A stretch of DNA of 62,818 nt from Treponema sp. (GTDB taxonomy: Bacteria; Spirochaetota; Spirochaetia; Treponematales; Treponemataceae): positions 1-62,818 of the forward strand of contig JAAYNH010000048.1 in NCBI GenBank assembly GCA_012520945.1, read 5' to 3'. Below, in pieces: positions 1-62,818 of this stretch. Every line of letters begins with the position of its first letter. Position 1 is the first letter of the stretch. The notes beneath the pieces were generated by a model that worked only from the letters and a program-made list of their open reading frames with translations, did no database searches and was not told the origin of the DNA. Both the position numbers and the translations under genes were made by a program.

Positions 1-1
1 C

Positions 2-490
2 CAATTATGTATTGATAATGATTTACCACCACTTATTTCAAGCATTACAGTTTTGCGATTAAAGCGTTCAGGCGAAAAAATCGCCAAAGACCTTCAGGCC
101 GAAGCCAGAAAACCAGACTTATTTGGAGAAGATAAAAAACAAGTTCCAGACATTGGTTTTAAGGTTTTCGACAGTGTCGAAGCACCAGCGTTAGAAGTGG
201 ATGAAAAAGGACAGATTTCTATTAGTTTCAATGACTCTGATGCTTTGAGCCGTATTTACAATATGATTTTCACCGTTGGGTTAGACGAACCAACACAAGT
301 TCCCGAAGAAGTAGTAAAAGATTGTATTTATAAAATTGGTAGCCATTATTACATAACCAACAGCGATAAAATAACCAGTGATGATTATTCTAACGCCATT
401 AAAAATGGCAAAGTATTTATTGATGGTTGGACAGCCAGCCTAAATGGAACTTTGCAGAACTATAAAGAAGATGTGAAAATTGTGTTTTAG
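2..490 (+). CDS. Probable type III DNA methyltransferase (Mod), C-terminal fragment
   Basis: The reading frame is open from base 2, so the gene begins before the window and only about 163 C-terminal residues are visible. A segment with a basic RLKRSGEKIAK helix leads to the phrase DIGFKVF. That phrase resembles the GFKVFKLDSSN signature in the C-terminal half of type III restriction-modification Mod subunits, which are adenine-N6 methylases. The catalytic DPPY and FxGxG motifs would lie upstream and cannot be checked. No res helicase-nuclease gene follows; an attC-like site does instead, so the gene may sit at the end of an integron cassette. The family call rests on a short resemblance and is moderate. 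An apparent TTG at position 53 is internal and is not the real start. Confidence 0.5.
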   Translation, partial: QLCIDNDLPPLISSITVLRLKRSGEKIAKDLQAEARKPDLFGEDKKQVPDIGFKVFDSVEAPALEVDEKGQISISFNDSDALSRIYNMIFTVGLDEPTQVPEEVVKDCIYKIGSHYYITNSDKITSDDYSNAIKNGKVFIDGWTASLNGTLQNYKEDVKIVF

Positions 491-561
491 TACAATCGCC
501 TACGCACGTCCTGTGCTTCGGCGGAAGAGGGGCGCGAAAAAAATTTGAAGAAGGAAGAGGC

Positions 562-678
562 ATCCAACAACTGCTTCAACCTGATATTTTCTTTGTCACA
601 TTTTGTGCAGTCGCTTTGCTCGGCAAAAAGTGCGCCAATCCCTTCGGGCCGGAATTACAGGTTAAGCAAATGTTGGGC
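562..678 (+). repeat. Integron-type attC recombination site (complete)
   Basis: The site opens with ATCCAAC (562-568), which fits the R'' consensus RYYYAAC, and closes with GTTGGGC (672-678), which fits the R' consensus GTTRRRY. The outer arms are imperfect inverted repeats: CCAACAACTGCTTCAACCTG on the left against CAGGTTAAGCAAATGTTGG on the right. They pair apart from small bulges, as expected for the R and L boxes of a folded attC bottom strand. The total length of 117 bp lies in the known range. The centre is more G+C rich than the surrounding chromosome. It follows the Mod-like gene and precedes the HindIII-like cassette, so the integrase cut would fall between G672 and T673. Confidence 0.72.
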
Positions 679-682
679 AGAT

Positions 683-739
683 GCGCCTTACGGCGCACCA
701 GACCACAGATTATTCTACGCGAGCGCCATCCGTGGCGCT
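683..739. other. Two short GC-rich hairpins between attC and the cassette genes
   Basis: Two perfect small inverted repeats follow the attC: GCGCC/GGCGC with loop TTAC (683-696), and AGCGCCA/TGGCGCT with loop TCCG (722-739). They stand out in an AT-rich genome. They may be remnants of a further cassette end, or structure in the leader of the restriction cassette. Neither is followed by a T run, so they are not typical terminators. Together with the attC they account for the 491-791 gene-free stretch. Confidence 0.45.
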
Positions 740-791
740 GGCCATGACACGATCAAAAAAATATGATATTGTCAAGCTTAGGTGGTAAGCT

Positions 792-1247
792 GTGAAAACT
801 GGGATATTCCTTAGACTGTATGAGCTAAATATAACTTATGACAGGTTGAAAGCTGACTTTTATACTGAGCATTATTCGATTTTGAAAAGTAAGGGAAGGG
901 TTATTATTGGAAAAGCTGGGGCAGGCTTTCAACAGTCGAAAATTGACGCCTTGAATGAATATATTAAAAAGAACGATCAAATTATTCTATTTTTATATAG
1001 CTCAAAACAGAAAAAGCTATTTAAATCATCAATTGTTTGTATAAGCGATAAATTGCCAACTGATTCCACATTATATCCAAAATACTACAATGAGCTTTCC
1101 AAGATAAAATTAGCTTTTACCGCAACGGACATTTCAGAAGTTAATATGGAATTGCTTGATAGCGTAAAGTTGGCATCTAATAAAAGAAATATAATGGAAG
1201 TAATTAAAAGCTGTAGAACAGCTTGTATGATTGTTGAACATAATTAG
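792..1247 (+). CDS. Unknown small protein, first gene of the HindIII-like cassette
   Basis: This encodes a 151-residue protein with a GTG start preceded by AGGTGG at about 7 nt. It is followed after 8 bp by the endonuclease gene, so the three genes look co-transcribed. I do not recognise a family with confidence. There is no signal peptide or membrane segment. The middle (about 45-85: GKAGAGF, then a strand-rich stretch IILFLYSS...SSIVCIS) loosely recalls small PUA/EVE-like beta-barrel modules that sometimes accompany restriction systems, but this is only an impression. It lacks the helix-turn-helix look of a classical controller (C) protein. The position argues for an accessory or regulatory role. 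Confidence 0.6.
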   Translation: MKTGIFLRLYELNITYDRLKADFYTEHYSILKSKGRVIIGKAGAGFQQSKIDALNEYIKKNDQIILFLYSSKQKKLFKSSIVCISDKLPTDSTLYPKYYNELSKIKLAFTATDISEVNMELLDSVKLASNKRNIMEVIKSCRTACMIVEHN

Positions 1248-1255
1248 GAGATACA

Positions 1256-2134
1256 ATGCAGTTTTCAGAACTTAGAGACTTAATTAGGGATGAGTCGGGC
1301 AAAGGCGATTTCACAAGAGCTGGTGATTCAATACAAGAAGTAGTGTTTTCACTGGAAAAATCTACCTTAATCCCAATAATTACCGAAATTGGTGCTATAC
1401 CAGAAGATATTGGACATGATTCAAGTGAAGAGAAACTTTACGCTAAAGTTGCAGATATTGTATTAGCGAAGTGTTTCCAAGAACTAGGATTACAATCAAC
1501 CGTAAACCGTGAACGAGCAAATTGTGCAGATGTTGTAGCAAAGAGCCAAATCCATAGCTATACATTGGTTGGAGATGCAAAGGCTTTTAGATTAAGTCGT
1601 ACCGCTAAGAATCAAAAAGATTTTAAAGTTAAATCTATGGTTGATTGGCGTGGTGACAACGATTATGCCGTTCTTGTTTGTCCCTTTTATCAGTATCCAA
1701 AATCAAATAGTCAAATATATGGTCAAGCCTTGGATGGGAATGTGACCCTATTTTCTTGGGAGTATCTATCAGTTCTTTTGGAGAATAGCATTATTGAGTC
1801 ACCTGAGCTAAATCTCTCTGTTTTATGGAATGTAAGTAATGTACTGTCGGGTACAACTGCTGTTGCAGATAAAAATGATGCATTCTTACAGAAACAAAAC
1901 GAATTAATCAGAAGTCATCTGCATTTATCAGAAGAAATTTTCAATGCAAAATTTGCTGACTTCAAAACTAAAATCATTAATCGTGGAGAAATTGAAATCT
2001 CATATTGGAAAAGCCAAATAGAATTGATCAAAAACTATACACGAGAGCAAGCAATTAAAGAATTACTAACTTCTTTGAAACTGAATGAAAAAATTGCTTC
2101 AATAAAAAAATTTATTGATTCTTTGAGGGACTAA
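1256..2134 (+). CDS. HindIII-like type II restriction endonuclease
   Basis: The 292-residue protein is close in length to HindIII (300) and matches its characteristic run: ADAK-type motif GDAKAFRLSRTAKNQ (about 106-120), KDFKVK (121-126), then DYAVL, PF-QYP, SQI and NV-LFSWE. The D107-x-K109 and D122-x-K124 elements look like the metal-binding core of the PD-(D/E)XK-type nuclease fold. From the family it would cut A/AGCTT; this specificity is inferred. It has a good ribosome-binding site (TAGGAGA) and its stop codon directly abuts the methylase start. HindIII sites are frequent elsewhere in this window, so protection by the partner methylase would be needed if it is active. Confidence 0.88.
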   Translation: MQFSELRDLIRDESGKGDFTRAGDSIQEVVFSLEKSTLIPIITEIGAIPEDIGHDSSEEKLYAKVADIVLAKCFQELGLQSTVNRERANCADVVAKSQIHSYTLVGDAKAFRLSRTAKNQKDFKVKSMVDWRGDNDYAVLVCPFYQYPKSNSQIYGQALDGNVTLFSWEYLSVLLENSIIESPELNLSVLWNVSNVLSGTTAVADKNDAFLQKQNELIRSHLHLSEEIFNAKFADFKTKIINRGEIEISYWKSQIELIKNYTREQAIKELLTSLKLNEKIASIKKFIDSLRD

Positions 2135-3067
2135 ATGACAGTAAAAGAAGTATGTACTGTAAACAATATTATCAATGGAGACTCTATTGAACTAATAAAA
2201 AAAATGGATTCAGAATGTATTCATTTGATTCTTAGTGATATTCCTTATGGCATTGGTGTAGAGGATTGGGATGTATTGCATTCAAATACTAATACTGCTT
2301 ATTTAGGAACTAGCCCTGCTCAAGAAAAGGCAGGTGCAGTTTTTAAGAAGAGAGGAAAGCCATTAAACGGCTGGTCAGAAGCAGATCGCTTGATACCAAA
2401 ACAGTACTATGATTGGGTCTCAACATGGGCTTCTGAATGGTATCGCGTACTTAAACCAGGCGCGAGTGCCTTTGTTTTTGCTGGCAGACGGTTGGCCCAT
2501 CGTGCTATATGCGCATTTGAAGATGTTGGATTTACATATAAAGATATGATTGCTTGGGAAAAGGAAAGAGCCGCTCATAGGGCGCAAAGAATCAGCGTTG
2601 TCTTTGAACGCAGAGATGATACAGATTCAGCAAATAAGTGGATTGGATGGAAAGTAGGCAATCTGCGTCCAACATTTGAACCTATTCTTTGGTTCACAAA
2701 GCCTTATCGTATCGGCGGCACTATTGCAGATAATGTTTTACAGAACGGAGTTGGTGCATATAATGAAAGTATATTATCAAATTATCAACAAGAACCTAAC
2801 AATATATTAAGAGTTCAAGCGCAACGAAAAGATTCTGGATTGCACCCAACTCAAAAACCGCTTGCATTGATGGAATTATTAATTGAACTTACTACAACAA
2901 AAGATCAAGTTGTTTTTGATCCTTTTTGTGGAAGTGGAACGACTTTAGTTGCAGCGTTAAAACTGGGTAGGAAATATATCGGCATTGAAAAAGAACAGGT
3001 ATATTTTCAAGCTGCAAAAAAACGATTGGAAGAAGAAGCGAATTTACTAAAAAACACATTGTTTTAA
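2135..3067 (+). CDS. HindIII-like adenine-N6 DNA methyltransferase
   Basis: This 310-residue cognate methylase of the upstream nuclease starts immediately after the nuclease stop. The catalytic motif DIPYG (35-39, a DPPY variant) precedes the SAM-binding motif DPFCGSGTT (262-270), the beta-class order also found in M.HindIII. Between them lie conserved blocks such as RGKPLNGW, VLKPGASAFVFAGRRL and GNLRPTFEPILWF, which fit the M.HindIII family. HPTQKP (motif X region) sits before motif I. Expected product is N6-methyladenine in AAGCTT; specificity is inferred from the pairing. A long stem-loop follows the stop codon. Confidence 0.88.
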   Translation: MTVKEVCTVNNIINGDSIELIKKMDSECIHLILSDIPYGIGVEDWDVLHSNTNTAYLGTSPAQEKAGAVFKKRGKPLNGWSEADRLIPKQYYDWVSTWASEWYRVLKPGASAFVFAGRRLAHRAICAFEDVGFTYKDMIAWEKERAAHRAQRISVVFERRDDTDSANKWIGWKVGNLRPTFEPILWFTKPYRIGGTIADNVLQNGVGAYNESILSNYQQEPNNILRVQAQRKDSGLHPTQKPLALMELLIELTTTKDQVVFDPFCGSGTTLVAALKLGRKYIGIEKEQVYFQAAKKRLEEEANLLKNTLF

Positions 3068-3098
3068 GACAATTTGCCGTCCATGGCAAATTGTCTTT
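3066..3098 (+). terminator. Hairpin terminator after the restriction-modification genes
   Basis: A 13-bp perfect stem (3066-3078 with 3085-3097, core GACAATTTGCC/GGCAAATTGTC) has a 6-nt loop and a short T-rich tail (TTTCT). It starts within the methylase stop region and lies just before the second attC-like sequence, as expected for the end of a cassette transcript. Confidence 0.6.
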
Positions 3099-3115
3099 CT
3101 ACGTGGTGGTCTTCT

Positions 3116-3197
3116 GCCCAACAACTGCTTCAACCTGACATTGCTATTGTCATACTTTTTGCTAATCGTCGCTGCGCTCCTCGGCAAAAAATGCGCC
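3116..3197 (+). repeat. Truncated attC-like site (5' half only)
   Basis: GCCCAAC (3116-3122) fits R'' and is followed by AACTGCTTCAACCTGA, which matches the left arm of the attC at 562 almost base for base. Further on, both share TCGGCAAAAA and TGCGCC. After 3197 the similarity stops. I find no GTTRRRY or right arm (CAGGTTAAGC) before the next gene. The site is therefore probably a half-attC left by deletion or by fusion to chromosomal DNA. Confidence 0.55.
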
Positions 3198-3248
3198 TAT
3201 TAATAATCCTGAATAACCGAGTATAATAATTACATAAGAGGAGTGTTT

Positions 3249-3605
3249 ATGGCTGATCTCGAGAAATATAGAGAAGGTTATCAGGATATAAAAAATATAG
3301 TGAGATCAATTCCAGAATCCTTGCTTGACTTTATTCCTGCATATGAAAATGCTTGGTCAATACAAGAACATATCATTCATTTAGTAGATAGTGAAACAAA
3401 TGGCTTAGTAAGGCTAAAATCAATTATTGCACAGCCAGGATCTGATTGTTATGTAATGGATGAAGATATTTGGACAAAAAATATAAGAAGAAAAAATGAA
3501 GATATAAATAAATACTTGGAATTGTTTAAAAGTATTAGAGAAATAGCATATGATTTTATCAAAGATGAATCACAAGAAAATTGGAAAGGACAATACAATG
3601 GGTGA
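3249..3605 (+). CDS. DinB-like (four-helix YfiT/DinB superfamily) protein, short at the C-terminus
   Basis: This encodes about 118 residues from the ATG that follows AAGAGGAG at 6 nt; an upstream in-frame GTG at 3243 overlaps this ribosome-binding site and is less likely. The segment AWSIQEHIIHLVDSE matches the DinB superfamily pattern W-x-EHhxHhxDxE, in which the histidine is a metal ligand. YVMDEDIW and a following long helix also fit. The usual C-terminal helix with the second histidine pair is absent: the protein ends right after NWKGQYNG, about 40 residues early. No continuation was found in the other frames, so the protein is probably truncated and may have lost its metal site. Confidence 0.6.
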   Translation: MADLEKYREGYQDIKNIVRSIPESLLDFIPAYENAWSIQEHIIHLVDSETNGLVRLKSIIAQPGSDCYVMDEDIWTKNIRRKNEDINKYLELFKSIREIAYDFIKDESQENWKGQYNG

Positions 3606-3636
3606 ATATTTATAAAAAACATAAATTTTATAAAAC

Positions 3637-3665
3637 TTGTCAAAAGTGTTTTTTTATTCTATATT
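3637..3665 (+). promoter_or_regulatory. Sigma-70-type promoter for the HExxH protein gene (probably leaderless)
   Basis: TTGTCA (3637-3642), a 17-bp spacer and TATATT (3660-3665). The start codon at 3675 lies only 9 nt beyond the -10 box and no ribosome-binding site is present, so transcription would begin at or within a couple of bases of the ATG. Confidence 0.65.
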
Positions 3666-3674
3666 AATACCATT

Positions 3675-4484
3675 ATGAACAATGAACAAATTAAAGACTT
3701 GCTTTTGGATATTCGCAACAGTGAACTGGATTTTTCGGTGACACTTTCCGGTAAAGAAAGTAAACGAGTAAATGGTCTTTATAAACCTGAAAGTCGTGAA
3801 ATTATCCTTCATAATAAAAATTTTAATAACGATAATCAGTTAATTTATACTGCAATTCATGAATATACACATCATATAATGAATGAACAAATTATGCAAA
3901 ACTCCGGTGGTAAACTGACGCTAAACACAAGTCGTAGTCACACAAACGCTTTTTGGGCTCTTTTTCATGAATTATTAGTAATTGCTGAAGAAAAAGATTA
4001 TTATAAATTGACTTTAGAAGAATCACCGGAATTAGAAGAAGTGACCAAAAAAATTCGAACAGAATATTTAGAAAAAAACGGTCAACTTATGATTGAGTTC
4101 GGTAAATTGCTTATGGAAGCACATAAACTTTGTACGGATGCAAATATTCGTTATGAAGATTATATCGATAGGGTTTTGCAATTGCCACGACAGGCTGCAA
4201 AAACAATTACAGCTGTAAGTAACGCAAATATAAATCCTGCCGTAGGTTTTGAGAATATGAAACTTCTTGCAAGCATAAAAAATAAAGATAAGCGCATTGA
4301 AGCTGAAGCTGAGCTGGAAAGTGGCAAAAGTTATGATACTGTGCGTAATATGATGAAACGAAAAAGTAAAGAAGTTGATGAGAAGACTAAGCTTGAAAAA
4401 GAAAAACAACGTCTGGAAAAAACGATTGCAGCATTAAAAACAAGATTGGAAATTATATCCGACACATTGGAACAACTTGGTTAG
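3675..4484 (+). CDS. HExxH putative metallopeptidase-like protein with C-terminal coiled coil
   Basis: The 269-residue cytoplasmic protein has no signal peptide. Residues 62-66 form HEYTH, a zinc-binding HExxH motif, within a segment AIHEYTHHIM typical of small gluzincin or SprT-like metallopeptidases. A further SRSHTNAFWALFHELL segment (about 94-109) could provide the third ligand. The last 60 residues are strongly charged and helical, predicting a coiled coil. I cannot name a known family. The mRNA looks leaderless (see the promoter at 3637). It converges on rsmE with a 22-bp gap. Confidence 0.65.
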   Translation: MNNEQIKDLLLDIRNSELDFSVTLSGKESKRVNGLYKPESREIILHNKNFNNDNQLIYTAIHEYTHHIMNEQIMQNSGGKLTLNTSRSHTNAFWALFHELLVIAEEKDYYKLTLEESPELEEVTKKIRTEYLEKNGQLMIEFGKLLMEAHKLCTDANIRYEDYIDRVLQLPRQAAKTITAVSNANINPAVGFENMKLLASIKNKDKRIEAEAELESGKSYDTVRNMMKRKSKEVDEKTKLEKEKQRLEKTIAALKTRLEIISDTLEQLG

Positions 4485-4506
4485 ATATTTTTTGTGCTTT
4501 GTAAAA

Positions 4507-5292
4507 TTAAATAAAGCCGAGTTTTTCTAAAATGATGGCTGCTGCAACAGTAGCGGCACTTTCAGTTCGTAGGATTCTATTTCCTATGGAACAACTGATA
4601 AAACCAGCATTTTTCAAAAGATTGCGTTCGTTATTTGTCCAGCCACGTTCACTGCCAATTGCGGCATAAACACATTTTTTAGTATTCTTTGAAACGTCTT
4701 TAACACAATGCAAATGTTCATCATTTATAATATGATTCATAAATTGACCTAAGCTGTGTTTTGGTGCAACATTATCTAATGTGGCTTTTGCACAATTTTC
4801 AAAAAATTCATCATGAATATGCAAAAAATGCAAACATTGTGAAACATCTGTGTGCAAAAACAGTTTTGGAATATGTGTGCTTTTTGCCTGGACACTGCCT
4901 TCGATTAAAAGATTTTCCGCCGTGCCTTTTTCAACTATATTTGATTGCAGATATGATTTTTCGGTTAATTCTGTTCCTGTTAAATGAATTTCGCAAATAC
5001 CAAGTCCTGCCATGTCACGAAAAAGGCGTTTGAGTTGAATTGGACGCGGAAAGCCGACAATCATTTTCAAACTATTTAGCGGAATGCCATCATTTTCAGG
5101 AATAAAGTCAAAATAAATAGCTACGTCGTCAATTTTTGAGATATGTGCTTTTCCTGCATTGCCTCCAATAATTCCGGCTTCAAAACTGTCCCCTTCTTTT
5201 TTGTGCAAAATTTCCAAAATATGTTTTGCTCTTGAATCTTTATTTGAAAGGGGTAAATTTATTTCTTCAGGAGCGAATAGTGCAATATTCAT
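4507..5292 (-). CDS. rsmE: 16S rRNA m3U1498 methyltransferase RsmE
   Basis: The 261-residue protein has the RsmE layout: an N-terminal PUA-like barrel (HILEILHKKEGDSFEAG, about 24-40) and a C-terminal SPOUT methylase domain. It should methylate U1498 of 16S rRNA with SAM. The knotted SAM site is recognisable as IGSERGW (212-218) and RILRTESA (239 onward). The usual form is IGPEGGW, so proline and a glycine are replaced here, which is unusual but leaves the rest intact. The start has no ribosome-binding site; TATATT (5300-5305) lies 7 nt before the ATG, again suggesting a leaderless message. Confidence 0.88.
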   Translation of the reverse strand: MNIALFAPEEINLPLSNKDSRAKHILEILHKKEGDSFEAGIIGGNAGKAHISKIDDVAIYFDFIPENDGIPLNSLKMIVGFPRPIQLKRLFRDMAGLGICEIHLTGTELTEKSYLQSNIVEKGTAENLLIEGSVQAKSTHIPKLFLHTDVSQCLHFLHIHDEFFENCAKATLDNVAPKHSLGQFMNHIINDEHLHCVKDVSKNTKKCVYAAIGSERGWTNNERNLLKNAGFISCSIGNRILRTESAATVAAAIILEKLGFI

Positions 5293-5338
5293 ATGAGAAA
5301 ATATAGCAAAATTTAAACAAAAAAGCTATTATCCGTAC

Positions 5339-5366
5339 TTGATATATTTATACTCTGTGCTAAAAT
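5339..5366 (+). promoter_or_regulatory. Promoter of the M30-type lipoprotein protease
   Basis: TTGATA (5339-5344), a 16-bp spacer and TAAAAT (5361-5366). The ATG of the signal peptide follows after 7 nt, with no ribosome-binding site. This supports 5374 as the true start even though it is out of frame with the body of the gene. Confidence 0.55.
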
Positions 5367-5373
5367 ATTTACT

Positions 5374-7604
5374 ATGAAGAGATTTTTTTTTTACTTGTTA
5401 TTATTTTCATTGCTATTTTTACAATAACCGGATGCGAATTTTTAATAAATGCTATACCAAAAATTCCGGAAGATTTGTCTATTATAAAAGATGAAACCAC
5501 AGCAAATAAAGCAAAACTTTCATGGAAAGGTGGTGAAACTGAAGAATTTTATGTATTTTTTAATACAGAAAATAATCCTAATACAGCTGTTCTTGTAAAA
5601 ATTGTTCAAACAACATATACTGATGTCGAATTATATTCGGGAAACTATAATTATTTTTGGGTTCGCTCTGCAACTTTTTTGGGAGCTTCAGATTTTTCTG
5701 AAGGAGTATATTTATATGAAGAACCGGGAGCTGTTCAAAATTTAAAGGTAAGTTATGTTGAAGACGAATGGGCGTCTTTTATTTGGACTGCACAAAATGG
5801 AAAAAATGCACAAATAAAATATGAAATAGAATGTATAAATGATTCGGATGATTCTGTTGTGCTTTCAGAAACAATTTTGCAAAGTAATCTTTTAATAGAA
5901 GATTTAAATGCAAATACAAATTACACTTTATCAATAAAAACAATTTATGGTACAACTTATGTTGGAGAGGTAAATGAAAAAATAAAAACTCTGCTTAAAA
6001 AAACAGATCCCACTATAGTTGAAATTTCACCGCAAGAAATTCCGCAACAAAAAAATTATACAGTTTGTGTTCCTGGAAATTATATTGCATATATTGTAAA
6101 TATAAATCCGAACGATAATCCTCTCCCTGGAGTTTTAAGTCAAAACATTCGTACAGATAAAAAAATACGAAAACCTGCTATGGTTCCTTCACTAAAAGAA
6201 GAAAGTTTTAAAAATGAGGAAGGGCTTTCAACTATATTTTCAAACGGAGTTGAACGCTATGAAATGCAAATGCCTGTTTTTGAAAGGCCTTTCTCTTTGA
6301 CGCGTACATTAAAAACACCAACATTTACTCCTTTTAAAGAAGGAGATACAAAAATTTTTAATTGTGACGGTAGTGGCACAAGTGAAGCAAATTGGGTTGA
6401 CAGAAAAGTTCCTGCAACAATGCGTTATAAAGGTGAACATTGTTATGTTTGGGTTGCGAATGATAATTATAATGAAGATAATACTCGTTCTGTTGTGAAT
6501 AATAATAAAGTTAAGCAGTTTCAAGTAGAAATTTTTGGAAAGGCATTTGATAATATTTATCCGCACATGATTAATATGTTTGGCAAAAAATATTCCGTAC
6601 AAAAGACAGGCAAAATTGCACCAAATGATAAAATATCAATCTTTTTATATGATATTATGGAAGATTTTAGTGAAAATCAAATGGGTGGTGTGCTAGGATA
6701 TTTTTGGGGTGCGGATATGAATCATGATTATGCAATTGCTAATGAATTGGAATTAATAAATATTGATGTTCATTTTGTAAATATTTATCCTGAGTTGGCA
6801 GCATCAACTTTAGCACACGAGTTTCAGCATATGTTACGTTATGTGAATAAAGATTTTTTAAACCCCGGTGATGAAACATGGGTTCAAGAAATGATGTCCA
6901 TGTTGTGTGAAGATATTTTGCAAGATAAAATAACTTTGGAGAATTATGAACCTGGTAAAGAACGTGTTTTTATTGGGGACAGTGAATCTCCAAAAGGACG
7001 TCTTTATCAATTTTTATGCACATATTATGACGGCGGATTGTTTTTTTGGGAAAATAAAACTATGTCATATTCGCGAACGTATGCTTTTGGAGCTTGGCTT
7101 GTTAGAAATTACGGAGGTGTAAAGTTGCTTAAAGAAATGGCAACAAATTCACAAATTGGTCTTAACTGTGTAATTTCCGCATTGCAGAGTTGTGGTGTAA
7201 ATAAGCCTGTTGAAAAATTATTGGAAGAATATGTGGTGTCTTTACTGTACAATGTTTTACCTGCGGACAAAGCAGAATCATATAAATTAACTACTTTATA
7301 TAAAGACTCTCCAAGTGAAACTATTGCCGGGCAAACTTATGCTTTTAAAGCCATAGATATGTCAAGATATTATTATTATAATAATAACGGTGCACAGTTT
7401 GGGCTTTTTGCATTTCCTGCAGAGAAGGATCCGGCTGAATATATGCCAAGTATCAATGATGTAAAATATTTTTGTGCCGGTGGTTTTACTGTTCAAAAAC
7501 TGTATGATAATACAAATTCCGCAGCGGAAAAATATCTTGATTTTGAATTTACGGATTTAGCAGAATCAACTTGTGGTGTAAAAACCTTTATAATTATGCG
7601 ATAA
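5374..7604 (+). CDS. M30 (hyicolysin)-like lipoprotein protease, frameshifted at a poly-T tract
   Basis: The main frame (open through 5475-7604) encodes about 709 residues after the lipobox. The N-terminal region holds fibronectin-III-like beta repeats (WTAQNGKNAQIKYEIE; LNANTNYTLSIKT). HEFQH (about residue 448 counting from 5475) followed by DETWVQEMMSMLCED fits the HExxH...E zinc site of M30 peptidases. The start at 5374 reads MKRFFF and then enters a T10 run. In the genomic frame it stops after 17 codons; with one extra T (or two fewer) it becomes a perfect lipoprotein signal peptide ending TITGC and continues into the protease. Expression therefore needs slippage or a length change, unless the run is a sequencing error. 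Confidence 0.72.
5383..5392 (+). repeat. T10 homopolymer inside a signal-peptide coding sequence
   Basis: Ten consecutive T residues (5383-5392) lie four codons into the protease gene. Register analysis: 10 T gives a 17-codon stop; 11 T or 8 T restores the signal peptide with a lipobox cysteine at 5433-5435. Such tracts are hot spots for replication or polymerase slippage and for sequencing error. Confidence 0.8.
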
Positions 7605-7621
7605 CATGCTATACTGAGTTT

Positions 7622-8758
7622 ATGACAAATTCATTTTCTCAAGATTTAGGTAAAAGTGCCGGAATTGTGGCACGGGAAGTTTGTGGAATAAAGAAAGGCG
7701 AGCGAGTTTTAATCGTTTCAAATCCTCTCAAAGAAACAGAAGCCATAGCTCAAAGTTTGTTCAAAGCTGTAGGTGAATGTGGTGGCGTACCTATAATTGT
7801 GTTTCAGCAGGAAAAAACATTGCTTGATTATGCTGACCCAATTGTAATTGCGGCTTTGAAAAGTAATCCCGATGTTTTTTTATCTATAAGTGCAAATAAG
7901 CTGGGTAAAGATGAAGAAGCTATGAAAAAGCCTTATATTGCAGACGATGGAAAAACGTATAATCACATTTTTGACTATTTGCTTTATGGTGCTAAAGAAA
8001 TGCGCGCCGTGTGGACACCAGGGATTACTCAAGATATGTTTTCACGAACGGTAAAAATTGATTATGATTTGCTTTCTAAACGATGTACCGCTTTAATGAA
8101 AGTTTTGCACGGTGCTGATTATGTACATGTTACAGCACCGGCTGGCACCGACGTTAAAGTTATCATAAAAGGCAGAAAACCCTTTGCTGACGACGGGAAT
8201 TTTACAGAGGCCGGTTCCGGTGGTAATATTCCTGCCGGCGAAGTTTTTATTAGCCCTGTGGTAGGCGGAACAGAAGGGAAAATTGTTTTTGACGGCTCCA
8301 TGAGTTTAAATTCTGAAGATATATTAATTCAAGAACCAATTATTGTAGATGTTGTTGACGGATATGTTACAAATATTGTTAGTTCTTCAAAAAAACCGGC
8401 AACTTTTTCTTCAAATGATGCGGGAAAGCTTTTGGACACAATTACGGCAGCGGAGGAAAAAGCTTTGCAAATGGAAGCTGAAGGTAAGTTGCCTAAAGGC
8501 ATGGGAGAGGTTTACAAAAAAAATGCTCGTCACATTGGTGAGTTGGGTATAGGATTGAACCCTGCCGCACAAGTAAAAGGTAATATGCTTGAAGATGAAA
8601 AAGCTTTCCGCACATGTCATTTTGCAATTGGGTCAAATTATGATGGAGATGCTGATACATTAATTCATTTAGATGGCGTTGTGTTAAATCCAACAATTAC
8701 TGTATATTATGCTGACGGTCGTAATGTAGTTATTGAAAAAAACGGTATTTTGCAATAG
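7622..8758 (+). CDS. M29-family aminopeptidase (AmpS/aminopeptidase T type)
   Basis: The protein has about 379 residues from the ATG at 7622. It matches thermophilic aminopeptidase (peptidase family M29) in length and layout: an N-terminal Rossmann-like half (KKGERVLIVSNP) and a C-terminal metal-binding half with EAGSGGNIPAGEVFISP, AAEEKALQMEAEGK, GELGIGLNP and a final FAIGSNYDGDADTLIHLDG. These carry the Glu/His/Asp ligands of the two-metal site. The enzyme releases N-terminal residues from peptides in the cytoplasm. TATACT (7610-7615) ends 6 nt before the ATG and there is no ribosome-binding site; the frame is open further upstream but lies inside the previous gene. Confidence 0.85.
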   Translation: MTNSFSQDLGKSAGIVAREVCGIKKGERVLIVSNPLKETEAIAQSLFKAVGECGGVPIIVFQQEKTLLDYADPIVIAALKSNPDVFLSISANKLGKDEEAMKKPYIADDGKTYNHIFDYLLYGAKEMRAVWTPGITQDMFSRTVKIDYDLLSKRCTALMKVLHGADYVHVTAPAGTDVKVIIKGRKPFADDGNFTEAGSGGNIPAGEVFISPVVGGTEGKIVFDGSMSLNSEDILIQEPIIVDVVDGYVTNIVSSSKKPATFSSNDAGKLLDTITAAEEKALQMEAEGKLPKGMGEVYKKNARHIGELGIGLNPAAQVKGNMLEDEKAFRTCHFAIGSNYDGDADTLIHLDGVVLNPTITVYYADGRNVVIEKNGILQ

Positions 8759-8781
8759 GAAATATACAAAGGAAAAATATT

Positions 8782-9645
8782 ATGGAAGTTAATTTTACAA
8801 ATGTGCAAGATTCTTTTATATTGAATAATGGCGTGAAAATTCCTTGTGTTGGATTTGGCACATGGCGTGTAAAAGACGGTGAAGAAGCGTATAATTCCGT
8901 TCGCTGGGCATTAGATGCAGGTTATCGTCATATTGACACCGCCACTGCATATGAAAATGAATCAAGCATTGGTAAAGCACTAAAAGATTCAGGGATTGAA
9001 CGTAAAGAAATTTTTATTACAACAAAATTGGGGAATAGTGACCATGGTTATAAAAAAACAGTGGCGGCATTCAATAAATCATTGGAACTTTTGCAAACAG
9101 ATTATTTGGATTTATATTTAATTCACTGGCCAAACCCAATTATGTTTAGAGATAATTGGAAAAATGCAAATGCAGAATCGTGGAAAGCGTTTGAAGAATT
9201 TTATGAACAAGGTAAAATTAAAGCAATAGGTGTGAGTAATTTTTGGGAACATCACTTAGATGCTTTAAAAGAAAATGCAAAAATTCTGCCACAAGTAAAT
9301 CAAATTCGTCTTTGTCCTGGAGAAACTCAAGATAATGTAGTTAAATATTGTAAAGAAAAAAATATTTTACTTGAAGCATACAGTCCTTTTGGGGCAGGAA
9401 AAGTTTTTGATGTGCCGGAATTACAAAATTTGGCAAAAAAATATGAAAAAAACATTGCACAAATTTGTTTGATGTGGTGTTTGCAAAATGGATTTTTACC
9501 CTTGCCTAAGTCTGTAACAAAAGAACGCATAATATCAAATATGGATTGCTTTGGTTTTACTTTAAGCGAAGAAGATATGAATATAATTTCCGGTTTGACA
9601 GGCGTTTGCGGAATGACTCGTAATCCGGATTTAACCGAATTTTAG
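8782..9645 (+). CDS. Aldo/keto reductase
   Basis: The 287-residue (alpha/beta)8-barrel NADPH-dependent oxidoreductase has GFGTWRV at the N-terminus, then the full catalytic tetrad D52, Y57, K82 and H115 (GYRHIDTATAYENE; TTKLGNSDHG; DLYLIHWP). The cofactor end is visible as LPKSVTKERI. It resembles the small bacterial 2,5-diketo-gluconate reductase/YvgN group that reduces aldehydes such as methylglyoxal. The natural substrate cannot be told from sequence. It has a ribosome-binding site (AAAGGA) and lies 23 bp after the aminopeptidase. Confidence 0.9.
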   Translation: MEVNFTNVQDSFILNNGVKIPCVGFGTWRVKDGEEAYNSVRWALDAGYRHIDTATAYENESSIGKALKDSGIERKEIFITTKLGNSDHGYKKTVAAFNKSLELLQTDYLDLYLIHWPNPIMFRDNWKNANAESWKAFEEFYEQGKIKAIGVSNFWEHHLDALKENAKILPQVNQIRLCPGETQDNVVKYCKEKNILLEAYSPFGAGKVFDVPELQNLAKKYEKNIAQICLMWCLQNGFLPLPKSVTKERIISNMDCFGFTLSEEDMNIISGLTGVCGMTRNPDLTEF

Positions 9646-9670
9646 TAAATGGAAAATTATGGAGAAAAAT

Positions 9671-10642
9671 ATGAAAGTATTAGTATTTGGTGGAGCCGGT
9701 TATATTGGTAGTCATGTTGTAAAAGAATTAATGAAAAGTGGTCACAAGGTTACTGTTTTTGATAATCTTTCTTCAGGATTAAAACAAAATCTTTTTAGGG
9801 AAAATGCTTTTATAAAAGGCGATATTCTTAAAATAAAACAAATAGAAAAAGCATTTTCAAAGGGCTTTGATGCATTTATTCATTTGGCGGCTTTTAAGGC
9901 TGCAGGTGAGTCGATGATTAATCCTGAAAAATATTCTATTAATAATATTAGCGGAACGATTAATATCTTAAATGCCGCAAGCAAATACGGTTGTAAATAT
10001 ATGGTATTTTCTTCATCGGCTGCAGTTTACGGTGAACCGAAAAAGTTACCCATTGATGAAAATCATCCTAAAGAACCTGAAAATTACTACGGTTTTACAA
10101 AGTTGGAAATTGAGCGTTTTATGGCTTGGTATGATAAATTACGTGGAATGAAATTTGCGTCTCTACGTTATTTTAATGCAGCCGGCTATGATCCGGAAGG
10201 TGTCATAACGGGATTGGAAAAAAATCCGGCAAATCTTTTACCTGTTATTATGGAGGCCGCTGTAGGAATGCGTAAAGGTATACAAATTTTCGGCAATGAT
10301 TATGATACACGTGACGGTACGTGCATTCGTGATTATGTACATGTAACGGATTTGGCGGACGCTCATGTTAAAGCATTGGAATATATTAGCAAAAATAACG
10401 AAAGCCTCATAGTAAATTTAGGTAGTGAAACGGGCGTAACTGTTACGGAAATGTTGGAAGCCGCTCGCAACATTACAGGAAAAAATATAGAAGCAAAATA
10501 TGTTGGCCGTAGAGCAGGAGATCCTGCTTGTCTTTATGCAACATCAAAACTATCTCATGAAAAATTAGGTTGGTTTCCTAAATATTCCGATGTAAATACA
10601 TTGATAAAAACTTCATATGACGCATATTTGAAAAATCAATAA
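9671..10642 (+). CDS. galE: UDP-glucose 4-epimerase
   Basis: The 323-residue short-chain dehydrogenase-like enzyme interconverts UDP-glucose and UDP-galactose using bound NAD. The N-terminal GGAGYIG (7-13) is the NAD-binding loop. SSSAAVYG (114-121) and Y140-x3-K144 (NYYGFTKLE) give the catalytic Ser/Tyr/Lys. LRYFNAAGYDPEG and DTRDGTCIRDYVHV(T)DLADAH are GalE signatures. The start is taken at 9671 because GGAG lies 8 nt upstream; the in-frame ATG at 9659 overlaps that ribosome-binding site. It probably supplies galactose units for glycolipid or polysaccharide. Confidence 0.92.
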   Translation: MKVLVFGGAGYIGSHVVKELMKSGHKVTVFDNLSSGLKQNLFRENAFIKGDILKIKQIEKAFSKGFDAFIHLAAFKAAGESMINPEKYSINNISGTINILNAASKYGCKYMVFSSSAAVYGEPKKLPIDENHPKEPENYYGFTKLEIERFMAWYDKLRGMKFASLRYFNAAGYDPEGVITGLEKNPANLLPVIMEAAVGMRKGIQIFGNDYDTRDGTCIRDYVHVTDLADAHVKALEYISKNNESLIVNLGSETGVTVTEMLEAARNITGKNIEAKYVGRRAGDPACLYATSKLSHEKLGWFPKYSDVNTLIKTSYDAYLKNQ

Positions 10643-10695
10643 ATTAAAAATATACAAATGATTAATGTAAAAGCTAATTTAATTAGGGAAATAAA

Positions 10696-11922
10696 ATGAA
10701 AACGATTTTTGAAAATATCGACTCACACAGAAAAGATATGATTGAGTTGCAAAGTTTACTAACATCTATTCCGGCACTTGCTCCTGAAAGCGGTGGAGAC
10801 GGTGAATTAAAAAAATGTGAAGCCTTGGAAAAGTATCTTAAAAAACACGGCATTAAACAACTTGAACGTTTTGATGCTCCCGATAATCGTGTAAAAAGCG
10901 GTATTAGGCCAAACTTAGTTGCCACTATTCCCGGCGAAACCGATGACGAAAAATTATGGATTATGACTCACATGGATGTAGTGCCGGAAGGAGATTTATC
11001 TTTGTGGCAAACAGATCCGTGGAAAGTTGTGGAAAAAGACGGTAAACTTTTTGGACGCGGTGTTGAAGATAATCAACAAGGTTTAGTTTCTTCCGTTTTT
11101 GCCGCATTAAGTTTATTAGAAAATAATATTAAACCTAAACGCACCGTAAAATTACTTTTTGTCGCCGATGAAGAAGTGGGTTCAAAATATGGCATTTCTT
11201 ATTTGCTTGCAAATCATAAATTATTTAGTAAAAACGATATAATTTTAGTGCCTGATGGAGGCGACAGTAAAGGCGAAACTATAGAGCTGGCAGAAAAAAG
11301 TATTTTGTGGCTGAAAATAACTACTAAAGGGAAACAAACTCACGCGTCTAGACCCGATAATGGCATTAATGCTTTTTTGGCAAACTGTGATTTAGCATTA
11401 AAACTGAATAATTTGGAAAATTTGTTTCACGAACGCAATCCAATGTTTGACCCTGATCGTTCTACTTTTCAGCCTACAAAAAAAGAAGCAAATGTTCCGA
11501 ATATAAATACAATTCCGGGTGAAGATATCTTTTTTCTTGATAGTCGTATTCTTCCGTGCTATAATCTGAATAAGGTGAGACAAGAAATTAAACTTTGTAT
11601 CAAAGAAGTGGAAGCAACACATAAAGTAAAAATTTCCACGCAAGAGGTACAGGCAGAACAAAGTCCGTCAACACCGAACGATGCAAAGGTTGTTTCGCTT
11701 TTATCGGATGCTATAAAAAAAGTATATAAAAAAAATAGTCGAATTATTGGTATTGGAGGAGGAACGGTTGCGGGGCTTTTGAGAAAAGCAGGATTTTATG
11801 CGGCAGTTTGGGGTAAGTTGGACGAATGTGCACATAATCCTAACGAATATTCTAAGATAGATAATATGCTTGGAGATGCAAAAGTTATGGCATATATGAT
11901 GATGGGCGAAAAACAAAATTAG
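10696..11922 (+). CDS. M20-family metallopeptidase/deacylase
   Basis: The 408-residue M20 (ArgE/DapE/carboxypeptidase G2-like) enzyme has the two-metal site: THMDVVP (H92, D94), GRGVEDNQQG (D125), the catalytic/ligand pair ADEEVG (E159-E160), PDGGD, and a final DECAHNPNEY histidine. HASRPDNGINAF belongs to the dimerisation domain. The sequence is complete and likely active on dipeptides or N-acyl amino acids; the exact substrate is unknown. A ribosome-binding site (TTAGGGA) precedes the ATG. Confidence 0.85.
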   Translation: MKTIFENIDSHRKDMIELQSLLTSIPALAPESGGDGELKKCEALEKYLKKHGIKQLERFDAPDNRVKSGIRPNLVATIPGETDDEKLWIMTHMDVVPEGDLSLWQTDPWKVVEKDGKLFGRGVEDNQQGLVSSVFAALSLLENNIKPKRTVKLLFVADEEVGSKYGISYLLANHKLFSKNDIILVPDGGDSKGETIELAEKSILWLKITTKGKQTHASRPDNGINAFLANCDLALKLNNLENLFHERNPMFDPDRSTFQPTKKEANVPNINTIPGEDIFFLDSRILPCYNLNKVRQEIKLCIKEVEATHKVKISTQEVQAEQSPSTPNDAKVVSLLSDAIKKVYKKNSRIIGIGGGTVAGLLRKAGFYAAVWGKLDECAHNPNEYSKIDNMLGDAKVMAYMMMGEKQN

Positions 11923-11973
11923 TTTAAGATATTTAATTTATACATTTTATTAACACATAATATGGAGGAAAAT

Positions 11974-12579
11974 GTGAAAAAAAAGGCGTTGGTTTTAATT
12001 AGTTTAGTAATTTTATCCTTTATATGTGGTTGTCAGTCAAATTCCGTACAAAGAATAGATCCGTCCGTTTCTAAAGATTTAAGCGGATATTGGAACGATA
12101 CGGATGTGCGTTTTATTGCCGATACTTTGGTTCAAGAATGTGTGGACGCTCCAGCAATTCGTAATTATATCGTTCAGAATAAAAAATTTCCTACTTTGAT
12201 TTTAGGTTCATTTAAGAATTTGAGCGATGAACATTTGGACACTTCTATTGTGGCAAAAAAATTCGAAGCTGCACTTGTAAACAGTGGAAAAGTAGATTTT
12301 GTAGCCGATTCAAAAGAACGTGAAGAAATCCGCAAAGAACGTGTAGACCAGTTAGAACATGCAAGTGAAGAAACAGCAAAAAGTTTAGGCTATGAAATTG
12401 GTGCGGATTTTATGCTTATTGGTACGGTAAAAACTATTGTTGATAGTGCGGACGGAAAAAGTGTGCGTAACTACATTGTAAATGCAGAATTAATTGATGT
12501 TGAAACGAACAGAAAACTTTGGGTTGGAGAAAATTCCGACATTAAAAAATTTATTTCCCGTTCAAAAGTACGTTTTTAA
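11974..12579 (+). CDS. LpoB-like lipoprotein (penicillin-binding-protein activator family)
   Basis: The protein has about 201 residues with a GTG start placed 7-8 nt after GGAGG; the ATG at 11962 overlaps this site. MKKKALVLISLVILSFICGC is a lipoprotein signal with lipidated cysteine at residue 20. The mature part has LpoB-family features: a conserved D(V)RFIADTLVQECV helix, PTLILGSFKNLSDEHLDT, and a C-terminal GADFMLIGTVKT...YIVNAELIDVETNRKLWVGE. In enterobacteria LpoB stimulates PBP1b; whether it has that role in a spirochaete is inference. It leads a three-gene lipoprotein cluster. Confidence 0.78.
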   Translation: MKKKALVLISLVILSFICGCQSNSVQRIDPSVSKDLSGYWNDTDVRFIADTLVQECVDAPAIRNYIVQNKKFPTLILGSFKNLSDEHLDTSIVAKKFEAALVNSGKVDFVADSKEREEIRKERVDQLEHASEETAKSLGYEIGADFMLIGTVKTIVDSADGKSVRNYIVNAELIDVETNRKLWVGENSDIKKFISRSKVRF

Positions 12580-12591
12580 TATTTTTAATAT

Positions 12592-13938
12592 ATGAAAAAT
12601 ATTAAGATATTTATTCTTATAGCGGTAATTTTCTCAATTGTGGCATGTGCAAGCATAGATGATCTGCAGATTGTAGAAGGTCATGTAAAAGCAGGTCAAT
12701 ATGAACAGGCATTGTTCCATGTTGAAGAAAATAAAGATATACTTTACGACAGTAAAGACAAAGTATTGTATTTTTTGGACACAGGATTACTTTTTCATTA
12801 TAACGGTGATTATGAAAAGTCCGTTACAGTTTTGACTGAAGCGGAAAAACTTATGTATGAATATTTTTCTAAAAGTATAACTCAAGCACTTGGCACATAT
12901 TTGGTAAATGACAAAGTAACGGACTATGCAGGCGAAGACTTTGAAGATATATACATAAATATTTTCAATGCACTTAATTATATTAATAATGATAATATTG
13001 AAAGTGCCTTCGTTGAAATTCGCCGGTTCGATAATAAACAAAAAGAACTTCAAGTAAAATATGCTAAGTCAATTGATTCGGCTAGAGAGCAGGCCGCAAA
13101 ACACGGTTCACAATATACTTCCGATTTAAGTTCGGAGTTTCACAATTCCGCTATGGCACGATATTTAAGTATGCTTTTATATCGTTCTGAGGGTAAATTA
13201 GACTCCGCCACAATTGACAAAAAAATGATTGTAAGAGCCTTTAACGACCAAAAAAATATTTATACTTTTTCAATGCCTCAAAATTTAGATGAAGAATTTA
13301 ATATTCCAGAAGGAAAAGCAAGGATTAATTTTGTTAGCTTTTCAGGAATTTCACCTGAAAAAATTGAAGAAGTGGTGAGAATTCCTTATTCGGATATTAA
13401 TAATAATTTAAATTATATGCAAATTGCGTTTCCTAAAATGCAAAAACGCAGTAGTGATGTTGCCGGAGTTCGCGTAACTTTGAAAAAAAATATAATGCCT
13501 ACACTGGCTCCTGAAGTAGTTTCAAGAGCATATTTAGCACCAATTGAAAGCATTGAAAATATTGCATTGGACACTTTTGCACGCAAACAACCTTTAATTT
13601 ATTTTCGTGCTATTGTGCGAGGTTTAACAAAAACGGCAACATCTGAAGGCATGGATGTCGCAGGTCAAAACATAGGCGGAAGTGTTGGCTTGGCACTGTC
13701 TGTTTTTAGTTTTTTTAATGATCTTTCAAATAAATTAACCGAAAGAGCGGACACACGGGTAGCAAGATATTTCCCGGCAATAGCAAGTGTCGGTGGCATA
13801 AATGTAGAACCAGGAATTTATGATGTATTTTTTGAATATGTAAATAATTCGGGTGTTGTGATTAGTTCTGAAACAAAAACTAATTTTGAAATAAAAAAAG
13901 GCAAATTAAATCTTGTAGAAAGTATTTGTCTGAAATAA
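12592..13938 (+). CDS. COG3014-like lipoprotein with TPR-like N-terminal half
   Basis: The 448-residue protein has a short lipoprotein signal (MKNIKIFILIAVIFSIVAC, cysteine at 19). Residues 30-150 are TPR-like (AGQYEQALFHVEENKDIL; YNGDYEKSVTVLTEAEKL), followed by a helical segment and a beta-rich C-terminal half. This is the layout of the uncharacterised COG3014 proteins that accompany LpoB and LPP20 lipoproteins in several Gram-negative phyla. It starts 12 bp after the LpoB-like gene and 22 bp before the next lipoprotein, so the three are one operon. It likely acts in the periplasm, on cell-wall synthesis by association. Confidence 0.7.
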   Translation: MKNIKIFILIAVIFSIVACASIDDLQIVEGHVKAGQYEQALFHVEENKDILYDSKDKVLYFLDTGLLFHYNGDYEKSVTVLTEAEKLMYEYFSKSITQALGTYLVNDKVTDYAGEDFEDIYINIFNALNYINNDNIESAFVEIRRFDNKQKELQVKYAKSIDSAREQAAKHGSQYTSDLSSEFHNSAMARYLSMLLYRSEGKLDSATIDKKMIVRAFNDQKNIYTFSMPQNLDEEFNIPEGKARINFVSFSGISPEKIEEVVRIPYSDINNNLNYMQIAFPKMQKRSSDVAGVRVTLKKNIMPTLAPEVVSRAYLAPIESIENIALDTFARKQPLIYFRAIVRGLTKTATSEGMDVAGQNIGGSVGLALSVFSFFNDLSNKLTERADTRVARYFPAIASVGGINVEPGIYDVFFEYVNNSGVVISSETKTNFEIKKGKLNLVESICLK

Positions 13939-13960
13939 TTGTATGAATAGGGGAAAAGCT

Positions 13961-15151
13961 ATGAAATTTCCTAAAATTTCCATTATTGTAGTGTGCTTTT
14001 TAGCAATCGTTTTTATTTCTTGTGGTTCGAAAGTCTCTGAACAACCGTCAAAGGAAACTTCTGCACAAGCCGCTCAAAGAGCAAGAGAAACAGCAGATGA
14101 TGCTTTTTTAAAAACGTTTGGTAGTTCAGTAGGCGTTAGTTCTAAAGATTCTTCGAGCAAAAAAGAAGCAGAAAAAAGCACACCTGTTGAAGAAAAGCCT
14201 GTAATGAAAATAGGTCAAGAACCTAGTTGGGTTAAGCAACCGCAAACAGGAGCAGACCAAAATCTTTTTCTTTGTGGCACCGGTGAAGGCAAAACGAGTG
14301 CTGAAGCGGAAAATAATGCAATAGCATCTTTGGCAAGAATTATTCGTCAAGATATATCGTCCCAAACAACAACGACGGACTCCGTAACTGTTAAAAATGA
14401 TATTACAACTTCCAGTTCGTCTTCTTTAGATGAAATAGTTAAGACTGAAAGCTTAATTAAAGACTTGGTAGGAGTGCGTATTAAAGAATTTTACACAAAT
14501 AAATTAGGTAGAATTCATGCTTTAGCTGTTATGAATCGTGCGGAAGCATCTGAAATATATGTAAAAAAAATTGCTGACACAGAACAAACCGTTTTAGACT
14601 TAATTGCCGACTCTGAAAAACAATCTAAAACATTTGAAGGTTATTTTGCTATTCGTAAAGCCGCAGCACTGGCAAACCAAATAGAAGACTATGCAAGTAT
14701 TTTAGCCGTTGTTGACAAGCAGGTATTTCAAGCATACAAACCGATATATGGCTCCAAACAGGCAGTTGATAAAAAAGCATTTGAATTTGCAACATCGTTA
14801 GCAATTGGTGTTAATATTAAAGGCGATTATAACGGACGAGCCGCCGCTGCAGTTAGTAAGGTTTTAGGCGATTACGGTTTTTTTACTACAAGTACTAAGG
14901 CAAAATATTTAATTGAAGGAAACTTGGCATTTGACAATGCATCCGTGGGTAAAAATATTTTCGTGCGATATACGTTTGACAGTTATTTGAAAGATGTAGA
15001 AAACGGAACACGATTTTTTCCTTTTTCATCAAATGCACGTGAAGGACATTTGACAGAGGCTGAAGCAAAAAACAGAAGTGTGCGAACAATGGAAAAAAAT
15101 ATAGAAACTAAATTTGCACAGGCATTTAATGACTTTGTAGCTGCTCAATAA
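13961..15151 (+). CDS. LPP20-family lipoprotein
   Basis: The protein has about 396 residues from the ATG at 13961, chosen because AGGGG lies just upstream and the lipoprotein signal (ending VFISCG) then has normal length. A low-complexity Ser/Lys/Glu linker leads to an LPP20-like domain around 90-210 (PSWVKQP, LFLCGTGEGKTSAEAENNAIASLARII), the form found in LPP20 and FlgT/YdeN-type envelope proteins. The rest is a second alpha/beta region. Its function is unknown; the operon with LpoB-like and COG3014-like genes points to envelope assembly. Confidence 0.75.
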   Translation: MKFPKISIIVVCFLAIVFISCGSKVSEQPSKETSAQAAQRARETADDAFLKTFGSSVGVSSKDSSSKKEAEKSTPVEEKPVMKIGQEPSWVKQPQTGADQNLFLCGTGEGKTSAEAENNAIASLARIIRQDISSQTTTTDSVTVKNDITTSSSSSLDEIVKTESLIKDLVGVRIKEFYTNKLGRIHALAVMNRAEASEIYVKKIADTEQTVLDLIADSEKQSKTFEGYFAIRKAAALANQIEDYASILAVVDKQVFQAYKPIYGSKQAVDKKAFEFATSLAIGVNIKGDYNGRAAAAVSKVLGDYGFFTTSTKAKYLIEGNLAFDNASVGKNIFVRYTFDSYLKDVENGTRFFPFSSNAREGHLTEAEAKNRSVRTMEKNIETKFAQAFNDFVAAQ

Positions 15152-15255
15152 AACATATAAGAAAAGTTGCGTAATAAAACTATGTTTTTATGTACAAATT
15201 CGCAAAACAATGCTACAATTATCTTTAGCTATTCTTAATTTATATGGAGGAAAAG

Positions 15256-16221
15256 ATGAAAGTAGCAAAAAAAATTGCGTTAGTGCTTTTGTTGGCACTT
15301 TGTGTTATTGTTGTTAGTTGTAAAAAAGTAGACACAGTAAAAAACTACATTCTGGCAACAGGTGGAACAGGTGGCACTTACTATCCGTATGGTGGAGCTA
15401 TTGCGAACATTTGGAACATAAATGTAGAAAAGATGAATGTTACTGCTCAGGCAACAGGTGCTTCCAAAGAAAATTTGCGTCTTATTAGTTCGCAAGAAGC
15501 GGAATTCGGCATTGTGCAAAATGACGTAATGGATTATGCATTTAACGGCACGGATATGTTTGAAGGGCAAGCACTTGGAAATATTGCCGCTATCGGTACG
15601 TTGTATCCTGAAGTGGTTCAAATTGCCGCAAGTGCAGAAAGTGCAATCAAGTCTGTTGCAGATATGAAAGGCAAAAGAGTTTCTGTTGGCGATGCCGGAA
15701 GTGGAGTTGAATTTAATGCAAAGCAAATTTTAGAGGGTTATGGCCTTACATTTGCTGATATAAAAAAAGCAAATCTTTCGTTCAAAGAATCATCGGACGG
15801 AATTCAAAATGGTACATTAGATGCTTGTTTTATAACAGCCGGCGTTCCAAATGCGGCACTTCAAGAGTTGGCCGTGTCTAAGGGTTTGGTTTTAATTTCC
15901 GTAGACGGTGAAGAAGCCGAAAAAATCTGTGAAAAATACGCTTTTTACACAAAAACTGTAATTCCTGCCGGAACATACAAGGGTTCAGACACAGACGTTG
16001 CCGCATTAGCCATTAAAGCCACATTAGCAGTTAGTGCGTCCCTTGATGAAACAATCGTATATAATCTTACAAAAGCATTGTTTGAACATCAAGCAGATTT
16101 AGCACAAGCTCATGCAAAAGGTAATGATTTATCCGTTGAAAAAGCGGTAACAGGAATTTCCATTCCGTTTCATGTCGGAGCTGCAAAATATTTTGCTGAA
16201 GTGGGTTATCCTGTAAACTAA
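15256..16221 (+). CDS. TAXI-type TRAP transporter solute-binding lipoprotein
   Basis: The protein has about 321 residues from the ATG after GGAGGAAAAG. The lipobox VIVVSC gives lipidation at residue 23. The mature domain begins with the TAXI-family pattern YILATGGTGGTYYPYGGAIANIWN and continues with TGASKENLRLI, AEFGIVQNDVMDYA and GKRVSVGDAGSGVEFNAKQIL. It binds an organic-acid-like ligand outside the membrane and delivers it to the fused permease encoded two genes downstream. Substrate cannot be deduced; TAXI systems often take glutamate or other dicarboxylates. Confidence 0.92.
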   Translation: MKVAKKIALVLLLALCVIVVSCKKVDTVKNYILATGGTGGTYYPYGGAIANIWNINVEKMNVTAQATGASKENLRLISSQEAEFGIVQNDVMDYAFNGTDMFEGQALGNIAAIGTLYPEVVQIAASAESAIKSVADMKGKRVSVGDAGSGVEFNAKQILEGYGLTFADIKKANLSFKESSDGIQNGTLDACFITAGVPNAALQELAVSKGLVLISVDGEEAEKICEKYAFYTKTVIPAGTYKGSDTDVAALAIKATLAVSASLDETIVYNLTKALFEHQADLAQAHAKGNDLSVEKAVTGISIPFHVGAAKYFAEVGYPVN

Positions 16222-16225
16222 AAAT

Positions 16226-16741
16226 ATGACAAACTTACCAAAACGAACTTGTGTACTTTTAATTTTAACGAGTTCACTTTTGGGGCTGGGATTAGTGTTG
16301 CGTTATGTGCCTCTAATCCCTTGTCTCATCGTGTCGAATGTAGAAAATTCTCAACAAAAAATCGTTTTTGACTGTAATAAACAAGGACGATTTATCATTT
16401 CATATACACATTCTGTAAACAAAGGTCGAGTGAAAGATTGCTATTTTTTTTCCAAAAACGGTATTCTGAATTTGGAAAAAACGATTTTTTCTTCATATGG
16501 TGCCGGCATTCCTGAACCGAACAGCGATGAAAAATTTGTTGTAACAGAAGAAGGCTTGGAAATTCAAAAAATTAATAAACAATTTAAGAGTTTTCAAATG
16601 TCAGTTGGCGTTGAAGCAAAACACGCAATTGAATGCAATGGAAAAATATATTATTTAACACGGTTTTTTCCTGTGCAAACTTCGCTCAAATTTGAATATA
16701 ATCGGGTGCCATTGGCACTTTACATAAATAGAATTCGATAA
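16226..16741 (+). CDS. DUF1850 protein of the TAXI-TRAP operon
   Basis: The 171-residue protein has one N-terminal hydrophobic segment (about 9-35) and a beta-rich exported part with ISYTHSVNKGRVKDCYFF, the SxxHSV-type pattern of DUF1850. DUF1850 genes typically sit between TAXI binding protein and permease genes, exactly as here, with a 4-bp gap to the former and 11 bp to the latter. The function is unknown, presumably accessory to transport. Confidence 0.8.
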   Translation: MTNLPKRTCVLLILTSSLLGLGLVLRYVPLIPCLIVSNVENSQQKIVFDCNKQGRFIISYTHSVNKGRVKDCYFFSKNGILNLEKTIFSSYGAGIPEPNSDEKFVVTEEGLEIQKINKQFKSFQMSVGVEAKHAIECNGKIYYLTRFFPVQTSLKFEYNRVPLALYINRIR

Positions 16742-16752
16742 AGGGGTATGTA

Positions 16753-18837
16753 TTGATAGATAATAAAAACGATATAAATAATAAATCAAAAAAAACAGAA
16801 AAGATAGAAAAGATATTTGACTCAATGACGCCAACAACTAGTGAAGAACAAATGAAAGAAGATATTCAAAAAGTTCTTCGTAAATATGACAGTGAAAGTG
16901 CGTATCGTGAACATAAATGTTGGCGTAAATATATTACAATTATAGTAAGCTTTGTCTTTGTGGCTTTTCAGCTTTATGCAACGCTTTCCGGAGCAGTTAC
17001 CGCACAGATTTTACGTTCCACCCATTTAGCATTTGTAATGCTTTTAGGCTTTTTATTATTTCCGGCAACAAAAAATTTACCTCGAAACACATTGCCGTGG
17101 TATGATGCGGTTCTTGGCATAGTAGGTTTTGCTTGCTGGATGTACATAAGTTTGAATTTTTTCCAATTAGCAGGACGTGCAGGTGCATACACAACTTTAG
17201 ACATAGTTGTAGGCACAATTGCCATATTGATATTATTTGAAGCCTGCCGTCGCGTTGTAGGTTTGCCCATTTTGCTTATTTCTTTGGCATTTATAATTTA
17301 TGCTTTTGCCGGTCCATATATGCCTGGTTTTTTTAATCATCGTGGTTACAGTTTCAAACGTGTTGTTTCGCATCTGTTTTTTAATACGGAAGGAATTATG
17401 GGCACGCCCATTGGAGCATGCAGTACATTTATTTTTTTGTTTATTTTATTCGGCTCATTATTGGAAAAAACAGGCATAGGACAGTTTTTTATAGATATTT
17501 GTAATGCAATTGCCGGAAGTGCAGTTGGCGGGCCGGCAAAAGTTGCAGTTTTAACGAGTGCATTGGAAGGAACGGTTTCAGGTTCTTCTGTTTCAAATAC
17601 AGTAGGTTCCGGTAGTTTTACAATACCTATGATGAAAAAACTGGGATACCGGCCTGAATTTGCAGCAGCCGTGGAAGCAAGTGCTAGTACGGGTGGTCAA
17701 ATTATGCCTCCGATAATGGGTGCAGCGGCTTTTCTCATGGCAGAAAGTTTGGCAATTCCTTATATGGAAGTGGCAAAAGCGGCAATTATTCCTGCTATTT
17801 TATATTTTTCAGGAATTTTCATTATGGTAGATTTGGAAGCACGTAAAACAGGCTTAAAAGGTATGAGTAAAGAAACATTGCCTAAACTTTTACCACTTCT
17901 TTTGAAAAAAGGTTATTTGATTTTACCTTTAGCTGCCATTATTTATTATTTAGTAGCAGGAAAAACTCCTACATATGCGGCCTTAATGGGAATTGTCTTT
18001 GCAGGTGCTTTACAAATGTTTTTTTTAGGCAAAGATTTTGTCATATCATGGAAAAATGCAAATAATAATGAAGATAAATTTAATGCACTTAATAAACTAG
18101 GTTCTGAAATTACAGACACAATTTGCACGGGAGCACGCAATATTATAGGTGTGGCAGTAGCTTGTGGCATGGCAGGAATTATCATAGGCATAGTTACTTT
18201 AACAGGCATAGGTTTAAAACTAGGAGCAGGTTTAGTTGCTTTAGCACAAGGCAAATTAATTTTAACATTGCTTTTTACAATGGTAGCTTCACTTATTTTA
18301 GGCATGGGTGCTCCTACAACTGCAAACTACTTGATTACATCTACAATTACTGCAACTGCAATTATTATGCTTGGTGTGGAACCTTTAGCCGCACATATGT
18401 TTGCTTTTTACTTTGGCATAATTGCAGATATTACACCGCCTGTTGCATTAGCAGCTATTGCCGGTTCTGCCATTGCTAAGTCTAAACCCATGCAAACGGC
18501 ATTTGAAGCAACTAAACTGGCCATAGCCGCATTTATCATTCCATATATGTTTATATATAATCCGCATATGTTACTTTTAAATGAGCCTACTATATGGAAT
18601 ATTGTGCAAATAATTATTACGGCACTGTTTGGCATGTTTGGTTTGAGTGCGGGCTTGGAAGGATATGCTTTAAGAAAATGTAATATTATGGAGCGTATTT
18701 TATTTGCGGTGGGCGGATTTTTACTAATTATTCCTGAAACCGTAACTGATATAATAGGTTTAGGACTTATTTTCATAATGATAAGCGAACAATTTTTACG
18801 AAACATAATGGATAAAAAAAACTTAAAAATACATTAA
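16753..18837 (+). CDS. TRAP transporter fused permease (DctQM fusion, TAXI type)
   Basis: The 694-residue multispanning membrane protein combines the small (DctQ-like, about 60-200) and large (DctM-like) permease parts. Signature segments include GTPIGACSTFIFLFILFGSLLEKTG, GGPAKVAVLTSALEGTVSGSSVSNTVGSGSFTIPMMKK, ASASTGGQIMPPIMGAAAFLMAE and LILGMGAPTTANYLI. It uses an ion gradient to import the ligand captured by the TAXI protein. The start is a TTG with AAGGGG upstream; the nearby ATG at 16748 is out of frame and closes at once. Confidence 0.92.
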   Translation: MIDNKNDINNKSKKTEKIEKIFDSMTPTTSEEQMKEDIQKVLRKYDSESAYREHKCWRKYITIIVSFVFVAFQLYATLSGAVTAQILRSTHLAFVMLLGFLLFPATKNLPRNTLPWYDAVLGIVGFACWMYISLNFFQLAGRAGAYTTLDIVVGTIAILILFEACRRVVGLPILLISLAFIIYAFAGPYMPGFFNHRGYSFKRVVSHLFFNTEGIMGTPIGACSTFIFLFILFGSLLEKTGIGQFFIDICNAIAGSAVGGPAKVAVLTSALEGTVSGSSVSNTVGSGSFTIPMMKKLGYRPEFAAAVEASASTGGQIMPPIMGAAAFLMAESLAIPYMEVAKAAIIPAILYFSGIFIMVDLEARKTGLKGMSKETLPKLLPLLLKKGYLILPLAAIIYYLVAGKTPTYAALMGIVFAGALQMFFLGKDFVISWKNANNNEDKFNALNKLGSEITDTICTGARNIIGVAVACGMAGIIIGIVTLTGIGLKLGAGLVALAQGKLILTLLFTMVASLILGMGAPTTANYLITSTITATAIIMLGVEPLAAHMFAFYFGIIADITPPVALAAIAGSAIAKSKPMQTAFEATKLAIAAFIIPYMFIYNPHMLLLNEPTIWNIVQIIITALFGMFGLSAGLEGYALRKCNIMERILFAVGGFLLIIPETVTDIIGLGLIFIMISEQFLRNIMDKKNLKIH

Positions 18838-18866
18838 AAAAAATATTTTTTATGCATATAATTGAA

Positions 18867-18914
18867 AAAAGCCAACTACTGTGTCATAATTAAAAGGTAG
18901 TTGGTTTTCTTTTT
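18867..18914 (+). terminator. Rho-independent terminator after the TRAP operon
   Basis: CCAACTAC (18872-18879) pairs with GTAGTTGG (18897-18904) around a 17-nt loop. The stem is flanked by an A run upstream and followed by TTTTCTTTTT. It separates the TRAP operon from the giant lipoprotein gene. Confidence 0.7.
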
Positions 18915-18956
18915 ATTTAGAAAACGTTTTATTTTAAATATTTTTGGGAGTGTTTT

Positions 18957-21900
18957 ATGAAAAAAATTGTTTTAATTCTTATGTTAGTTATTATTGTTTT
19001 TACCGGATGTGAGTTATTTAACAGTGTTGACAAAACAGATTTAAGCTTTTCTGTGGATTTGTCTGAATTAAAAAGCCGTGCAGAGAGTGCAGATAATAAT
19101 GCTAAATTTAGGATACTTGCATTTTTAGCAGAACCTTCTTTGAGATTTGTTGATGTAAATGATGCTACAGTAAATTTAAAGACAAAAGATGCTTTTATTA
19201 ACACTTTAAATAATACAACAACTGATAAAGAAACTGCTAAAAAATTTTTACAAAATCCTAAAACTAAAATTCTTTTAAAAGAGCAACTCATTGGAAGTCC
19301 CGGTGAAAGTGCAGGAAATGATAATAGTGAAAAACCAACGACAAAAAAAGTTAGTTTTAATTTTTCAAAAATACCTGCAGGTAAACGGTTCGAAGCACAT
19401 ATTTATGTTACATTAGAGCAAGAGAGTGATCAATTAGTTTTATTAGCTTATGGTATTTCAAAAGAAAGTTCTGTTGACCCGGGAAGCTTTACAAATGTTA
19501 ATATTAATTTAGAACATTGTGAAATTAATGTGAGAGATAGAGGCTTAGAAAGTTCATTTGATATTAGTCCTGATTTAATTAAAAATCCTGTAAATAATTA
19601 TTTTTGGGGTCAAGTAAAAAAAGAATTTTCTTTAATAGCAAATGTTCCTGAAGCAGTAGAAGATACCATAATACAAGGAGCAAAACCTATTTATAAATGG
19701 AAAAGATTTGTAGCAAATGATAATGAAAAGAAAGATAAAATAAATTTCTGGTTAGAAAACATACCAGCATTAGATATTTTGTATTCGGAAAGTGAAGATA
19801 ATGAAGTATATAGTGATAATTCTGAAAAACTTAGTTTTACTGAAGAATCTCCCGGTCTTTATTTTTTTGTATGCGAAGTGTCTTTAAAAAATCCGCTAAA
19901 TTATGATGCAACAGAAAAAATAATATATAGTGAAGTATGTGCCATATATGTTTCACCTGTTGTTGACTTTGATGGTAATTCCACCGGAAATAGTATTTAT
20001 TCTCCAACAACTAGCGGTTATGATTGGAAAACTAATGCCGGCGTAACACTAAGCCTTTCCGATGATATAGATTTCCCTGCCAATTTTTCACCGGCAGGTC
20101 ACGTTCTTTTTATAAGCGACTTATCAAACACGGAGCGAAAACTTTCTATTAGACATGACTTAAATTTTATGGATAAGGATAATCCCCTTTTTGCAGGATT
20201 TAGCAATATTCACTTGTCTTTTGATACAAAAATTACTATTTTATCCGGTAAAATAGGTTTTGCAGATGGCACATATGCTACTGAAAATCAAATTAAACCT
20301 TGGTCATTTTATAGTGATGATGGACAATATAATTTTAATTTTTATGCACTAAATAAGCTTACTACACATGAAAATAAAGTTGCAAATATTATATTTACTG
20401 TAGAAGATGGTAACGGTTCATTGTGGGAAGATAATCTACCACCAATGGTTGTTAAGTGCTTTGATTCAAGTGTTGCACAAGCAAATAAAGACAAATTCGG
20501 CTTTGAATATGAAGAATATGAAGAATATGAAGGGGAAGTGAGAAGTACTGTTTCATTGTGCACATATGATGAGCTGACGAGGGTCGAACAAAATGCTTTG
20601 GAAAGCGAATATCCTCAAGGCGGTGAGCCATACAAAACATCATTATATCCAAAATATGACATTAATACAACGTTGACTCAAAATGTAACTAAATTACTGC
20701 AGGGTAGTGAAGCTAGTTTCAAAATAGAGAGTGCCGATGGAATAGACACAGCAGGATACAGATATGACTGGAAAGTAACTTATTATGTTACTGGAGGCGG
20801 AGAAAATATAGACATTTTAACAGGAGACAATAGTATTTCTGCAGATGAACGTTCAGTAAGTAATAACAAACTTACCTTAAAGCCAAGTTTGAGTGAAGAT
20901 TTTGGTGAAAAGGATGAATATACAACAGGGAAAAACTGGCCTGGAATGGATAGTGACGGTGGTCTTTATGATGTAATATGTAAAATGACTAAAAAAGGTA
21001 ATGAAGAAGTTTATGCAAATTTTAGAACGAGTGTTCAAATTTTGAAAACCGTCAGCCTTGATTTAGAGGAACATGACGATTTAAAAGCTGCTTTAGAAAC
21101 TGCTAAAGACCTTTATGAAGAAAAGCTACAAATAAACAAGCCTAATGCAAGTTTTGACGGTTTTCAAGCAGCCGTTTTAAGAGGCCGCTGGTCCATTAAT
21201 GAAGAAACAACGCTAGGTGAGAGTGATTATGATTTACTTTATGCACTTAAACTTGAAAGTGATGCAAAGTTAGAATTAAGTGGCTCAAGCATACTAAGAA
21301 TAGAAGCTGAAGATGCATTATTTGTGCCGAAAGGTGAGCGGTGCATTATTTTACCGTGGGGTAGCTTGGCAGGAGACAACCGTGTTGTTTTTTCTACAAC
21401 AAATGATAGCTCAACATACAACGCAAAATACCATGATGGCACTGTAGTGACTAATTTTGCTGCATCATGCATATTAGATGAACGAACAGACGACCCCGGC
21501 TTTTATATGTTTGATGCTGAACAGGATGCTAAATTATATAAAAAGATAAACGACTTTGCAATTAATGGTGACGAGGTAACTGCCTTAAGTGGTGCTTCAT
21601 ATTATAACGGACATATTTTTCATAATTACTATAAAGAGAGTAGTTCTAGTGAAAAATTTTTTACTTTATTTCAATATGCAAGTGGTTATGCAATTTATGA
21701 TGTTGCAGATATTATTGCTAATCCTAGTTCAGCAATAATTTATGGCTCTGTTGATAATGGTGAATCATGCATTGACATTTATGCCATAAATGAAAATACA
21801 TTATTTTATCTTTATAAAAATGCAACAAATAATAGTTTAACATTAAAAATTAAATCTGCAGAAATTAGTGTAAACGAAGACAACGAAGACATTACTCTTT

Positions 21901-22532
21901 ATGAAAGCCCATTTGCTGTTATGCCTAATGATGAAAATGAATATGTGCTGATTATGGCAGACGGATTAAATGTAAAATTAATGAAAATAGTAGAAGATGA
22001 TGATGGTTATACGATAAAAGAATTATTAAAAACTATAAACTTATCAACAGAATCTGCATTTTTAAATTTAGGCACAGAAGAACTTGATAGTTTTTCGGTA
22101 ACAGACATTGCTGTAGTTAATGACACTATTGCGCTTTTATGCCGTCAATATCTAGCAGAAAATATGTATGGTTCTAGTCCGTTAAGAAGCCGTGGAGCAC
22201 TTGTTTTAATTAATAATGCAACTGCTACTACTCCTATAGTACAAGTTATCGGTTTGTCAAGTAATAATGTTGCTCCAAAAGAAAGTTTTGCAGGTCCTGT
22301 TCGCTTTTTGCTCGCTGCATATGGTAGATTAGTTATTGCAGATGACGGTTTTGCTTGCATTTTACGCCGTAAAGAAGATGAAGAATCTGATGAAAACCCA
22401 AGTCATTTTAGGAACAGAAATAGAGTAGTTGAGTATGATTTAAACGGAGAATTAATTAAAAGCACAAATGTTGAGGCAACATTATTTTCCGAACAAAATG
22501 CAAGTTCCTCATACTATTATAAGATGGACTAA
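18957..22532 (+). CDS. Very large lipoprotein of unknown function
   Basis: The 1191-residue protein has a clear lipoprotein signal (IIVFTGCELF, cysteine at 18) and a GGGAG ribosome-binding site. I do not recognise a family. The mature chain is beta-rich with Ser/Asn/Asp-rich, low-complexity loops (EEYEEYEGE at about 520-530) and no membrane span other than the signal. The N-terminal 200 residues hold a beta domain with KIPAGKRFEAHIYVTLEQ; the last 430 have repeated strand-turn patterns (LFYLYKNATNNSLTLKIKSAE) compatible with a beta-propeller. It is probably surface- or periplasm-anchored. It is flanked by a terminator and a glycosyltransferase. Confidence 0.72.
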   Translation: MKKIVLILMLVIIVFTGCELFNSVDKTDLSFSVDLSELKSRAESADNNAKFRILAFLAEPSLRFVDVNDATVNLKTKDAFINTLNNTTTDKETAKKFLQNPKTKILLKEQLIGSPGESAGNDNSEKPTTKKVSFNFSKIPAGKRFEAHIYVTLEQESDQLVLLAYGISKESSVDPGSFTNVNINLEHCEINVRDRGLESSFDISPDLIKNPVNNYFWGQVKKEFSLIANVPEAVEDTIIQGAKPIYKWKRFVANDNEKKDKINFWLENIPALDILYSESEDNEVYSDNSEKLSFTEESPGLYFFVCEVSLKNPLNYDATEKIIYSEVCAIYVSPVVDFDGNSTGNSIYSPTTSGYDWKTNAGVTLSLSDDIDFPANFSPAGHVLFISDLSNTERKLSIRHDLNFMDKDNPLFAGFSNIHLSFDTKITILSGKIGFADGTYATENQIKPWSFYSDDGQYNFNFYALNKLTTHENKVANIIFTVEDGNGSLWEDNLPPMVVKCFDSSVAQANKDKFGFEYEEYEEYEGEVRSTVSLCTYDELTRVEQNALESEYPQGGEPYKTSLYPKYDINTTLTQNVTKLLQGSEASFKIESADGIDTAGYRYDWKVTYYVTGGGENIDILTGDNSISADERSVSNNKLTLKPSLSEDFGEKDEYTTGKNWPGMDSDGGLYDVICKMTKKGNEEVYANFRTSVQILKTVSLDLEEHDDLKAALETAKDLYEEKLQINKPNASFDGFQAAVLRGRWSINEETTLGESDYDLLYALKLESDAKLELSGSSILRIEAEDALFVPKGERCIILPWGSLAGDNRVVFSTTNDSSTYNAKYHDGTVVTNFAASCILDERTDDPGFYMFDAEQDAKLYKKINDFAINGDEVTALSGASYYNGHIFHNYYKESSSSEKFFTLFQYASGYAIYDVADIIANPSSAIIYGSVDNGESCIDIYAINENTLFYLYKNATNNSLTLKIKSAEISVNEDNEDITLYESPFAVMPNDENEYVLIMADGLNVKLMKIVEDDDGYTIKELLKTINLSTESAFLNLGTEELDSFSVTDIAVVNDTIALLCRQYLAENMYGSSPLRSRGALVLINNATATTPIVQVIGLSSNNVAPKESFAGPVRFLLAAYGRLVIADDGFACILRRKEDEESDENPSHFRNRNRVVEYDLNGELIKSTNVEATLFSEQNASSSYYYKMD

Positions 22533-22547
22533 GTAATTGTTTAGCTA

Positions 22548-23501
22548 ATGAATGTTTCTGTAATAGTACCTTTTTTTGAGATTACTGCTATTCAACTGAA
22601 AAATGTTATTTGCAATGTGTTGGAACAAAGTTTACAGGAAGTGGAGCTTGTACTTGTTTGTGACAACACTTTGCAAAATTTAGAACATGATTGTGCTAAA
22701 GTTATAAAAAAAATGTGTAAAAGGCATAAAAATATTGAATTTGTGAATTTAAAAGCAAATTACGGTACTTTGGAAGCAAGAAGAATAGGTTTAGAATGTG
22801 CAAAAGGAGATTATATTTTCTTTTTAGACAGTGATGACGCACTTGCTTCCAAAGATGCATTAAAAAAATTATATGAAATGGCTTTTTTGCATAAAGCGGA
22901 TATAGTTGAAGGAAAACAAGTTTTAAGCGGAAATTGGGAAGAATGGCCTGAAAAAAATAGAGAAAATGCTCAAAGATGTTTTAAAAATTATGGTAATTAT
23001 AATTTGTATGCACAAGATGAAAAGTTAGGCCTTCTGCCTCAAGTAGTTAAAACCTCTTTTACATCATTATTTTTAACGGGTAAACTGTTTAAAAAGTATA
23101 TTATACTTAATGCATATAATGAAATTCCAAATACGTATTGTGTTATACTTGATGATTTAGTTATTTGTCATATTTGTTTTTCTTTTGCAAAAAGTTATAT
23201 AACTATTTCAGATGATATTTATTTATATAACATTGGTTCAGGGATTTCTACTTCCATTGAAAATATGTCACTTGAAAAATGGAGCTGTCTTTGTACGAGT
23301 TCTGCAGCCTTTACAATATTGTTATGGTGGGCACAAGAAAAACAAGTAGATGCATTTATAAAGCGTGAGTTTGAAAAAAAAGCACTTAATTCATTGCATG
23401 AATTAAAAAAACTACTTCAGACGGTCAAAGAAGAAGACAAATCCGAAGCAGAGAAAATTCTTGAACAAGCATGGGGAAAAGAATTAACCGAGCAAGCTTG
23501 A
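22548..23501 (+). CDS. Family 2 glycosyltransferase
   Basis: The 317-residue protein has an N-terminal GT-A fold (VSVIVPFFE, VLEQSLQEVELVLVCDN, NYGTLEARRIGLECAKGDYIFFLDSDDAL). D94-S-D96-D97 is the nucleotide-sugar/metal DxD site. The C-terminal 120 residues are helical as in small GT2 enzymes that decorate lipids or polysaccharide. It has no membrane span. It begins 15 bp after the giant lipoprotein gene, and its last 18 bp overlap the convergent gene at 23484. Sugar and acceptor are unknown. Confidence 0.85.
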   Translation: MNVSVIVPFFEITAIQLKNVICNVLEQSLQEVELVLVCDNTLQNLEHDCAKVIKKMCKRHKNIEFVNLKANYGTLEARRIGLECAKGDYIFFLDSDDALASKDALKKLYEMAFLHKADIVEGKQVLSGNWEEWPEKNRENAQRCFKNYGNYNLYAQDEKLGLLPQVVKTSFTSLFLTGKLFKKYIILNAYNEIPNTYCVILDDLVICHICFSFAKSYITISDDIYLYNIGSGISTSIENMSLEKWSCLCTSSAAFTILLWWAQEKQVDAFIKREFEKKALNSLHELKKLLQTVKEEDKSEAEKILEQAWGKELTEQA

Positions 23502-24011
23502 AACTATGTCTTTTACGGTTTCGCCGGTAATATTCATGCTGCTTAATTTAGCCAAAACATTATTTTCTGTTTGCTTTTTGGGTGTTAATGACGCAATTAC
23601 TTTTTTTACAATTGTTGTCATATTACTTGTTGAAAGTTTTGCCGGTAAAATTTTTTTCAAAATGTCCAGTTCATCGTCAAGTGTGCTTTTATCGGCATTT
23701 TTAGAAGTTTCCGTTTTTGTGTTCATAAGTGCTTTGAATAAATCTTCTGCATTATCTAACAAACCGCCGTCTTTTTCACCATCGTTATTGCGTATCATAT
23801 TTGCAAGCATTTTTATCATATCCACAGAAGTGGTGCCGGACGTCTTTTTTGTGCTTTTGCTTGTAGAACCACCCATAATTCCTTTTGCAAGACTTTCAAT
23901 ATCGTCTAAGCCGAATCCGTCATCGAGGTTAACTTTAGTTTTGGAATTCGTTTTGTTTGTGCTGGATAAAGCGGATTTTAGTAAACTACCTGCCAAATTT
24001 TTTAATGCCAT
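23484..24011 (-). CDS. Conserved-looking hypothetical protein, helical, no known domain
   Basis: The 175-residue protein has a strong ribosome-binding site on the minus strand (GGAGGATATTT before the ATG at 24011), which makes this strand the real coding one. The rival plus-strand frame over the same bases encodes hydrophobic noise. The sequence is Lys/Ser/Thr/Leu-rich with an N-terminal amphipathic segment (LAGSLLKSALSS), a central helix (VDMIKMLANMIRNN) and a C-terminal helix pair (ILPAKLSTSNMTTIVKKVIASL). There is no signal peptide. It recalls small proteins with repeated helical hairpins, but I cannot assign a family. Confidence 0.65.
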   Translation of the reverse strand: MALKNLAGSLLKSALSSTNKTNSKTKVNLDDGFGLDDIESLAKGIMGGSTSKSTKKTSGTTSVDMIKMLANMIRNNDGEKDGGLLDNAEDLFKALMNTKTETSKNADKSTLDDELDILKKILPAKLSTSNMTTIVKKVIASLTPKKQTENNVLAKLSSMNITGETVKDIVSSLLG

Positions 24012-24199
24012 AAATATCCTCCAAAAAATCTATCTTAATTATAAAGCTACGTTAGAGAAAAAGCAAGATTTTTTAATAAATTGATGTTAAATTAAGTTTA
24101 TGCTTTTTGTAATGCGTATTGAAAACATCGTTGAAATTTAATAAAATACATATAGATAATAAAGTCCTTATTTTTGCAAAAGGCTTGGGTTAAATTAAA

Positions 24200-25393
24200 A
24201 TGGAAAGAAATGTTGGTACAATCTCAAGAGGAATTCGTTGTCCTATTATTCGTAAGGGCGATAATTTAGTTAATATTACTGTAGAAAGTGTTTTAAATGC
24301 TGCAAAAAGCGAAGGCTTTGAACTAAGAGATAGAGATGTTATTTCATTAACTGAATCAATTGTTGCACGTGCTCAAGGAAATTATGCAAGTGTAGAAGAT
24401 ATTGCACAGGATGTAAAAAATAAACTTGGCGGTGGCACAGTTGGTGTTATCTTTCCTATACTTTCACGTAACCGTTTTGCTATAAATCTTAAAGGCATAG
24501 CAATGGGTTCAAAAAAAGTTGTGCTCATGCTCAGTTATCCAAGTGATGAAGTAGGAAATGCTCTTATCACGTTGGATCAGTTGGATAATTCAGGTGTAAA
24601 TCCGTATTCGGATGTTCTTTCTTTGGAAAAATATACTGAAGTTTTCGGTAAAAATGTTCATGAATTTACCGGCATTGATTATGTTGAATATTACTCAAAT
24701 ATTATTACGCAGGCGGGTGCTGAAGCTGAAATTGTTTTTGCAAATAATTGTAAAGCTATATTAAATTATGCAGATTGTATTATTAATTGCGACATTCATA
24801 CGCGTAACAGGACTAAACGCATTTTAATGGAAAATGGTGCAAAAATTGTTTGTTCGCTTTCAGATTTGATGGATGAAAGCATAAACGGTAGTGGTTATAA
24901 TGCAAAATACGGACTTCTTGGTTCAAATAAGTCTACTGAAAATACTGTTAAGCTATTTCCGAACGAATGTAGAGATTTGGTTTTTGAAATTCAAGCAGAA
25001 ATTTTGAAAAAAACAGGCAAGCATGTTGAAGTTATGGTTTATGGAGACGGTGCATTCAAAGACCCGCAAGGAAAAATTTGGGAGCTTGCCGATCCTGTTG
25101 TTAGTCCTGCTTTCACAGACGGTTTAATTGGAACGCCTAATGAAATAAAATTGAAATATCTTGCGGATAATGATTTTGCAAATTTAAGTGGCGTTGAATT
25201 AAAAGAAGCTATTTCTAAAAGTATTAAAGAAAAACAAAATAATCTTGTGGGTAGTATGGCAAGTCAAGGAACAACGCCAAGACAAATTACGGATTTATTA
25301 GGCTCTCTTTCAGACTTAACTTCGGGTTCTGGAGACAAAGGTACGCCCATTGTTTTGATTCAAGGATATTTTGATAATTATACGAGTAATTAG
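24200..25393 (+). CDS. CofE-like protein (coenzyme F420-0:L-glutamate ligase family)
   Basis: The 397-residue protein begins with GTISRGIRCPIIRKGDN and EGFELRDRDVISLTESIVARAQGNY, the substrate/GTP-binding start of the CofE family. It then has VGVIFPILSRNRFAINLKGIA and the metal-region phrase EVMVYGDGAFKDPQGKIWELADPVVSPAFTDGL. In F420-producing organisms CofE adds glutamate to F420-0. No other F420 gene is in this window and spirochaetes are not known for F420, so a related amide-ligase role on another substrate is more likely. It stands alone, divergent from the 23484 gene. Confidence 0.8.
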   Translation: MERNVGTISRGIRCPIIRKGDNLVNITVESVLNAAKSEGFELRDRDVISLTESIVARAQGNYASVEDIAQDVKNKLGGGTVGVIFPILSRNRFAINLKGIAMGSKKVVLMLSYPSDEVGNALITLDQLDNSGVNPYSDVLSLEKYTEVFGKNVHEFTGIDYVEYYSNIITQAGAEAEIVFANNCKAILNYADCIINCDIHTRNRTKRILMENGAKIVCSLSDLMDESINGSGYNAKYGLLGSNKSTENTVKLFPNECRDLVFEIQAEILKKTGKHVEVMVYGDGAFKDPQGKIWELADPVVSPAFTDGLIGTPNEIKLKYLADNDFANLSGVELKEAISKSIKEKQNNLVGSMASQGTTPRQITDLLGSLSDLTSGSGDKGTPIVLIQGYFDNYTSN

Positions 25394-25398
25394 TTTTA

Positions 25399-26073
25399 TT
25401 AAAGCTGTTTTAACTCAACTTTTGTTACTGTAAAATTATCGCCTGCTTTTTCCACGACAACCGTTGCATATTTTCCTTCTGCTAAACTTCCGGGATTAAT
25501 AATTGTTGTTTTTTCTATTTTGCTAACACCACTTGATTCGTGAATGTGCCCGCATACTGCTAAAAGCGGTTGTTTTTCTTCAATGAATGTGCGAAAAAGT
25601 TTGGAACCCACATGTGCACCATTTGTTAGTTTGTCGCATTCCGTTTCAAAAGGCGGATGATGCAAAATTAAAATCATATTTGAAAAGTCTGTAGCATGTT
25701 GTGCTAAGTTTAAGTCGCTCAGTAATTCTTCGTCGCTACGTTCATTAGGTGTCATGCCCGTAAACTTAATCGTTCCGCCGGAGCCGGCAAGTGCAAAGCC
25801 ATCAAAATATACCATTGTATTTTGTACACTAATGTCATGTTTTTCAAGTTCTTGTAAAAATTCCGGCTCATCACAGTTACCAATCACGGCAAATACGCTG
25901 TCATGTTTTTGGATTAATGATTTTAAAACAGGTAAACCGGTTTCTGTATGATTAAATTTTGCAAAGTCACCGGCAAAAAGAACGGCATCAGAATTTTTAA
26001 ACTCATCATCAAGTTTGTCTAAAAAATCAAGTTCGCCATGAATGTCTGAAAGCACTAAAAAGTTTTTTTCCAT
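25399..26073 (-). CDS. Calcineurin-like metallophosphoesterase
   Basis: The 224-residue protein has the full metallophosphoesterase motif set: LSDIHGE (8-14), GDFAKF, GNCDEPE, LHHPPFE and CGHIHE with a final INPGSL. These place two metal ions for phosphate-ester hydrolysis. It resembles small YfcE/MJ0936-type phosphodiesterases; the substrate is unknown. The ribosome-binding site AAGGAG is well placed. It converges on the CofE-like gene with a 5-bp gap. Confidence 0.85.
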   Translation of the reverse strand: MEKNFLVLSDIHGELDFLDKLDDEFKNSDAVLFAGDFAKFNHTETGLPVLKSLIQKHDSVFAVIGNCDEPEFLQELEKHDISVQNTMVYFDGFALAGSGGTIKFTGMTPNERSDEELLSDLNLAQHATDFSNMILILHHPPFETECDKLTNGAHVGSKLFRTFIEEKQPLLAVCGHIHESSGVSKIEKTTIINPGSLAEGKYATVVVEKAGDNFTVTKVELKQL

Positions 26074-26097
26074 GTCAGTACTCCTTTTAAGATTAAT

Positions 26098-27252
26098 TTA
26101 AAGTGATTTTATTATTTGTTTTAATTGTTCCATTTCTTCAGCACTGCCAATTGTTATGCGAACATAATCAGAAACTCCGAGAATGTCAAAAAATCGTACC
26201 AAAATTCCGTTTTCTTTTATTTTTTCATATACCATTTTCCCTGTTAGTTTCGGATGCTTTGCTAAGACAAAGTTTGTTGCACTTTGTGTAAATGTCCAGC
26301 CCATAGTTTTTAGGAATGTACAAAATTTTTCGCGAACATCAACTGTCTTTTTTGCATTGTTAATATAATAGTCAAGTTCTCCACATGCGGCAATGCCGGC
26401 AGTTTGTGCAATGCGGTCACACGGAAAATGGTTAAAAGAATTTTTCACGGTTGTTAATGCGTCAATTAATTTTTCATGACCCACTGCAAAGCCTAAACGC
26501 ATTCCTGCAAAAGATAAACTTTTTGATGATGTGCGTACAATGAGTAAGTTTTCATATTTTGGTAAAAGCTGCAACATGCTTTCCGTATAAAAATCGCTAT
26601 ATGCTTCATCTACAACAAAAATTTTGTCTTTAGGATAAGCATCAAGGATTTTACATAATTCATCATTTGTCATTGCTATGGCAGTAGGCGCATTCGGATT
26701 TGCTAAAATAATGGATGAGCTGTTTTGTGATTCTTTTATCATTAAAGGTATGTCTACAGTGAAGTCTGTTTTTAGTGGAATTTTTTTGAGCGGTATTTCA
26801 TAAAAACTGCAGTATACAGGATAAAAACTGTACGTATGCTCAGGAATAATTACACTGTTTTCTTGGTCAAAAAAAGCATAAAAGATAAATGATAAAACTT
26901 CATCGGAGCCATTGCCACAGAAAATATTTTTGTCGGTAAGTTTGTAAGATAATTTTTTAGGCGAACATAATGTTCCTCCACATTCATTTAAAAAAGAAGC
27001 GTATGCTTTTTTTAAATCAACACTTTCCGGATCAGGATAAAGTTTGAGCTTGTCTGCATTTTCACCTAACATCTTTTTTATAGCATGAGTTACTGCCTTA
27101 GGCGGCGGATATGGATTTTCATTTGCATTTAATTTGATATAATTTTTATCCTTAGGTTGTTCGCCTGGAACATAAGGTTTTAAATTTTCCATTTTTTTTG
27201 AAAACATATCATTAGTCCTATATTTATCTTTTGCGTTAAATATCTTTGTCAT
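26098..27252 (-). CDS. hisC: Histidinol-phosphate aminotransferase (or close class-II aminotransferase)
   Basis: The 384-residue fold-type I PLP enzyme has LKPYVPGEQP and KLNANENPYPP at the N-terminus as in HisC, GNGSDEVL for cofactor phosphate contact, VVDEAYSDF (D215 to the PLP ring nitrogen) and SSKSLSFAGMRLG with the Schiff-base lysine K244. VRITIGSAEEM ends the domain. It should convert imidazole-acetol phosphate to histidinol phosphate, but no other his gene is nearby, so tyrosine or another aromatic substrate is possible. The first 20 residues are atypical; Met16 or Met21 could be the true start. Confidence 0.85.
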   Translation of the reverse strand: MTKIFNAKDKYRTNDMFSKKMENLKPYVPGEQPKDKNYIKLNANENPYPPPKAVTHAIKKMLGENADKLKLYPDPESVDLKKAYASFLNECGGTLCSPKKLSYKLTDKNIFCGNGSDEVLSFIFYAFFDQENSVIIPEHTYSFYPVYCSFYEIPLKKIPLKTDFTVDIPLMIKESQNSSSIILANPNAPTAIAMTNDELCKILDAYPKDKIFVVDEAYSDFYTESMLQLLPKYENLLIVRTSSKSLSFAGMRLGFAVGHEKLIDALTTVKNSFNHFPCDRIAQTAGIAACGELDYYINNAKKTVDVREKFCTFLKTMGWTFTQSATNFVLAKHPKLTGKMVYEKIKENGILVRFFDILGVSDYVRITIGSAEEMEQLKQIIKSL

Positions 27253-27336
27253 ATTCTACTCAAATATAAAGATGTTGTAAAGAAAGATTTTAATTGAGGG
27301 GCAAAGCGTGTAAAGTTATCTTTCTTGTGTGACACA

Positions 27337-28269
27337 TTAATTTATATTGCTAAATTCTTTTAATAATAATTCAATGCGATGTTTCATCATTTTTTTAGTA
27401 GTTTTGCTTTTAGTTGCACAGTCATATCCGTGAGGAGTATTTTTAGTTTTCACTAATTCGGTTTTTACTCCTGCACTTTCAAGCTTTTGTGCTAATTCGA
27501 TTCCTTCATCACGTAAACAGTCTATGTCTGCCACTTCAATATAAGTTGACGGAATGTTATGAAATGAGCTTGCATCTAATGGAGAAATATATTCTGTATT
27601 TGAAAAATCATGTACATTGTTAAAACATAGTTTCCATGCAAATGCATTTAGTTTGCTATTCCAAACAGGAGTGTCCGTAAAAATTTTGCATGATTCGGAT
27701 TTTTGCTTTCTGTCTGCCATAGGATAAATTAATAGTTGAAACTTGGGCATTTTCAAATTATAGTCTCTTGCTCTAAGCATTGTTCCCATACATAATGCTC
27801 CTCCGGCACTGTCTCCCATAACAACAAATTTTCTTAAATCTATGTTTAATGATTTTTCATTATCTAAAATCCATTTATAAACTGCAAAACAATCATTGCT
27901 TGGAATAGGAAATGTATGTTTGGGTAAAAGTCTGTAATCCGGCATTATCACAATGCAACTAAGTTTTTTTGCATATTCTATTGCACGTGCAAAATGGACA
28001 GGAGACGCTTTTGTCATAAAGCCACCACCGTGAAAATTAAGTAAACAAGGAAGTTTTTCGCAAAAACACTTTCGCGGTTTGAAAATGTATACGGGAATGT
28101 TTACTTGATTTTCTGTCATTACATATGTTTTTTTTATAACAATGCTTTTGTTCGATCTGGGTTGCATTATAGAAAGTAAAATATTTATAAAAGGTAAAAG
28201 TTTTGTGTTTGTAGGCGGTTTCCATAAAGAAAATATTTTAAATTGTGCATCGATATTATATTTGCTCAT
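27337..28269 (-). CDS. Alpha/beta-hydrolase, hormone-sensitive-lipase-like esterase
   Basis: The protein has about 310 residues from the ATG at 28269. It has the HGGGF oxyanion motif, YRLLPKHTFP, the nucleophile elbow GDSAGGA, and C-terminal DCLRDEGI and TPHGYD providing Asp and His. This is the HSL (bacterial family IV) esterase layout for short acyl esters. An upstream in-frame ATG at 28284 overlaps the -10 box of a good promoter and so cannot be in the mRNA; the start at 28269 lies 6 nt after TATAAT and looks leaderless. Confidence 0.85.
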   Translation of the reverse strand: MSKYNIDAQFKIFSLWKPPTNTKLLPFINILLSIMQPRSNKSIVIKKTYVMTENQVNIPVYIFKPRKCFCEKLPCLLNFHGGGFMTKASPVHFARAIEYAKKLSCIVIMPDYRLLPKHTFPIPSNDCFAVYKWILDNEKSLNIDLRKFVVMGDSAGGALCMGTMLRARDYNLKMPKFQLLIYPMADRKQKSESCKIFTDTPVWNSKLNAFAWKLCFNNVHDFSNTEYISPLDASSFHNIPSTYIEVADIDCLRDEGIELAQKLESAGVKTELVKTKNTPHGYDCATKSKTTKKMMKHRIELLLKEFSNIN

Positions 28270-28275
28270 ATATAT

Positions 28276-28304
28276 ATTATACAAAAAAAATTGTTTGCAA
28301 TCAA
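28276..28304 (-). promoter_or_regulatory. Sigma-70-type promoter of the esterase gene (leaderless)
   Basis: On the minus strand, TTGATT (28304-28299), a 17-bp spacer and TATAAT (28281-28276), then 6 nt to the ATG at 28269. It lies back to back with the queD promoter. Confidence 0.7.
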
Positions 28305-28310
28305 ATAAAA

Positions 28311-28339
28311 TTGACTTGATATGTTTTAAAAGGTATATT
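28311..28339 (+). promoter_or_regulatory. Sigma-70-type promoter of queD
   Basis: TTGACT (28311-28316), a 17-bp spacer and TATATT (28334-28339). The leader to the queD start is about 60 nt and contains no preQ1 riboswitch that I can fold by eye. A near-duplicate ATATTTATAAAA follows the -10 box. Confidence 0.6.
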
Positions 28340-28406
28340 TATAAAAAAGATATTTATAAAAGAAAAAGGTTTGATGATTTGCAAAGTTTTTTTTGTGAGG
28401 TGATAT

Positions 28407-28790
28407 ATGTTTGAAGTTAGAGTTGAGTCCGATTTTGCTGCAGCACATTTTTTGAGAGATTATCATGGAAAATGTGAAAATATACATGGTCACAATTATA
28501 AAGTTTTTGCACATATACGTGGCGAAACTTTAGATGCTGGTGGAATGTTACTTGATTTTGCTCAACTTAAATCTGCCTTACGTGGAGTTTGTAAAACTTT
28601 AGATCACAGAAATTTGAATGATTTGCCTGTTTTTGATCAAAATCCCAGTGCAGAACGCATTGCCATGTATATTTTCAAAGCTTTGCAAAATCAGTTGGAA
28701 GAAAACGGATTACCGGAAGCGGCTAAAATGCTTTATGCAGTGGATGTTTTTGAAACACCCACTTCACGTGCAAGATATAGCCTAAACTAA
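28407..28790 (+). CDS. queD: 6-carboxy-5,6,7,8-tetrahydropterin synthase QueD (PTPS family)
   Basis: The 127-residue protein has the PTPS zinc site: H14 (AAAHFL), H27 and H29 (C23-ENIHGH). C23 is the catalytic cysteine. LDHRNLND supplies the catalytic histidine and PSAERIAMYIF completes the family pattern. It makes carboxy-tetrahydropterin from dihydroneopterin triphosphate early in queuosine synthesis for tRNA. No other que genes are adjacent. It has a good ribosome-binding site (GAGGTGAT). Confidence 0.9.
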   Translation: MFEVRVESDFAAAHFLRDYHGKCENIHGHNYKVFAHIRGETLDAGGMLLDFAQLKSALRGVCKTLDHRNLNDLPVFDQNPSAERIAMYIFKALQNQLEENGLPEAAKMLYAVDVFETPTSRARYSLN

Positions 28791-28818
28791 ATATGCTCTG
28801 CTTAAAGGCTAAAGTAAT

Positions 28819-30090
28819 TTATAATGCCGCTTTGTAGATTTTTTCCATGTCACTAGCATCTAACGGATGAAAGCCACCCACTTTGCGTTTATGATAAAAA
28901 CTGCATTTAAGTGCCATTTGTGCAATTTGTTCGTTTGTGGGTTCTATACCTAAATCTTTTATGCAAGTGGGCATTTTTATGTAGCGGAAAAAATCTTCCA
29001 GTGCTTCAATGCCTTTCAAAGATGTTTTCATTAAATCTTCCGTGCCATTTTCGTACACCGGTTCAACGCCCATAACATCAACGGCAAATTTAGCAAAACG
29101 CGAAGGACAGTCTGCATAAACATATCGAGCCCATGTTCCCCAAAGTGCAGAAAGCCCGGCACCGTGAGCCACGTCAAACATTCCGCCTAATTCGTGTTCC
29201 ATTTGATGACAAGACCAATCTCCTGTGCCACCACAGGCAGTTAAGCCGTTGTGGCTTAAACTTGAAGCCCACATCATTTCAGCACGTGCATTATAGTCAT
29301 TCGGTTCATTCATTAATTTGCGTGCATTTTTAATAACTACTTTCATCAGGCTTTCTGCAAGCCCGTCTGTTAATTCGGCAATTCCTTCAGGACCGCCATA
29401 AATGCCGCCGTTTGAAGCAATATTGTCTTTAACGAAACTTCGTTCCGGAGCAAAATATCTTTCCAGTGTATGCATTAAAATGTCAACGGCGCCGCTTTGT
29501 GTTTGATACATCGGTAGTGTCATGGTTAGTTCAGGATTTAATATGGCAAACTTGCATCGGGAATATTCACTGTTATAGCCACGTTTGAGCCAGCCGTCTT
29601 CGTTTGTCATGACTGAAGAATTGCTCATTTCACTTCCGGCGGCGGCAATCGTTAAAATGCATCCAATGGGTGTGCAACCTTTTGCTGTAGCTTTCCCTGA
29701 ATAAATGTCCCAAACATCAATTTCCGGATTAGCAACACCATAGCCTATAGCTTTTGCAGTATCTATTACACTGCCTCCGCCTACAGCAAGTAAAAAATTA
29801 ATGTTATGTTTTTTGCATAGTTCTATTCCTTCACGTGCTAATGAAATGCGCGGATTAGGCACAACGCCGCTTATGCTTAAAAATTTAATTCCGAAATCTT
29901 TTAAGGAATTACTGACACGTTCTAACAGTCCTGATTTTACGGCACTACCACCTCCGAGAACTATTAAAACATTAGGTTTGGTATCTTTTTCATATGTAGA
30001 AAAATATTCAATAATTAATTGTCCGGCTTGGTTTTCCTTGTTGCGTCCAAAAATAACTTTTGTAGGTGCATTATAAACAAAGTCTTTCAT
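28819..30090 (-). CDS. Iron-containing alcohol dehydrogenase (butanol-dehydrogenase type)
   Basis: The 423-residue group III ADH has NAPTKVIFGRN at the N-terminus, VLGGGSAVKSG and AVGGGSVIDTAKAI (nucleotide binding), and AAAGSEMSNSSVMTNE. Metal-binding histidines lie in DILMHTLERYF, HQMEHELGGMFDVAHGAGLS. The overall pattern fits YqhD/BdhA NADPH-dependent aldehyde reductases of fermentative bacteria. An insert YGGPEGIAELTDGLAE near the metal region is slightly unusual. The ribosome-binding site is GGAGG. It probably disposes of reducing power as alcohol. Confidence 0.9.
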   Translation of the reverse strand: MKDFVYNAPTKVIFGRNKENQAGQLIIEYFSTYEKDTKPNVLIVLGGGSAVKSGLLERVSNSLKDFGIKFLSISGVVPNPRISLAREGIELCKKHNINFLLAVGGGSVIDTAKAIGYGVANPEIDVWDIYSGKATAKGCTPIGCILTIAAAGSEMSNSSVMTNEDGWLKRGYNSEYSRCKFAILNPELTMTLPMYQTQSGAVDILMHTLERYFAPERSFVKDNIASNGGIYGGPEGIAELTDGLAESLMKVVIKNARKLMNEPNDYNARAEMMWASSLSHNGLTACGGTGDWSCHQMEHELGGMFDVAHGAGLSALWGTWARYVYADCPSRFAKFAVDVMGVEPVYENGTEDLMKTSLKGIEALEDFFRYIKMPTCIKDLGIEPTNEQIAQMALKCSFYHKRKVGGFHPLDASDMEKIYKAAL

Positions 30091-30166
30091 TTTATCTTCC
30101 TCCTATTTATATACGAATGTATTATATAAGTAAAAAATACAAACTTCAATATTTTTGCTAAGAGTT

Positions 30167-30907
30167 TTATTTGATAATTATGTTTAAGGTTTTAAGTTTT
30201 ATATCAAGGAGTTTTTCTGTCATTTGAAATAAAATCCAATTTAATTCTTGTTGGGCTTTTTCGCTCAATGTTATTTTACGACTTTCTTTTGGTGGCAGTG
30301 TATTTACCATTTTTAAAAAGTTTAAACATTCGCCACATAAAATAAATTCTTTGTCATTAGGAATTTTACAATTATTGCAAACAAATTCCAATTCTCTTAA
30401 TGAAAATATTCCGTGTGTATTTAATGGATTTGCGCACTTTGAGCAAAAACGTATATCTGGTTGTTGCCCTAGCAATGCTAAAAAGCGCCATAAAAACCTA
30501 AATGTAGAAATGGCGGTTTCTTCAGGCTTAGAAAAATCCAAGCCATCTAAAAATGCATTTACTAAAATAAAACCGTTTTCATTGTCTGCACCACAATGCG
30601 TTTTTTGTACTAATTCCAAGCAAAGATTAGCCGCCCAGTTTTTATCTAAGTTTTCGCGCAAACTAGGTCTAAAAGAAATTACGTCAAAGTCCGTAATTCG
30701 CATTTGGTCTTTTACAGGATCGTGATAAAGCCAAATTTTGCCACTGTGAAAAATTTGCACCATGGCACGTAATTTACTTTTTCTGCCACCGAATTGCATG
30801 GCGGAAATTATGCCTTTGTCTTTTGTGAAAATTGTAATGAGTCTGTGGTCTTCACCAACATTTTTGCAAGAAAGAATTAATGCATCAGTGGCAAAATTAC
30901 GTTCCAT
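30167..30907 (-). CDS. recO: DNA repair protein RecO
   Basis: The protein has about 246 residues. The N-terminal OB fold begins MERNFATDALILSCKNVGEDHRLITIFTKDKG. The middle is helical, and a zinc finger is visible as FCSKCANP...FVCNNCK (CxxC...CxxC), as in most RecO proteins. RecO anneals ssDNA and loads RecA with RecR. The start at 30907 is chosen because TATAAT of a consensus-spaced promoter lies 7 nt upstream and overlaps the earlier in-frame ATG at 30916; no ribosome-binding site is present. Confidence 0.88.
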   Translation of the reverse strand: MERNFATDALILSCKNVGEDHRLITIFTKDKGIISAMQFGGRKSKLRAMVQIFHSGKIWLYHDPVKDQMRITDFDVISFRPSLRENLDKNWAANLCLELVQKTHCGADNENGFILVNAFLDGLDFSKPEETAISTFRFLWRFLALLGQQPDIRFCSKCANPLNTHGIFSLRELEFVCNNCKIPNDKEFILCGECLNFLKMVNTLPPKESRKITLSEKAQQELNWILFQMTEKLLDIKLKTLNIIIK

Positions 30908-30914
30908 ACGTTTC

Positions 30915-30943
30915 ATTATACACAATAAAAAAAATCTGTACAA
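30915..30943 (-). promoter_or_regulatory. Sigma-70-type promoter of recO (leaderless)
   Basis: Minus strand TTGTAC (30943-30938), a 17-bp spacer with a T8 run, and TATAAT (30920-30915), then 7 nt to the ATG at 30907. Confidence 0.7.
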
Positions 30944-31012
30944 ATGTTATTGACAATATTATTAATTAAAGTTTTCTATAATTGAGTGTATTGTCGGATA
31001 TTTATAAAACTA

Positions 31013-31041
31013 TTGTAGAAAAAATGCAAAAGTGATACAGT
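31013..31041 (+). promoter_or_regulatory. Promoter of the paaK-like gene (probably leaderless)
   Basis: TTGTAG (31013-31018), a 17-bp spacer and TACAGT (31036-31041). The ATG at 31051 follows after 9 nt without a ribosome-binding site. Confidence 0.5.
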
Positions 31042-31050
31042 ATTTATGTT

Positions 31051-32355
31051 ATGATTTGGAATCCTGAAAAAGAGTGCATGAGCTCTGAAGCACTGCAGGC
31101 TTTGCAGTTTGCCCGTTTGAAAAATCTTGTTGAACGCATTTATAATACCGTTCCTTTTTACAAAAAAAAGTTGGATGCTGCCGGCGTTAAGTCAAGCGAT
31201 ATTCAATCTTTAAAAGATATTGCTAAGTTGCCTTTTACTACAAAAGATGATTTACGCGAAACATATCCGTATGGTCTTTTAGCTGTTCCTGAAGCGGAGA
31301 TTATGGAAATTCATATGTCTAGCGGTACTACGGGAACTCCTGTAGTTGGAGCGTATACTGCAAATGACTTGGATGATTGGTCTGAAGGTATGGCACGTAC
31401 GTTAAGCGGAGCAGGAGCAACTCATAATTCTATTATTCAAAATTCTTTCGGTTATGGACTTTTTACGGGAGGAATGGGTGTTCATTATGGAGCACGAAAA
31501 CTTGGTGCCACTATTATCCCCATATCTTCGGGAAATACACAAAAACAACTCGTTTTAATGCGCGACTTTAAGTCAAATCTTTTTACTTGCACTCCATCTT
31601 ATGCTTTGTATATGGCAGAACAAGCTAAAGAAATGGGTGTTGATATCAAACAGTTACATTTGCAAGCAGCTTGTTTGGGTGCAGAACCATGGTCTGAAGG
31701 GATGCGTGAAGAAATTCAAAAAGTATGGGGCGTAAAGGCATATGACATTTATGGTTTGACGGAAATTACCGGTCCCGGCGTTGCTTTTGAATGTGAAGTT
31801 CAATATGGTATGCATGTTAATGAAGATTTGTGGTATCCTGAAATTATTAATCCTGAAACAGGAGAAGTTCTTCCCGACGGCGAAAAAGGTGAGTTGGTAT
31901 TTACTACAATTACAAAACAGGGAACGCCACTTATTCGTTACAGAACTCGCGATATTACTTTTATTATTCCTCAAAAATGTAGTTGCGGTCGTACAACGCG
32001 TCGTATTCATCGTTTGTTTGGACGCAATGATGATATGCTTATTATTCGTGGTGTAAATGTGTTTCCAAGCCAAATTGAAAATGTGCTTGTTTCTATTAAA
32101 GGCGTGGAACCGAATTATCAAATTATCGTTGACAGAAATCCGCATACGCACCTTGATGAAGCTGAATTGCAAGTTGAAGTTAGTCAAGAAGGATTTAGCG
32201 ATGAAACAAAAGATATGGAAAAATTGCGTAATAATATTTCCAACATTATGAAAAGCAAGCTTGGTATTATGTTAAAAATTAAACTTGTTGAACCTAAGAG
32301 TATTGAACGTTTTACAGGTAAAGCAAAACGCGTAATTGATAAGCGTAAGTTGTAA
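31051..32355 (+). CDS. paaK: Phenylacetate-CoA ligase (PaaK-type acyl-CoA ligase)
   Basis: The 434-residue adenylate-forming enzyme has the start WNPEKECMSSEALQALQ and the PaaK pattern. SSGTTGTPVVGAYT (P-loop-like AMP/ATP motif), IYGLTEITGPGVA, and IRYRTRDI with FGRNDDMLIIRGVNVFPSQIE mark the hinge to the C-terminal domain. GKAKRVIDKRK carries the catalytic lysine at the end. It activates phenylacetate or an indole/aryl acetate with CoA. In anaerobes such genes sit with indolepyruvate oxidoreductase and an ACT protein; the ACT gene is indeed next, the oxidoreductase is not in view. Confidence 0.9.
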   Translation: MIWNPEKECMSSEALQALQFARLKNLVERIYNTVPFYKKKLDAAGVKSSDIQSLKDIAKLPFTTKDDLRETYPYGLLAVPEAEIMEIHMSSGTTGTPVVGAYTANDLDDWSEGMARTLSGAGATHNSIIQNSFGYGLFTGGMGVHYGARKLGATIIPISSGNTQKQLVLMRDFKSNLFTCTPSYALYMAEQAKEMGVDIKQLHLQAACLGAEPWSEGMREEIQKVWGVKAYDIYGLTEITGPGVAFECEVQYGMHVNEDLWYPEIINPETGEVLPDGEKGELVFTTITKQGTPLIRYRTRDITFIIPQKCSCGRTTRRIHRLFGRNDDMLIIRGVNVFPSQIENVLVSIKGVEPNYQIIVDRNPHTHLDEAELQVEVSQEGFSDETKDMEKLRNNISNIMKSKLGIMLKIKLVEPKSIERFTGKAKRVIDKRKL

Positions 32356-32389
32356 AGTAAAACGAGGTGTTGTATGGTTTAAAAAAAAC

Positions 32390-32418
32390 TTGTCATACGG
32401 AAAGTTTCGGAGTATAAT
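32390..32418 (+). promoter_or_regulatory. Strong sigma-70-type promoter before the ACT-domain gene
   Basis: TTGTCA (32390-32395), exactly 17 bp, then a perfect TATAAT (32413-32418). The leader is about 80 nt. It could also feed flbB, which lies 21 bp after the ACT gene. Confidence 0.75.
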
Positions 32419-32505
32419 TTATGTAATGTATGAAAGTTTTTATTAAAAAAGCATAAATATTATTTGATTGCTGAAAATTTTTATTGTTTTTTTAGGGAGG
32501 ATATT

Positions 32506-32922
32506 ATGAAAATTAAACAAATTTCTATATTTTTGGAAAATACTGCAGGAAGAATAGCTGACGTAACGCGTATTCTCAAAGATAATAATGTAAATCTACG
32601 TGCATTGATGATTGCTGACACTGCCGATTTTGGAATTTTGCGTCTTATAGTAAATGACTCGGATAAAGCGTTGGAAGTTTTGAAAAATGCTAATTTTACA
32701 ACTCGAACTACAGATGTTTTGGCAGTGTCAATCAGTGATAAAGTGGGTGCCTTGCACGATGTAATGACGCTATTCCAAAAAAACAGTATTAATATAGAAT
32801 ATTTATATGCTTCATTGGAAAAATCTACCGACACTGCTGTCATTATCTTCAAAGTTGAAGATGTTGAAAGAGGTTTGAAGGTGATTGAAGATAATGGTTT
32901 TAGCGGTGCAAATAAATTCTAA
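32506..32922 (+). CDS. Tandem ACT-domain protein
   Basis: The 138-residue protein starts at the ATG after GGGAGGATATT; an in-frame ATG at 32464 lacks a ribosome-binding site. It has two ACT domains: residues 1-66 (IKQISIFLENTAGRIADVTRILKDNNVN) and 70-138 (AVSISDKVGALHDVMTLFQKNSINIEYLYA). Stand-alone double-ACT proteins bind amino acids. They are typically encoded next to paaK and indolepyruvate ferredoxin oxidoreductase, matching the upstream neighbour. Likely an amino-acid sensor; its target is unknown. Confidence 0.87.
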   Translation: MKIKQISIFLENTAGRIADVTRILKDNNVNLRALMIADTADFGILRLIVNDSDKALEVLKNANFTTRTTDVLAVSISDKVGALHDVMTLFQKNSINIEYLYASLEKSTDTAVIIFKVEDVERGLKVIEDNGFSGANKF

Positions 32923-32943
32923 AATTTTTTTTAGAGGTTTGTG

Positions 32944-33570
32944 ATGGCTCGTAGAAAAAATGTAGGCAAAACGATTGCATTATTAATTTTAGTAATTATT
33001 CTCATTTTGTTTGGTTTGATTTGGTTTGATTACATAGGGCTCATTCAAGTAAAAAAAATTTTTGCACCTGCTTATAAATTATTCGGTCTTGAAACACAAA
33101 CTTCAACATCGATTACAGACGGAAATATGTACGCGGATTTAGAGTCGGACAGACTTACAAAACGCATTGAAAGTTTGGAACTTCTCGATCAGGAGTTAAA
33201 AAAAACAGAAGCCGATTTTTCTGTCAAAGAACAGCAAATTGAACAAATTTTGCAAGAACTTGACGAACGCAGAAAAAGTTTGGAAGAACGTGAGCAGACA
33301 TTTAATAATACTGTACAAAAATATGATTCTCGCGAAGTGAATATTGAACAAAATGCAAAAAATCTGGTTGGCATGGAACCACAAAAAGCGGTTGCAATTT
33401 TAGTTGAAATGGATGACCAAGATGTTATCGATGTGCTTAGAAAAACAGAAGAAATTGCTCAACGCAATAAAACCATGTCCATGGTTTCATATTGGCTTTC
33501 TCTTATGCCTGCCGACCGTGTTGCAATTATTCAAAGAAAAATGACAAACAAGCCTTTAGATATTCAATAA
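32944..33570 (+). CDS. flbB: Spirochaete flagellar collar protein FlbB (MotE/MgtE-N-like)
   Basis: The protein has about 208 residues. One membrane segment (about 9-29) lies near the N-terminus, then a long coiled coil (60-130, many Glu/Lys/Gln), then a C-terminal helical domain VGMEPQKAVAILVEMDDQDVIDVLRKTEEIAQ resembling the MgtE-N/FliG-like fold of MotE. In Borrelia FlbB is at the base of the periplasmic collar and needed for stator and collar assembly. Its place just ahead of fliK-flgD-flgE matches Borrelia and Treponema. The start is the ATG at 32944, after AGAGG. Confidence 0.82.
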   Translation: MARRKNVGKTIALLILVIILILFGLIWFDYIGLIQVKKIFAPAYKLFGLETQTSTSITDGNMYADLESDRLTKRIESLELLDQELKKTEADFSVKEQQIEQILQELDERRKSLEEREQTFNNTVQKYDSREVNIEQNAKNLVGMEPQKAVAILVEMDDQDVIDVLRKTEEIAQRNKTMSMVSYWLSLMPADRVAIIQRKMTNKPLDIQ

Positions 33571-33588
33571 AAAAAAATAAAAAAATAT

Positions 33589-33615
33589 TAATCATGTCTC
33601 TTTTTTGTTCGATAA
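33589..33615 (+). promoter_or_regulatory. Sigma-28 (FliA)-like promoter before fliK
   Basis: TAAT (33589-33592), a 15-bp spacer and TTCGATAA (33608-33615), compared with the consensus TAAA-N15-GCCGATAA. It lies 51 nt before the fliK start, nearly the same distance as the similar element before flbD. Confidence 0.55.
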
Positions 33616-33666
33616 TGTAATTAGACATCACAAAAATAAATTTCGATGTTTAAACCGGAGGTTGCC

Positions 33667-34938
33667 ATGCAGGCATTGAACTTCCAACTTGATGTTTATA
33701 AAAGCAATGTTGCTATGCATAAAAGCTTTTCAACCGGTGTTCAAGGAGCGAACAGCAGTTATCAAGATGGAACTTCTTTTCGTCAAATGCTTGAGAAAGC
33801 GAACGGCGAAAAAACTAAGGACGGAAAATCAGACATAGTAGAAGACTCAAAAAAATCACAAAAAGCAAATTCAAATGTAAAGTCTGAAACAAAAACAAAA
33901 AATGAAGAAAAACCTGAAGTTGTTGAAAAAAGTGAGATTGAAATAAAGGTTGAAAATAATAAAACCGAATCAAAAATTTTTTCAAAAATAGAAGTTAATG
34001 AAGACATAGATGTTTTTGTTTTAGAATATGAAAATGCATTTGCTCAAGACGCTGTTGAAGAAGTTAATGATGTGGAAATTTTTTCAGGTGTTTATGAAAA
34101 AACTGAAACTGAAAAGACTGCTAAGAAAACAGAAAAGAATCTTGAGTTTGTTGCAGATCAAATGTTGATTGCATCTTTGACAGAAAAAACAGAACCTGTT
34201 AATTTCTGTGAAGTATTTACTGAAAATACAAATTCTGTTGAGATAAAAGATGAAGTAAAGGATGTAAAAAAACAATTTGAAATTTTGCAAGAGGCAATTC
34301 AAGTTATTGATGAGAGAACTCAAATGCAAGAAAATGTTTCAAAAGACAGTTTTGTTAAAACAGTGCAAACAGAAAAGCAAAGTGAAGGCGAAACGGATTT
34401 AAATTTTGTTTACTCAAATGCAGAAAAAGGTTTGATGAATGTTGATATTACATTAAATGGAACTGAAACAAAGGCGTCTTCGGAAATTAATTTTTCTCAA
34501 ATGATTTCTCAAGAAATTCAAAATAACGCTGTTGAGTTAGTACAAAAAGGAACTGTAGTTTTAAAAGACGGCGGACAGGGAATAATAAATTTAGTTTTGC
34601 ATCCGGAAAAATTAGGAAATGTTAAAATTAATTTAGAACTTTCCGAAAAAGTAATTGAAGGAAAAATTGTCGTACAAAGTAAAGAAGCATTTATCGCCAT
34701 GAAAGAATCTTTGCCCGTTTTGAAAGCGGCTTTTTCAGAAAGTGGTTTTGAAACACAAGGTTTTGATTTGTCGTGGGCAGGACAGGATAAAGGACAAAAT
34801 GAAAAAAATCCAAATTGGGAAAAATATGATGTTAACCAAATTGGTTTTTATGACGATGATGAATTTGTAGGTTTGCAAACGCAACTATCACACGTTGCAA
34901 GTTTTTATGACAAATCTACAGTTAGCGTTTTAGTATAA
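33667..34938 (+). CDS. fliK: Flagellar hook-length control protein FliK
   Basis: The protein has about 423 residues from the ATG after CCGGAGG. The N-terminal two-thirds is low-complexity, Glu/Lys-rich and poorly conserved, as in FliK molecular rulers. The C-terminal Flg_hook domain is clear: GQGIINLVLHPEKLGNVKINLELSE, then IVVQSKEAFIAMKESLPVLKAAFSESGFE. It measures hook length and switches the export gate (FlhB) from hook to filament substrates. Called tap1 in T. pallidum. It is followed after 17 bp by flgD. Confidence 0.87.
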   Translation: MQALNFQLDVYKSNVAMHKSFSTGVQGANSSYQDGTSFRQMLEKANGEKTKDGKSDIVEDSKKSQKANSNVKSETKTKNEEKPEVVEKSEIEIKVENNKTESKIFSKIEVNEDIDVFVLEYENAFAQDAVEEVNDVEIFSGVYEKTETEKTAKKTEKNLEFVADQMLIASLTEKTEPVNFCEVFTENTNSVEIKDEVKDVKKQFEILQEAIQVIDERTQMQENVSKDSFVKTVQTEKQSEGETDLNFVYSNAEKGLMNVDITLNGTETKASSEINFSQMISQEIQNNAVELVQKGTVVLKDGGQGIINLVLHPEKLGNVKINLELSEKVIEGKIVVQSKEAFIAMKESLPVLKAAFSESGFETQGFDLSWAGQDKGQNEKNPNWEKYDVNQIGFYDDDEFVGLQTQLSHVASFYDKSTVSVLV

Positions 34939-34955
34939 ATCATTAAGAGGTAAAG

Positions 34956-35405
34956 ATGAAAGGTCTTGAATTTAATCCAACAATGAGTGCACAAGAAAAA
35001 CTTGCAGTTACAAATCAAGTTAATGCACACAATTCGGCAAACAATGCGAAAACAGGACGTGTCGCAAGTCAGCATTTGGGCAAGGATGATTTTTTAAAAT
35101 TATTATTGGCACAGTTGGCAAATCAGGATCCTACAAGTCCAATGGAAAATACGGAGTTTATTGCACAAATGGCACAGTTTTCTTCATTGGAACAAATGAC
35201 CAACATGAGTACGGGATTTACAAAAATGGCAAGTATGTTACGTTCTTCCGAAGCTGTTTCAGCAATTGGAAAAAATGTAGAAATTGATTTGGGAGACACT
35301 TCTGTTTCCGGTGTGGTGGAAGCTGCTACGCGCGGTGAAAATCCTCAAGTGCAAATTAATGGCATGTTTTATAACATGGAACAAATTAAACGAATTTACA
35401 ACTAA
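34956..35405 (+). CDS. flgD: Flagellar hook-capping scaffold protein FlgD
   Basis: The 149-residue protein has the N-terminal FlgD core: LGKDDFLKLLLAQLANQDPTSPMENTEFIAQMAQFSSLEQM (about 45-86). It is short, lacking the C-terminal FnIII/Tudor-like domains of longer FlgD proteins, as usual in spirochaetes. It caps the growing hook during FlgE polymerisation. The ribosome-binding site is AAGAGG. It sits between fliK and flgE. Confidence 0.93.
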   Translation: MKGLEFNPTMSAQEKLAVTNQVNAHNSANNAKTGRVASQHLGKDDFLKLLLAQLANQDPTSPMENTEFIAQMAQFSSLEQMTNMSTGFTKMASMLRSSEAVSAIGKNVEIDLGDTSVSGVVEAATRGENPQVQINGMFYNMEQIKRIYN

Positions 35406-35425
35406 AAGATAGAGGGATATAGATT

Positions 35426-36817
35426 ATGATGAGATCACTTTACTCCGGCGTATCCGGAATGCAAAATCACCAAACAAGACTTGACGTAATTGGAAACAAC
35501 GTTGCGAACGTAAACACAACAGGTTTTAAAAGAGGCCGTGTAAATTTTCAGGATATGATTTCTCAACAGCTTTCAGGAGCAGCTCGTCCAACAACGGAAG
35601 TGGGTGGAGTCAATCCAAAAGAAGTTGGTCTTGGTATGACTGTTGCTTCTATCGATACGGTACATACGCAAGGAAATTTACAATCAACGGGTGTTGCAAC
35701 GGATGTGGCAATTCAGGGTAATGGATTTTTCGTTTTGAAAAACGGAGAAGAAACATTTTACACACGTAATGGTGCTTTTGGAATTGACAGTGAAGGAACG
35801 TTGGTAAATCCGGCAAACGGCTTACGCGTTCAAGGTTGGATGGCGGAAGAATTAAATGGAGAAATGATTGTAAATACTGCAAGTAATACTGAAGACTTAA
35901 TCATTCCTGTTGGCACAAAAGATCCTGCACGTGCTACAACAAATGTAAATTTTGCTTGCAACTTGAACAAAAACACACCTGAAATTTTAGAAGGTGCCAG
36001 TCCGGCAGATGTTGCAAAAGGAACATGGGCAACGGAATTTAATGTATATGACAGTTTTGGGAACAAACATAATTTGACGGTATCTTTTTCACGCGTTCCG
36101 GGAACTCCGAATCAATGGGAAGCTAGTGTTATTGTGGACCCTGAAAATGCAGATGAAACACAAACACGAATAGGATTGGGTACAACAGACGGCGTTGAAA
36201 ATACATTTATCGTTAATTTTGATAACAACGGAACGCTACAATCTGTTACCGACACTGCCGGTAATGTTACAAATCCTGCCGGTGAAATTACGTTGCAAGC
36301 ATCATTTAATGTAATCGGTGCTAATCCTGATGAAGAAGGTGCACCAACACGTCAAACAATTAATATAAATCTTGGAACTATCGGTTCAATGAAAAACACA
36401 ATTACACAAAGTGCTTCACAAAGTTCTACAAAGGCATTTTTCCAAGACGGTTATACATTAGGATATTTGGATAATTTCAAAATAGATCAAAGTGGAATTA
36501 TCACCGGAGTTTATTCAAATGGAACGAATCGTACATTGGGACAAATTGCATTGGCTAGTTTTACGAATCAAGGTGGATTGGAAAAAGCAGGTGATAATAC
36601 ATATGTTGAATCAAATAATTCAGGGCTTGCAAATATTAGTGAGTCAGGGATAGCAGGAAAAGGCTCTCTTTTAGCCGGTGCATTGGAAATGTCAAACGTT
36701 GATTTAACGGAACAGTTTACAGATATGATTGTAACGCAACGCGGTTTCCAAGCATCAAGTAAAACTATTCAAACTGCAGATACATTACTTGACACTGTAA
36801 TGAGTTTGAAACGTTAA
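35426..36817 (+). CDS. flgE: Flagellar hook protein FlgE
   Basis: The 463-residue protein starts with the rod/hook N-terminal pattern [34 protein letters not shown]. It ends with the matching C-terminal helix [30 protein letters not shown]; these pack in the D0 domain. Counting from the first of two Met codons, Lys165 (VGTKDPA) and Cys178 (NFACNL) are present. They are the residues reported for the self-catalysed lysinoalanine crosslink in T. denticola FlgE that stiffens spirochaete hooks. A terminator follows, ending this part of the flagellar cluster. Confidence 0.95.
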
Positions 36818-36838
36818 TTTATAGTTAATAAATAAAAC

Positions 36839-36873
36839 TAAAGTCTTGTGTTGAAAAATGCAAGACTTTTTTT
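36839..36873 (+). terminator. Rho-independent terminator after flgE
   Basis: AAAGTCTTG (36840-36848) pairs with CAAGACTTT (36861-36869) around a 12-nt loop and runs into T7. It ends the fliK-flgD-flgE transcript before the cobalt/nickel transporter genes. Confidence 0.78.
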
Positions 36874-36987
36874 GTGTGATGGACATGAACGAAATATATT
36901 AACAGTACCATATGTGTATATTGTGAAGATAAATAATATAATATATAATAAAAAACGGAAAGTAAATTATTATCAAGGAGAAAAAAA

Positions 36988-38019
36988 ATGCACATGGCAG
37001 ATTCTTTGCTATCACCTGAAGTGGGCATCACAATGTGTGCTGTGTCCGCTTTAAGCATAGGTGTGGCTATTAAAAAAGTTAAAACGGAAGATTTGGCAGA
37101 AAAAAAACTTCCTCTTATGGCAGTTGCCGGAGCTTTTATTTTTGCCGCACAAATGATAAATATTGCTATTCCGGGAACAGGTTCCAGCGGACACATCGGT
37201 GGCGGTATTTTGCTTGCTTCTCTTTTAGGACCGTTTTCAGGGCTACTGACGATTTCTGTTGTTTTAATAATTCAAAGCTTGTTTTTTGCCGATGGTGGTC
37301 TTATTGCACTAGGCTGTAATATTTTTAATATGGGTGTAATACCGTGTCTTGTTGTTTATCCTGTTGTTTTTAAGCCTTTTTTGAAAAAAGAAATTACAAA
37401 TACACGCATTACAATTGCTTCAATCATATCTGTGGTTCTTGCTTTACAGCTTGGAGCATTTGCCGTTGTTTTGCAAACAGTTGCTTCAAAAATTACACAG
37501 TTGCCTTTTGGTGCATTTTGTGCGGCAATGTTACCAATTCATCTTGCAATAGGTTTGCTTGAAGGTGTTATTACCGCTTTTGTTCTTATTCCTGTTTTCA
37601 AAATGCGTCCTGAAATTTTAGAAAGCGTACAAAAAAACATACCGTTAAAAGAAAAAATTAGTGTGAAAAATGTTATTATTGCTTTCGGTGTTGTTGCAGC
37701 AATAGTTGGTATTGTTTTTTCATTTTTTGCTTCAGGCAAACCGGACGGCTTGGAATGGTCCATGGAAAAAGTTGCCGGAACTGCTGAGTTGGAAACAACT
37801 GCACCTTTGTTTGAAAGTGCTGCAAAAGTACAAGAAGGTTTGAGTTTTTTACCGGATTATAATTTTAAAAATGCAGAAGAAAAATCTCAAGGCATTCAAA
37901 TTTTTGGAACAAGTTTTTCAGGTTTGGTTGGTATGATTTTGACTTTTGCTTTTGCAGCACTGATAGCTGTTGCAATTACGTATTCAAAAAAGAAAATTAG
38001 TGCTAAGTCTACAAAGTAA
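36988..38019 (+). CDS. cbiM: Cobalt/nickel ECF transporter CbiM with C-terminal PDGLE (CbiN-like) part
   Basis: The 343-residue multispanning membrane protein begins MHMADSLLSPEVG; the N-terminal amine and His2 bind the metal in CbiM/NikM. About 210 residues form the CbiM core (SSGHIGGGILLASLLGPFSG, IHLAIGLLEGVITAF). The C-terminal 110 residues hold a PDGLEWS motif and a last membrane span (about 310-335), which is the CbiN/NikN-like extension fused in many systems. With CbiQ and CbiO it should form a Co2+ or Ni2+ importer. Metal cannot be distinguished by sequence alone. The ribosome-binding site is AAGGAG. Confidence 0.9.
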   Translation: MHMADSLLSPEVGITMCAVSALSIGVAIKKVKTEDLAEKKLPLMAVAGAFIFAAQMINIAIPGTGSSGHIGGGILLASLLGPFSGLLTISVVLIIQSLFFADGGLIALGCNIFNMGVIPCLVVYPVVFKPFLKKEITNTRITIASIISVVLALQLGAFAVVLQTVASKITQLPFGAFCAAMLPIHLAIGLLEGVITAFVLIPVFKMRPEILESVQKNIPLKEKISVKNVIIAFGVVAAIVGIVFSFFASGKPDGLEWSMEKVAGTAELETTAPLFESAAKVQEGLSFLPDYNFKNAEEKSQGIQIFGTSFSGLVGMILTFAFAALIAVAITYSKKKISAKSTK

Positions 38020-38659
38020 ATTAACTGAGATTTATTCTCTTGAACAACTTTCTTCAAAACAAACCTGCATTCATAAAATGGATGCGGGTTTAAAAATTAT
38101 TATTACAGTAATTTACATTTTAAGTTTGCTTATTTTTGCTCGCGATAATTTATTTGTATCTTCCCTTTTTGTTTTTTATCCTGTCATAATGACTGCATTT
38201 GCCGAATTAAGTTTTATACATATTTTAAAACGTGCTTTACTTGCTTTACCTTTTGCAGCTGTTGCCGCTTTTTCAAATATTTTTTTTGCACCAAACTTAG
38301 CTAAAGGCCTATGTACTTTTGTGATAATAATTTTACGAACAATTTTTTCTACATGGTCTGTTATAATTTTAATCGGCACTACACCTTTTCATAAAATTTC
38401 TTTTGCAATGAAAAAATTGCATATTCCTCAAATTTTTGTTATGTTATTAGAAATGACGTATCGATACATTGCTGTTTTGCTCGATGAAGTTTTTCAAACT
38501 GTTATAGCATATAAATTGCGCAGTGCCGGTCGCACGGAAAAATCCGTGAGCATAAAACACTTTGGAAAAATGGTTGCGAACCTTTTCGTTCGCAGTTTCG
38601 ATAGAGCTTCTAGAATTTATGATGCTATGAAATGTCGCGGTTATGGCGATTATGAATGA
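38000..38659 (+). CDS. cbiQ: ECF transporter transmembrane component CbiQ
   Basis: The protein has about 219 residues if it starts at the GTG at 38000. The frame remains open further upstream inside cbiM, and no start has a strong ribosome-binding site, so the start is uncertain. MDAGLKIIITVIYIL, five membrane spans, MLLEMTYRYIAVLLDEV and the coupling-helix motif KLRSAGR followed by FDRASRIYDAMKCRGY match CbiQ/EcfT T-components that link CbiM to the ATPase. It overlaps cbiM by about 20 bp, so translation is probably coupled. Confidence 0.85.
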   Translation: MLSLQSKLTEIYSLEQLSSKQTCIHKMDAGLKIIITVIYILSLLIFARDNLFVSSLFVFYPVIMTAFAELSFIHILKRALLALPFAAVAAFSNIFFAPNLAKGLCTFVIIILRTIFSTWSVIILIGTTPFHKISFAMKKLHIPQIFVMLLEMTYRYIAVLLDEVFQTVIAYKLRSAGRTEKSVSIKHFGKMVANLFVRSFDRASRIYDAMKCRGYGDYE

Positions 38660-38716
38660 TGCAAAACGTAAACTAAAAAGTTTTATTTGGTTTAGGCGAT
38701 GTTATGAAAACTAAAA

Positions 38717-39427
38717 ATGGATTTGAAAAAAATGATTGAATTGCAAAATATAAATATTGTATATCCTGATAAAACTGTGGCAATAAAAAATTTGACTCAT
38801 AAAATTGAAACAGGTGAAAGCATAGCATTAGTAGGTGGCAACGGTGCAGGAAAGACATCTCTTATTTTAGGTTTGTGTGGTATTCTTTCGTTCGACGGCA
38901 CAATCGTGATAGATGAATTAAATTTTTCTAAAACAAATGCTAATAAAAAAATATTGGAACAAGTGCGAAAAAAAATAGGTGTTGTTTTTCAAAATCCTGA
39001 TGACCAACTTTTTATGAGCACAATTTATGATGATATTGCTTTTGGATTGCGAAATATGAAAATTGCAGAAAATGAAATTAAAAACCGTATTACTGACGTT
39101 TTAGAAAAATTAAATATTATGCATCTAATGGATAAAACAACACTGAAACTTTCCGGTGGAGAAAAACGCCTTTGTGCCATTGCCACAGTATTAGTAATGC
39201 AGCCTGATATTATTATTCTTGATGAACCGACGGCATTTTTGGATCCAAAAGCAAAAAAGATTTTAGTTAAAGTTTTGAATAATTTGCACTTAACAAAAAT
39301 TATTGCCACACATGACTTAGATTTTGCAAAGCAAATTTGTCAAACTTCTTTAGTATTAAAAAACGGTGAAAAATTTATAAGTGGAAATATCAATGAAGTT
39401 TTAAATGACGATGAAAATCTTTTTTGA
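38717..39427 (+). CDS. cbiO: ECF transporter ATP-binding protein CbiO
   Basis: The 236-residue ABC ATPase has Walker A GGNGAGKTS, Q-loop VFQNPDDQLFMSTIYDDIAFG (typical of CbiO/EcfA), signature LSGGEKR, Walker B IIILDEPTAFLD and switch histidine ATHD. It powers metal uptake with CbiM and CbiQ. The start may be here or at Met6 (38732), where homologues usually begin. It is the last gene of the cbiMQO operon; a separate promoter element for the next gene overlaps its end. Confidence 0.92.
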   Translation: MDLKKMIELQNINIVYPDKTVAIKNLTHKIETGESIALVGGNGAGKTSLILGLCGILSFDGTIVIDELNFSKTNANKKILEQVRKKIGVVFQNPDDQLFMSTIYDDIAFGLRNMKIAENEIKNRITDVLEKLNIMHLMDKTTLKLSGGEKRLCAIATVLVMQPDIIILDEPTAFLDPKAKKILVKVLNNLHLTKIIATHDLDFAKQICQTSLVLKNGEKFISGNINEVLNDDENLF

Positions 39428-39433
39428 TATAAT
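39428..39433 (+). promoter_or_regulatory. -10 element (TATAAT) directly before the AEC transporter gene
   Basis: Perfect TATAAT at 39428-39433, six bases before the ATG at 39440; a possible -35 (ATGACG) lies 17 bp upstream within cbiO. No ribosome-binding site is present, so the message would be leaderless. Confidence 0.5.
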
Positions 39434-39439
39434 TAAAAT

Positions 39440-40363
39440 ATGATTGAACATTTTTTTGTGGTTTTCGAACAGGTAATAATTTTATTTCTTTTGATAATTA
39501 TCGGATTTATAGTTTTCAAAAAAAATCTTATTTCGGAAGCAGGCATTCCGGCAATAAATAATTTTATTCTTTTTATTGTAACGCCTTGTGTAATCATGCA
39601 AGCCTTTTACAGAGAATATGATGCACAGATGTTATCATCGTTAGCAGTTACATTTGTTTGTGCAATTTGTATTCACATAGGTAGCATTGTACTTTCTCAT
39701 TTGTTAATTCACGACACAGATATAAGTAAGGAACGTGTTTTTAGATTTAGTGCTGTTTTCCCAAATTGCGGTTATATGGGATTGCCTTTACAACTTGCCA
39801 TTTTAGGAAATGAAGGCGTTTTTTTCGGTGCAACATATATTGCTGTTTTTAATATTTTCAGTTGGACATATGGTGTTGCTTTGATGGGCGGTAGACGTGA
39901 AATTTCTATAAAAAAAGTGCTTATTAATCCTGGAATAATCGGTGTTGTTTTAGGCTTAATTTTGTTTTTTACTCAAATTAAATTACCTGCAATTTTCGCA
40001 TCCGTTTTTTCACATTTATCGGCACTAAATACTCCATTACCGATGGTCATTATTGGGTTTTATCTAGCGGGCATAACAAGTTTTGCAGTGTTAAAAAATT
40101 GGCGTCTTGTTTTAACACTGTGCTTGAAACTCATTATCTTCCCGCTTTTAGCAATATTTAGTTTGTATTTTATGGGCATTCGTGGAACTATGCTTGTAAG
40201 CATTGCAATTTCTGCCTGTGCACCTACGGCCGCTAATACGGTTATGTTTGCAACAAGGTTTGGCACAGACACAACTTTAGCTTCATCTATAGTTTCTCTA
40301 AGTAGTTTGTTTTCAATTTTAACAATGCCCATAAATATCACATTAGCAATGTCATTAGCATAA
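39440..40363 (+). CDS. AEC (auxin efflux carrier/malate permease) family transporter
   Basis: The 307-residue protein has ten predicted hydrophobic spans in two sets of five. The N-terminus IIGFIVFKKNLISEAGIPAINNFILFIVTPCVIMQAF, the middle FPNCGYMGLPLQLAILGNEGVFFGATYIAVFN and the end ISACAPTAANTVMFATRFGTD are the conserved signatures of AEC/MleP/YfdV-like permeases. It probably carries a carboxylate such as malate across the inner membrane; the substrate is unknown. It converges on the ABC-F gene with a 26-bp gap. Confidence 0.88.
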   Translation: MIEHFFVVFEQVIILFLLIIIGFIVFKKNLISEAGIPAINNFILFIVTPCVIMQAFYREYDAQMLSSLAVTFVCAICIHIGSIVLSHLLIHDTDISKERVFRFSAVFPNCGYMGLPLQLAILGNEGVFFGATYIAVFNIFSWTYGVALMGGRREISIKKVLINPGIIGVVLGLILFFTQIKLPAIFASVFSHLSALNTPLPMVIIGFYLAGITSFAVLKNWRLVLTLCLKLIIFPLLAIFSLYFMGIRGTMLVSIAISACAPTAANTVMFATRFGTDTTLASSIVSLSSLFSILTMPINITLAMSLA

Positions 40364-40389
40364 TGAAAAAAATACATTGTCTAAAAAAA

Positions 40390-42309
40390 TTAAATTAATG
40401 TTTCGTATTGTGCATATTTTTGTTCAAGTTCCGTTTCTATTTTTGCATATTCGTTTCCGTACGCAGTTAATTTTTCATAATCTGTTTCTCCGCTGTTAAA
40501 TAAAAAATCTAGTTCTTCTTTTCTTTCTTCTAATGCAAAAATATCTGTTTCTAATTGCTTTAATAATTGTTGTTCTTTGTATGTTAGTTTTCTAGGCTTT
40601 TGTTTTTGTGCCTTTTCTTTTTCTTTAGTTTGTTCTGAAAGATTTTTTGTTACATCATTTTGCTTTTCGCTGTCAGTTTTTTCCGTTTGCAACAAAGAAT
40701 TATCTTTTTTCATTTCTTCAATTAACTCACTACATTTTCCAACGTAACCTGAAACGCCACCGTCCCCGTCAAGAACAAAAAGCGTGTCGCAAACTTTATC
40801 CATAAAATATCTATCATGAGAAACTACAAGCAGGCAACCTTTATATCCTTGCAAAAAACTTTCCATGATGCTCATGGTAAAAATATCAAAGTCATTTGTG
40901 GGTTCGTCTAAAATTAAAAAATTTGGATTACTCATAAGAAGACGTACAAGATAAAGTTTTTTCTTTTCACCTCCGGAAAGCGTACTAACGTCACTGTATT
41001 GAATTTTCCCTTCATATCCAAAACTATCTAAAAGTTGGGAGGCAGAAAGAGTTTTGCCGTTGTTTAATGTAATGACTTCGGCAGCTTCTTTTACATATTC
41101 AAGCACTGTTTGTGATTTGGTTGCTAAAATGGGATTTTGCATATAATAACCGAAAAGAGTATTTTCACCTTTGATTATTGTGCCACTATTCGGCATAATT
41201 GTTTGTGTTAACAAATTCAGTAGAGTAGTTTTCCCCGAACCATTATTTCCATAAATGCCGATTTTTTCACCGCCACTAAAAATATATGAAAAATCTTGAA
41301 TAACATCTATTTTTGAAGTGGCGGTTTTATAACTTTTGTTCAAATTTTGCACTTCTAAAACTTTTCCGCCAAGACGGCGACCGGTAACTTCAAAATTAAA
41401 TCCTTTATCTTGTGCAAATTTTTCACGATTAATCATTTTATGAATATTTTGCGTTCTTGCTTTTGCTTTTGTTCCGCGTGCACATGGACCTCGCATGAGC
41501 CAGTCGCGTTCTGTACGTAAAACCGATTCTATGCGACGATCTGTATTTTTTTCAATTTCGGCTTCAATTACTTTTTTTTCAAGATATTCGGAATAGTTGC
41601 CGTCGTATCGTTTAATTTTTTTTCGCTCTATTTCATACATCGTTGAACAAATTTTGTCTAAAAAATATCTATCATGTGTAACCATCAAAACGGTTTTTTT
41701 AGTATTTTTCAAATAATTTTCAAGCCATGTAATCGTTTTGATGTCTAAATGGTTTGTTGGTTCATCTAAAAGCAATAAATTTGTGTCGTCTACTAAAACT
41801 TTTGCCAACGCAACTTTTTTTATCATTCCTCCGGATAGTTCGTTCATTTTTTGTTTTAAATTACTAATTCCTAAAGTTGTCAAAATAGACTGAATATCAT
41901 TTTCATAATTCCATAAATTGCGTTCATCCATAATAGCAACAATTTTATCATATTCATTTTGTAAATTATCTGTAAAACCGTCTTGCATTTTTTCACAGAT
42001 GGTTTCATATTCTTTAATAATTTCAAGTTTGCTACCGGTTCCGGAAAAAATATGTTGTCTGATTGTGTCATTATTATTATATTTTGGATTTTGAGGAAGA
42101 TATGAAAGGCCACATGCTTTATTTAAATATACATTTCCATCTTCGGGTTGTAATTTTCCTGCAATAATGGAAAGAAGAGTGCTTTTGCCGCTACCGTTTC
42201 TGCCTATAATGGCTGCTTTTTCTCCTTCATTTAAACCAAAGGTTACATCTACAAATAAATCATCTTCTCTACCGATTTTTTTTAAGTTACTTACAGATAA
42301 GATATTCAT
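40390..42309 (-). CDS. uup: ABC-F ATPase, Uup type
   Basis: The protein has about 639 residues with two ABC domains. Domain 1 has GRNGSGKST, LSGGMIKK and LLLLDEPTNHLD; domain 2 has GNNGSGKTT, LSGGEKKK and FLILDEPTNDFD. Between them is the ABC-F linker (DRRIESVLRTERDWLMRGPCARGTKAKARTQN), and the C-terminus is a coiled coil typical of Uup. ABC-F proteins act on ribosomes, and Uup also affects transposon excision and branched DNA. The start at 42309 is chosen because TATAAT lies 6 nt upstream; the longer frame runs into that promoter. Confidence 0.88.
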   Translation of the reverse strand: MNILSVSNLKKIGREDDLFVDVTFGLNEGEKAAIIGRNGSGKSTLLSIIAGKLQPEDGNVYLNKACGLSYLPQNPKYNNNDTIRQHIFSGTGSKLEIIKEYETICEKMQDGFTDNLQNEYDKIVAIMDERNLWNYENDIQSILTTLGISNLKQKMNELSGGMIKKVALAKVLVDDTNLLLLDEPTNHLDIKTITWLENYLKNTKKTVLMVTHDRYFLDKICSTMYEIERKKIKRYDGNYSEYLEKKVIEAEIEKNTDRRIESVLRTERDWLMRGPCARGTKAKARTQNIHKMINREKFAQDKGFNFEVTGRRLGGKVLEVQNLNKSYKTATSKIDVIQDFSYIFSGGEKIGIYGNNGSGKTTLLNLLTQTIMPNSGTIIKGENTLFGYYMQNPILATKSQTVLEYVKEAAEVITLNNGKTLSASQLLDSFGYEGKIQYSDVSTLSGGEKKKLYLVRLLMSNPNFLILDEPTNDFDIFTMSIMESFLQGYKGCLLVVSHDRYFMDKVCDTLFVLDGDGGVSGYVGKCSELIEEMKKDNSLLQTEKTDSEKQNDVTKNLSEQTKEKEKAQKQKPRKLTYKEQQLLKQLETDIFALEERKEELDFLFNSGETDYEKLTAYGNEYAKIETELEQKYAQYETLI

Positions 42310-42315
42310 ATTTAT

Positions 42316-42321
42316 ATTATA
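42316..42321 (-). promoter_or_regulatory. -10 element (TATAAT) directly before uup
   Basis: On the minus strand TATAAT occupies 42321-42316, six bases before the ATG at 42309. No recognisable -35 and no ribosome-binding site; consistent with the leaderless pattern elsewhere in the window. Confidence 0.45.
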
Positions 42322-42405
42322 GAAGATAAACAAACTTTGTTCCACAGGGGAAAATTTTCAGATAAAATAAGATATTTTACAAATTAATGATGTTTTTTTT
42401 TGTGC

Positions 42406-42432
42406 TAAACAAATTTTTTCAAATTCCGATAA
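42406..42432 (+). promoter_or_regulatory. Sigma-28 (FliA)-like promoter before flbD-motA-motB
   Basis: TAAA (42406-42409), exactly 15 bp, then TCCGATAA (42425-42432); only one base differs from TAAA-N15-GCCGATAA. It lies 54 nt before flbD, the first gene of the long motility block, downstream of genes read in the other direction. Confidence 0.7.
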
Positions 42433-42486
42433 TAAAAGAGTAGGAAACTACTTGACTGTAAAAGGTTTTGAGTGGAAAATAGAAGC

Positions 42487-42684
42487 ATGATAGAAGTATT
42501 GCGTCTTGATGGAAAACGTGTTTGGATAAATCCTCATCAAATTGAACTTATCGAAATGAACCCCGACGTAACTTTAGTTATGCTTTCCGGGAAAAAAATT
42601 ATATTGCGAAATTCGCCTGAAGAAATTATTGATAAAATAATAACATATAGAAAACGAATTGGCGCATTCAAAAACGAAGATTAA
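42487..42684 (+). CDS. flbD: Flagellar protein FlbD
   Basis: The 65-residue protein matches the small FlbD family: MIEVLRLDGKRVWINPHQIELIEMNPDVTLVMLSGKKIILRNSPEEIIDKI. The family is found next to motA in spirochaetes, clostridia and others; its molecular role is not well defined. The ATG at 42487 matches the conserved family start; a GTG at 42472 would add five residues. It leads the second flagellar block, which runs without a break to fliA and fapA. Confidence 0.88.
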   Translation: MIEVLRLDGKRVWINPHQIELIEMNPDVTLVMLSGKKIILRNSPEEIIDKIITYRKRIGAFKNED

Positions 42685-42723
42685 AGGTAAATTGTTCGGT
42701 TTTACCTAGTCAGGGGGGAAAAT

Positions 42724-43506
42724 ATGGATATAGCCACCATTATTGGTGTAGTTGGAGGAGTTGTTGCGGTTGTAATGTCTGTTATTACGTCCGGCGGTTC
42801 AATGATGGGAATTTTGGATACTCCATCCGCAATTTTTGTTTTGGGCGGTTCATATATGGCAATGTTTATTGCATATCCGATGCAAACTGTAATTGGTATT
42901 TGGCCAATTATGGGACGTGCTTTTAAGATTCCTGATTTTGGTGAAAAAGTATTGGTTCAAAACATGGTTAATCTTTCTGAAAAATCTCGCCGTGAAGGAA
43001 TTCTTGCTTTGGAAGAAGGTTTGGAAGATTTGGATGATGATTTTCTTAAAACCGGTTTGCGTTTAGTTGTTGACGGTACAGACAGTACCGTTATTCGTAA
43101 TATATTGGAAAATGAGCTGAGTCAAATTGAAGCTCGCCATCTTGAATGGATAAACGTTATTGTTATGTGGGCAGGTCTTGGTCCTGGTTACGGTATGATG
43201 GGTACGGTTATCGGGTTGATAGGTATGCTTCGTAACTTGGAAGATAAATCTTCGTTAGGTCCTAATATGGCGGTAGCTTTGGTTACAACTTTGTACGGTT
43301 CTTTGCTTGCTAACTGGATTTTTACGCCAATTGCAACAAAACTTGCCAGTCATAACGCACGTGAAGTTTTGACAAAAGAAATGATAATAGAAGGAGTGCT
43401 TTCGATTCTTGCCGGTGATAACCCGCGTATTTTGGCGGTAAAATTACTTACGTATCTTGATCCAAAATCGCGTAAGGCAATTGAAGCTGATGTATTAAAG
43501 GATTAG
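42724..43506 (+). CDS. motA: Flagellar motor stator protein MotA
   Basis: The 260-residue protein has four membrane spans. GVVAVVMSVITSGGSMMGILD forms span 1, and GPGYGMMGTVIGLIGMLRNLED with TTLYGSLLANWIFTPIA forms the channel helices. The large cytoplasmic loop has charged residues (about 85-120, REGILALEEGLEDLDDDFLKTGLRLVVDG) that meet FliG. With MotB it conducts ions to turn the periplasmic flagella. It has a very strong ribosome-binding site (GGGGGG just upstream). It is 2 bp from motB. Confidence 0.95.
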   Translation: MDIATIIGVVGGVVAVVMSVITSGGSMMGILDTPSAIFVLGGSYMAMFIAYPMQTVIGIWPIMGRAFKIPDFGEKVLVQNMVNLSEKSRREGILALEEGLEDLDDDFLKTGLRLVVDGTDSTVIRNILENELSQIEARHLEWINVIVMWAGLGPGYGMMGTVIGLIGMLRNLEDKSSLGPNMAVALVTTLYGSLLANWIFTPIATKLASHNAREVLTKEMIIEGVLSILAGDNPRILAVKLLTYLDPKSRKAIEADVLKD

Positions 43507-43508
43507 TA

Positions 43509-44225
43509 ATGGCAAAAGAAAAAAAAGAACCGGAGAAGGCTTCCCAGGAGTGGCTAACAACGTATGGAGACATGATTACTTTGATGCTCTGTTTCTTTGT
43601 TGCACTTTATGATCCGTCGGAAGTTGATGCAGTTCAGATGGCTTCTCTTACTGCTGCTTTACACGGGGATCCGAATTCAGGCGGACAATCTTTAACAGCC
43701 GGGAGGTTAGCAGACTTAGGTAATACGATTATGAGTTTGCCTTCAATTGAAAAAGGAAAATCCTTGGGATTAGCCGTAAAAAAAGCGGTGAGTTTATATG
43801 CTCCCGTTATAAAATCAAATCGTATTACGATTACGTCCGATGAAAGAGGGGTAGTAATTACATTGGCAAGTGATGCTTTTTTTAAGCAAGGAAGTGCCGA
43901 ATTGGATATTGAAGAAGTGCGTGAAGATTTACAACATTTGGCACAGTTTTTGAGTGAAAAAGACTTGGCAAAACAGCGTTTTCGCATTGAAGGACATACG
44001 GATTCGTCGGTAATTAATCCGGAATTGTGGGCAAGTAATTGGGAACTGTCTACAGCACGGGCGGTCAATGTTTTGCATGAGTTAGTGAAATACGGTGTTA
44101 ATGAAAAGCAATTTTCTGTGGCCGGTTATGCGGATACACGCCCTAAGTTAACAGATGATACGGAAGAAGCACGAGCATATAATCGTCGGGTTGATATTAT
44201 TTTCCTAGACGAAGCTCATTTTTAG
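43509..44225 (+). CDS. motB: Flagellar motor stator protein MotB
   Basis: The 238-residue protein has a short basic cytoplasmic start, then WLTTYGDMITLMLCFFVALY with the ion-channel aspartate D21 in the single span. An OmpA-like peptidoglycan-binding domain in the C-terminal half is recognised by ALASDAFFKQGSAEL-type strand, IEGHTDSS and ARAYNRRVDI. It anchors MotA/MotB units to the wall. The Tyr near the aspartate and general pattern suggest a proton channel, as inferred in treponemes. The stop overlaps the upstream edge of the fliL leader. Confidence 0.95.
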   Translation: MAKEKKEPEKASQEWLTTYGDMITLMLCFFVALYDPSEVDAVQMASLTAALHGDPNSGGQSLTAGRLADLGNTIMSLPSIEKGKSLGLAVKKAVSLYAPVIKSNRITITSDERGVVITLASDAFFKQGSAELDIEEVREDLQHLAQFLSEKDLAKQRFRIEGHTDSSVINPELWASNWELSTARAVNVLHELVKYGVNEKQFSVAGYADTRPKLTDDTEEARAYNRRVDIIFLDEAHF

Positions 44226-44251
44226 TGATATTATATAGTAAGGGGATAATT

Positions 44252-44794
44252 ATGAGTGATGAAGATCTAAATCTTGATGATGGTGATATTGGTGGAATGA
44301 GTACTCCGAAAAAATCAGGATCATCTTTTTTACCGACACTTTTGAAGTGGATTGCGATTGTTGTAGGTGCTATTATTCTAATTGTTACTGTTGTTATAAT
44401 TACAAATGTTATTATGCATAAAAACGAGCCACCTGTTACTCCAATTGCAAATGCCGAAGAATATGTAAGTAAGAGAGAAGTTTTAGATTGGTACTCATCA
44501 ATTGGTTCTATTAGAACTAAAACGAATGATCCTCTGCCTGCCAGTGTAATTGTAGAAGTTGTTCTTGGTTATAAAACACAGGATAAAGTAACTTCAACGG
44601 AAATTACACAGCGTCAAATTGAAATTAAAGATTTTTTACGTCGTTATTTTACAGGAAAATCATCTGTGGAATTAGGACACGAAAATGAGGACGCATTACG
44701 CATAGAAATTCGCAATGCAATAAATGATGATATTTTAAGTTCCTCAAAGATAAGAGATGTTAGATTTCTTACTCTTGATATTATTGAACAATAA
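44252..44794 (+). CDS. fliL: Flagellar basal-body-associated protein FliL
   Basis: The protein has about 180 residues from the ATG after AAGGGGA. One membrane span (about 28-52, TLLKWIAIVVGAIILIVTVVII) is followed by a periplasmic domain: VIVEVVLGYKTQDK, TQRQIEIKDFLRRYFTGKSSVEL and INDDILSSSKIRDVRFLTLDIIEQ. In spirochaetes FliL assembles around the stator and collar and sets flagellar orientation. It lies between motB and fliM. Confidence 0.9.
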   Translation: MSDEDLNLDDGDIGGMSTPKKSGSSFLPTLLKWIAIVVGAIILIVTVVIITNVIMHKNEPPVTPIANAEEYVSKREVLDWYSSIGSIRTKTNDPLPASVIVEVVLGYKTQDKVTSTEITQRQIEIKDFLRRYFTGKSSVELGHENEDALRIEIRNAINDDILSSSKIRDVRFLTLDIIEQ

Positions 44795-44806
44795 GGTGAA
44801 TAAGGA

Positions 44807-45844
44807 ATGAACGAAGTTCTCTCACAGGACGAAATTGATCAACTTCTCATGGCTATCAGTTCAGGAAATACTGAGCCGGAGGACATTAAAAGCATAAATG
44901 ATACTCGTAAAATTAAAATTTATGATTTTAAACGGCCTGATAAATTTTCAAAAGAACAAATTCGTACTGTGTCCATTATGCATGAGACATTTGCACGTCT
45001 TACTACAACAAGTTTATCGGCACAGTTGCGTTCTATGGTAAACGTTCATGTTGCGTCCGTTGACCAGCTTACGTATGAAGAGTTTATTCGTTCCATTCCA
45101 ACGCCAACAACTTTGGCTGTTATAAATATGGACCCGTTAAAAGGTAATGCTATTTTGGAAATAGATCCTGCTATTACTTTTTCAATGATTGACAGGCTTT
45201 TTGGTGGAACCGGTCAAGGCGGAACAAAGGTTCAGCGTGATTTAACCGATATAGAAAACTCTGTAATGGAAGGAATTATTGTGCGTATTTTAGCAAATAT
45301 GCGTGAAGCGTGGACACAAGTAATTGATTTACGTCCGCGTCTTGGACAAATTGAAACAAATCCTCAGTTTGCTCAAATTGTTCCGCCTTCTGAAATGGTT
45401 GTTTTAGTTACATTGGAAACAAAAGTTGGTGATGAAGAAGGCATGATGAATTTTTGTATTCCGTATATTACTATCGAACCGATTATTTCAAAACTTTCCA
45501 GTCAGTTTTGGTTTTCGTCGGTGCGTCGTAGTTCCACAACACAGTACCTTGGTGTCTTAAAAGAAAAATTATCAACAGTGGATATGGACGTTGTTGCAGA
45601 AATTGGATCCATAAATGTACCAATTCGTGATGTTTTAGGTTTAAGAGTGGGTGATATTGTCCGATTATCTAATGTGAGGGCAGGAGATCCTCTTACGTTA
45701 AATGTTGGAAATAGAGAAAAATTTACTTGCCAGCCGGGAATTATCGGTAAAAAAATGGCCGTACAGATTATAAATAAAATTGTTCCGGTTGAGGCAGAAG
45801 AATTTGAAGAATTATCAGTAGAAGGAGACGAATCCTATGAGTGA
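44807..45844 (+). CDS. fliM: Flagellar motor switch protein FliM
   Basis: The 345-residue protein has an N-terminal CheY-P-binding motif LSQDEIDQLLMAI (4-16). A CheC-like middle domain follows (YDFKRPDKFSKEQIRTVSIMHETFARLTTTSLSAQLR; IDRLFGGTG), and a C-terminal SpoA domain starts near 250 (VAEIGSINVPIRDVLGLRVGDIVRLS). It forms the C-ring and reverses rotation when CheY-P binds. Its last 8 bp overlap the fliY start, so their production is likely coupled. Confidence 0.95.
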   Translation: MNEVLSQDEIDQLLMAISSGNTEPEDIKSINDTRKIKIYDFKRPDKFSKEQIRTVSIMHETFARLTTTSLSAQLRSMVNVHVASVDQLTYEEFIRSIPTPTTLAVINMDPLKGNAILEIDPAITFSMIDRLFGGTGQGGTKVQRDLTDIENSVMEGIIVRILANMREAWTQVIDLRPRLGQIETNPQFAQIVPPSEMVVLVTLETKVGDEEGMMNFCIPYITIEPIISKLSSQFWFSSVRRSSTTQYLGVLKEKLSTVDMDVVAEIGSINVPIRDVLGLRVGDIVRLSNVRAGDPLTLNVGNREKFTCQPGIIGKKMAVQIINKIVPVEAEEFEELSVEGDESYE

Positions 45845-47024
45845 TGGTGCAATTTCACAAGAAGAAATAGATGCTTTGTTATCTGGTCAAGAATTAAATA
45901 GTATTATTGGTGGTGGATTTGGTTCTTCTGCACCTTTTCCAAAAGATATGGATCTTAGTGTGATTAAAGATTTTGCAGGCGATGTTGCACAAACATTGTC
46001 TCAAAGCCTTGAAACAATGACAGGTCTTGGTTTTGATGTAGGAGCACCGATTGTTGAAAGTTTAAATCGTGATGCACTTTTGCGTAAGTTGCCGGAAATG
46101 GTCGTGGCTATTTTTAATGATTTTAGTGACGGTTTAACCGGAGATCACACATTTATTCTTTCCGGCGAGTTTGCTCAAAAACTTGCGGGGCTTATTAATA
46201 AAGAAGAAAATCCTGAACTTGATGATATGACTATTTCTGTCGTTTCGGAAATTGTTTCTCAACATTCCGGTAATGAAGTTACACTTTTGAGTAAAACAGG
46301 ATCATTGTCTGATTTGGCTTGTATTCCTGCAGAAGGCTCATATGTACCTAAAGCAATGGTTCGCATTCCTCAGACGGATTTCGTTTTAGTAACGTATCCG
46401 ATTTCCGGTGATGGAAGTGCTTTTACTTTGTGGGAAGTGCTTTCCGCAAATGTTGTAAAAGGTATGATAAATGCTTTAGGCGGGGATTCTTCATCGGATA
46501 TGGGAGCTCTCTCTGCTGCGGAATTGCAAGGTTTAGGTGCAATGTCTTCGGAAATGGATATGGGTGGCATGAGTATGGGCGGTATGAATACGAATAGCAT
46601 GAACATGGGCAATATGCAAATGCAACAACCAATGGGAGGCATGAATATGGGCGGTATGAATATGATGCCTCAGATGGGCGGTATGAATATTGGAATGAAT
46701 GTGCCAAATGTTCAGTCTTTGCAATTTCCAAACCTTCATAACAGTCATAATATGATGGCAGAACAGGGAAATATCGGTTTGATTATGGATGTTTTCATGG
46801 AAATGACTGTTGAATTAGGCCGTACTAAAAAACAAATTAAAGAAATTTTGGGTTTTGGTGAAGGAACAATTATTGAGCTTGATAAACTTGCCGGTGAGCC
46901 GGTTGATATTCTTGTTAATCATAAACCGATTGCAAAAGGTGAAGTTGTAGTTATAGATGAAAACTTTGGTGTTCGTATTACGGAAATACTTTCACCTGTT
47001 GAAAGAGTTTCTGACTTGCACTAA
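45837..47024 (+). CDS. fliY: Flagellar motor switch protein FliY (FliN family) with Met/Gly-rich linker
   Basis: The 395-residue protein has an N-terminal CheY-P-binding-like motif GAISQEEIDALLSGQ. A CheC/FliY-type domain follows (about 30-215; MTISVVSEIVSQHSGNEV). A striking linker of about 60 residues (238-300) is made of GGM/NMG repeats with many Met, Gly, Asn and Gln. The C-terminal FliN/SpoA domain (310-395) begins LIMDVFMEMTVELGRTKKQIKEIL. It forms the lower C-ring with FliM. The Met-rich linker is unusual and probably flexible. Confidence 0.93.
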   Translation: MSDGAISQEEIDALLSGQELNSIIGGGFGSSAPFPKDMDLSVIKDFAGDVAQTLSQSLETMTGLGFDVGAPIVESLNRDALLRKLPEMVVAIFNDFSDGLTGDHTFILSGEFAQKLAGLINKEENPELDDMTISVVSEIVSQHSGNEVTLLSKTGSLSDLACIPAEGSYVPKAMVRIPQTDFVLVTYPISGDGSAFTLWEVLSANVVKGMINALGGDSSSDMGALSAAELQGLGAMSSEMDMGGMSMGGMNTNSMNMGNMQMQQPMGGMNMGGMNMMPQMGGMNIGMNVPNVQSLQFPNLHNSHNMMAEQGNIGLIMDVFMEMTVELGRTKKQIKEILGFGEGTIIELDKLAGEPVDILVNHKPIAKGEVVVIDENFGVRITEILSPVERVSDLH

Positions 47025-47054
47025 AAGAAAATTATAAAAACTTGGGTGGGGCTT

Positions 47055-47672
47055 ATGAAAAAAAAATTTCTCTTTATCTCTGCGTTGATATTTTTTGTTA
47101 TTTTATTACCTGTCTTTGCTCAGAATACGCAAACAGAAATGGAAAATGTTTCAATCGATGAGTCTGCTTTCAAAATCAATTCAACTTTAGAAAATTCAAC
47201 AGATGTAGCAAAAGAACCAAGCACGTTTTGGTTGTTTTTTCGTATGATTTTTGTTTTGGTTTTTGTGGTTGTGTGCATTTTTTTTGTAATGTACTTTATG
47301 AAAAAAAAGCTGAATCCGCAAGATATGAGCGAAGATGCATATTTGAGAAAAACAGCATCACTAAGTTTAGTTCCCGGTAAATCCGTACATATAATTACAC
47401 TAAATGACAAAGCATATTTGCTTGGTGTTAGTGAAAATTCCGTTTCTTTAATTACTGAGATTACAGATAAAGATTTTGTAGACGCAATGAATATAAATGC
47501 AGAAGTTGCAGCAAGCGAAAGACCAAAAGATTTTGGAGAAATACTTGAAAAAATTATTCCTGGTTTTAAGAATAAAAAATATGAACAAAATTCCGAAGCT
47601 GCAACACAACGAATGAAAAAACATCATAGCAGGCTTTCAAAAATGAATGGAGATGAACAAGATGAAGTTTAA
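47055..47672 (+). CDS. fliO: Flagellar export gate protein FliO (FliZ)
   Basis: The protein has about 205 residues from the ATG after GTGGGG. A cleavable-looking signal (FLFISALIFFVILLPVFAQ) and a second span (about 60-85, WLFFRMIFVLVFVVVCIFFVMYF) precede the FliO core LRKTASLSLVPGKSVHIITLNDKAYLLGVSENSVSLITE. FliO helps assemble FliP rings in the export gate. It is followed by fliP with an 11-bp overlap. The C-terminal tail is basic and variable. Confidence 0.86.
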   Translation: MKKKFLFISALIFFVILLPVFAQNTQTEMENVSIDESAFKINSTLENSTDVAKEPSTFWLFFRMIFVLVFVVVCIFFVMYFMKKKLNPQDMSEDAYLRKTASLSLVPGKSVHIITLNDKAYLLGVSENSVSLITEITDKDFVDAMNINAEVAASERPKDFGEILEKIIPGFKNKKYEQNSEAATQRMKKHHSRLSKMNGDEQDEV

Positions 47673-48504
47673 AAAACGTCTTTCAATTTGTTTTGCCTTC
47701 TTAATTTTGATTGCCTTTGCAATTCCAATTGTAGCTTTTGCACAAGAAACAGCACAAAACCGTTTTCCGCAAGGAGCTGCAAGAGCACGTACGGAAATGA
47801 CAGGTGAAGTGCAACCTGTAGATTTGCCTATTATTGATGTTCAAATTCGTCAACCGGGCACAAATGAAGAAGTAGCTTTTTCAGTGCAAGTTTTGTTATT
47901 GCTCACAGTGCTTACATTAGCACCGAGTATTCTTATTTTAGTAACTTGTTTTTTACGGTTTTCCATTGTTCTGGACTTTATTAAACGTGCACTTTCATTA
48001 CAACAAGTTCCGCCCACAACGGTTTTGAACGGAATTGCACTTTTTATGACTTTGTTCATCATGTGGCCTGTTCTTACAAATATTTATGATAATGCAGTTA
48101 AGCCGTTGACCGAAGGGCAAATTAATTTAGAACGGGCAATTACTGAAGCAGAGGCACCGTTACGCCTCTTTATGTTTAAACAAATGTCAAACAATACTCA
48201 ATACATTGAGCTTTTTATGAGCATTGGAGATTTGCCTCAACCGGAAACGCTTGCAGATGTTCCAACTCATGTGCTTATTCCCGCTTATATTTTACATGAG
48301 TTGACAGTGGCATTTAAAATAGGTGTGTTTTTGTACATTCCTTTTATAATTGTTGATATGGTTGTAGCTAGTATTCTTATGTCTATGGGTATGATTATGC
48401 TACCACCTGTACAAATTTCCATGCCTTTCAAATTAATGCTTTTTGTTTTAGTTGACGGTTGGGGTTTACTTACGACACAACTTTTTAGTTCGATAATTCG
48501 TTAA
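47662..48504 (+). CDS. fliP: Flagellar export gate protein FliP
   Basis: The protein has about 280 residues from the third in-frame ATG, which has GGAG 8 nt upstream (inside the fliO end). A signal peptide (about 8-29) is followed by the FliP core: LTVLTLAPSILILVTCFLRFSIVLDFIKRALSLQQVPPTTVLNGIALFMTLFIMWPV and ILHELTVAFKIGVFLYIPFIIVDMVVASILMSMGMIMLPP. FliP pentamers with FliQ and FliR form the export channel entrance. It is complete. Confidence 0.95.
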   Translation: MKFKKRLSICFAFLILIAFAIPIVAFAQETAQNRFPQGAARARTEMTGEVQPVDLPIIDVQIRQPGTNEEVAFSVQVLLLLTVLTLAPSILILVTCFLRFSIVLDFIKRALSLQQVPPTTVLNGIALFMTLFIMWPVLTNIYDNAVKPLTEGQINLERAITEAEAPLRLFMFKQMSNNTQYIELFMSIGDLPQPETLADVPTHVLIPAYILHELTVAFKIGVFLYIPFIIVDMVVASILMSMGMIMLPPVQISMPFKLMLFVLVDGWGLLTTQLFSSIIR

Positions 48505-48517
48505 ACTGGAGGTATAA

Positions 48518-48787
48518 ATGAGTTTAGGTCAAGTAATTAGTCTTTTACGAAGTGGTATTAGTGAAATATTTATACTTGTTGCTCCGGTTTTATTAACAGC
48601 TTTAGTTGTTGGATTAATAATTGCAATTTTTCAGGCAGTTACATCAATTCAAGAACAAACATTGACTACAGTGCCAAAACTTTTTGCAATTTTAGGTGTC
48701 TTGGCTTTACTTGGCGGATGGATGTTTACACATATTCGTGAATATACAATTCATATTTTTCAAATGATACCACAATTGGTTCGGTAA
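48518..48787 (+). CDS. fliQ: Flagellar export gate protein FliQ
   Basis: The 89-residue protein has two membrane spans (about 18-40 and 50-70) separated by the conserved loop QAVTSIQEQTLTTVPK. It packs around FliP5/FliR in the export gate. The ribosome-binding site GGAGG precedes the ATG; it sits 13 bp after fliP and 5 bp before fliR. Confidence 0.95.
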   Translation: MSLGQVISLLRSGISEIFILVAPVLLTALVVGLIIAIFQAVTSIQEQTLTTVPKLFAILGVLALLGGWMFTHIREYTIHIFQMIPQLVR

Positions 48788-48792
48788 AATAA

Positions 48793-49593
48793 ATGTTGAC
48801 GGAAATTGTTGCACGTGCACCCATTTTTTTGTTGGTTGCAGTACGATGCTTTGCCATGATTTTGACGGTTCCTCTGCTTTCAATGCGAAATGTACCGCGA
48901 GTGGCAAAAGTTTCCTTGGCTGGATTTATGGCATTCTTGGTTTTACCGTCTGCATATACGAACGATTGGCAACAATTTGATTTTGCAACAAGTTCTGCAT
49001 CTTTGCAATATGTTATGTTTATAATTGGAGAAGGTTTAATAGGTATAATTACAGGTTTTTATATTTCAATAATATTTGCAGCTTTTAGTTCTGCAGGACA
49101 GTTTTTTACTTTTCAAATGGGTTTTGGTGCTTCTGAAGTATATGATACTCTTTCTCAAATTGAAAATCCAATTATGGGTCAATTTTTAAATCTTATCGCC
49201 ATGTTGGTTTTTCTCTTTACAGGAGCTTTTCAACAACTTTTTTTAAGTGGTGTTTTGCGAAGTTTTCAGTCATTAAATTCCTTGGTGCTTGTGGCACAAA
49301 AAGAACATTTTATGAGATTTTTGCTTTCCGGCCTAACAAGTTTATTTTATGATGCTATGATGATTGCTTTACCAATCGTAGGTACGCTTTTTTTAGTTTC
49401 CGTAACGATGGGTTTGCTTTCAAAAGCTGCACCTCAAATGAATTTACTTTCCGAAGGTTTACCTCTATCAATAATGGTTGCATTTTTTTTACTTACACTT
49501 CTTTTACCTATTATGTGCGGTTTTTTTAGTCGTTCATTTGATATTGCTTTTTCTAAACTTGAAAACTTATTTGTAATTGTTGCACCTAAATAA
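48793..49593 (+). CDS. fliR: Flagellar export gate protein FliR
   Basis: The 266-residue protein has six or so membrane spans. FliR hallmarks are PLLSMRNVPRVAKVSLAGFMAFLV, GEGLIGIITGFYISIIFAAFSSAGQFFTFQMGFGASEVYD and MGLLSKAAPQMNLLSEGLPLSI. One copy completes the FliPQR helix that opens the export channel. It has no clear ribosome-binding site and a 5-bp gap to fliQ, so translation is probably coupled. Confidence 0.95.
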   Translation: MLTEIVARAPIFLLVAVRCFAMILTVPLLSMRNVPRVAKVSLAGFMAFLVLPSAYTNDWQQFDFATSSASLQYVMFIIGEGLIGIITGFYISIIFAAFSSAGQFFTFQMGFGASEVYDTLSQIENPIMGQFLNLIAMLVFLFTGAFQQLFLSGVLRSFQSLNSLVLVAQKEHFMRFLLSGLTSLFYDAMMIALPIVGTLFLVSVTMGLLSKAAPQMNLLSEGLPLSIMVAFFLLTLLLPIMCGFFSRSFDIAFSKLENLFVIVAPK

Positions 49594-49610
49594 CGTTGAC
49601 GAGGTATAGT

Positions 49611-50702
49611 ATGGAATGGAAAGATATTGATTTGCAGTGGTTTGCTGCAGAAGATGAAGGCAGAACAGAACAACCATCGGAACATAAGCTAAGAAAAGCA
49701 CGTGAAGAAGGTCGTATTCCTAAAAGTCAAGATTTGAATTCCGCCATCATTATGCTATTAACTGTTTTTGTTTTGTTATCATTGGCTCCATGGCTTTTTA
49801 AAAAATTCAAAGAAATATTAAGGTTCTTTTTTAGTCGTTGTTGTGAGCTTGAGTTAACTGATGGCATAATAGCAAGTGCTTTTTATTCATATTATTTTAA
49901 GATGATTTTACCTGTTGCAATTGTTGTTATAATTGCCGCACTTGCTGCAAATATTGTTCAAAACAAAGGCTTTGTTTTTACAGTTAAGCCAATCATTCCA
50001 AATTTTAGCAAAATTATTCCGAGTTTCGGTAAATATTTAAAAAAAACTCTTTTTTCTGCAGAAGGTGCTTTTAATGTGGCAAAGTCTATTTTGAAAGTTG
50101 CCATTTTAGTTTTTATTTCATATACCGTCATACGAAATGATTTACCTCAATTGATGAAGTTACAAACAGTTTCTTTAGGTACGGGAGTTGCACATATTGC
50201 AAAAATGGCAGGCAAACTTTTAATAATAGCCTCATTGTTTTTTTTGGTTATAGCTGTTTTTGATTATTTGATGCAAAGACGTAGTTTTATGGAAGAAATG
50301 AAAATGACCAAACAAGAGGTAAAAGAAGAATATAAGGAATTGGAAGGCGATCCAATGATTCGTGGACAAATTCGTCAACGAATGATGCAAATGCTTTATC
50401 AAAATTTGCCCAAGGCTGTTGCTGAAGCCGATGTTGTTATAACAAACCCGACTCATTATGCTTGTGCATTAAAATATGACAGTGAAACGATGATAGGGCC
50501 CATGCTTTTAGCAAAAGGGGAAGATAATACGGCACAAATCATTAAACGTCTTGCAAAAGAAAATGACATTCCAATTATGGAAAACAGACCTTTGGCACGC
50601 GGTTTATTCAATGAAGTAAAAATAGGACAGATAATTCCGGAAATGTATTGGCAAGCTATAGCAAATATTTTGAAAGTGGTATATAATATGAGAGGCAAAT
50701 GA
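49611..50702 (+). CDS. flhB: Flagellar export switch protein FlhB
   Basis: The protein has about 363 residues from the ATG after CGAGG. RTEQPSEHKLRKAREEGRIPKSQDLNSA is the cytoplasmic start, followed by four membrane spans. The C-terminal cytoplasmic domain carries the self-cleavage motif NPTH (VVITNPTHYACALKYD), cut between N and P to switch export from hook to filament proteins under FliK control. Canonical length and complete. Confidence 0.95.
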   Translation: MEWKDIDLQWFAAEDEGRTEQPSEHKLRKAREEGRIPKSQDLNSAIIMLLTVFVLLSLAPWLFKKFKEILRFFFSRCCELELTDGIIASAFYSYYFKMILPVAIVVIIAALAANIVQNKGFVFTVKPIIPNFSKIIPSFGKYLKKTLFSAEGAFNVAKSILKVAILVFISYTVIRNDLPQLMKLQTVSLGTGVAHIAKMAGKLLIIASLFFLVIAVFDYLMQRRSFMEEMKMTKQEVKEEYKELEGDPMIRGQIRQRMMQMLYQNLPKAVAEADVVITNPTHYACALKYDSETMIGPMLLAKGEDNTAQIIKRLAKENDIPIMENRPLARGLFNEVKIGQIIPEMYWQAIANILKVVYNMRGK

Positions 50703-50723
50703 GTCATTTTTTTGGGTGGGTAA

Positions 50724-52814
50724 ATGGCTAACAAATTAAGTTATAAAAACGTCTCTAATCTCATTGTAGCTATTGCAGCAATTGTTGTTGTTCTAATGCT
50801 TATCTTCCCGTTACCTGTAGTGTTGTTAGACTTTTTTATGGCACTAAATCTTTTATTTTCAATTATAATTTTATTAATAGTTTTATATACCTCCCGTGCC
50901 ATTGATTTTTCTTCTTTTCCGACTATATTACTCATATCAACTATTTTTGGACTTGGCTTGAATGTTTGTTCCACCCGACTCATTTTAGGTCAAGGTGCAA
51001 AATTTAACGGTAAAATGATAAAGGCTTTCAGCTCCTTCGTTGTTGGAGGTGCAGGTCAAGAAAGTTTGGTTATCGGTTTTATTATCTTTATAATTATCAT
51101 TGCTGTACAAACTTTTGTTATCACAAAAGGTGCAACACGTGTTGCCGAAGTAGGTGCACGTTTTACTTTGGATTCTATGCAACCAAAGCAGATGGCAATA
51201 GAGGCGGAGTTTAATTCAGGTGCCATTTCAGAAGAAGAAGCTAAGAAACGAAAAAAAGAATTACAGATGGAAATAGACTTTTACGGAAATATGGACGGAG
51301 CGACAAAATTTGTTTCAAATAACGTAAAAGTGGGTATTTTTATTACTGTAATTAATCTTTTGGGCGGATTAATAATCGGTATTGTAATGCACAATATGGA
51401 TTTTAGAACCGCTCTAAGCACATATGCTTCTTTTACAATTGGAGACGGACTTTTGACTCAAATGCCGTCGCTTTTGGTTTCTTTTGCAACAGGTTTAATT
51501 GTAACACGTTCCGCCTCAGACGAAAATACAACACTTGGAGATGATATTAAGAGTGAATTTTCACGTAATGGTGTAATTTACTATATTGCCGGTGCAACAA
51601 TGATTATTATGGGATTGTTACCTGGTTTTCCGAAAATGGTTTTGTTTTTGCTTGGCGGTTCTTTAATTTATTTGGGATATATTATGCAAAAAGCATCCAA
51701 AAGCGAAGTTATTGCAAAAAAAGGAATGGATTCTTTAGTGACTACAGAGGACGGAAAACAAGCTTCAAGCCAACCAATCAGCCCTGTTGTTCCATTGGAT
51801 TTATTATCACTTGAATTGGGACTTGCAAATTTACCGCTTATTGATTTGGAAAAAGGCGGAAATCTAAAAGAAAGAATGAGTCGCATTCGTCGCGATATAG
51901 GATTGGATTTAGGTCTTGTTGTTCCGCCTATTCGCATGAATGATAATATGACTCTTGATAGTTCGGAATATGTTTTCAAAATAAAGGGCGTAGAAGTTGA
52001 ACGTGGCAAACTTAGACTTGGTTGTCTTTTAGCAATGAATACAGGCGGAATTACAGAAGATATTCAGGGAGAAAAAACACAAGATCCTGTTTTTGGTTTG
52101 CCGGCAATTTGGATAACGGAAGATGCTCGTGAAAAAGCCGAACGTTCAGGATATTCTGTTGTAGACGCCCCAACAATTATTACAACGCACATTACGGAAA
52201 TGATTCGTCATCATGCTGCAGAAATTCTCGGCCGCCAAGAAGTAAAAGCAATTGTAGAAACGTTGCGCAAAGATTATCCGGCCGTTGTTGAAGATGTTGA
52301 AAAAATGGAATTCACAATCGGAGATATTCAAAAAGTTATGCAAGGACTTTTGCGCGAACAAGTTAGTGTACGCAACATGGTAACGATTTTAGAAACAATG
52401 GCGGACTTTGGAAAAATTACAAAAAACACGGATACCTTAGTTGAAGAAGTAAGGCAGCGTTTGGGGCGTCAAATATGTTTTCAATATGCTGACGAAAATA
52501 AAGTTTTGCGCGTTGTTACAGTTGAACATTCATTTTTACAACGCTTGGTTGACAGCCGTGTTGATACCATAAATGGCCCTGTTGCGGCTTTGAAAATAAA
52601 TGAGCAACATGCTTGGATTGCAGCAATTAACGGAACGTACGCATCCGTTTCAAATAAAGGTTATCAACCTATTGTGCTTTGTCCGAAAGAAGCACGTATA
52701 TTGGTGAAAGAAACAACAAGGCGCGAGTTGCCGGGATTAGTTGTTCTTTCTGTTGGAGAAATTGTTGATGATATAAAAGTAGAATCATTAGGAGAAATTC
52801 ATGTTCAGCTTTAA
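50724..52814 (+). CDS. flhA: Flagellar export protein FlhA
   Basis: The 696-residue protein has eight N-terminal spans (1-330) including the conserved FHIPEP-region: FSSFPTILLISTIFGLGLNVCSTRLIL, EVGARFTLDSMQPKQMAIEAEFNSG and GDGLLTQMPSLLVSFATGLIVTRSAS. The soluble C-terminal half binds late chaperone-substrate complexes (GLVVPPIRMNDNM, HHAAEILGRQEVKAIVETL). It is the ion-driven engine of export. Its last 14 bp overlap flhF. Confidence 0.96.
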   Translation: MANKLSYKNVSNLIVAIAAIVVVLMLIFPLPVVLLDFFMALNLLFSIIILLIVLYTSRAIDFSSFPTILLISTIFGLGLNVCSTRLILGQGAKFNGKMIKAFSSFVVGGAGQESLVIGFIIFIIIIAVQTFVITKGATRVAEVGARFTLDSMQPKQMAIEAEFNSGAISEEEAKKRKKELQMEIDFYGNMDGATKFVSNNVKVGIFITVINLLGGLIIGIVMHNMDFRTALSTYASFTIGDGLLTQMPSLLVSFATGLIVTRSASDENTTLGDDIKSEFSRNGVIYYIAGATMIIMGLLPGFPKMVLFLLGGSLIYLGYIMQKASKSEVIAKKGMDSLVTTEDGKQASSQPISPVVPLDLLSLELGLANLPLIDLEKGGNLKERMSRIRRDIGLDLGLVVPPIRMNDNMTLDSSEYVFKIKGVEVERGKLRLGCLLAMNTGGITEDIQGEKTQDPVFGLPAIWITEDAREKAERSGYSVVDAPTIITTHITEMIRHHAAEILGRQEVKAIVETLRKDYPAVVEDVEKMEFTIGDIQKVMQGLLREQVSVRNMVTILETMADFGKITKNTDTLVEEVRQRLGRQICFQYADENKVLRVVTVEHSFLQRLVDSRVDTINGPVAALKINEQHAWIAAINGTYASVSNKGYQPIVLCPKEARILVKETTRRELPGLVVLSVGEIVDDIKVESLGEIHVQL

Positions 52815-54087
52815 TGAAGGAAGCAATGTAAAAATAAACGGTGAGACTATAGCTGAATGTCGTGAAAAGGTTTTTAGACAGTTTGGTGAAGATTTCGACA
52901 TTACGCCTATTTCAAGTGCACAAAAAAAAATCGGTGGTTTTTTGGGATTTGGTCAAAAAGATGGCGTTGAAGTAACATATTTAATTTATCCTAAAGCTAA
53001 ACAAGCTCCAAAAATTCAACCATTGTATCCTAACTTAAATAACCAATTTAATAATATAAAGCTAACGGAAACAAAAAAGGTAAATTTTGACATTTCTGAA
53101 GAAGAACTTGAAAAACGCAAAATAAATATTATTGAAAGCAATCCAACCGCTTCACAAGCAGTTCAAGCACAAATTGCAAAAGAAGTTTTAGATGAGGTAA
53201 AAGCCCTGCGTGAAGATGTTCAAAAACAAAATGAATCTATTAAAATATCTCAAGTGGAAGAACATCCAACAATAACAAAAATTGAACAAATCTTGGAAAA
53301 AAATGAGTTTTCCTCCTCATATATAAAAAAAATATTAAATAGAGTACGTAAAGAATTTAGCATAGAAGATTTGACAAATTATTTCAAAGTTGAACAAGCT
53401 GTTGTTAATATGATTGCACAAACTATTGAAATTAAAAAACCCGAATATGTTGCTCGTCCGCAAGTTATTGTTTTAGTTGGTCCGACAGGTGTGGGTAAAA
53501 CAACAACTGTTGCAAAAATTGCCGCAAATTATATTTGCCCTGAAGATAATCGTATGCAAAAAAAAGTTGCGTTAATTACAATGGACGGATATAGAATTGG
53601 TGCTAAACAGCAGCTTGAAGCATATGGTGAAATTCTGAATATTCCTGTTGAGTTAGCATATGATAGCGATGCATTGCAAAAATTAATTAATAAATATAAA
53701 AATGATTTCGATTACATTATAATTGACACCATTGGGAATAGTCCGAACGATTATATTGAAGTTTCAAAGATGCGTTCGCGTTTGGAAATGAAAAATGTAA
53801 CTGTAGAAACATATCTAACAATTGCGGCAGCAACAAAAAGCTCCGATATTCGTAACATAGTTCAACAATATGAAATTTTTACATATGATTCAGTAATAGT
53901 TACAAAACTTGATGAAACAAAATGTATTGGAAATGTAATTTCAGTTTTAGATGAAAAGCATAAATCGGTCGTATATTTAACTGACGGACAAAAAGTGCCT
54001 CAACATATTGAAAAAGCATCTGTTTTAAGGTTTTTGGACTCTTTGACCGATTTTAAAATAGACAGAGAGAATTTTCAAACAAAGTAA
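52801..54087 (+). CDS. flhF: Flagellar-placement SRP-like GTPase FlhF
   Basis: The 428-residue protein has a variable basic N-terminal region (1-200), then an NG domain with P-loop GPTGVGKTTTVAKIAANY (about 226-243), ITMDGYRIGAKQQLEAYGEILNIPV, IIIDTIGNSPNDY and VTKLDETKCIGNVISVL. FlhF recruits the first basal-body parts and sets cell-pole position. It overlaps flhA and precedes the antagonist flhG by 20 bp. Confidence 0.93.
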   Translation: MFSFNEGSNVKINGETIAECREKVFRQFGEDFDITPISSAQKKIGGFLGFGQKDGVEVTYLIYPKAKQAPKIQPLYPNLNNQFNNIKLTETKKVNFDISEEELEKRKINIIESNPTASQAVQAQIAKEVLDEVKALREDVQKQNESIKISQVEEHPTITKIEQILEKNEFSSSYIKKILNRVRKEFSIEDLTNYFKVEQAVVNMIAQTIEIKKPEYVARPQVIVLVGPTGVGKTTTVAKIAANYICPEDNRMQKKVALITMDGYRIGAKQQLEAYGEILNIPVELAYDSDALQKLINKYKNDFDYIIIDTIGNSPNDYIEVSKMRSRLEMKNVTVETYLTIAAATKSSDIRNIVQQYEIFTYDSVIVTKLDETKCIGNVISVLDEKHKSVVYLTDGQKVPQHIEKASVLRFLDSLTDFKIDRENFQTK

Positions 54088-54107
54088 AATTTTAACGGAG
54101 AAAATAT

Positions 54108-54971
54108 ATGCAAGATCAAGCATCTGAATTGAGAGCAATGATGAATAAAACAAAACCGGCTCATGCTACGCGAATTATTGCCATAACAAGTGGAAAAGGT
54201 GGTGTTGGCAAAACTAATCTTGCTGTTAATATGGCAATTGCATATGCGGAAATGGGTAAAAAAGTAATTTTGATTGACGGAGATTTGGGTATGGCAAACG
54301 TAAATGTTTTGCTTAATATTGTACCAACGGCTAATCTTTTACATGTAATTACTCAACATAAATCTATTACAGATATTGTTCTAAATACTGAATTCGGAAT
54401 TAAATTTATTGCCGGTGCCAACGGATTTTCTCGCATTGCTAATTTGAATGAAACGGAATTGGACTTTTTTGTAAAAGAGTTTTCCCAGCTTTCAAATGCT
54501 GACATTATCATCATTGATACAGGGGCCGGAATTTCAAATAACGTTTTAAGTTTTGTTGCTGCTGCAGATGAAGTTTATGTTGTAACAACCCCGGAACCAA
54601 CCGCAATTACTGACGCATATGGAATTATTAAAATTATAGCTACGGAATTACAAAATACAAATGTGAATATGAAATTGCTTGTAAATCGTGTTCATTCCGC
54701 TGAAGAAGGCAGGCGTATTTCTGATCGCATTATAAATATTGCCGCTCAGTTTTTAAATTATAAAATTGAATATTTGGGTTTTATATATGAAGATCCCATC
54801 GTTACAAGTTCGGTAATTAGGCAAAAACCTTTTATTGTAGCGTCTCCGCAATCAAAGCCTTCAATTTGCGTTAGGCATATTGTTGGACGCATTGAAAAAA
54901 CCGAGTTTGAAGAAGAAGAAGGATTTGCAAGATTTTTGCGTAAGATTCGTGGTAGAGGCAAAAAAAAATAG
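54108..54971 (+). CDS. flhG: Flagellar-number regulator FlhG (YlxH/FleN, MinD-like ATPase)
   Basis: The 287-residue protein has the deviant Walker A ITSGKGGVGKTNLAVNMAIAYAEMGKKVILIDGDLGMANVNVLL (about 26-68). IIIDTGAGISNNVLSFVAAADEVYVVTTPEPTAITDAYGIIK follows. A basic, amphipathic C-terminus (FLRKIRGRGKKK) may bind membrane. A short DQASELR-type N-terminus stimulates FlhF GTPase in related proteins. It limits the number of flagella. The ribosome-binding site is CGGAGAA. Confidence 0.93.
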   Translation: MQDQASELRAMMNKTKPAHATRIIAITSGKGGVGKTNLAVNMAIAYAEMGKKVILIDGDLGMANVNVLLNIVPTANLLHVITQHKSITDIVLNTEFGIKFIAGANGFSRIANLNETELDFFVKEFSQLSNADIIIIDTGAGISNNVLSFVAAADEVYVVTTPEPTAITDAYGIIKIIATELQNTNVNMKLLVNRVHSAEEGRRISDRIINIAAQFLNYKIEYLGFIYEDPIVTSSVIRQKPFIVASPQSKPSICVRHIVGRIEKTEFEEEEGFARFLRKIRGRGKKK

Positions 54972-55006
54972 CATAAATTTGTTAAAAAAAATATACAGTC
55001 GCTATA

Positions 55007-55036
55007 GTTGACAGATTGGAAATATTGACTTAAACT
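55007..55036 (+). promoter_or_regulatory. Possible promoter before the 55057-fliA-fapA segment
   Basis: TTGACA (55007-55012), an 18-bp spacer and TAAACT (55031-55036) lie in the only longer gap (85 bp) of the late motility block. It could give the fliA segment extra transcription independent of the upstream operon. Confidence 0.4.
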
Positions 55037-55056
55037 ATATAAAAGGGAGGAATGGT

Positions 55057-55797
55057 ATGAATAGCCCGAAATTTATTGCATTTGCCGGTGTTTTTGGGTT
55101 TGTCCTTTCGTTTCTAGTCGGTATTTTTTCCGGCAACCCCTTTGGCATAGTTTTATTAAGAGCATTTATATGTGCTTTAGGTTTCGTAGTTGTTTCTTTT
55201 GGAGCTTTGCTTTTGTATAATTATTTTTTAAATATAAAAGTAAATGAGCCTTTTGAAAGAGAAACCGTCAATGCGTCCAGTGTTGAGCTTCCTGAAGATG
55301 ATTTTCTTCCGGAGGATAATGGTCCAAGTTTTTTTGTAGATGATATTCAAGAGCGACGACCGACTGTGCAAAGAAAAACAAGTGCAACTGAAAGGCAAAG
55401 TTTTGATTTTGATGAATTAACTGATTTTAAAAGCGAACAAAATATTTCATCGGAAAATGATTCGGAAGATGTGGATTTTGAAAATATGAATTCAATGGAA
55501 AAGGATTTTATTGATGTTGATTCAATAGATGTTGATGAAAATGTTCAAAATTCGGTTTTGAAAAATGTGAATGAGGATATAAAACAAAAAGTTGCTGTGC
55601 AAGATGATGATGAAGTTCTTGATGAGCTTCCGGAAATTAGTAATTATGTTGCCATGGATACAACTGAAAGTTCTTCGGAGTCGATATATTCGAGTCCGTC
55701 AAGTTCTTTTACCCCTGCATCATTAGATGAAATGACTAATTTTCAAGATTCGACTGTAATTGCTCAAGCAATTCGGACTGCACTTGCAAATGACTAA
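55057..55797 (+). CDS. Membrane-anchored acidic hypothetical protein of the flagellar cluster
   Basis: The 246-residue protein has two N-terminal spans (about 7-27 and 33-58, with GLY-rich turn SGNPFG), then a long Asp/Glu/Ser-rich, mostly disordered cytoplasmic or periplasmic tail ending in a conserved-looking segment SLDEMTNFQDSTVIAQAIRTAL. I do not recognise a family; treponemes carry a gene of this layout between flhG and fliA. A strong ribosome-binding site (GGGAGG) is present. The position suggests a motility-related role. Confidence 0.7.
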   Translation: MNSPKFIAFAGVFGFVLSFLVGIFSGNPFGIVLLRAFICALGFVVVSFGALLLYNYFLNIKVNEPFERETVNASSVELPEDDFLPEDNGPSFFVDDIQERRPTVQRKTSATERQSFDFDELTDFKSEQNISSENDSEDVDFENMNSMEKDFIDVDSIDVDENVQNSVLKNVNEDIKQKVAVQDDDEVLDELPEISNYVAMDTTESSSESIYSSPSSSFTPASLDEMTNFQDSTVIAQAIRTALAND

Positions 55798-55811
55798 AGG
55801 TGTGGGATAAT

Positions 55812-56600
55812 ATGGCAAATTCGTTGAATGGGCAAAAAACAGAAGAAGAATTGTGGGTAGAATTTAAAAAAACAAAATCGCTCGCCATTAGGGACATTTT
55901 TATTAGGCAATATATGCCGTTGGTAAAGTATGTTGCAGGAAAATTATCCGGTGGTATGCCAAGCAACGTTGATTTTGATGATTTAGTTAGCTACGGTCAA
56001 TTTGGTCTGTTGGATGCAATAAATAAATATGACCCTGATAAAAATGTTAAATTTAAGACATATGCGGTAACACGAATTCGTGGGGCAATTTATGATGAGT
56101 TGCGTCAATTAGATTGGGTTCCGCGTTCAATTCGTCAAAAATCGCGTGAAATTGAGAATACGATTATGCGTCTTGAGTCGAATCTTGGTCGTCCGGCAAG
56201 TGATGCGGAAATTGCAGGAGCAATGGGGCTGAGTGAAGAAGAATTTCAGCGTACTGTAATGAAAGTTTCGGGCACAAGTATTCTTTCGCTTAATGATGTT
56301 TGGTATTCCGGAGATAATTCTGACAGAGTTTCTATCGGTGACACAATTGAAGCTCCGTCCAGCTTAAATCCTGATGTTATTGTTGAGCGTGAAGAAGTTC
56401 GACGTGTTATCATCGATGCAATTAATGACTTGCCTGAAAAAGAAAAAATGGTTTTGGTTTTGTATTACCATGAAGACATGACATTCAAAGAAATCGGCCA
56501 AGTTCTTGAAGTAAGTGAATCACGTATTTCGCAACTTCATACAAAAGCTAATTTACGTCTTAGAGCAAAGCTGACAAATATTCGTAAAGGAATCATTTAA
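55812..56600 (+). CDS. fliA: Flagellar/sigma-28 RNA polymerase sigma factor FliA (WhiG type)
   Basis: The protein has about 262 residues from the ATG at 55812. Sigma region 2 is RDIFIRQYMPLVKYVAGKLSGGMP...DFDDLVSYGQFGLLDAINKYDP, with -10 recognition KFKTYAVTRIRGAIYDELRQLDWVPRSIRQ. Region 3 follows (RPASDAEIAGAMGLSEEEFQ), then region 4 LPEKEKMVLVLYYHEDMTFKEIGQVLEVSESRISQLHTKA. It should read promoters of the type seen before fliK and flbD. No anti-sigma FlgM was seen nearby. Its last base overlaps the fapA start. Confidence 0.94.
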   Translation: MANSLNGQKTEEELWVEFKKTKSLAIRDIFIRQYMPLVKYVAGKLSGGMPSNVDFDDLVSYGQFGLLDAINKYDPDKNVKFKTYAVTRIRGAIYDELRQLDWVPRSIRQKSREIENTIMRLESNLGRPASDAEIAGAMGLSEEEFQRTVMKVSGTSILSLNDVWYSGDNSDRVSIGDTIEAPSSLNPDVIVEREEVRRVIIDAINDLPEKEKMVLVLYYHEDMTFKEIGQVLEVSESRISQLHTKANLRLRAKLTNIRKGII

Positions 56601-58576
56601 TGGTAACGTTGGACAAAATTCGCAATGATATGCAAAAATTGCTCCAAGATGACAAAAGCCTTCGTTATGTAAATGTTCGTGCGGATTCGGTTGAAGATGC
56701 TTTAGCCGATGCGGCTGTTCAGCTTAATTCAAAAGTTTCTTTTCTTGAATATGAAGTTTTAGAAAAAGGTTATGAAGGTTTTTGGGGATTAGCAAAAAAA
56801 CCTTGGTATTTGCGTATTTATGAAAATCCTGTTGCTGTTGCAAAAAAAAGAAAAAAGAAAAAAACAGAAGATATTATTATTGATGATCATCTAGAAGAAG
56901 CTCCAAAAATTGTTGATAAAGACGGAATGTTTTATATTCGTTACTTTGCTTCACAAATTAATCTTAAAGTTGTTTTACCTCAAGGAAAAGGTGCTCATGT
57001 CGATGCAAAAGAAATCCTCAGTCATCTTAAACGCCAAGAAATTGTTGCAATTGAAGAAGATTTAATTCGCCAATATGTTAAAACCGGTACCGATGGTAAA
57101 TATGAGCCGATTGGTCAATATAATCATAACCCAGCAGCAGATGCAACTATCGTTGTAGATGTTTCGAACGATGAAATGCATGCCATGATTACGGTTTCTT
57201 CTCCTGCAGTTGGCGGAGCGGAAGCTAATGCCGACCAAATAGTGCGTATGCTTTCAATTCAAGGCGTTGTTATTGGTATTGATGAACAGAAAATTTCAGA
57301 TTTTGTTGATAATCCCGTTTATGGCGTCCCTTATGTTGTAGCAGATGCAATTGATCCTGTTGACGGACGCGATGCATATATTGCATATAATTTTGAAACG
57401 GATCGTTCGAAACTTCGTATTTCGGAAGCAGCCAACGGGCAAGTTGATTTTAAAGAACTAAACTTAATTCAAAATGTTGTTGAAGGTCAACCACTTGCTG
57501 TAAAAATGCCACCTGAAAGAGGAAAAGCCGGTAAAACGGTTTATGGAAAATATCTTGAAGCAAAAAACGGAAAAGATATACATATGCCTTTGGGTGAAAA
57601 TGTTGTAGTTGACACTGACGGTCGCACAATTTTGGCTGCAACTAATGGACAAGTTTTGCTTAAAGGGGACAAAATTTTTGTTGAACCTGTTATGGAAGTT
57701 AACGGTGTCAATATAAAAACCGGAAACATTCAGTTTTTAGGAACAGTTATTGTTAAAGGAAATGTTGAAGACGGTTTTAATGTAAAAGCATCCGGTAATA
57801 TTGAAGTTTCCGGAACTGTTGGAAACTGCCTTTTGGAGGCGGAAGGAGACATTATTGTAACATTGGGAATTTTAGGACGCAATGAAGGATTTGTTCATTC
57901 TAAAAAATCAATATGGGCAAAATTTATTCAAAATGCAAAAATTGAAGCTGAAGAATATGTTGTTGTTTCAGATAGTATTGTAAATTCAAATGTTACGGCA
58001 AATAAAAAAATAATTGTGCAGGGAAAAAGAGCGGCAATTATTGGTGGACATTTATTTGCAACAGAGGAAATTCATGCGAAAAACATTGGAACGCGAGGCG
58101 GTGGTACTGAAACTGTTTTGGAAGTTGGTTATGATCCACGTGCAAAACGCCGTTTAAATAGTTTATTGGAAAAAAATGAATCATTTAAACGAGAGCTTGA
58201 TGATATTGAATTGAATATTCAAACATTGGAAAATACTAAAAAGGTTCGTCGTCAATTACCTCATGATAAAGAAGAAAGTTTGATAAAGTTTATAGCACGT
58301 AAAGCCGAAATTCAAAGTGAGCTGGAAACTATGAGTAAAGAAATTGAACAAATTCAGATACACTTGCGTGAATTGAAAGTTATAGGCAAGATTTCTGCTT
58401 CCGGTATGATTTATTCCGGTGTAAAAGTTTATGTTCGTGATGCATACGATGAATTTCCAACTGATATTAAGAGTGTTACGGTTTATTACAAAGACGGATT
58501 TGTATACAAGGGCAAGTACGAACCATTGGCAATAGAGGACACGAAGCGAGTTCCTGATGGCTATTCAACCAATTGA
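56600..58576 (+). CDS. fapA: FapA (DUF342) protein with N-terminal Jag-like domain
   Basis: The 658-residue protein starts with a Jag-N-like segment (about 20-65, VNVRADSVEDALADAAVQLNSKVSFLEYEVLEKGYEGFWGLAKK). The DUF342 region follows (VPYVVADAIDPVDGRDAYIAYNFE; GQPLAVKMPPERGKAGKTVYGKYL), then right-handed beta-helix repeats (VNGVNIKTGNIQFLGTVIVKGNVEDGFNVKASGNIEVSG), and a coiled coil near 510-590. Such proteins are polymer or cell-surface adaptors, called FapA in Bacillus and linked to flagellar/secretion loci. Its start overlaps fliA by one base. Confidence 0.86.
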   Translation: MVTLDKIRNDMQKLLQDDKSLRYVNVRADSVEDALADAAVQLNSKVSFLEYEVLEKGYEGFWGLAKKPWYLRIYENPVAVAKKRKKKKTEDIIIDDHLEEAPKIVDKDGMFYIRYFASQINLKVVLPQGKGAHVDAKEILSHLKRQEIVAIEEDLIRQYVKTGTDGKYEPIGQYNHNPAADATIVVDVSNDEMHAMITVSSPAVGGAEANADQIVRMLSIQGVVIGIDEQKISDFVDNPVYGVPYVVADAIDPVDGRDAYIAYNFETDRSKLRISEAANGQVDFKELNLIQNVVEGQPLAVKMPPERGKAGKTVYGKYLEAKNGKDIHMPLGENVVVDTDGRTILAATNGQVLLKGDKIFVEPVMEVNGVNIKTGNIQFLGTVIVKGNVEDGFNVKASGNIEVSGTVGNCLLEAEGDIIVTLGILGRNEGFVHSKKSIWAKFIQNAKIEAEEYVVVSDSIVNSNVTANKKIIVQGKRAAIIGGHLFATEEIHAKNIGTRGGGTETVLEVGYDPRAKRRLNSLLEKNESFKRELDDIELNIQTLENTKKVRRQLPHDKEESLIKFIARKAEIQSELETMSKEIEQIQIHLRELKVIGKISASGMIYSGVKVYVRDAYDEFPTDIKSVTVYYKDGFVYKGKYEPLAIEDTKRVPDGYSTN

Positions 58577-58892
58577 TTTGCAAGTTTTATATTCTCAATT
58601 AGAAAATGTGTCTAAAAATGTTGCCTTTCAGCAACAGGGCATTGTAAAGCATGAGGCTATAACCGCTGAAAAAGAAGCGGAAAAACTTCAAGAGAAAAAA
58701 CAAACAGTTGAAGAAACGCGATTTCAAGAAAATCAAGTAATTATTCAAAAAGATGGGAAAAATTCACAAAATTCTTCAGAAAAAGAAAAAAAGGAAAGTA
58801 AAAATCAAGTTGAAACAATTGAAGATGTTCAACCAAAATTTCAAGTTATTAGAGATCCGCTTTTAGGACAACATATTGATATTACGGTGTAA
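58557..58892 (+). CDS. Small acidic hypothetical protein downstream of fapA
   Basis: The 111-residue protein overlaps the fapA end by 20 bp. It has an N-terminal segment IDLQVLYSQLENVSKNVAFQQQGIVKHEAI, a charged coiled-coil middle and a conserved-looking end RDPLLGQHIDITV. It has no signal peptide or known domain. The overlap and continuous strand indicate one operon with the next two genes. Confidence 0.7.
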   Translation: MAIQPIDLQVLYSQLENVSKNVAFQQQGIVKHEAITAEKEAEKLQEKKQTVEETRFQENQVIIQKDGKNSQNSSEKEKKESKNQVETIEDVQPKFQVIRDPLLGQHIDITV

Positions 58893-58895
58893 AAA

Positions 58896-59411
58896 ATGCA
58901 AACGACAATTTTGATTGTTATTTCTGTTGTAAATATTGTTTTATGGATAATTCTTTTTCGTACAATTAGAAAAAAAATAACAAATGGTTATATTGATCAG
59001 TTTTCTATAGAAATTGAAAATTTAGTAAAAGAACTTGATAGAACAACGGAAAATAATTTATCTCTTTTAGAAGAAAAAATTCAACAAGTAAAAGATGTCC
59101 TTGTATATGCGGAAAATAAAATTGAAATTGCAAAAAATGATATGTATTCAGCTCCAAGATCTCAAGGAAAACATCTTGTTAATAAATATTTTCAAAATTC
59201 TTCCGAAGAACAAATGCAAATTAAAATTATTGATGAAACAGAAAATGTTGAAGAAAAAAAGGAAATTGAAAATAAAGAAACAAAATCAACTATGCAGCAA
59301 AGAGTTTTAGAATTGTATAAAATGGAATTATCGTTGGAATCAATTGCCGACAGGCTGAATATTTCTATTACTGAAGTAGAAATGATTGTTTTAATGTATG
59401 GTGACAGATAA
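58896..59411 (+). CDS. Membrane-anchored coiled-coil protein with C-terminal HTH-like tail
   Basis: The 171-residue protein has one N-terminal span (TTILIVISVVNIVLWIILF, about 3-21), then a coiled coil (30-110) and a final segment RVLELYKMELSLESIADRLNISITEVEMIVLMYGD that has the length and turn of a helix-turn-helix (about 136-171). Such DUF6115-like proteins are seen next to fapA in many flagellated bacteria. Function unknown. Confidence 0.72.
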   Translation: MQTTILIVISVVNIVLWIILFRTIRKKITNGYIDQFSIEIENLVKELDRTTENNLSLLEEKIQQVKDVLVYAENKIEIAKNDMYSAPRSQGKHLVNKYFQNSSEEQMQIKIIDETENVEEKKEIENKETKSTMQQRVLELYKMELSLESIADRLNISITEVEMIVLMYGDR

Positions 59412-60026
59412 ATGAAAAAAACGATAATTTGTCTTCTATATATTTGTTGTTTTTTTTGTGTTAAAGCACAGGAGTTTTTAGAAGTAAAAAAATTAACCGG
59501 CAAGTGGCAAAATTCAAGTAGAATTGTCAATTTTGAAACAGAGCAAACGTGGCTAAAGACATTTTATACCTTATGGAATGATGGACCATATTCGTTATAT
59601 GAATTGGAACAAATACGCCTTTTACAAGTTGAAGATAAGGTTTTTTTGAATTTTTATGAAAAAAAAGACGATATTTTTATAGCTGTAAATAATAAAAAAA
59701 ATGTTGCTATTAGTCCTGTAAAAACAGAAAATAAGTTTTTTGGTTATGTTTTTTCTGAAACAGAAAAAGATTTAGTATATAAAGTTTTGTACTGGAAATC
59801 AGAAGTTCTTTTTTCTGATGAAAAAATTGAATTTGAAAATAGCATAATAATTCCAAAGCATATTGCAATTAATGATATTATATATACTTGTGTTACAGGG
59901 CGTGGCAATAAATTGCGTAATGTTAAAGCGGAAACAATTGAAGATGTTTTTGGAACTGAAATTTTGCATAAAAATGAAAAATATTTGGCAATTGGTGAAC
60001 CGTTTTTAACAAAAATAAAAGAATAA
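59412..60026 (+). CDS. Exported hypothetical protein (signal peptide)
   Basis: The 204-residue protein has an N-terminal signal (MKKTIICLLYICCFFCVKAQ, about 1-20) with likely cleavage after Ala. The exported part is beta-rich with aromatic residues (WLKTFYTLWNDGPYSLYELEQIRL) and a C-terminal THVC-type segment YTCVTGRGNKLRNVKAETIEDVFG. No family is recognised. The start directly abuts the previous stop, so it is part of the fapA operon. A 309-nt gap follows. Confidence 0.7.
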   Translation: MKKTIICLLYICCFFCVKAQEFLEVKKLTGKWQNSSRIVNFETEQTWLKTFYTLWNDGPYSLYELEQIRLLQVEDKVFLNFYEKKDDIFIAVNNKKNVAISPVKTENKFFGYVFSETEKDLVYKVLYWKSEVLFSDEKIEFENSIIIPKHIAINDIIYTCVTGRGNKLRNVKAETIEDVFGTEILHKNEKYLAIGEPFLTKIKE

Positions 60027-60142
60027 AAATCATAAATAGAAAATTTAAAAAAAAATGTCATGTAATATAAAATATCTAATTTTTTTCAGATAATAAATTG
60101 CTATGAAAAATAATCTTTGTGTGAGTGAAACTTTGTGTAAGT

Positions 60143-60168
60143 GTACTTGACCAACAGTACTTGACCAA
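60143..60168 (+). repeat. Direct repeat GTACTTGACCAA x2 in the gap after the fapA operon
   Basis: GTACTTGACCAA occurs at 60143-60154 and again at 60157-60168, 14 nt apart. Each copy contains a -35-like TTGACC; the second has a weak -10 (TAACAT, 60185-60190) at 18 bp spacing. It may be a duplicated promoter or an operator. Together with the terminator at 60225 it accounts for the 60027-60335 gap. Confidence 0.55.
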
Positions 60169-60224
60169 AATTATATAAATATGTTAACATAATAATGAAC
60201 ATAAAAATTATCGCGTGTAGCTAG

Positions 60225-60251
60225 AGAGTCGTTCAAACGACTCTTTTTTTA
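60225..60251 (+). terminator. Strong Rho-independent terminator
   Basis: AGAGTCGTT (60225-60233) pairs with AACGACTCT (60236-60244) and a run of seven T follows. It ends either the fapA operon (200 nt upstream) or a short transcript started near the direct repeats, and it isolates rimP-nusA-infB. Confidence 0.85.
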
Positions 60252-60290
60252 TAGATTTTTAGCAAATATGGAAATATTGAAAACATATTA

Positions 60291-60318
60291 TTGATAAATG
60301 ATGATGAATAAGTATAGA
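60291..60318 (+). promoter_or_regulatory. Promoter candidate for rimP-nusA-infB
   Basis: TTGATA (60291-60296), a 16-bp spacer and TATAGA (60313-60318), 17 nt before the rimP TTG start. The ribosome-binding site TAGGAG lies between. Confidence 0.5.
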
Positions 60319-60335
60319 TACTTTTAGGAGAAATT

Positions 60336-60800
60336 TTGGAATATAAATCCTTAAGTGAAGAAAAATATTTTTCAGATGCTTCAAAATTAGTTTTAGGATT
60401 AGGTTATGTTTTAGTTGAATTACGTGTTTTTCCTATGAAAGAACAAGTTCAAGTGAAAGCGGTAATAACAAACAGCGTTGAAAATAAAGAAGGAATAGGC
60501 ATAAATGATTGTGCAAAGGTGCATCGTGTCTTGTTACCAAGAATGGAAGCTTTACTTTCAAATGATAATATATATATGGAAGTTACTTCACCGGGAATGG
60601 AGCGAACAATCAAAAATGCAGCTGAATTTGAGTTTTTCGTTGGGCAAATGGTTCGCCTCTGGGATATAAAAAAAACAGATTGGGTTTCCGGAAAAATATT
60701 GTCTTCCGATTCAACGCAAATTACGTTGGTAATGTCGGATGGAGAAAATAAATCTTATCCGTATGAACAAATAGCAAAAGCTAAATTATTACATATATAA
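60336..60800 (+). CDS. rimP: Ribosome maturation factor RimP
   Basis: The 154-residue protein with a TTG start placed after TAGGAGAAATT has the RimP pattern: GLGYVLVELRVFP, VKAVITNSV...GIGINDCAKVHRVLLPRME and YMEVTSPGMERTIKNAAEFEFFVGQMVRLW, followed by a C-terminal SH3-like domain. It is needed for 30S subunit maturation. The rimP-nusA-infB order is the standard bacterial cluster, 20 bp from nusA. Confidence 0.92.
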   Translation: MEYKSLSEEKYFSDASKLVLGLGYVLVELRVFPMKEQVQVKAVITNSVENKEGIGINDCAKVHRVLLPRMEALLSNDNIYMEVTSPGMERTIKNAAEFEFFVGQMVRLWDIKKTDWVSGKILSSDSTQITLVMSDGENKSYPYEQIAKAKLLHI

Positions 60801-60820
60801 TTTTTAAGGAGAAATCCATT

Positions 60821-62275
60821 ATGTCAATGGAAATGGCAGATGCAATTCGTCAGTTAACTGTAGAAAAAGGTTATACTGAAGAACAAGTTTTGACAATTAT
60901 TGAAAATATGCTTAAAGCAGCTTATAAACGCACTTTTGGAACAAATGCGAATGCTGTAGTGAAATTCAATGAAGATAATACTGATGTGGAAATTTACGCA
61001 CGTAAAGTGATTGTTGATGGTGTTTATGATCCTGTTACGGAAATTGAATTGGAAGAAGCTTTGGAGTTGAGCAGTGAATGTGAAGTTGGAGATGAAATAG
61101 ATATTTTAATTGACCCTAAAAATGATTTTCAACGTTCAGCAGTTCAAACAGGAAAACAAAATGCACATCAATCGTTAAGTGAAATTCAAAAAGATAGTCT
61201 TTTAGCTGAATATAAAGATAAAGTTGGAGAAATTATTATCGGTTATTATCAACGCGAACGAAACGGTGGAATTTATGTAGATTTGGGTAAAGTTGAAGGA
61301 TATTTGCCTGTTAAATTCCAAAGTCCTCGTGAAGTTTATCGTAAAGGTGACAGAATTAAGGCACTAATCGTTGATATGAAAAAAACGGGTACGGGTTTGC
61401 AATTAATTCTTTCACGTACGGATCCGGAATTAGTACGCATGATTGTAGAACTTGAAGTGCCTGAAATTTATGACAGAACGGTTGAGATTTTCAAAATTGT
61501 TCGCGAACCGGGTTATAGAATAAAAATTGCCGTTTATTCTAACAAAGAAGACATTGATCCTGTAGGTGCATGTGTGGGATTGAAAGGTGTACGCATTCAA
61601 AATGTTATTCGTGAGTTGGAAGGCGAAAAAATCGATATTATGAAATATGATTCGGATCCGCGTGTGTTTATAAAAAATGCACTTAGTCCGGCAGAAGTTG
61701 ATGAAGTATTTATTCTTGATGAAGAAAAAAAACAAGCACTTGCAATTGTGAATGACAGTCAATTCAGTTTAGCAATTGGAAAACAGGGCTTGAATGTGCG
61801 TTTGGCAAATCGTTTAGTAGATTGGAATATAGATGTGAAAACAGCAGATCAATGTGAAGAACTTGAATCTCTTATTGCCGAAACTAGACGTGCAGCTGAA
61901 GAACTTTTCAGTGATGTTGAGTATAATGAAATAGCTACTGTTTCCGAACTTCCCGATATTGATAAAAATATTGCCGATATTCTTAAGGAAAATAAAATTG
62001 ATGGAATTGAAGCTTTTGTGAAAGCGTATGATAATGCTGAACTTGCAGATATTGATGGAGTAACAAAAGAAGATTTAGAAAAAGTTATGACATTAATTGA
62101 AGAAAATGTTGAGTTTGTTGATGAAGAAGAACTTCCTGAAGAAAGTGTCGATAATAGTATAGAAGAAGAAGTTGAAGAGTATGAGTGTCCTGAATGTGGG
62201 GCTACTATTACTTTGGATATGACAAGCTGTCCAAGTTGTGGGATTGGTCTTAGCTTTGAGTATGAAGATGAATAG
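60821..62275 (+). CDS. nusA: Transcription termination/antitermination factor NusA with C-terminal zinc ribbon
   Basis: The 484-residue protein has an N-terminal RNA polymerase-binding domain (1-130), an S1 domain (VGEIIIGYYQRERNGGIYVDLGKVEGYLPVKFQSP) and two KH domains (GACVGLKGVRIQNVIRELEGEKID; AIGKQGLNVRLANRLVDWNIDVKT). After an HhH-like region (about 375-425) and an acidic linker, the tail has CPEC and CPSC pairs (about 457-475: ECPECGATI...TSCPSCGIGL), a predicted zinc ribbon not present in typical NusA. The ribosome-binding site is AAGGAG. Confidence 0.93.
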   Translation: MSMEMADAIRQLTVEKGYTEEQVLTIIENMLKAAYKRTFGTNANAVVKFNEDNTDVEIYARKVIVDGVYDPVTEIELEEALELSSECEVGDEIDILIDPKNDFQRSAVQTGKQNAHQSLSEIQKDSLLAEYKDKVGEIIIGYYQRERNGGIYVDLGKVEGYLPVKFQSPREVYRKGDRIKALIVDMKKTGTGLQLILSRTDPELVRMIVELEVPEIYDRTVEIFKIVREPGYRIKIAVYSNKEDIDPVGACVGLKGVRIQNVIRELEGEKIDIMKYDSDPRVFIKNALSPAEVDEVFILDEEKKQALAIVNDSQFSLAIGKQGLNVRLANRLVDWNIDVKTADQCEELESLIAETRRAAEELFSDVEYNEIATVSELPDIDKNIADILKENKIDGIEAFVKAYDNAELADIDGVTKEDLEKVMTLIEENVEFVDEEELPEESVDNSIEEEVEEYECPECGATITLDMTSCPSCGIGLSFEYEDE

Positions 62276-62342
62276 GATTTATATATGTAAATCATACAAA
62301 TTTTAATAGATGGAATGTTTATTTTAGGAGATATATTTATAG

Positions 62343-62818
62343 ATGGCAGATGAAGCAGAGAACAAACAAAAATTTATTTTGAACAAAAAAAAGCCTGAAC
62401 CTCAAACGGCTCAAGAACCCAAACAAAAGAAGAAAGTTGTGGTTGTGAAAAAAAAGCCTGTTGCGGTTAAGGTTGAAGAAAGTCCTGCTCGAAAGGTTGT
62501 GCCTGTGGCAAATGCTACAGTGGAAGACAAAAAGACAAAGGATTCCATAGTTGAAAAACCTGCGGAAAAAATTGTTTCAAAAGATGGTGCAAAATCTGAT
62601 GTAAAATCTGAAGATAAACCGGAAAAAAAGGCTGAAACTAAACCTGAAAAAAAAGGCAAGCCTGTGCGCCAAATAACATCGATAGAACTTTCTCCTCCAA
62701 GGCCAAATATTAGACAAGGTAATCTTGCTGGTGGTTATGGACGTCGTGATGGTAATTTTCGACGCGATAATCGTAATTTTGATGGACAGCAAAATCGTGA
62801 CGGACACCAAAATCGTGA
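62343..62818 (+). CDS. infB: Translation initiation factor IF-2, N-terminal part (truncated by window edge)
   Basis: The ATG at 62343 opens a frame that continues to the last base, about 158 codons. The start MADEAENKQKFILNKKK and a Lys/Pro/Glu/Val-rich stretch, then GRRDGNFRRDNRNFDGQQNRDGHQNRD, are the low-complexity N-terminal domain of IF-2. The G domain would follow outside the window. It comes 67 bp after nusA in the canonical order with TAGGAG upstream. Confidence 0.87.
   Translation, partial: MADEAENKQKFILNKKKPEPQTAQEPKQKKKVVVVKKKPVAVKVEESPARKVVPVANATVEDKKTKDSIVEKPAEKIVSKDGAKSDVKSEDKPEKKAETKPEKKGKPVRQITSIELSPPRPNIRQGNLAGGYGRRDGNFRRDNRNFDGQQNRDGHQNR

Follow-up and report, generated by a model that had tools for sequence, protein, structure and literature searches.

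Frameshift switches in 5' poly(T) or poly(A) runs have been described for the flhA poly(T) tract of Campylobacter coli, swrA of Bacillus subtilis and inlA of Listeria monocytogenes (PMC2831843). Genes with transcriptional slippage form another group, namely Shigella flexneri mxiE, with a U run in its mRNA, and Citrobacter rodentium tssM1, with an A11 run (PMC4256274, PMC1088944). According to published work, bacterial RNA polymerase that slips on A/T runs mostly inserts a single base, and such insertions become more frequent as the run gets longer (PMC5574713). The slippage reported for the Escherichia coli enzyme is 5% on T7 and 10% on T8, with T-runs preferred (PMC6260861), and values of about 20% for A11 in tssM and 15–55% for natural sites are given elsewhere (PMC4256274). 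For Treponema pallidum, poly-G phase variation has been reported for the tpr genes and tp0126, where promoter tracts change transcription (PMC7864442). The locus described below is located in a stretch of 62,818 nucleotides, the whole of which was analysed and is called the window here; it belongs to a 2.19 Mb draft genome, the sole genome of its genus in our comparison.

The T10 tract and the protease gene

The first-pass annotation of this DNA stated that a run of ten T disrupts the frame after 17 codons and that 11 T (or 8 T) would join a lipoprotein signal (TITGC) to a complete HEFQH protease; direct reading confirmed this observation in every detail checked. The start codon ATG is located at 5374–5376 on the forward strand, and the T10 homopolymer, the junction between both frames, at 5383–5392. 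The short frame (5374–5427) encodes MKRFFFYLLLFSLLFLQ in 17 codons, ends with the stop codon TAA at 5425–5427 and is the product of the assembled sequence. The long open frame extends from stop to stop over positions 5364–7604 (746 codons and a stop), each of its codons begins at a multiple of 3, and it contains ...FLLVIIFIAIFTITGCEFL.... A hydrophobic stretch followed by the lipobox T-I-T-G-C was read by eye at 5391–5435, with the Cys codon at 5433–5435. The lipoprotein signal is split by frame: the charged start belongs to the short frame, the hydrophobic core and the lipobox Cys belong to the long one, and no single frame of the assembled sequence contains all three. The earliest ATG, GTG or TTG of the long frame is TTG 5475, and its earliest ATG is codon 273. 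Between the preceding stop and the tract this frame has just ATT/ATA-type codons, so that no ordinary alternative start links the signal to the protein. TTG 5475 was rejected as the start, because it sits behind the lipobox and its product would be devoid of a signal. The locus has the layout of a contingency locus, namely a homopolymer inside an ORF in which the number of repeated bases determines the reading frame, and also that of a transcriptional-slippage site, with an A/T run of at least 9 and a long product that requires one added base.

A promoter had also been proposed before the start codon. A promoter-like site, TTGATA-16-TAAAAT, in which TG precedes the second hexamer, was found at 5339–5366 on the forward strand; it matches the consensus at 10 of 12 positions and ends 7 bases 5' of the ATG, but the scan as a whole was not clearly above shuffles (18 versus 12.8, sd 4.2). 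The starts of 92 homologs were analysed together with this gene (93 starts), and homologs without a fitting ATG-started signal or with too little upstream DNA were dropped. A -10-like hexamer 4–9 bases before the ATG was found in 19 of the 92 homologs and, when this gene is counted, in 20 of 93 starts, versus 6.9 in shuffles. SD-like motifs occur in 50 of the 93 starts, and none of the 20 starts with a -10-like hexamer is among them. Since the promoter-like site ends so close to the ATG and homologs without an SD motif have the same layout, the mRNA is probably leaderless or nearly so, which would place T10 at about +10 to +19. Many treponemes have protease-lipoprotein genes that look leaderless (a -10 box and no SD), whereas others have an SD-like motif; the former include L003, L008, L010, L019, L116, L119, L120, L121 and others.

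The protein of the long open frame was designated P0001. The chance of a 709-codon open frame at the same base composition is about 5e-28, and the remaining two sense frames contain 42 and 84 stops. P0001 retains 45 of the 48 columns conserved in 23 other aligned sequences, which is within the range of those sequences themselves (37 to 45 columns retained out of 45 to 48). Judged by its sequence, the long frame appears intact, without sign of decay. It contains a fibronectin type III (fn3) domain at 5730–5954 (PF00041, E 1.5e-7) and the HEFQH zinc-binding motif of an M30-like peptidase domain at 6816–6830, both on the forward strand. Residues H448, E449, H452 and E472 are invariant in the alignments of 24 and of 48 sequences, and E472 may be the third zinc ligand.

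The designation of the protease as M30-type was retained in part. P0001 has the HEXXH motif of peptidase family M30, and 12 of its 24 aligned relatives match the Pfam model Peptidase_M30 (PF10460; best E 1.9e-22), but P0001 itself has no match to it at E ≤ 0.01. The AlphaFold model of P0001 has a mean pLDDT of 71.7, with mostly 85–97 in the peptidase part and a poor N-terminal part. A Foldseek search with this model revealed a match to the M30 peptidase lugdulysin (7bb8/7bb9; E 5.8e-16 and 5.1e-15; TM by target 0.68). The likeness to lugdulysin covers the HEXXH zinc peptidase fold across the catalytic half; however, the identity is 17%, P0001 has an N-terminal fn3 domain and a lipoprotein signal, and its own sequence is below the Pfam M30 model. 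The NCBIfam search with P0001 gave a sub-threshold match only, and the PDB search by its sequence gave nothing convincing. All these characteristics suggest an M30-like fn3 metallopeptidase.

Neighbouring genes and the state of the orthologs

The protease gene is located between a divergent gene of an RsmE-like RNA methyltransferase (4507–5292, reverse strand; PF04452, E 2.6e-24) and a downstream gene of an M29-type aminopeptidase (7571–8758, forward strand; PF02073, E 5.7e-11), and these neighbours mark the orthologous position. Elsewhere in the window, at 1256–3067, a HindIII-type restriction endonuclease (PF09518, E 3.2e-65) adjoins an N6/N4 DNA methylase (PF01555); AAGCTT occurs 20 times in the window versus 32.1 (sd 6.2) in shuffles.

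Homologs that share one neighbour were taken as positional orthologs, namely L003, L007, L031, L125 and L126 on the rsmE side and L005, L019, L112, L113 and L114 on the M29 side; L008 was left out owing to its weak M29 match (E 2e-9). L031 and L005 are tandem protease genes of one genome (G012, contig 7), located between RsmE-like and M29 genes. All 10 positional orthologs begin with an in-frame lipoprotein signal, and their longest T-run is 7, so that a run of more than 7 T occurs in none of the 10. The wider set of homologs comprised 129 loci, which collapsed to 111 distinct ones. The lipoprotein pattern fits 96 of the 111, 7 run off their contig and 8 do not fit. Among the latter, L004, L013 and L030 are broken or lack a signal, L016 is undecided, and L195, L242, L244 and L249 resemble lipoproteins by eye. 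The distant homolog L215 contains a T9 run, in frame and very close to the position that T10 occupies here. From these comparisons, the gene start and the lipoprotein signal are judged to be ancestral. Since the orthologs are in frame and the homolog loci mostly fit the lipoprotein pattern, the frame break at T10 is specific to this lineage.

The homologs of Brucepastera parasyntrophica (L013/L202) and Treponema sp. CETP13 (L030) gave matches in two frames, and the other protease copy of the Treponema sp. CETP13 MAG (L004) has no signal. The protease family seems prone to breakage, and the two broken homologs indicate that it tolerates loss. The named relatives that bear homologs are mostly Treponema MAGs. 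No close relative of this genome was found in the genome contigs searched, and P0001 alone as the query gave no match there.

Origin of the frame break

The window contains one T10 position, the sole T10/A10 run in it, versus 16.0 (sd 4.8) in dinucleotide shuffles; the tract is thus not a by-product of AT-richness. A/T runs of 6, 7, 8, 9 and at least 10 bases number 175, 95, 51, 6 and 1 in the window, versus 188, 78.5, 31.9, 12.7 and 8.7 in an order-5 simulation. Runs of 6–8 are near or above expectation, and from 9 bases upward there are fewer than expected; T10 is thus longer than this genome tolerates. Across the window (1–62818), runs of 8 are over-represented and those of at least 9 sharply depleted; this cut-off suggests selection against slippage. 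Genome-wide, on both strands, 57 T10 positions were found, which correspond to 44 separate runs. None of the other 43 is coding in the tally of ATG starts, and 4 of them (L033, L035, L051, L071) lie in a sense ORF of at least 80 codons when GTG and TTG starts are allowed. MutS1 and MutL were found above the cut-off, i.e., the mismatch repair genes are intact; loss of mismatch repair was therefore rejected as the cause of T10, and heritable switching of the tract should be slow.

These data allow us to propose, at a probability that we put just short of even, that T10 is genuine and represents an allele produced by slippage in the 5' homopolymer of a leaderless fn3-M30 lipoprotein gene; this allele would be mostly off, leaky and potentially reversible. 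Replication slippage would have lengthened the homopolymer past the usually tolerated length, and most mRNAs of the resulting allele would yield the 17-residue peptide. In a minority of mRNAs, a U added by RNA polymerase on T10 would restore the lipoprotein frame, so that the gene would be leaky. Further replication slippage could restore the frame in the DNA, and the locus would then switch on and off at a low frequency, irrespective of any selection for such a switch. In this chain we infer the leaderless start, the RNA-polymerase slippage, the reversibility and the surface location of the protease. The suggestion of the first-pass annotation that a run of this length is open to transcriptional slippage agrees with the slippage of the E. 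coli polymerase already on T7 and T8 (PMC6260861), and the long frame can be reached by a single added base, the commonest slip in the published account (PMC5574713). Since one added base suffices and slippage on A/T runs occurs at the published rates, T10 would probably be a leaky allele and not a null one. A signal beginning with MK-R-F-F gains T readily through composition alone, and this counts against the reading of T10 as a slippage allele.

T10 may be subject to reversible phase variation. Against a dedicated switch stand the absence of the tract from 10 of 10 positional orthologs, the absence of another clear out-of-frame tract gene from the part of the genome surveyed, the presence of MutS1 and MutL, and the absence from the genome of runs of 8 G or C, as in poly-G contingency loci. 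A second out-of-frame tract gene would be expected in a genome that uses such switches.

The main alternative, which we consider unlikely but by no means negligible, is an artefact of the reads or the assembly, with a wrongly called number of T in a gene that in reality has no frame break. The assembly is a draft of 119 contigs with 95% completeness, and a single miscount would be expected to look just like this, with one gene broken where the longest coding T-run lies. In addition, according to the GeneTack survey, one class among the singleton genes with frameshifts should come from sequencing errors and not from genuine indels (PMC3711429). Homopolymers were surveyed in about 337 kb (about 15% of the genome), comprising the window and tract-centred stretches, with ATG-started ORFs of at least 100 codons. 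Intact ORFs contain 334 A/T runs of at least 8 bases (A8, 186; A9, 37; A10 or longer, 12; T8, 86; T9, 13), which shows that homopolymer calls are mostly right, but this evidence concerns runs other than T10, as no intact coding T10 occurs in the 337 kb.

A scan of the same 337 kb for breaks, which is blind to mid-gene breaks with an in-frame ATG within 90 bases, gave three candidates, and the protease gene is the only clear frame break among them. L163 was rejected because it lies within one open frame. L056 (A8) was also rejected as a broken gene; it is an exported-protein ORF (about 1536 to the end) with a nearby ATG out of frame, and it probably starts at TTG. Among ATGAA..T8-type sites, 26 of 78 open into frames of at least 60 codons. 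At four weak sites besides the protease gene (L107, L142, L165, L168) another frame of 85–109 codons is present near the run, and a stricter scan flagged none of them. Thus, the tract-centred sequence surveyed, about 337 kb out of 2.19 Mb, yielded no other clear case of a gene put out of frame by a homopolymer. With 334 intact runs and a single clear break, general trouble with homopolymers is unlikely, but T10 by itself may have been miscounted.

A fixed recent loss, in which a slippage frameshift is not reversed and decay is to follow, is considered rather improbable. The lineage-specific T10, the homologs broken elsewhere (L013/L202 and L030, with L004 lacking a signal) and the failure to find a second protease copy in this genome are consistent with it, but 709 codons without another lesion and the retained conserved residues count against it. 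Homopolymer slippage is also inherently reversible, which argues against a permanent loss. We regard as more doubtful still an elaboration of the slippage allele into a two-level switch, in which heritable tract length would set on and off and RNA-polymerase slippage in the first 20 transcribed bases would maintain lipidated protease at a fixed fraction in off cells. If true, there would be some enzyme in every cell and much in a few, and a poly-T signal-peptide switch would exist in a lineage whose reported precedent is poly-G tracts (PMC7864442). A programmed -1 ribosomal frameshift at U UUU UUU (5385–5391), which would yield the protein from the assembled sequence, is very improbable: the heptamer is present in the right register, but no stimulatory structure was found downstream beyond chance (z +0.34 to +0.90), an upstream SD-like stimulator has no room if the mRNA is leaderless, and T-runs longer than 7 are absent from the positional orthologs.

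Comparison with the described systems

If the slippage allele is real, a treponeme-like bacterium would join the organisms in which a T-run may act as a switch for surface-type lipoproteins, and gene finders would report the protease as a pseudogene or as a truncated gene that starts at TTG 5475 and lacks the signal. If the run was miscounted, the locus calls for caution in inferring frameshifts from draft assemblies. Whatever the outcome for T10, annotation benefits from the assignment as an M30 lipoprotein and from the probable leaderless start of some family members.

The poly-G systems of T. pallidum, as reported (PMC7864442), are similar in that a homopolymer is associated with an envelope protein in a treponeme; however, the tracts there are poly-G in promoters, whereas here the tract is poly-T at the start of the coding region, in a genome with no G8. 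Like the accounts of mxiE and tssM1 (PMC4256274, PMC1088944), the protease gene has a long A/T run at the frame junction, and the register with an added base gives the long product. In those genes the slippage was measured and the long product is needed, whereas the treponeme T10 is known from DNA and is absent from the orthologs. The layout also resembles that of flhA, swrA and inlA as described (PMC2831843), with an A/T run right after the start codon, a one-base slip that leads to a short peptide, and reversibility in principle; the treponeme gene differs in being a probably leaderless gene for a lipoprotein protease and in being known from one assembled tract length. Since both 5' T- or A-run switches and rescue by slippage have reported precedents (PMC2831843, PMC4256274), the T10 protease gene can be considered a new candidate of a known kind.
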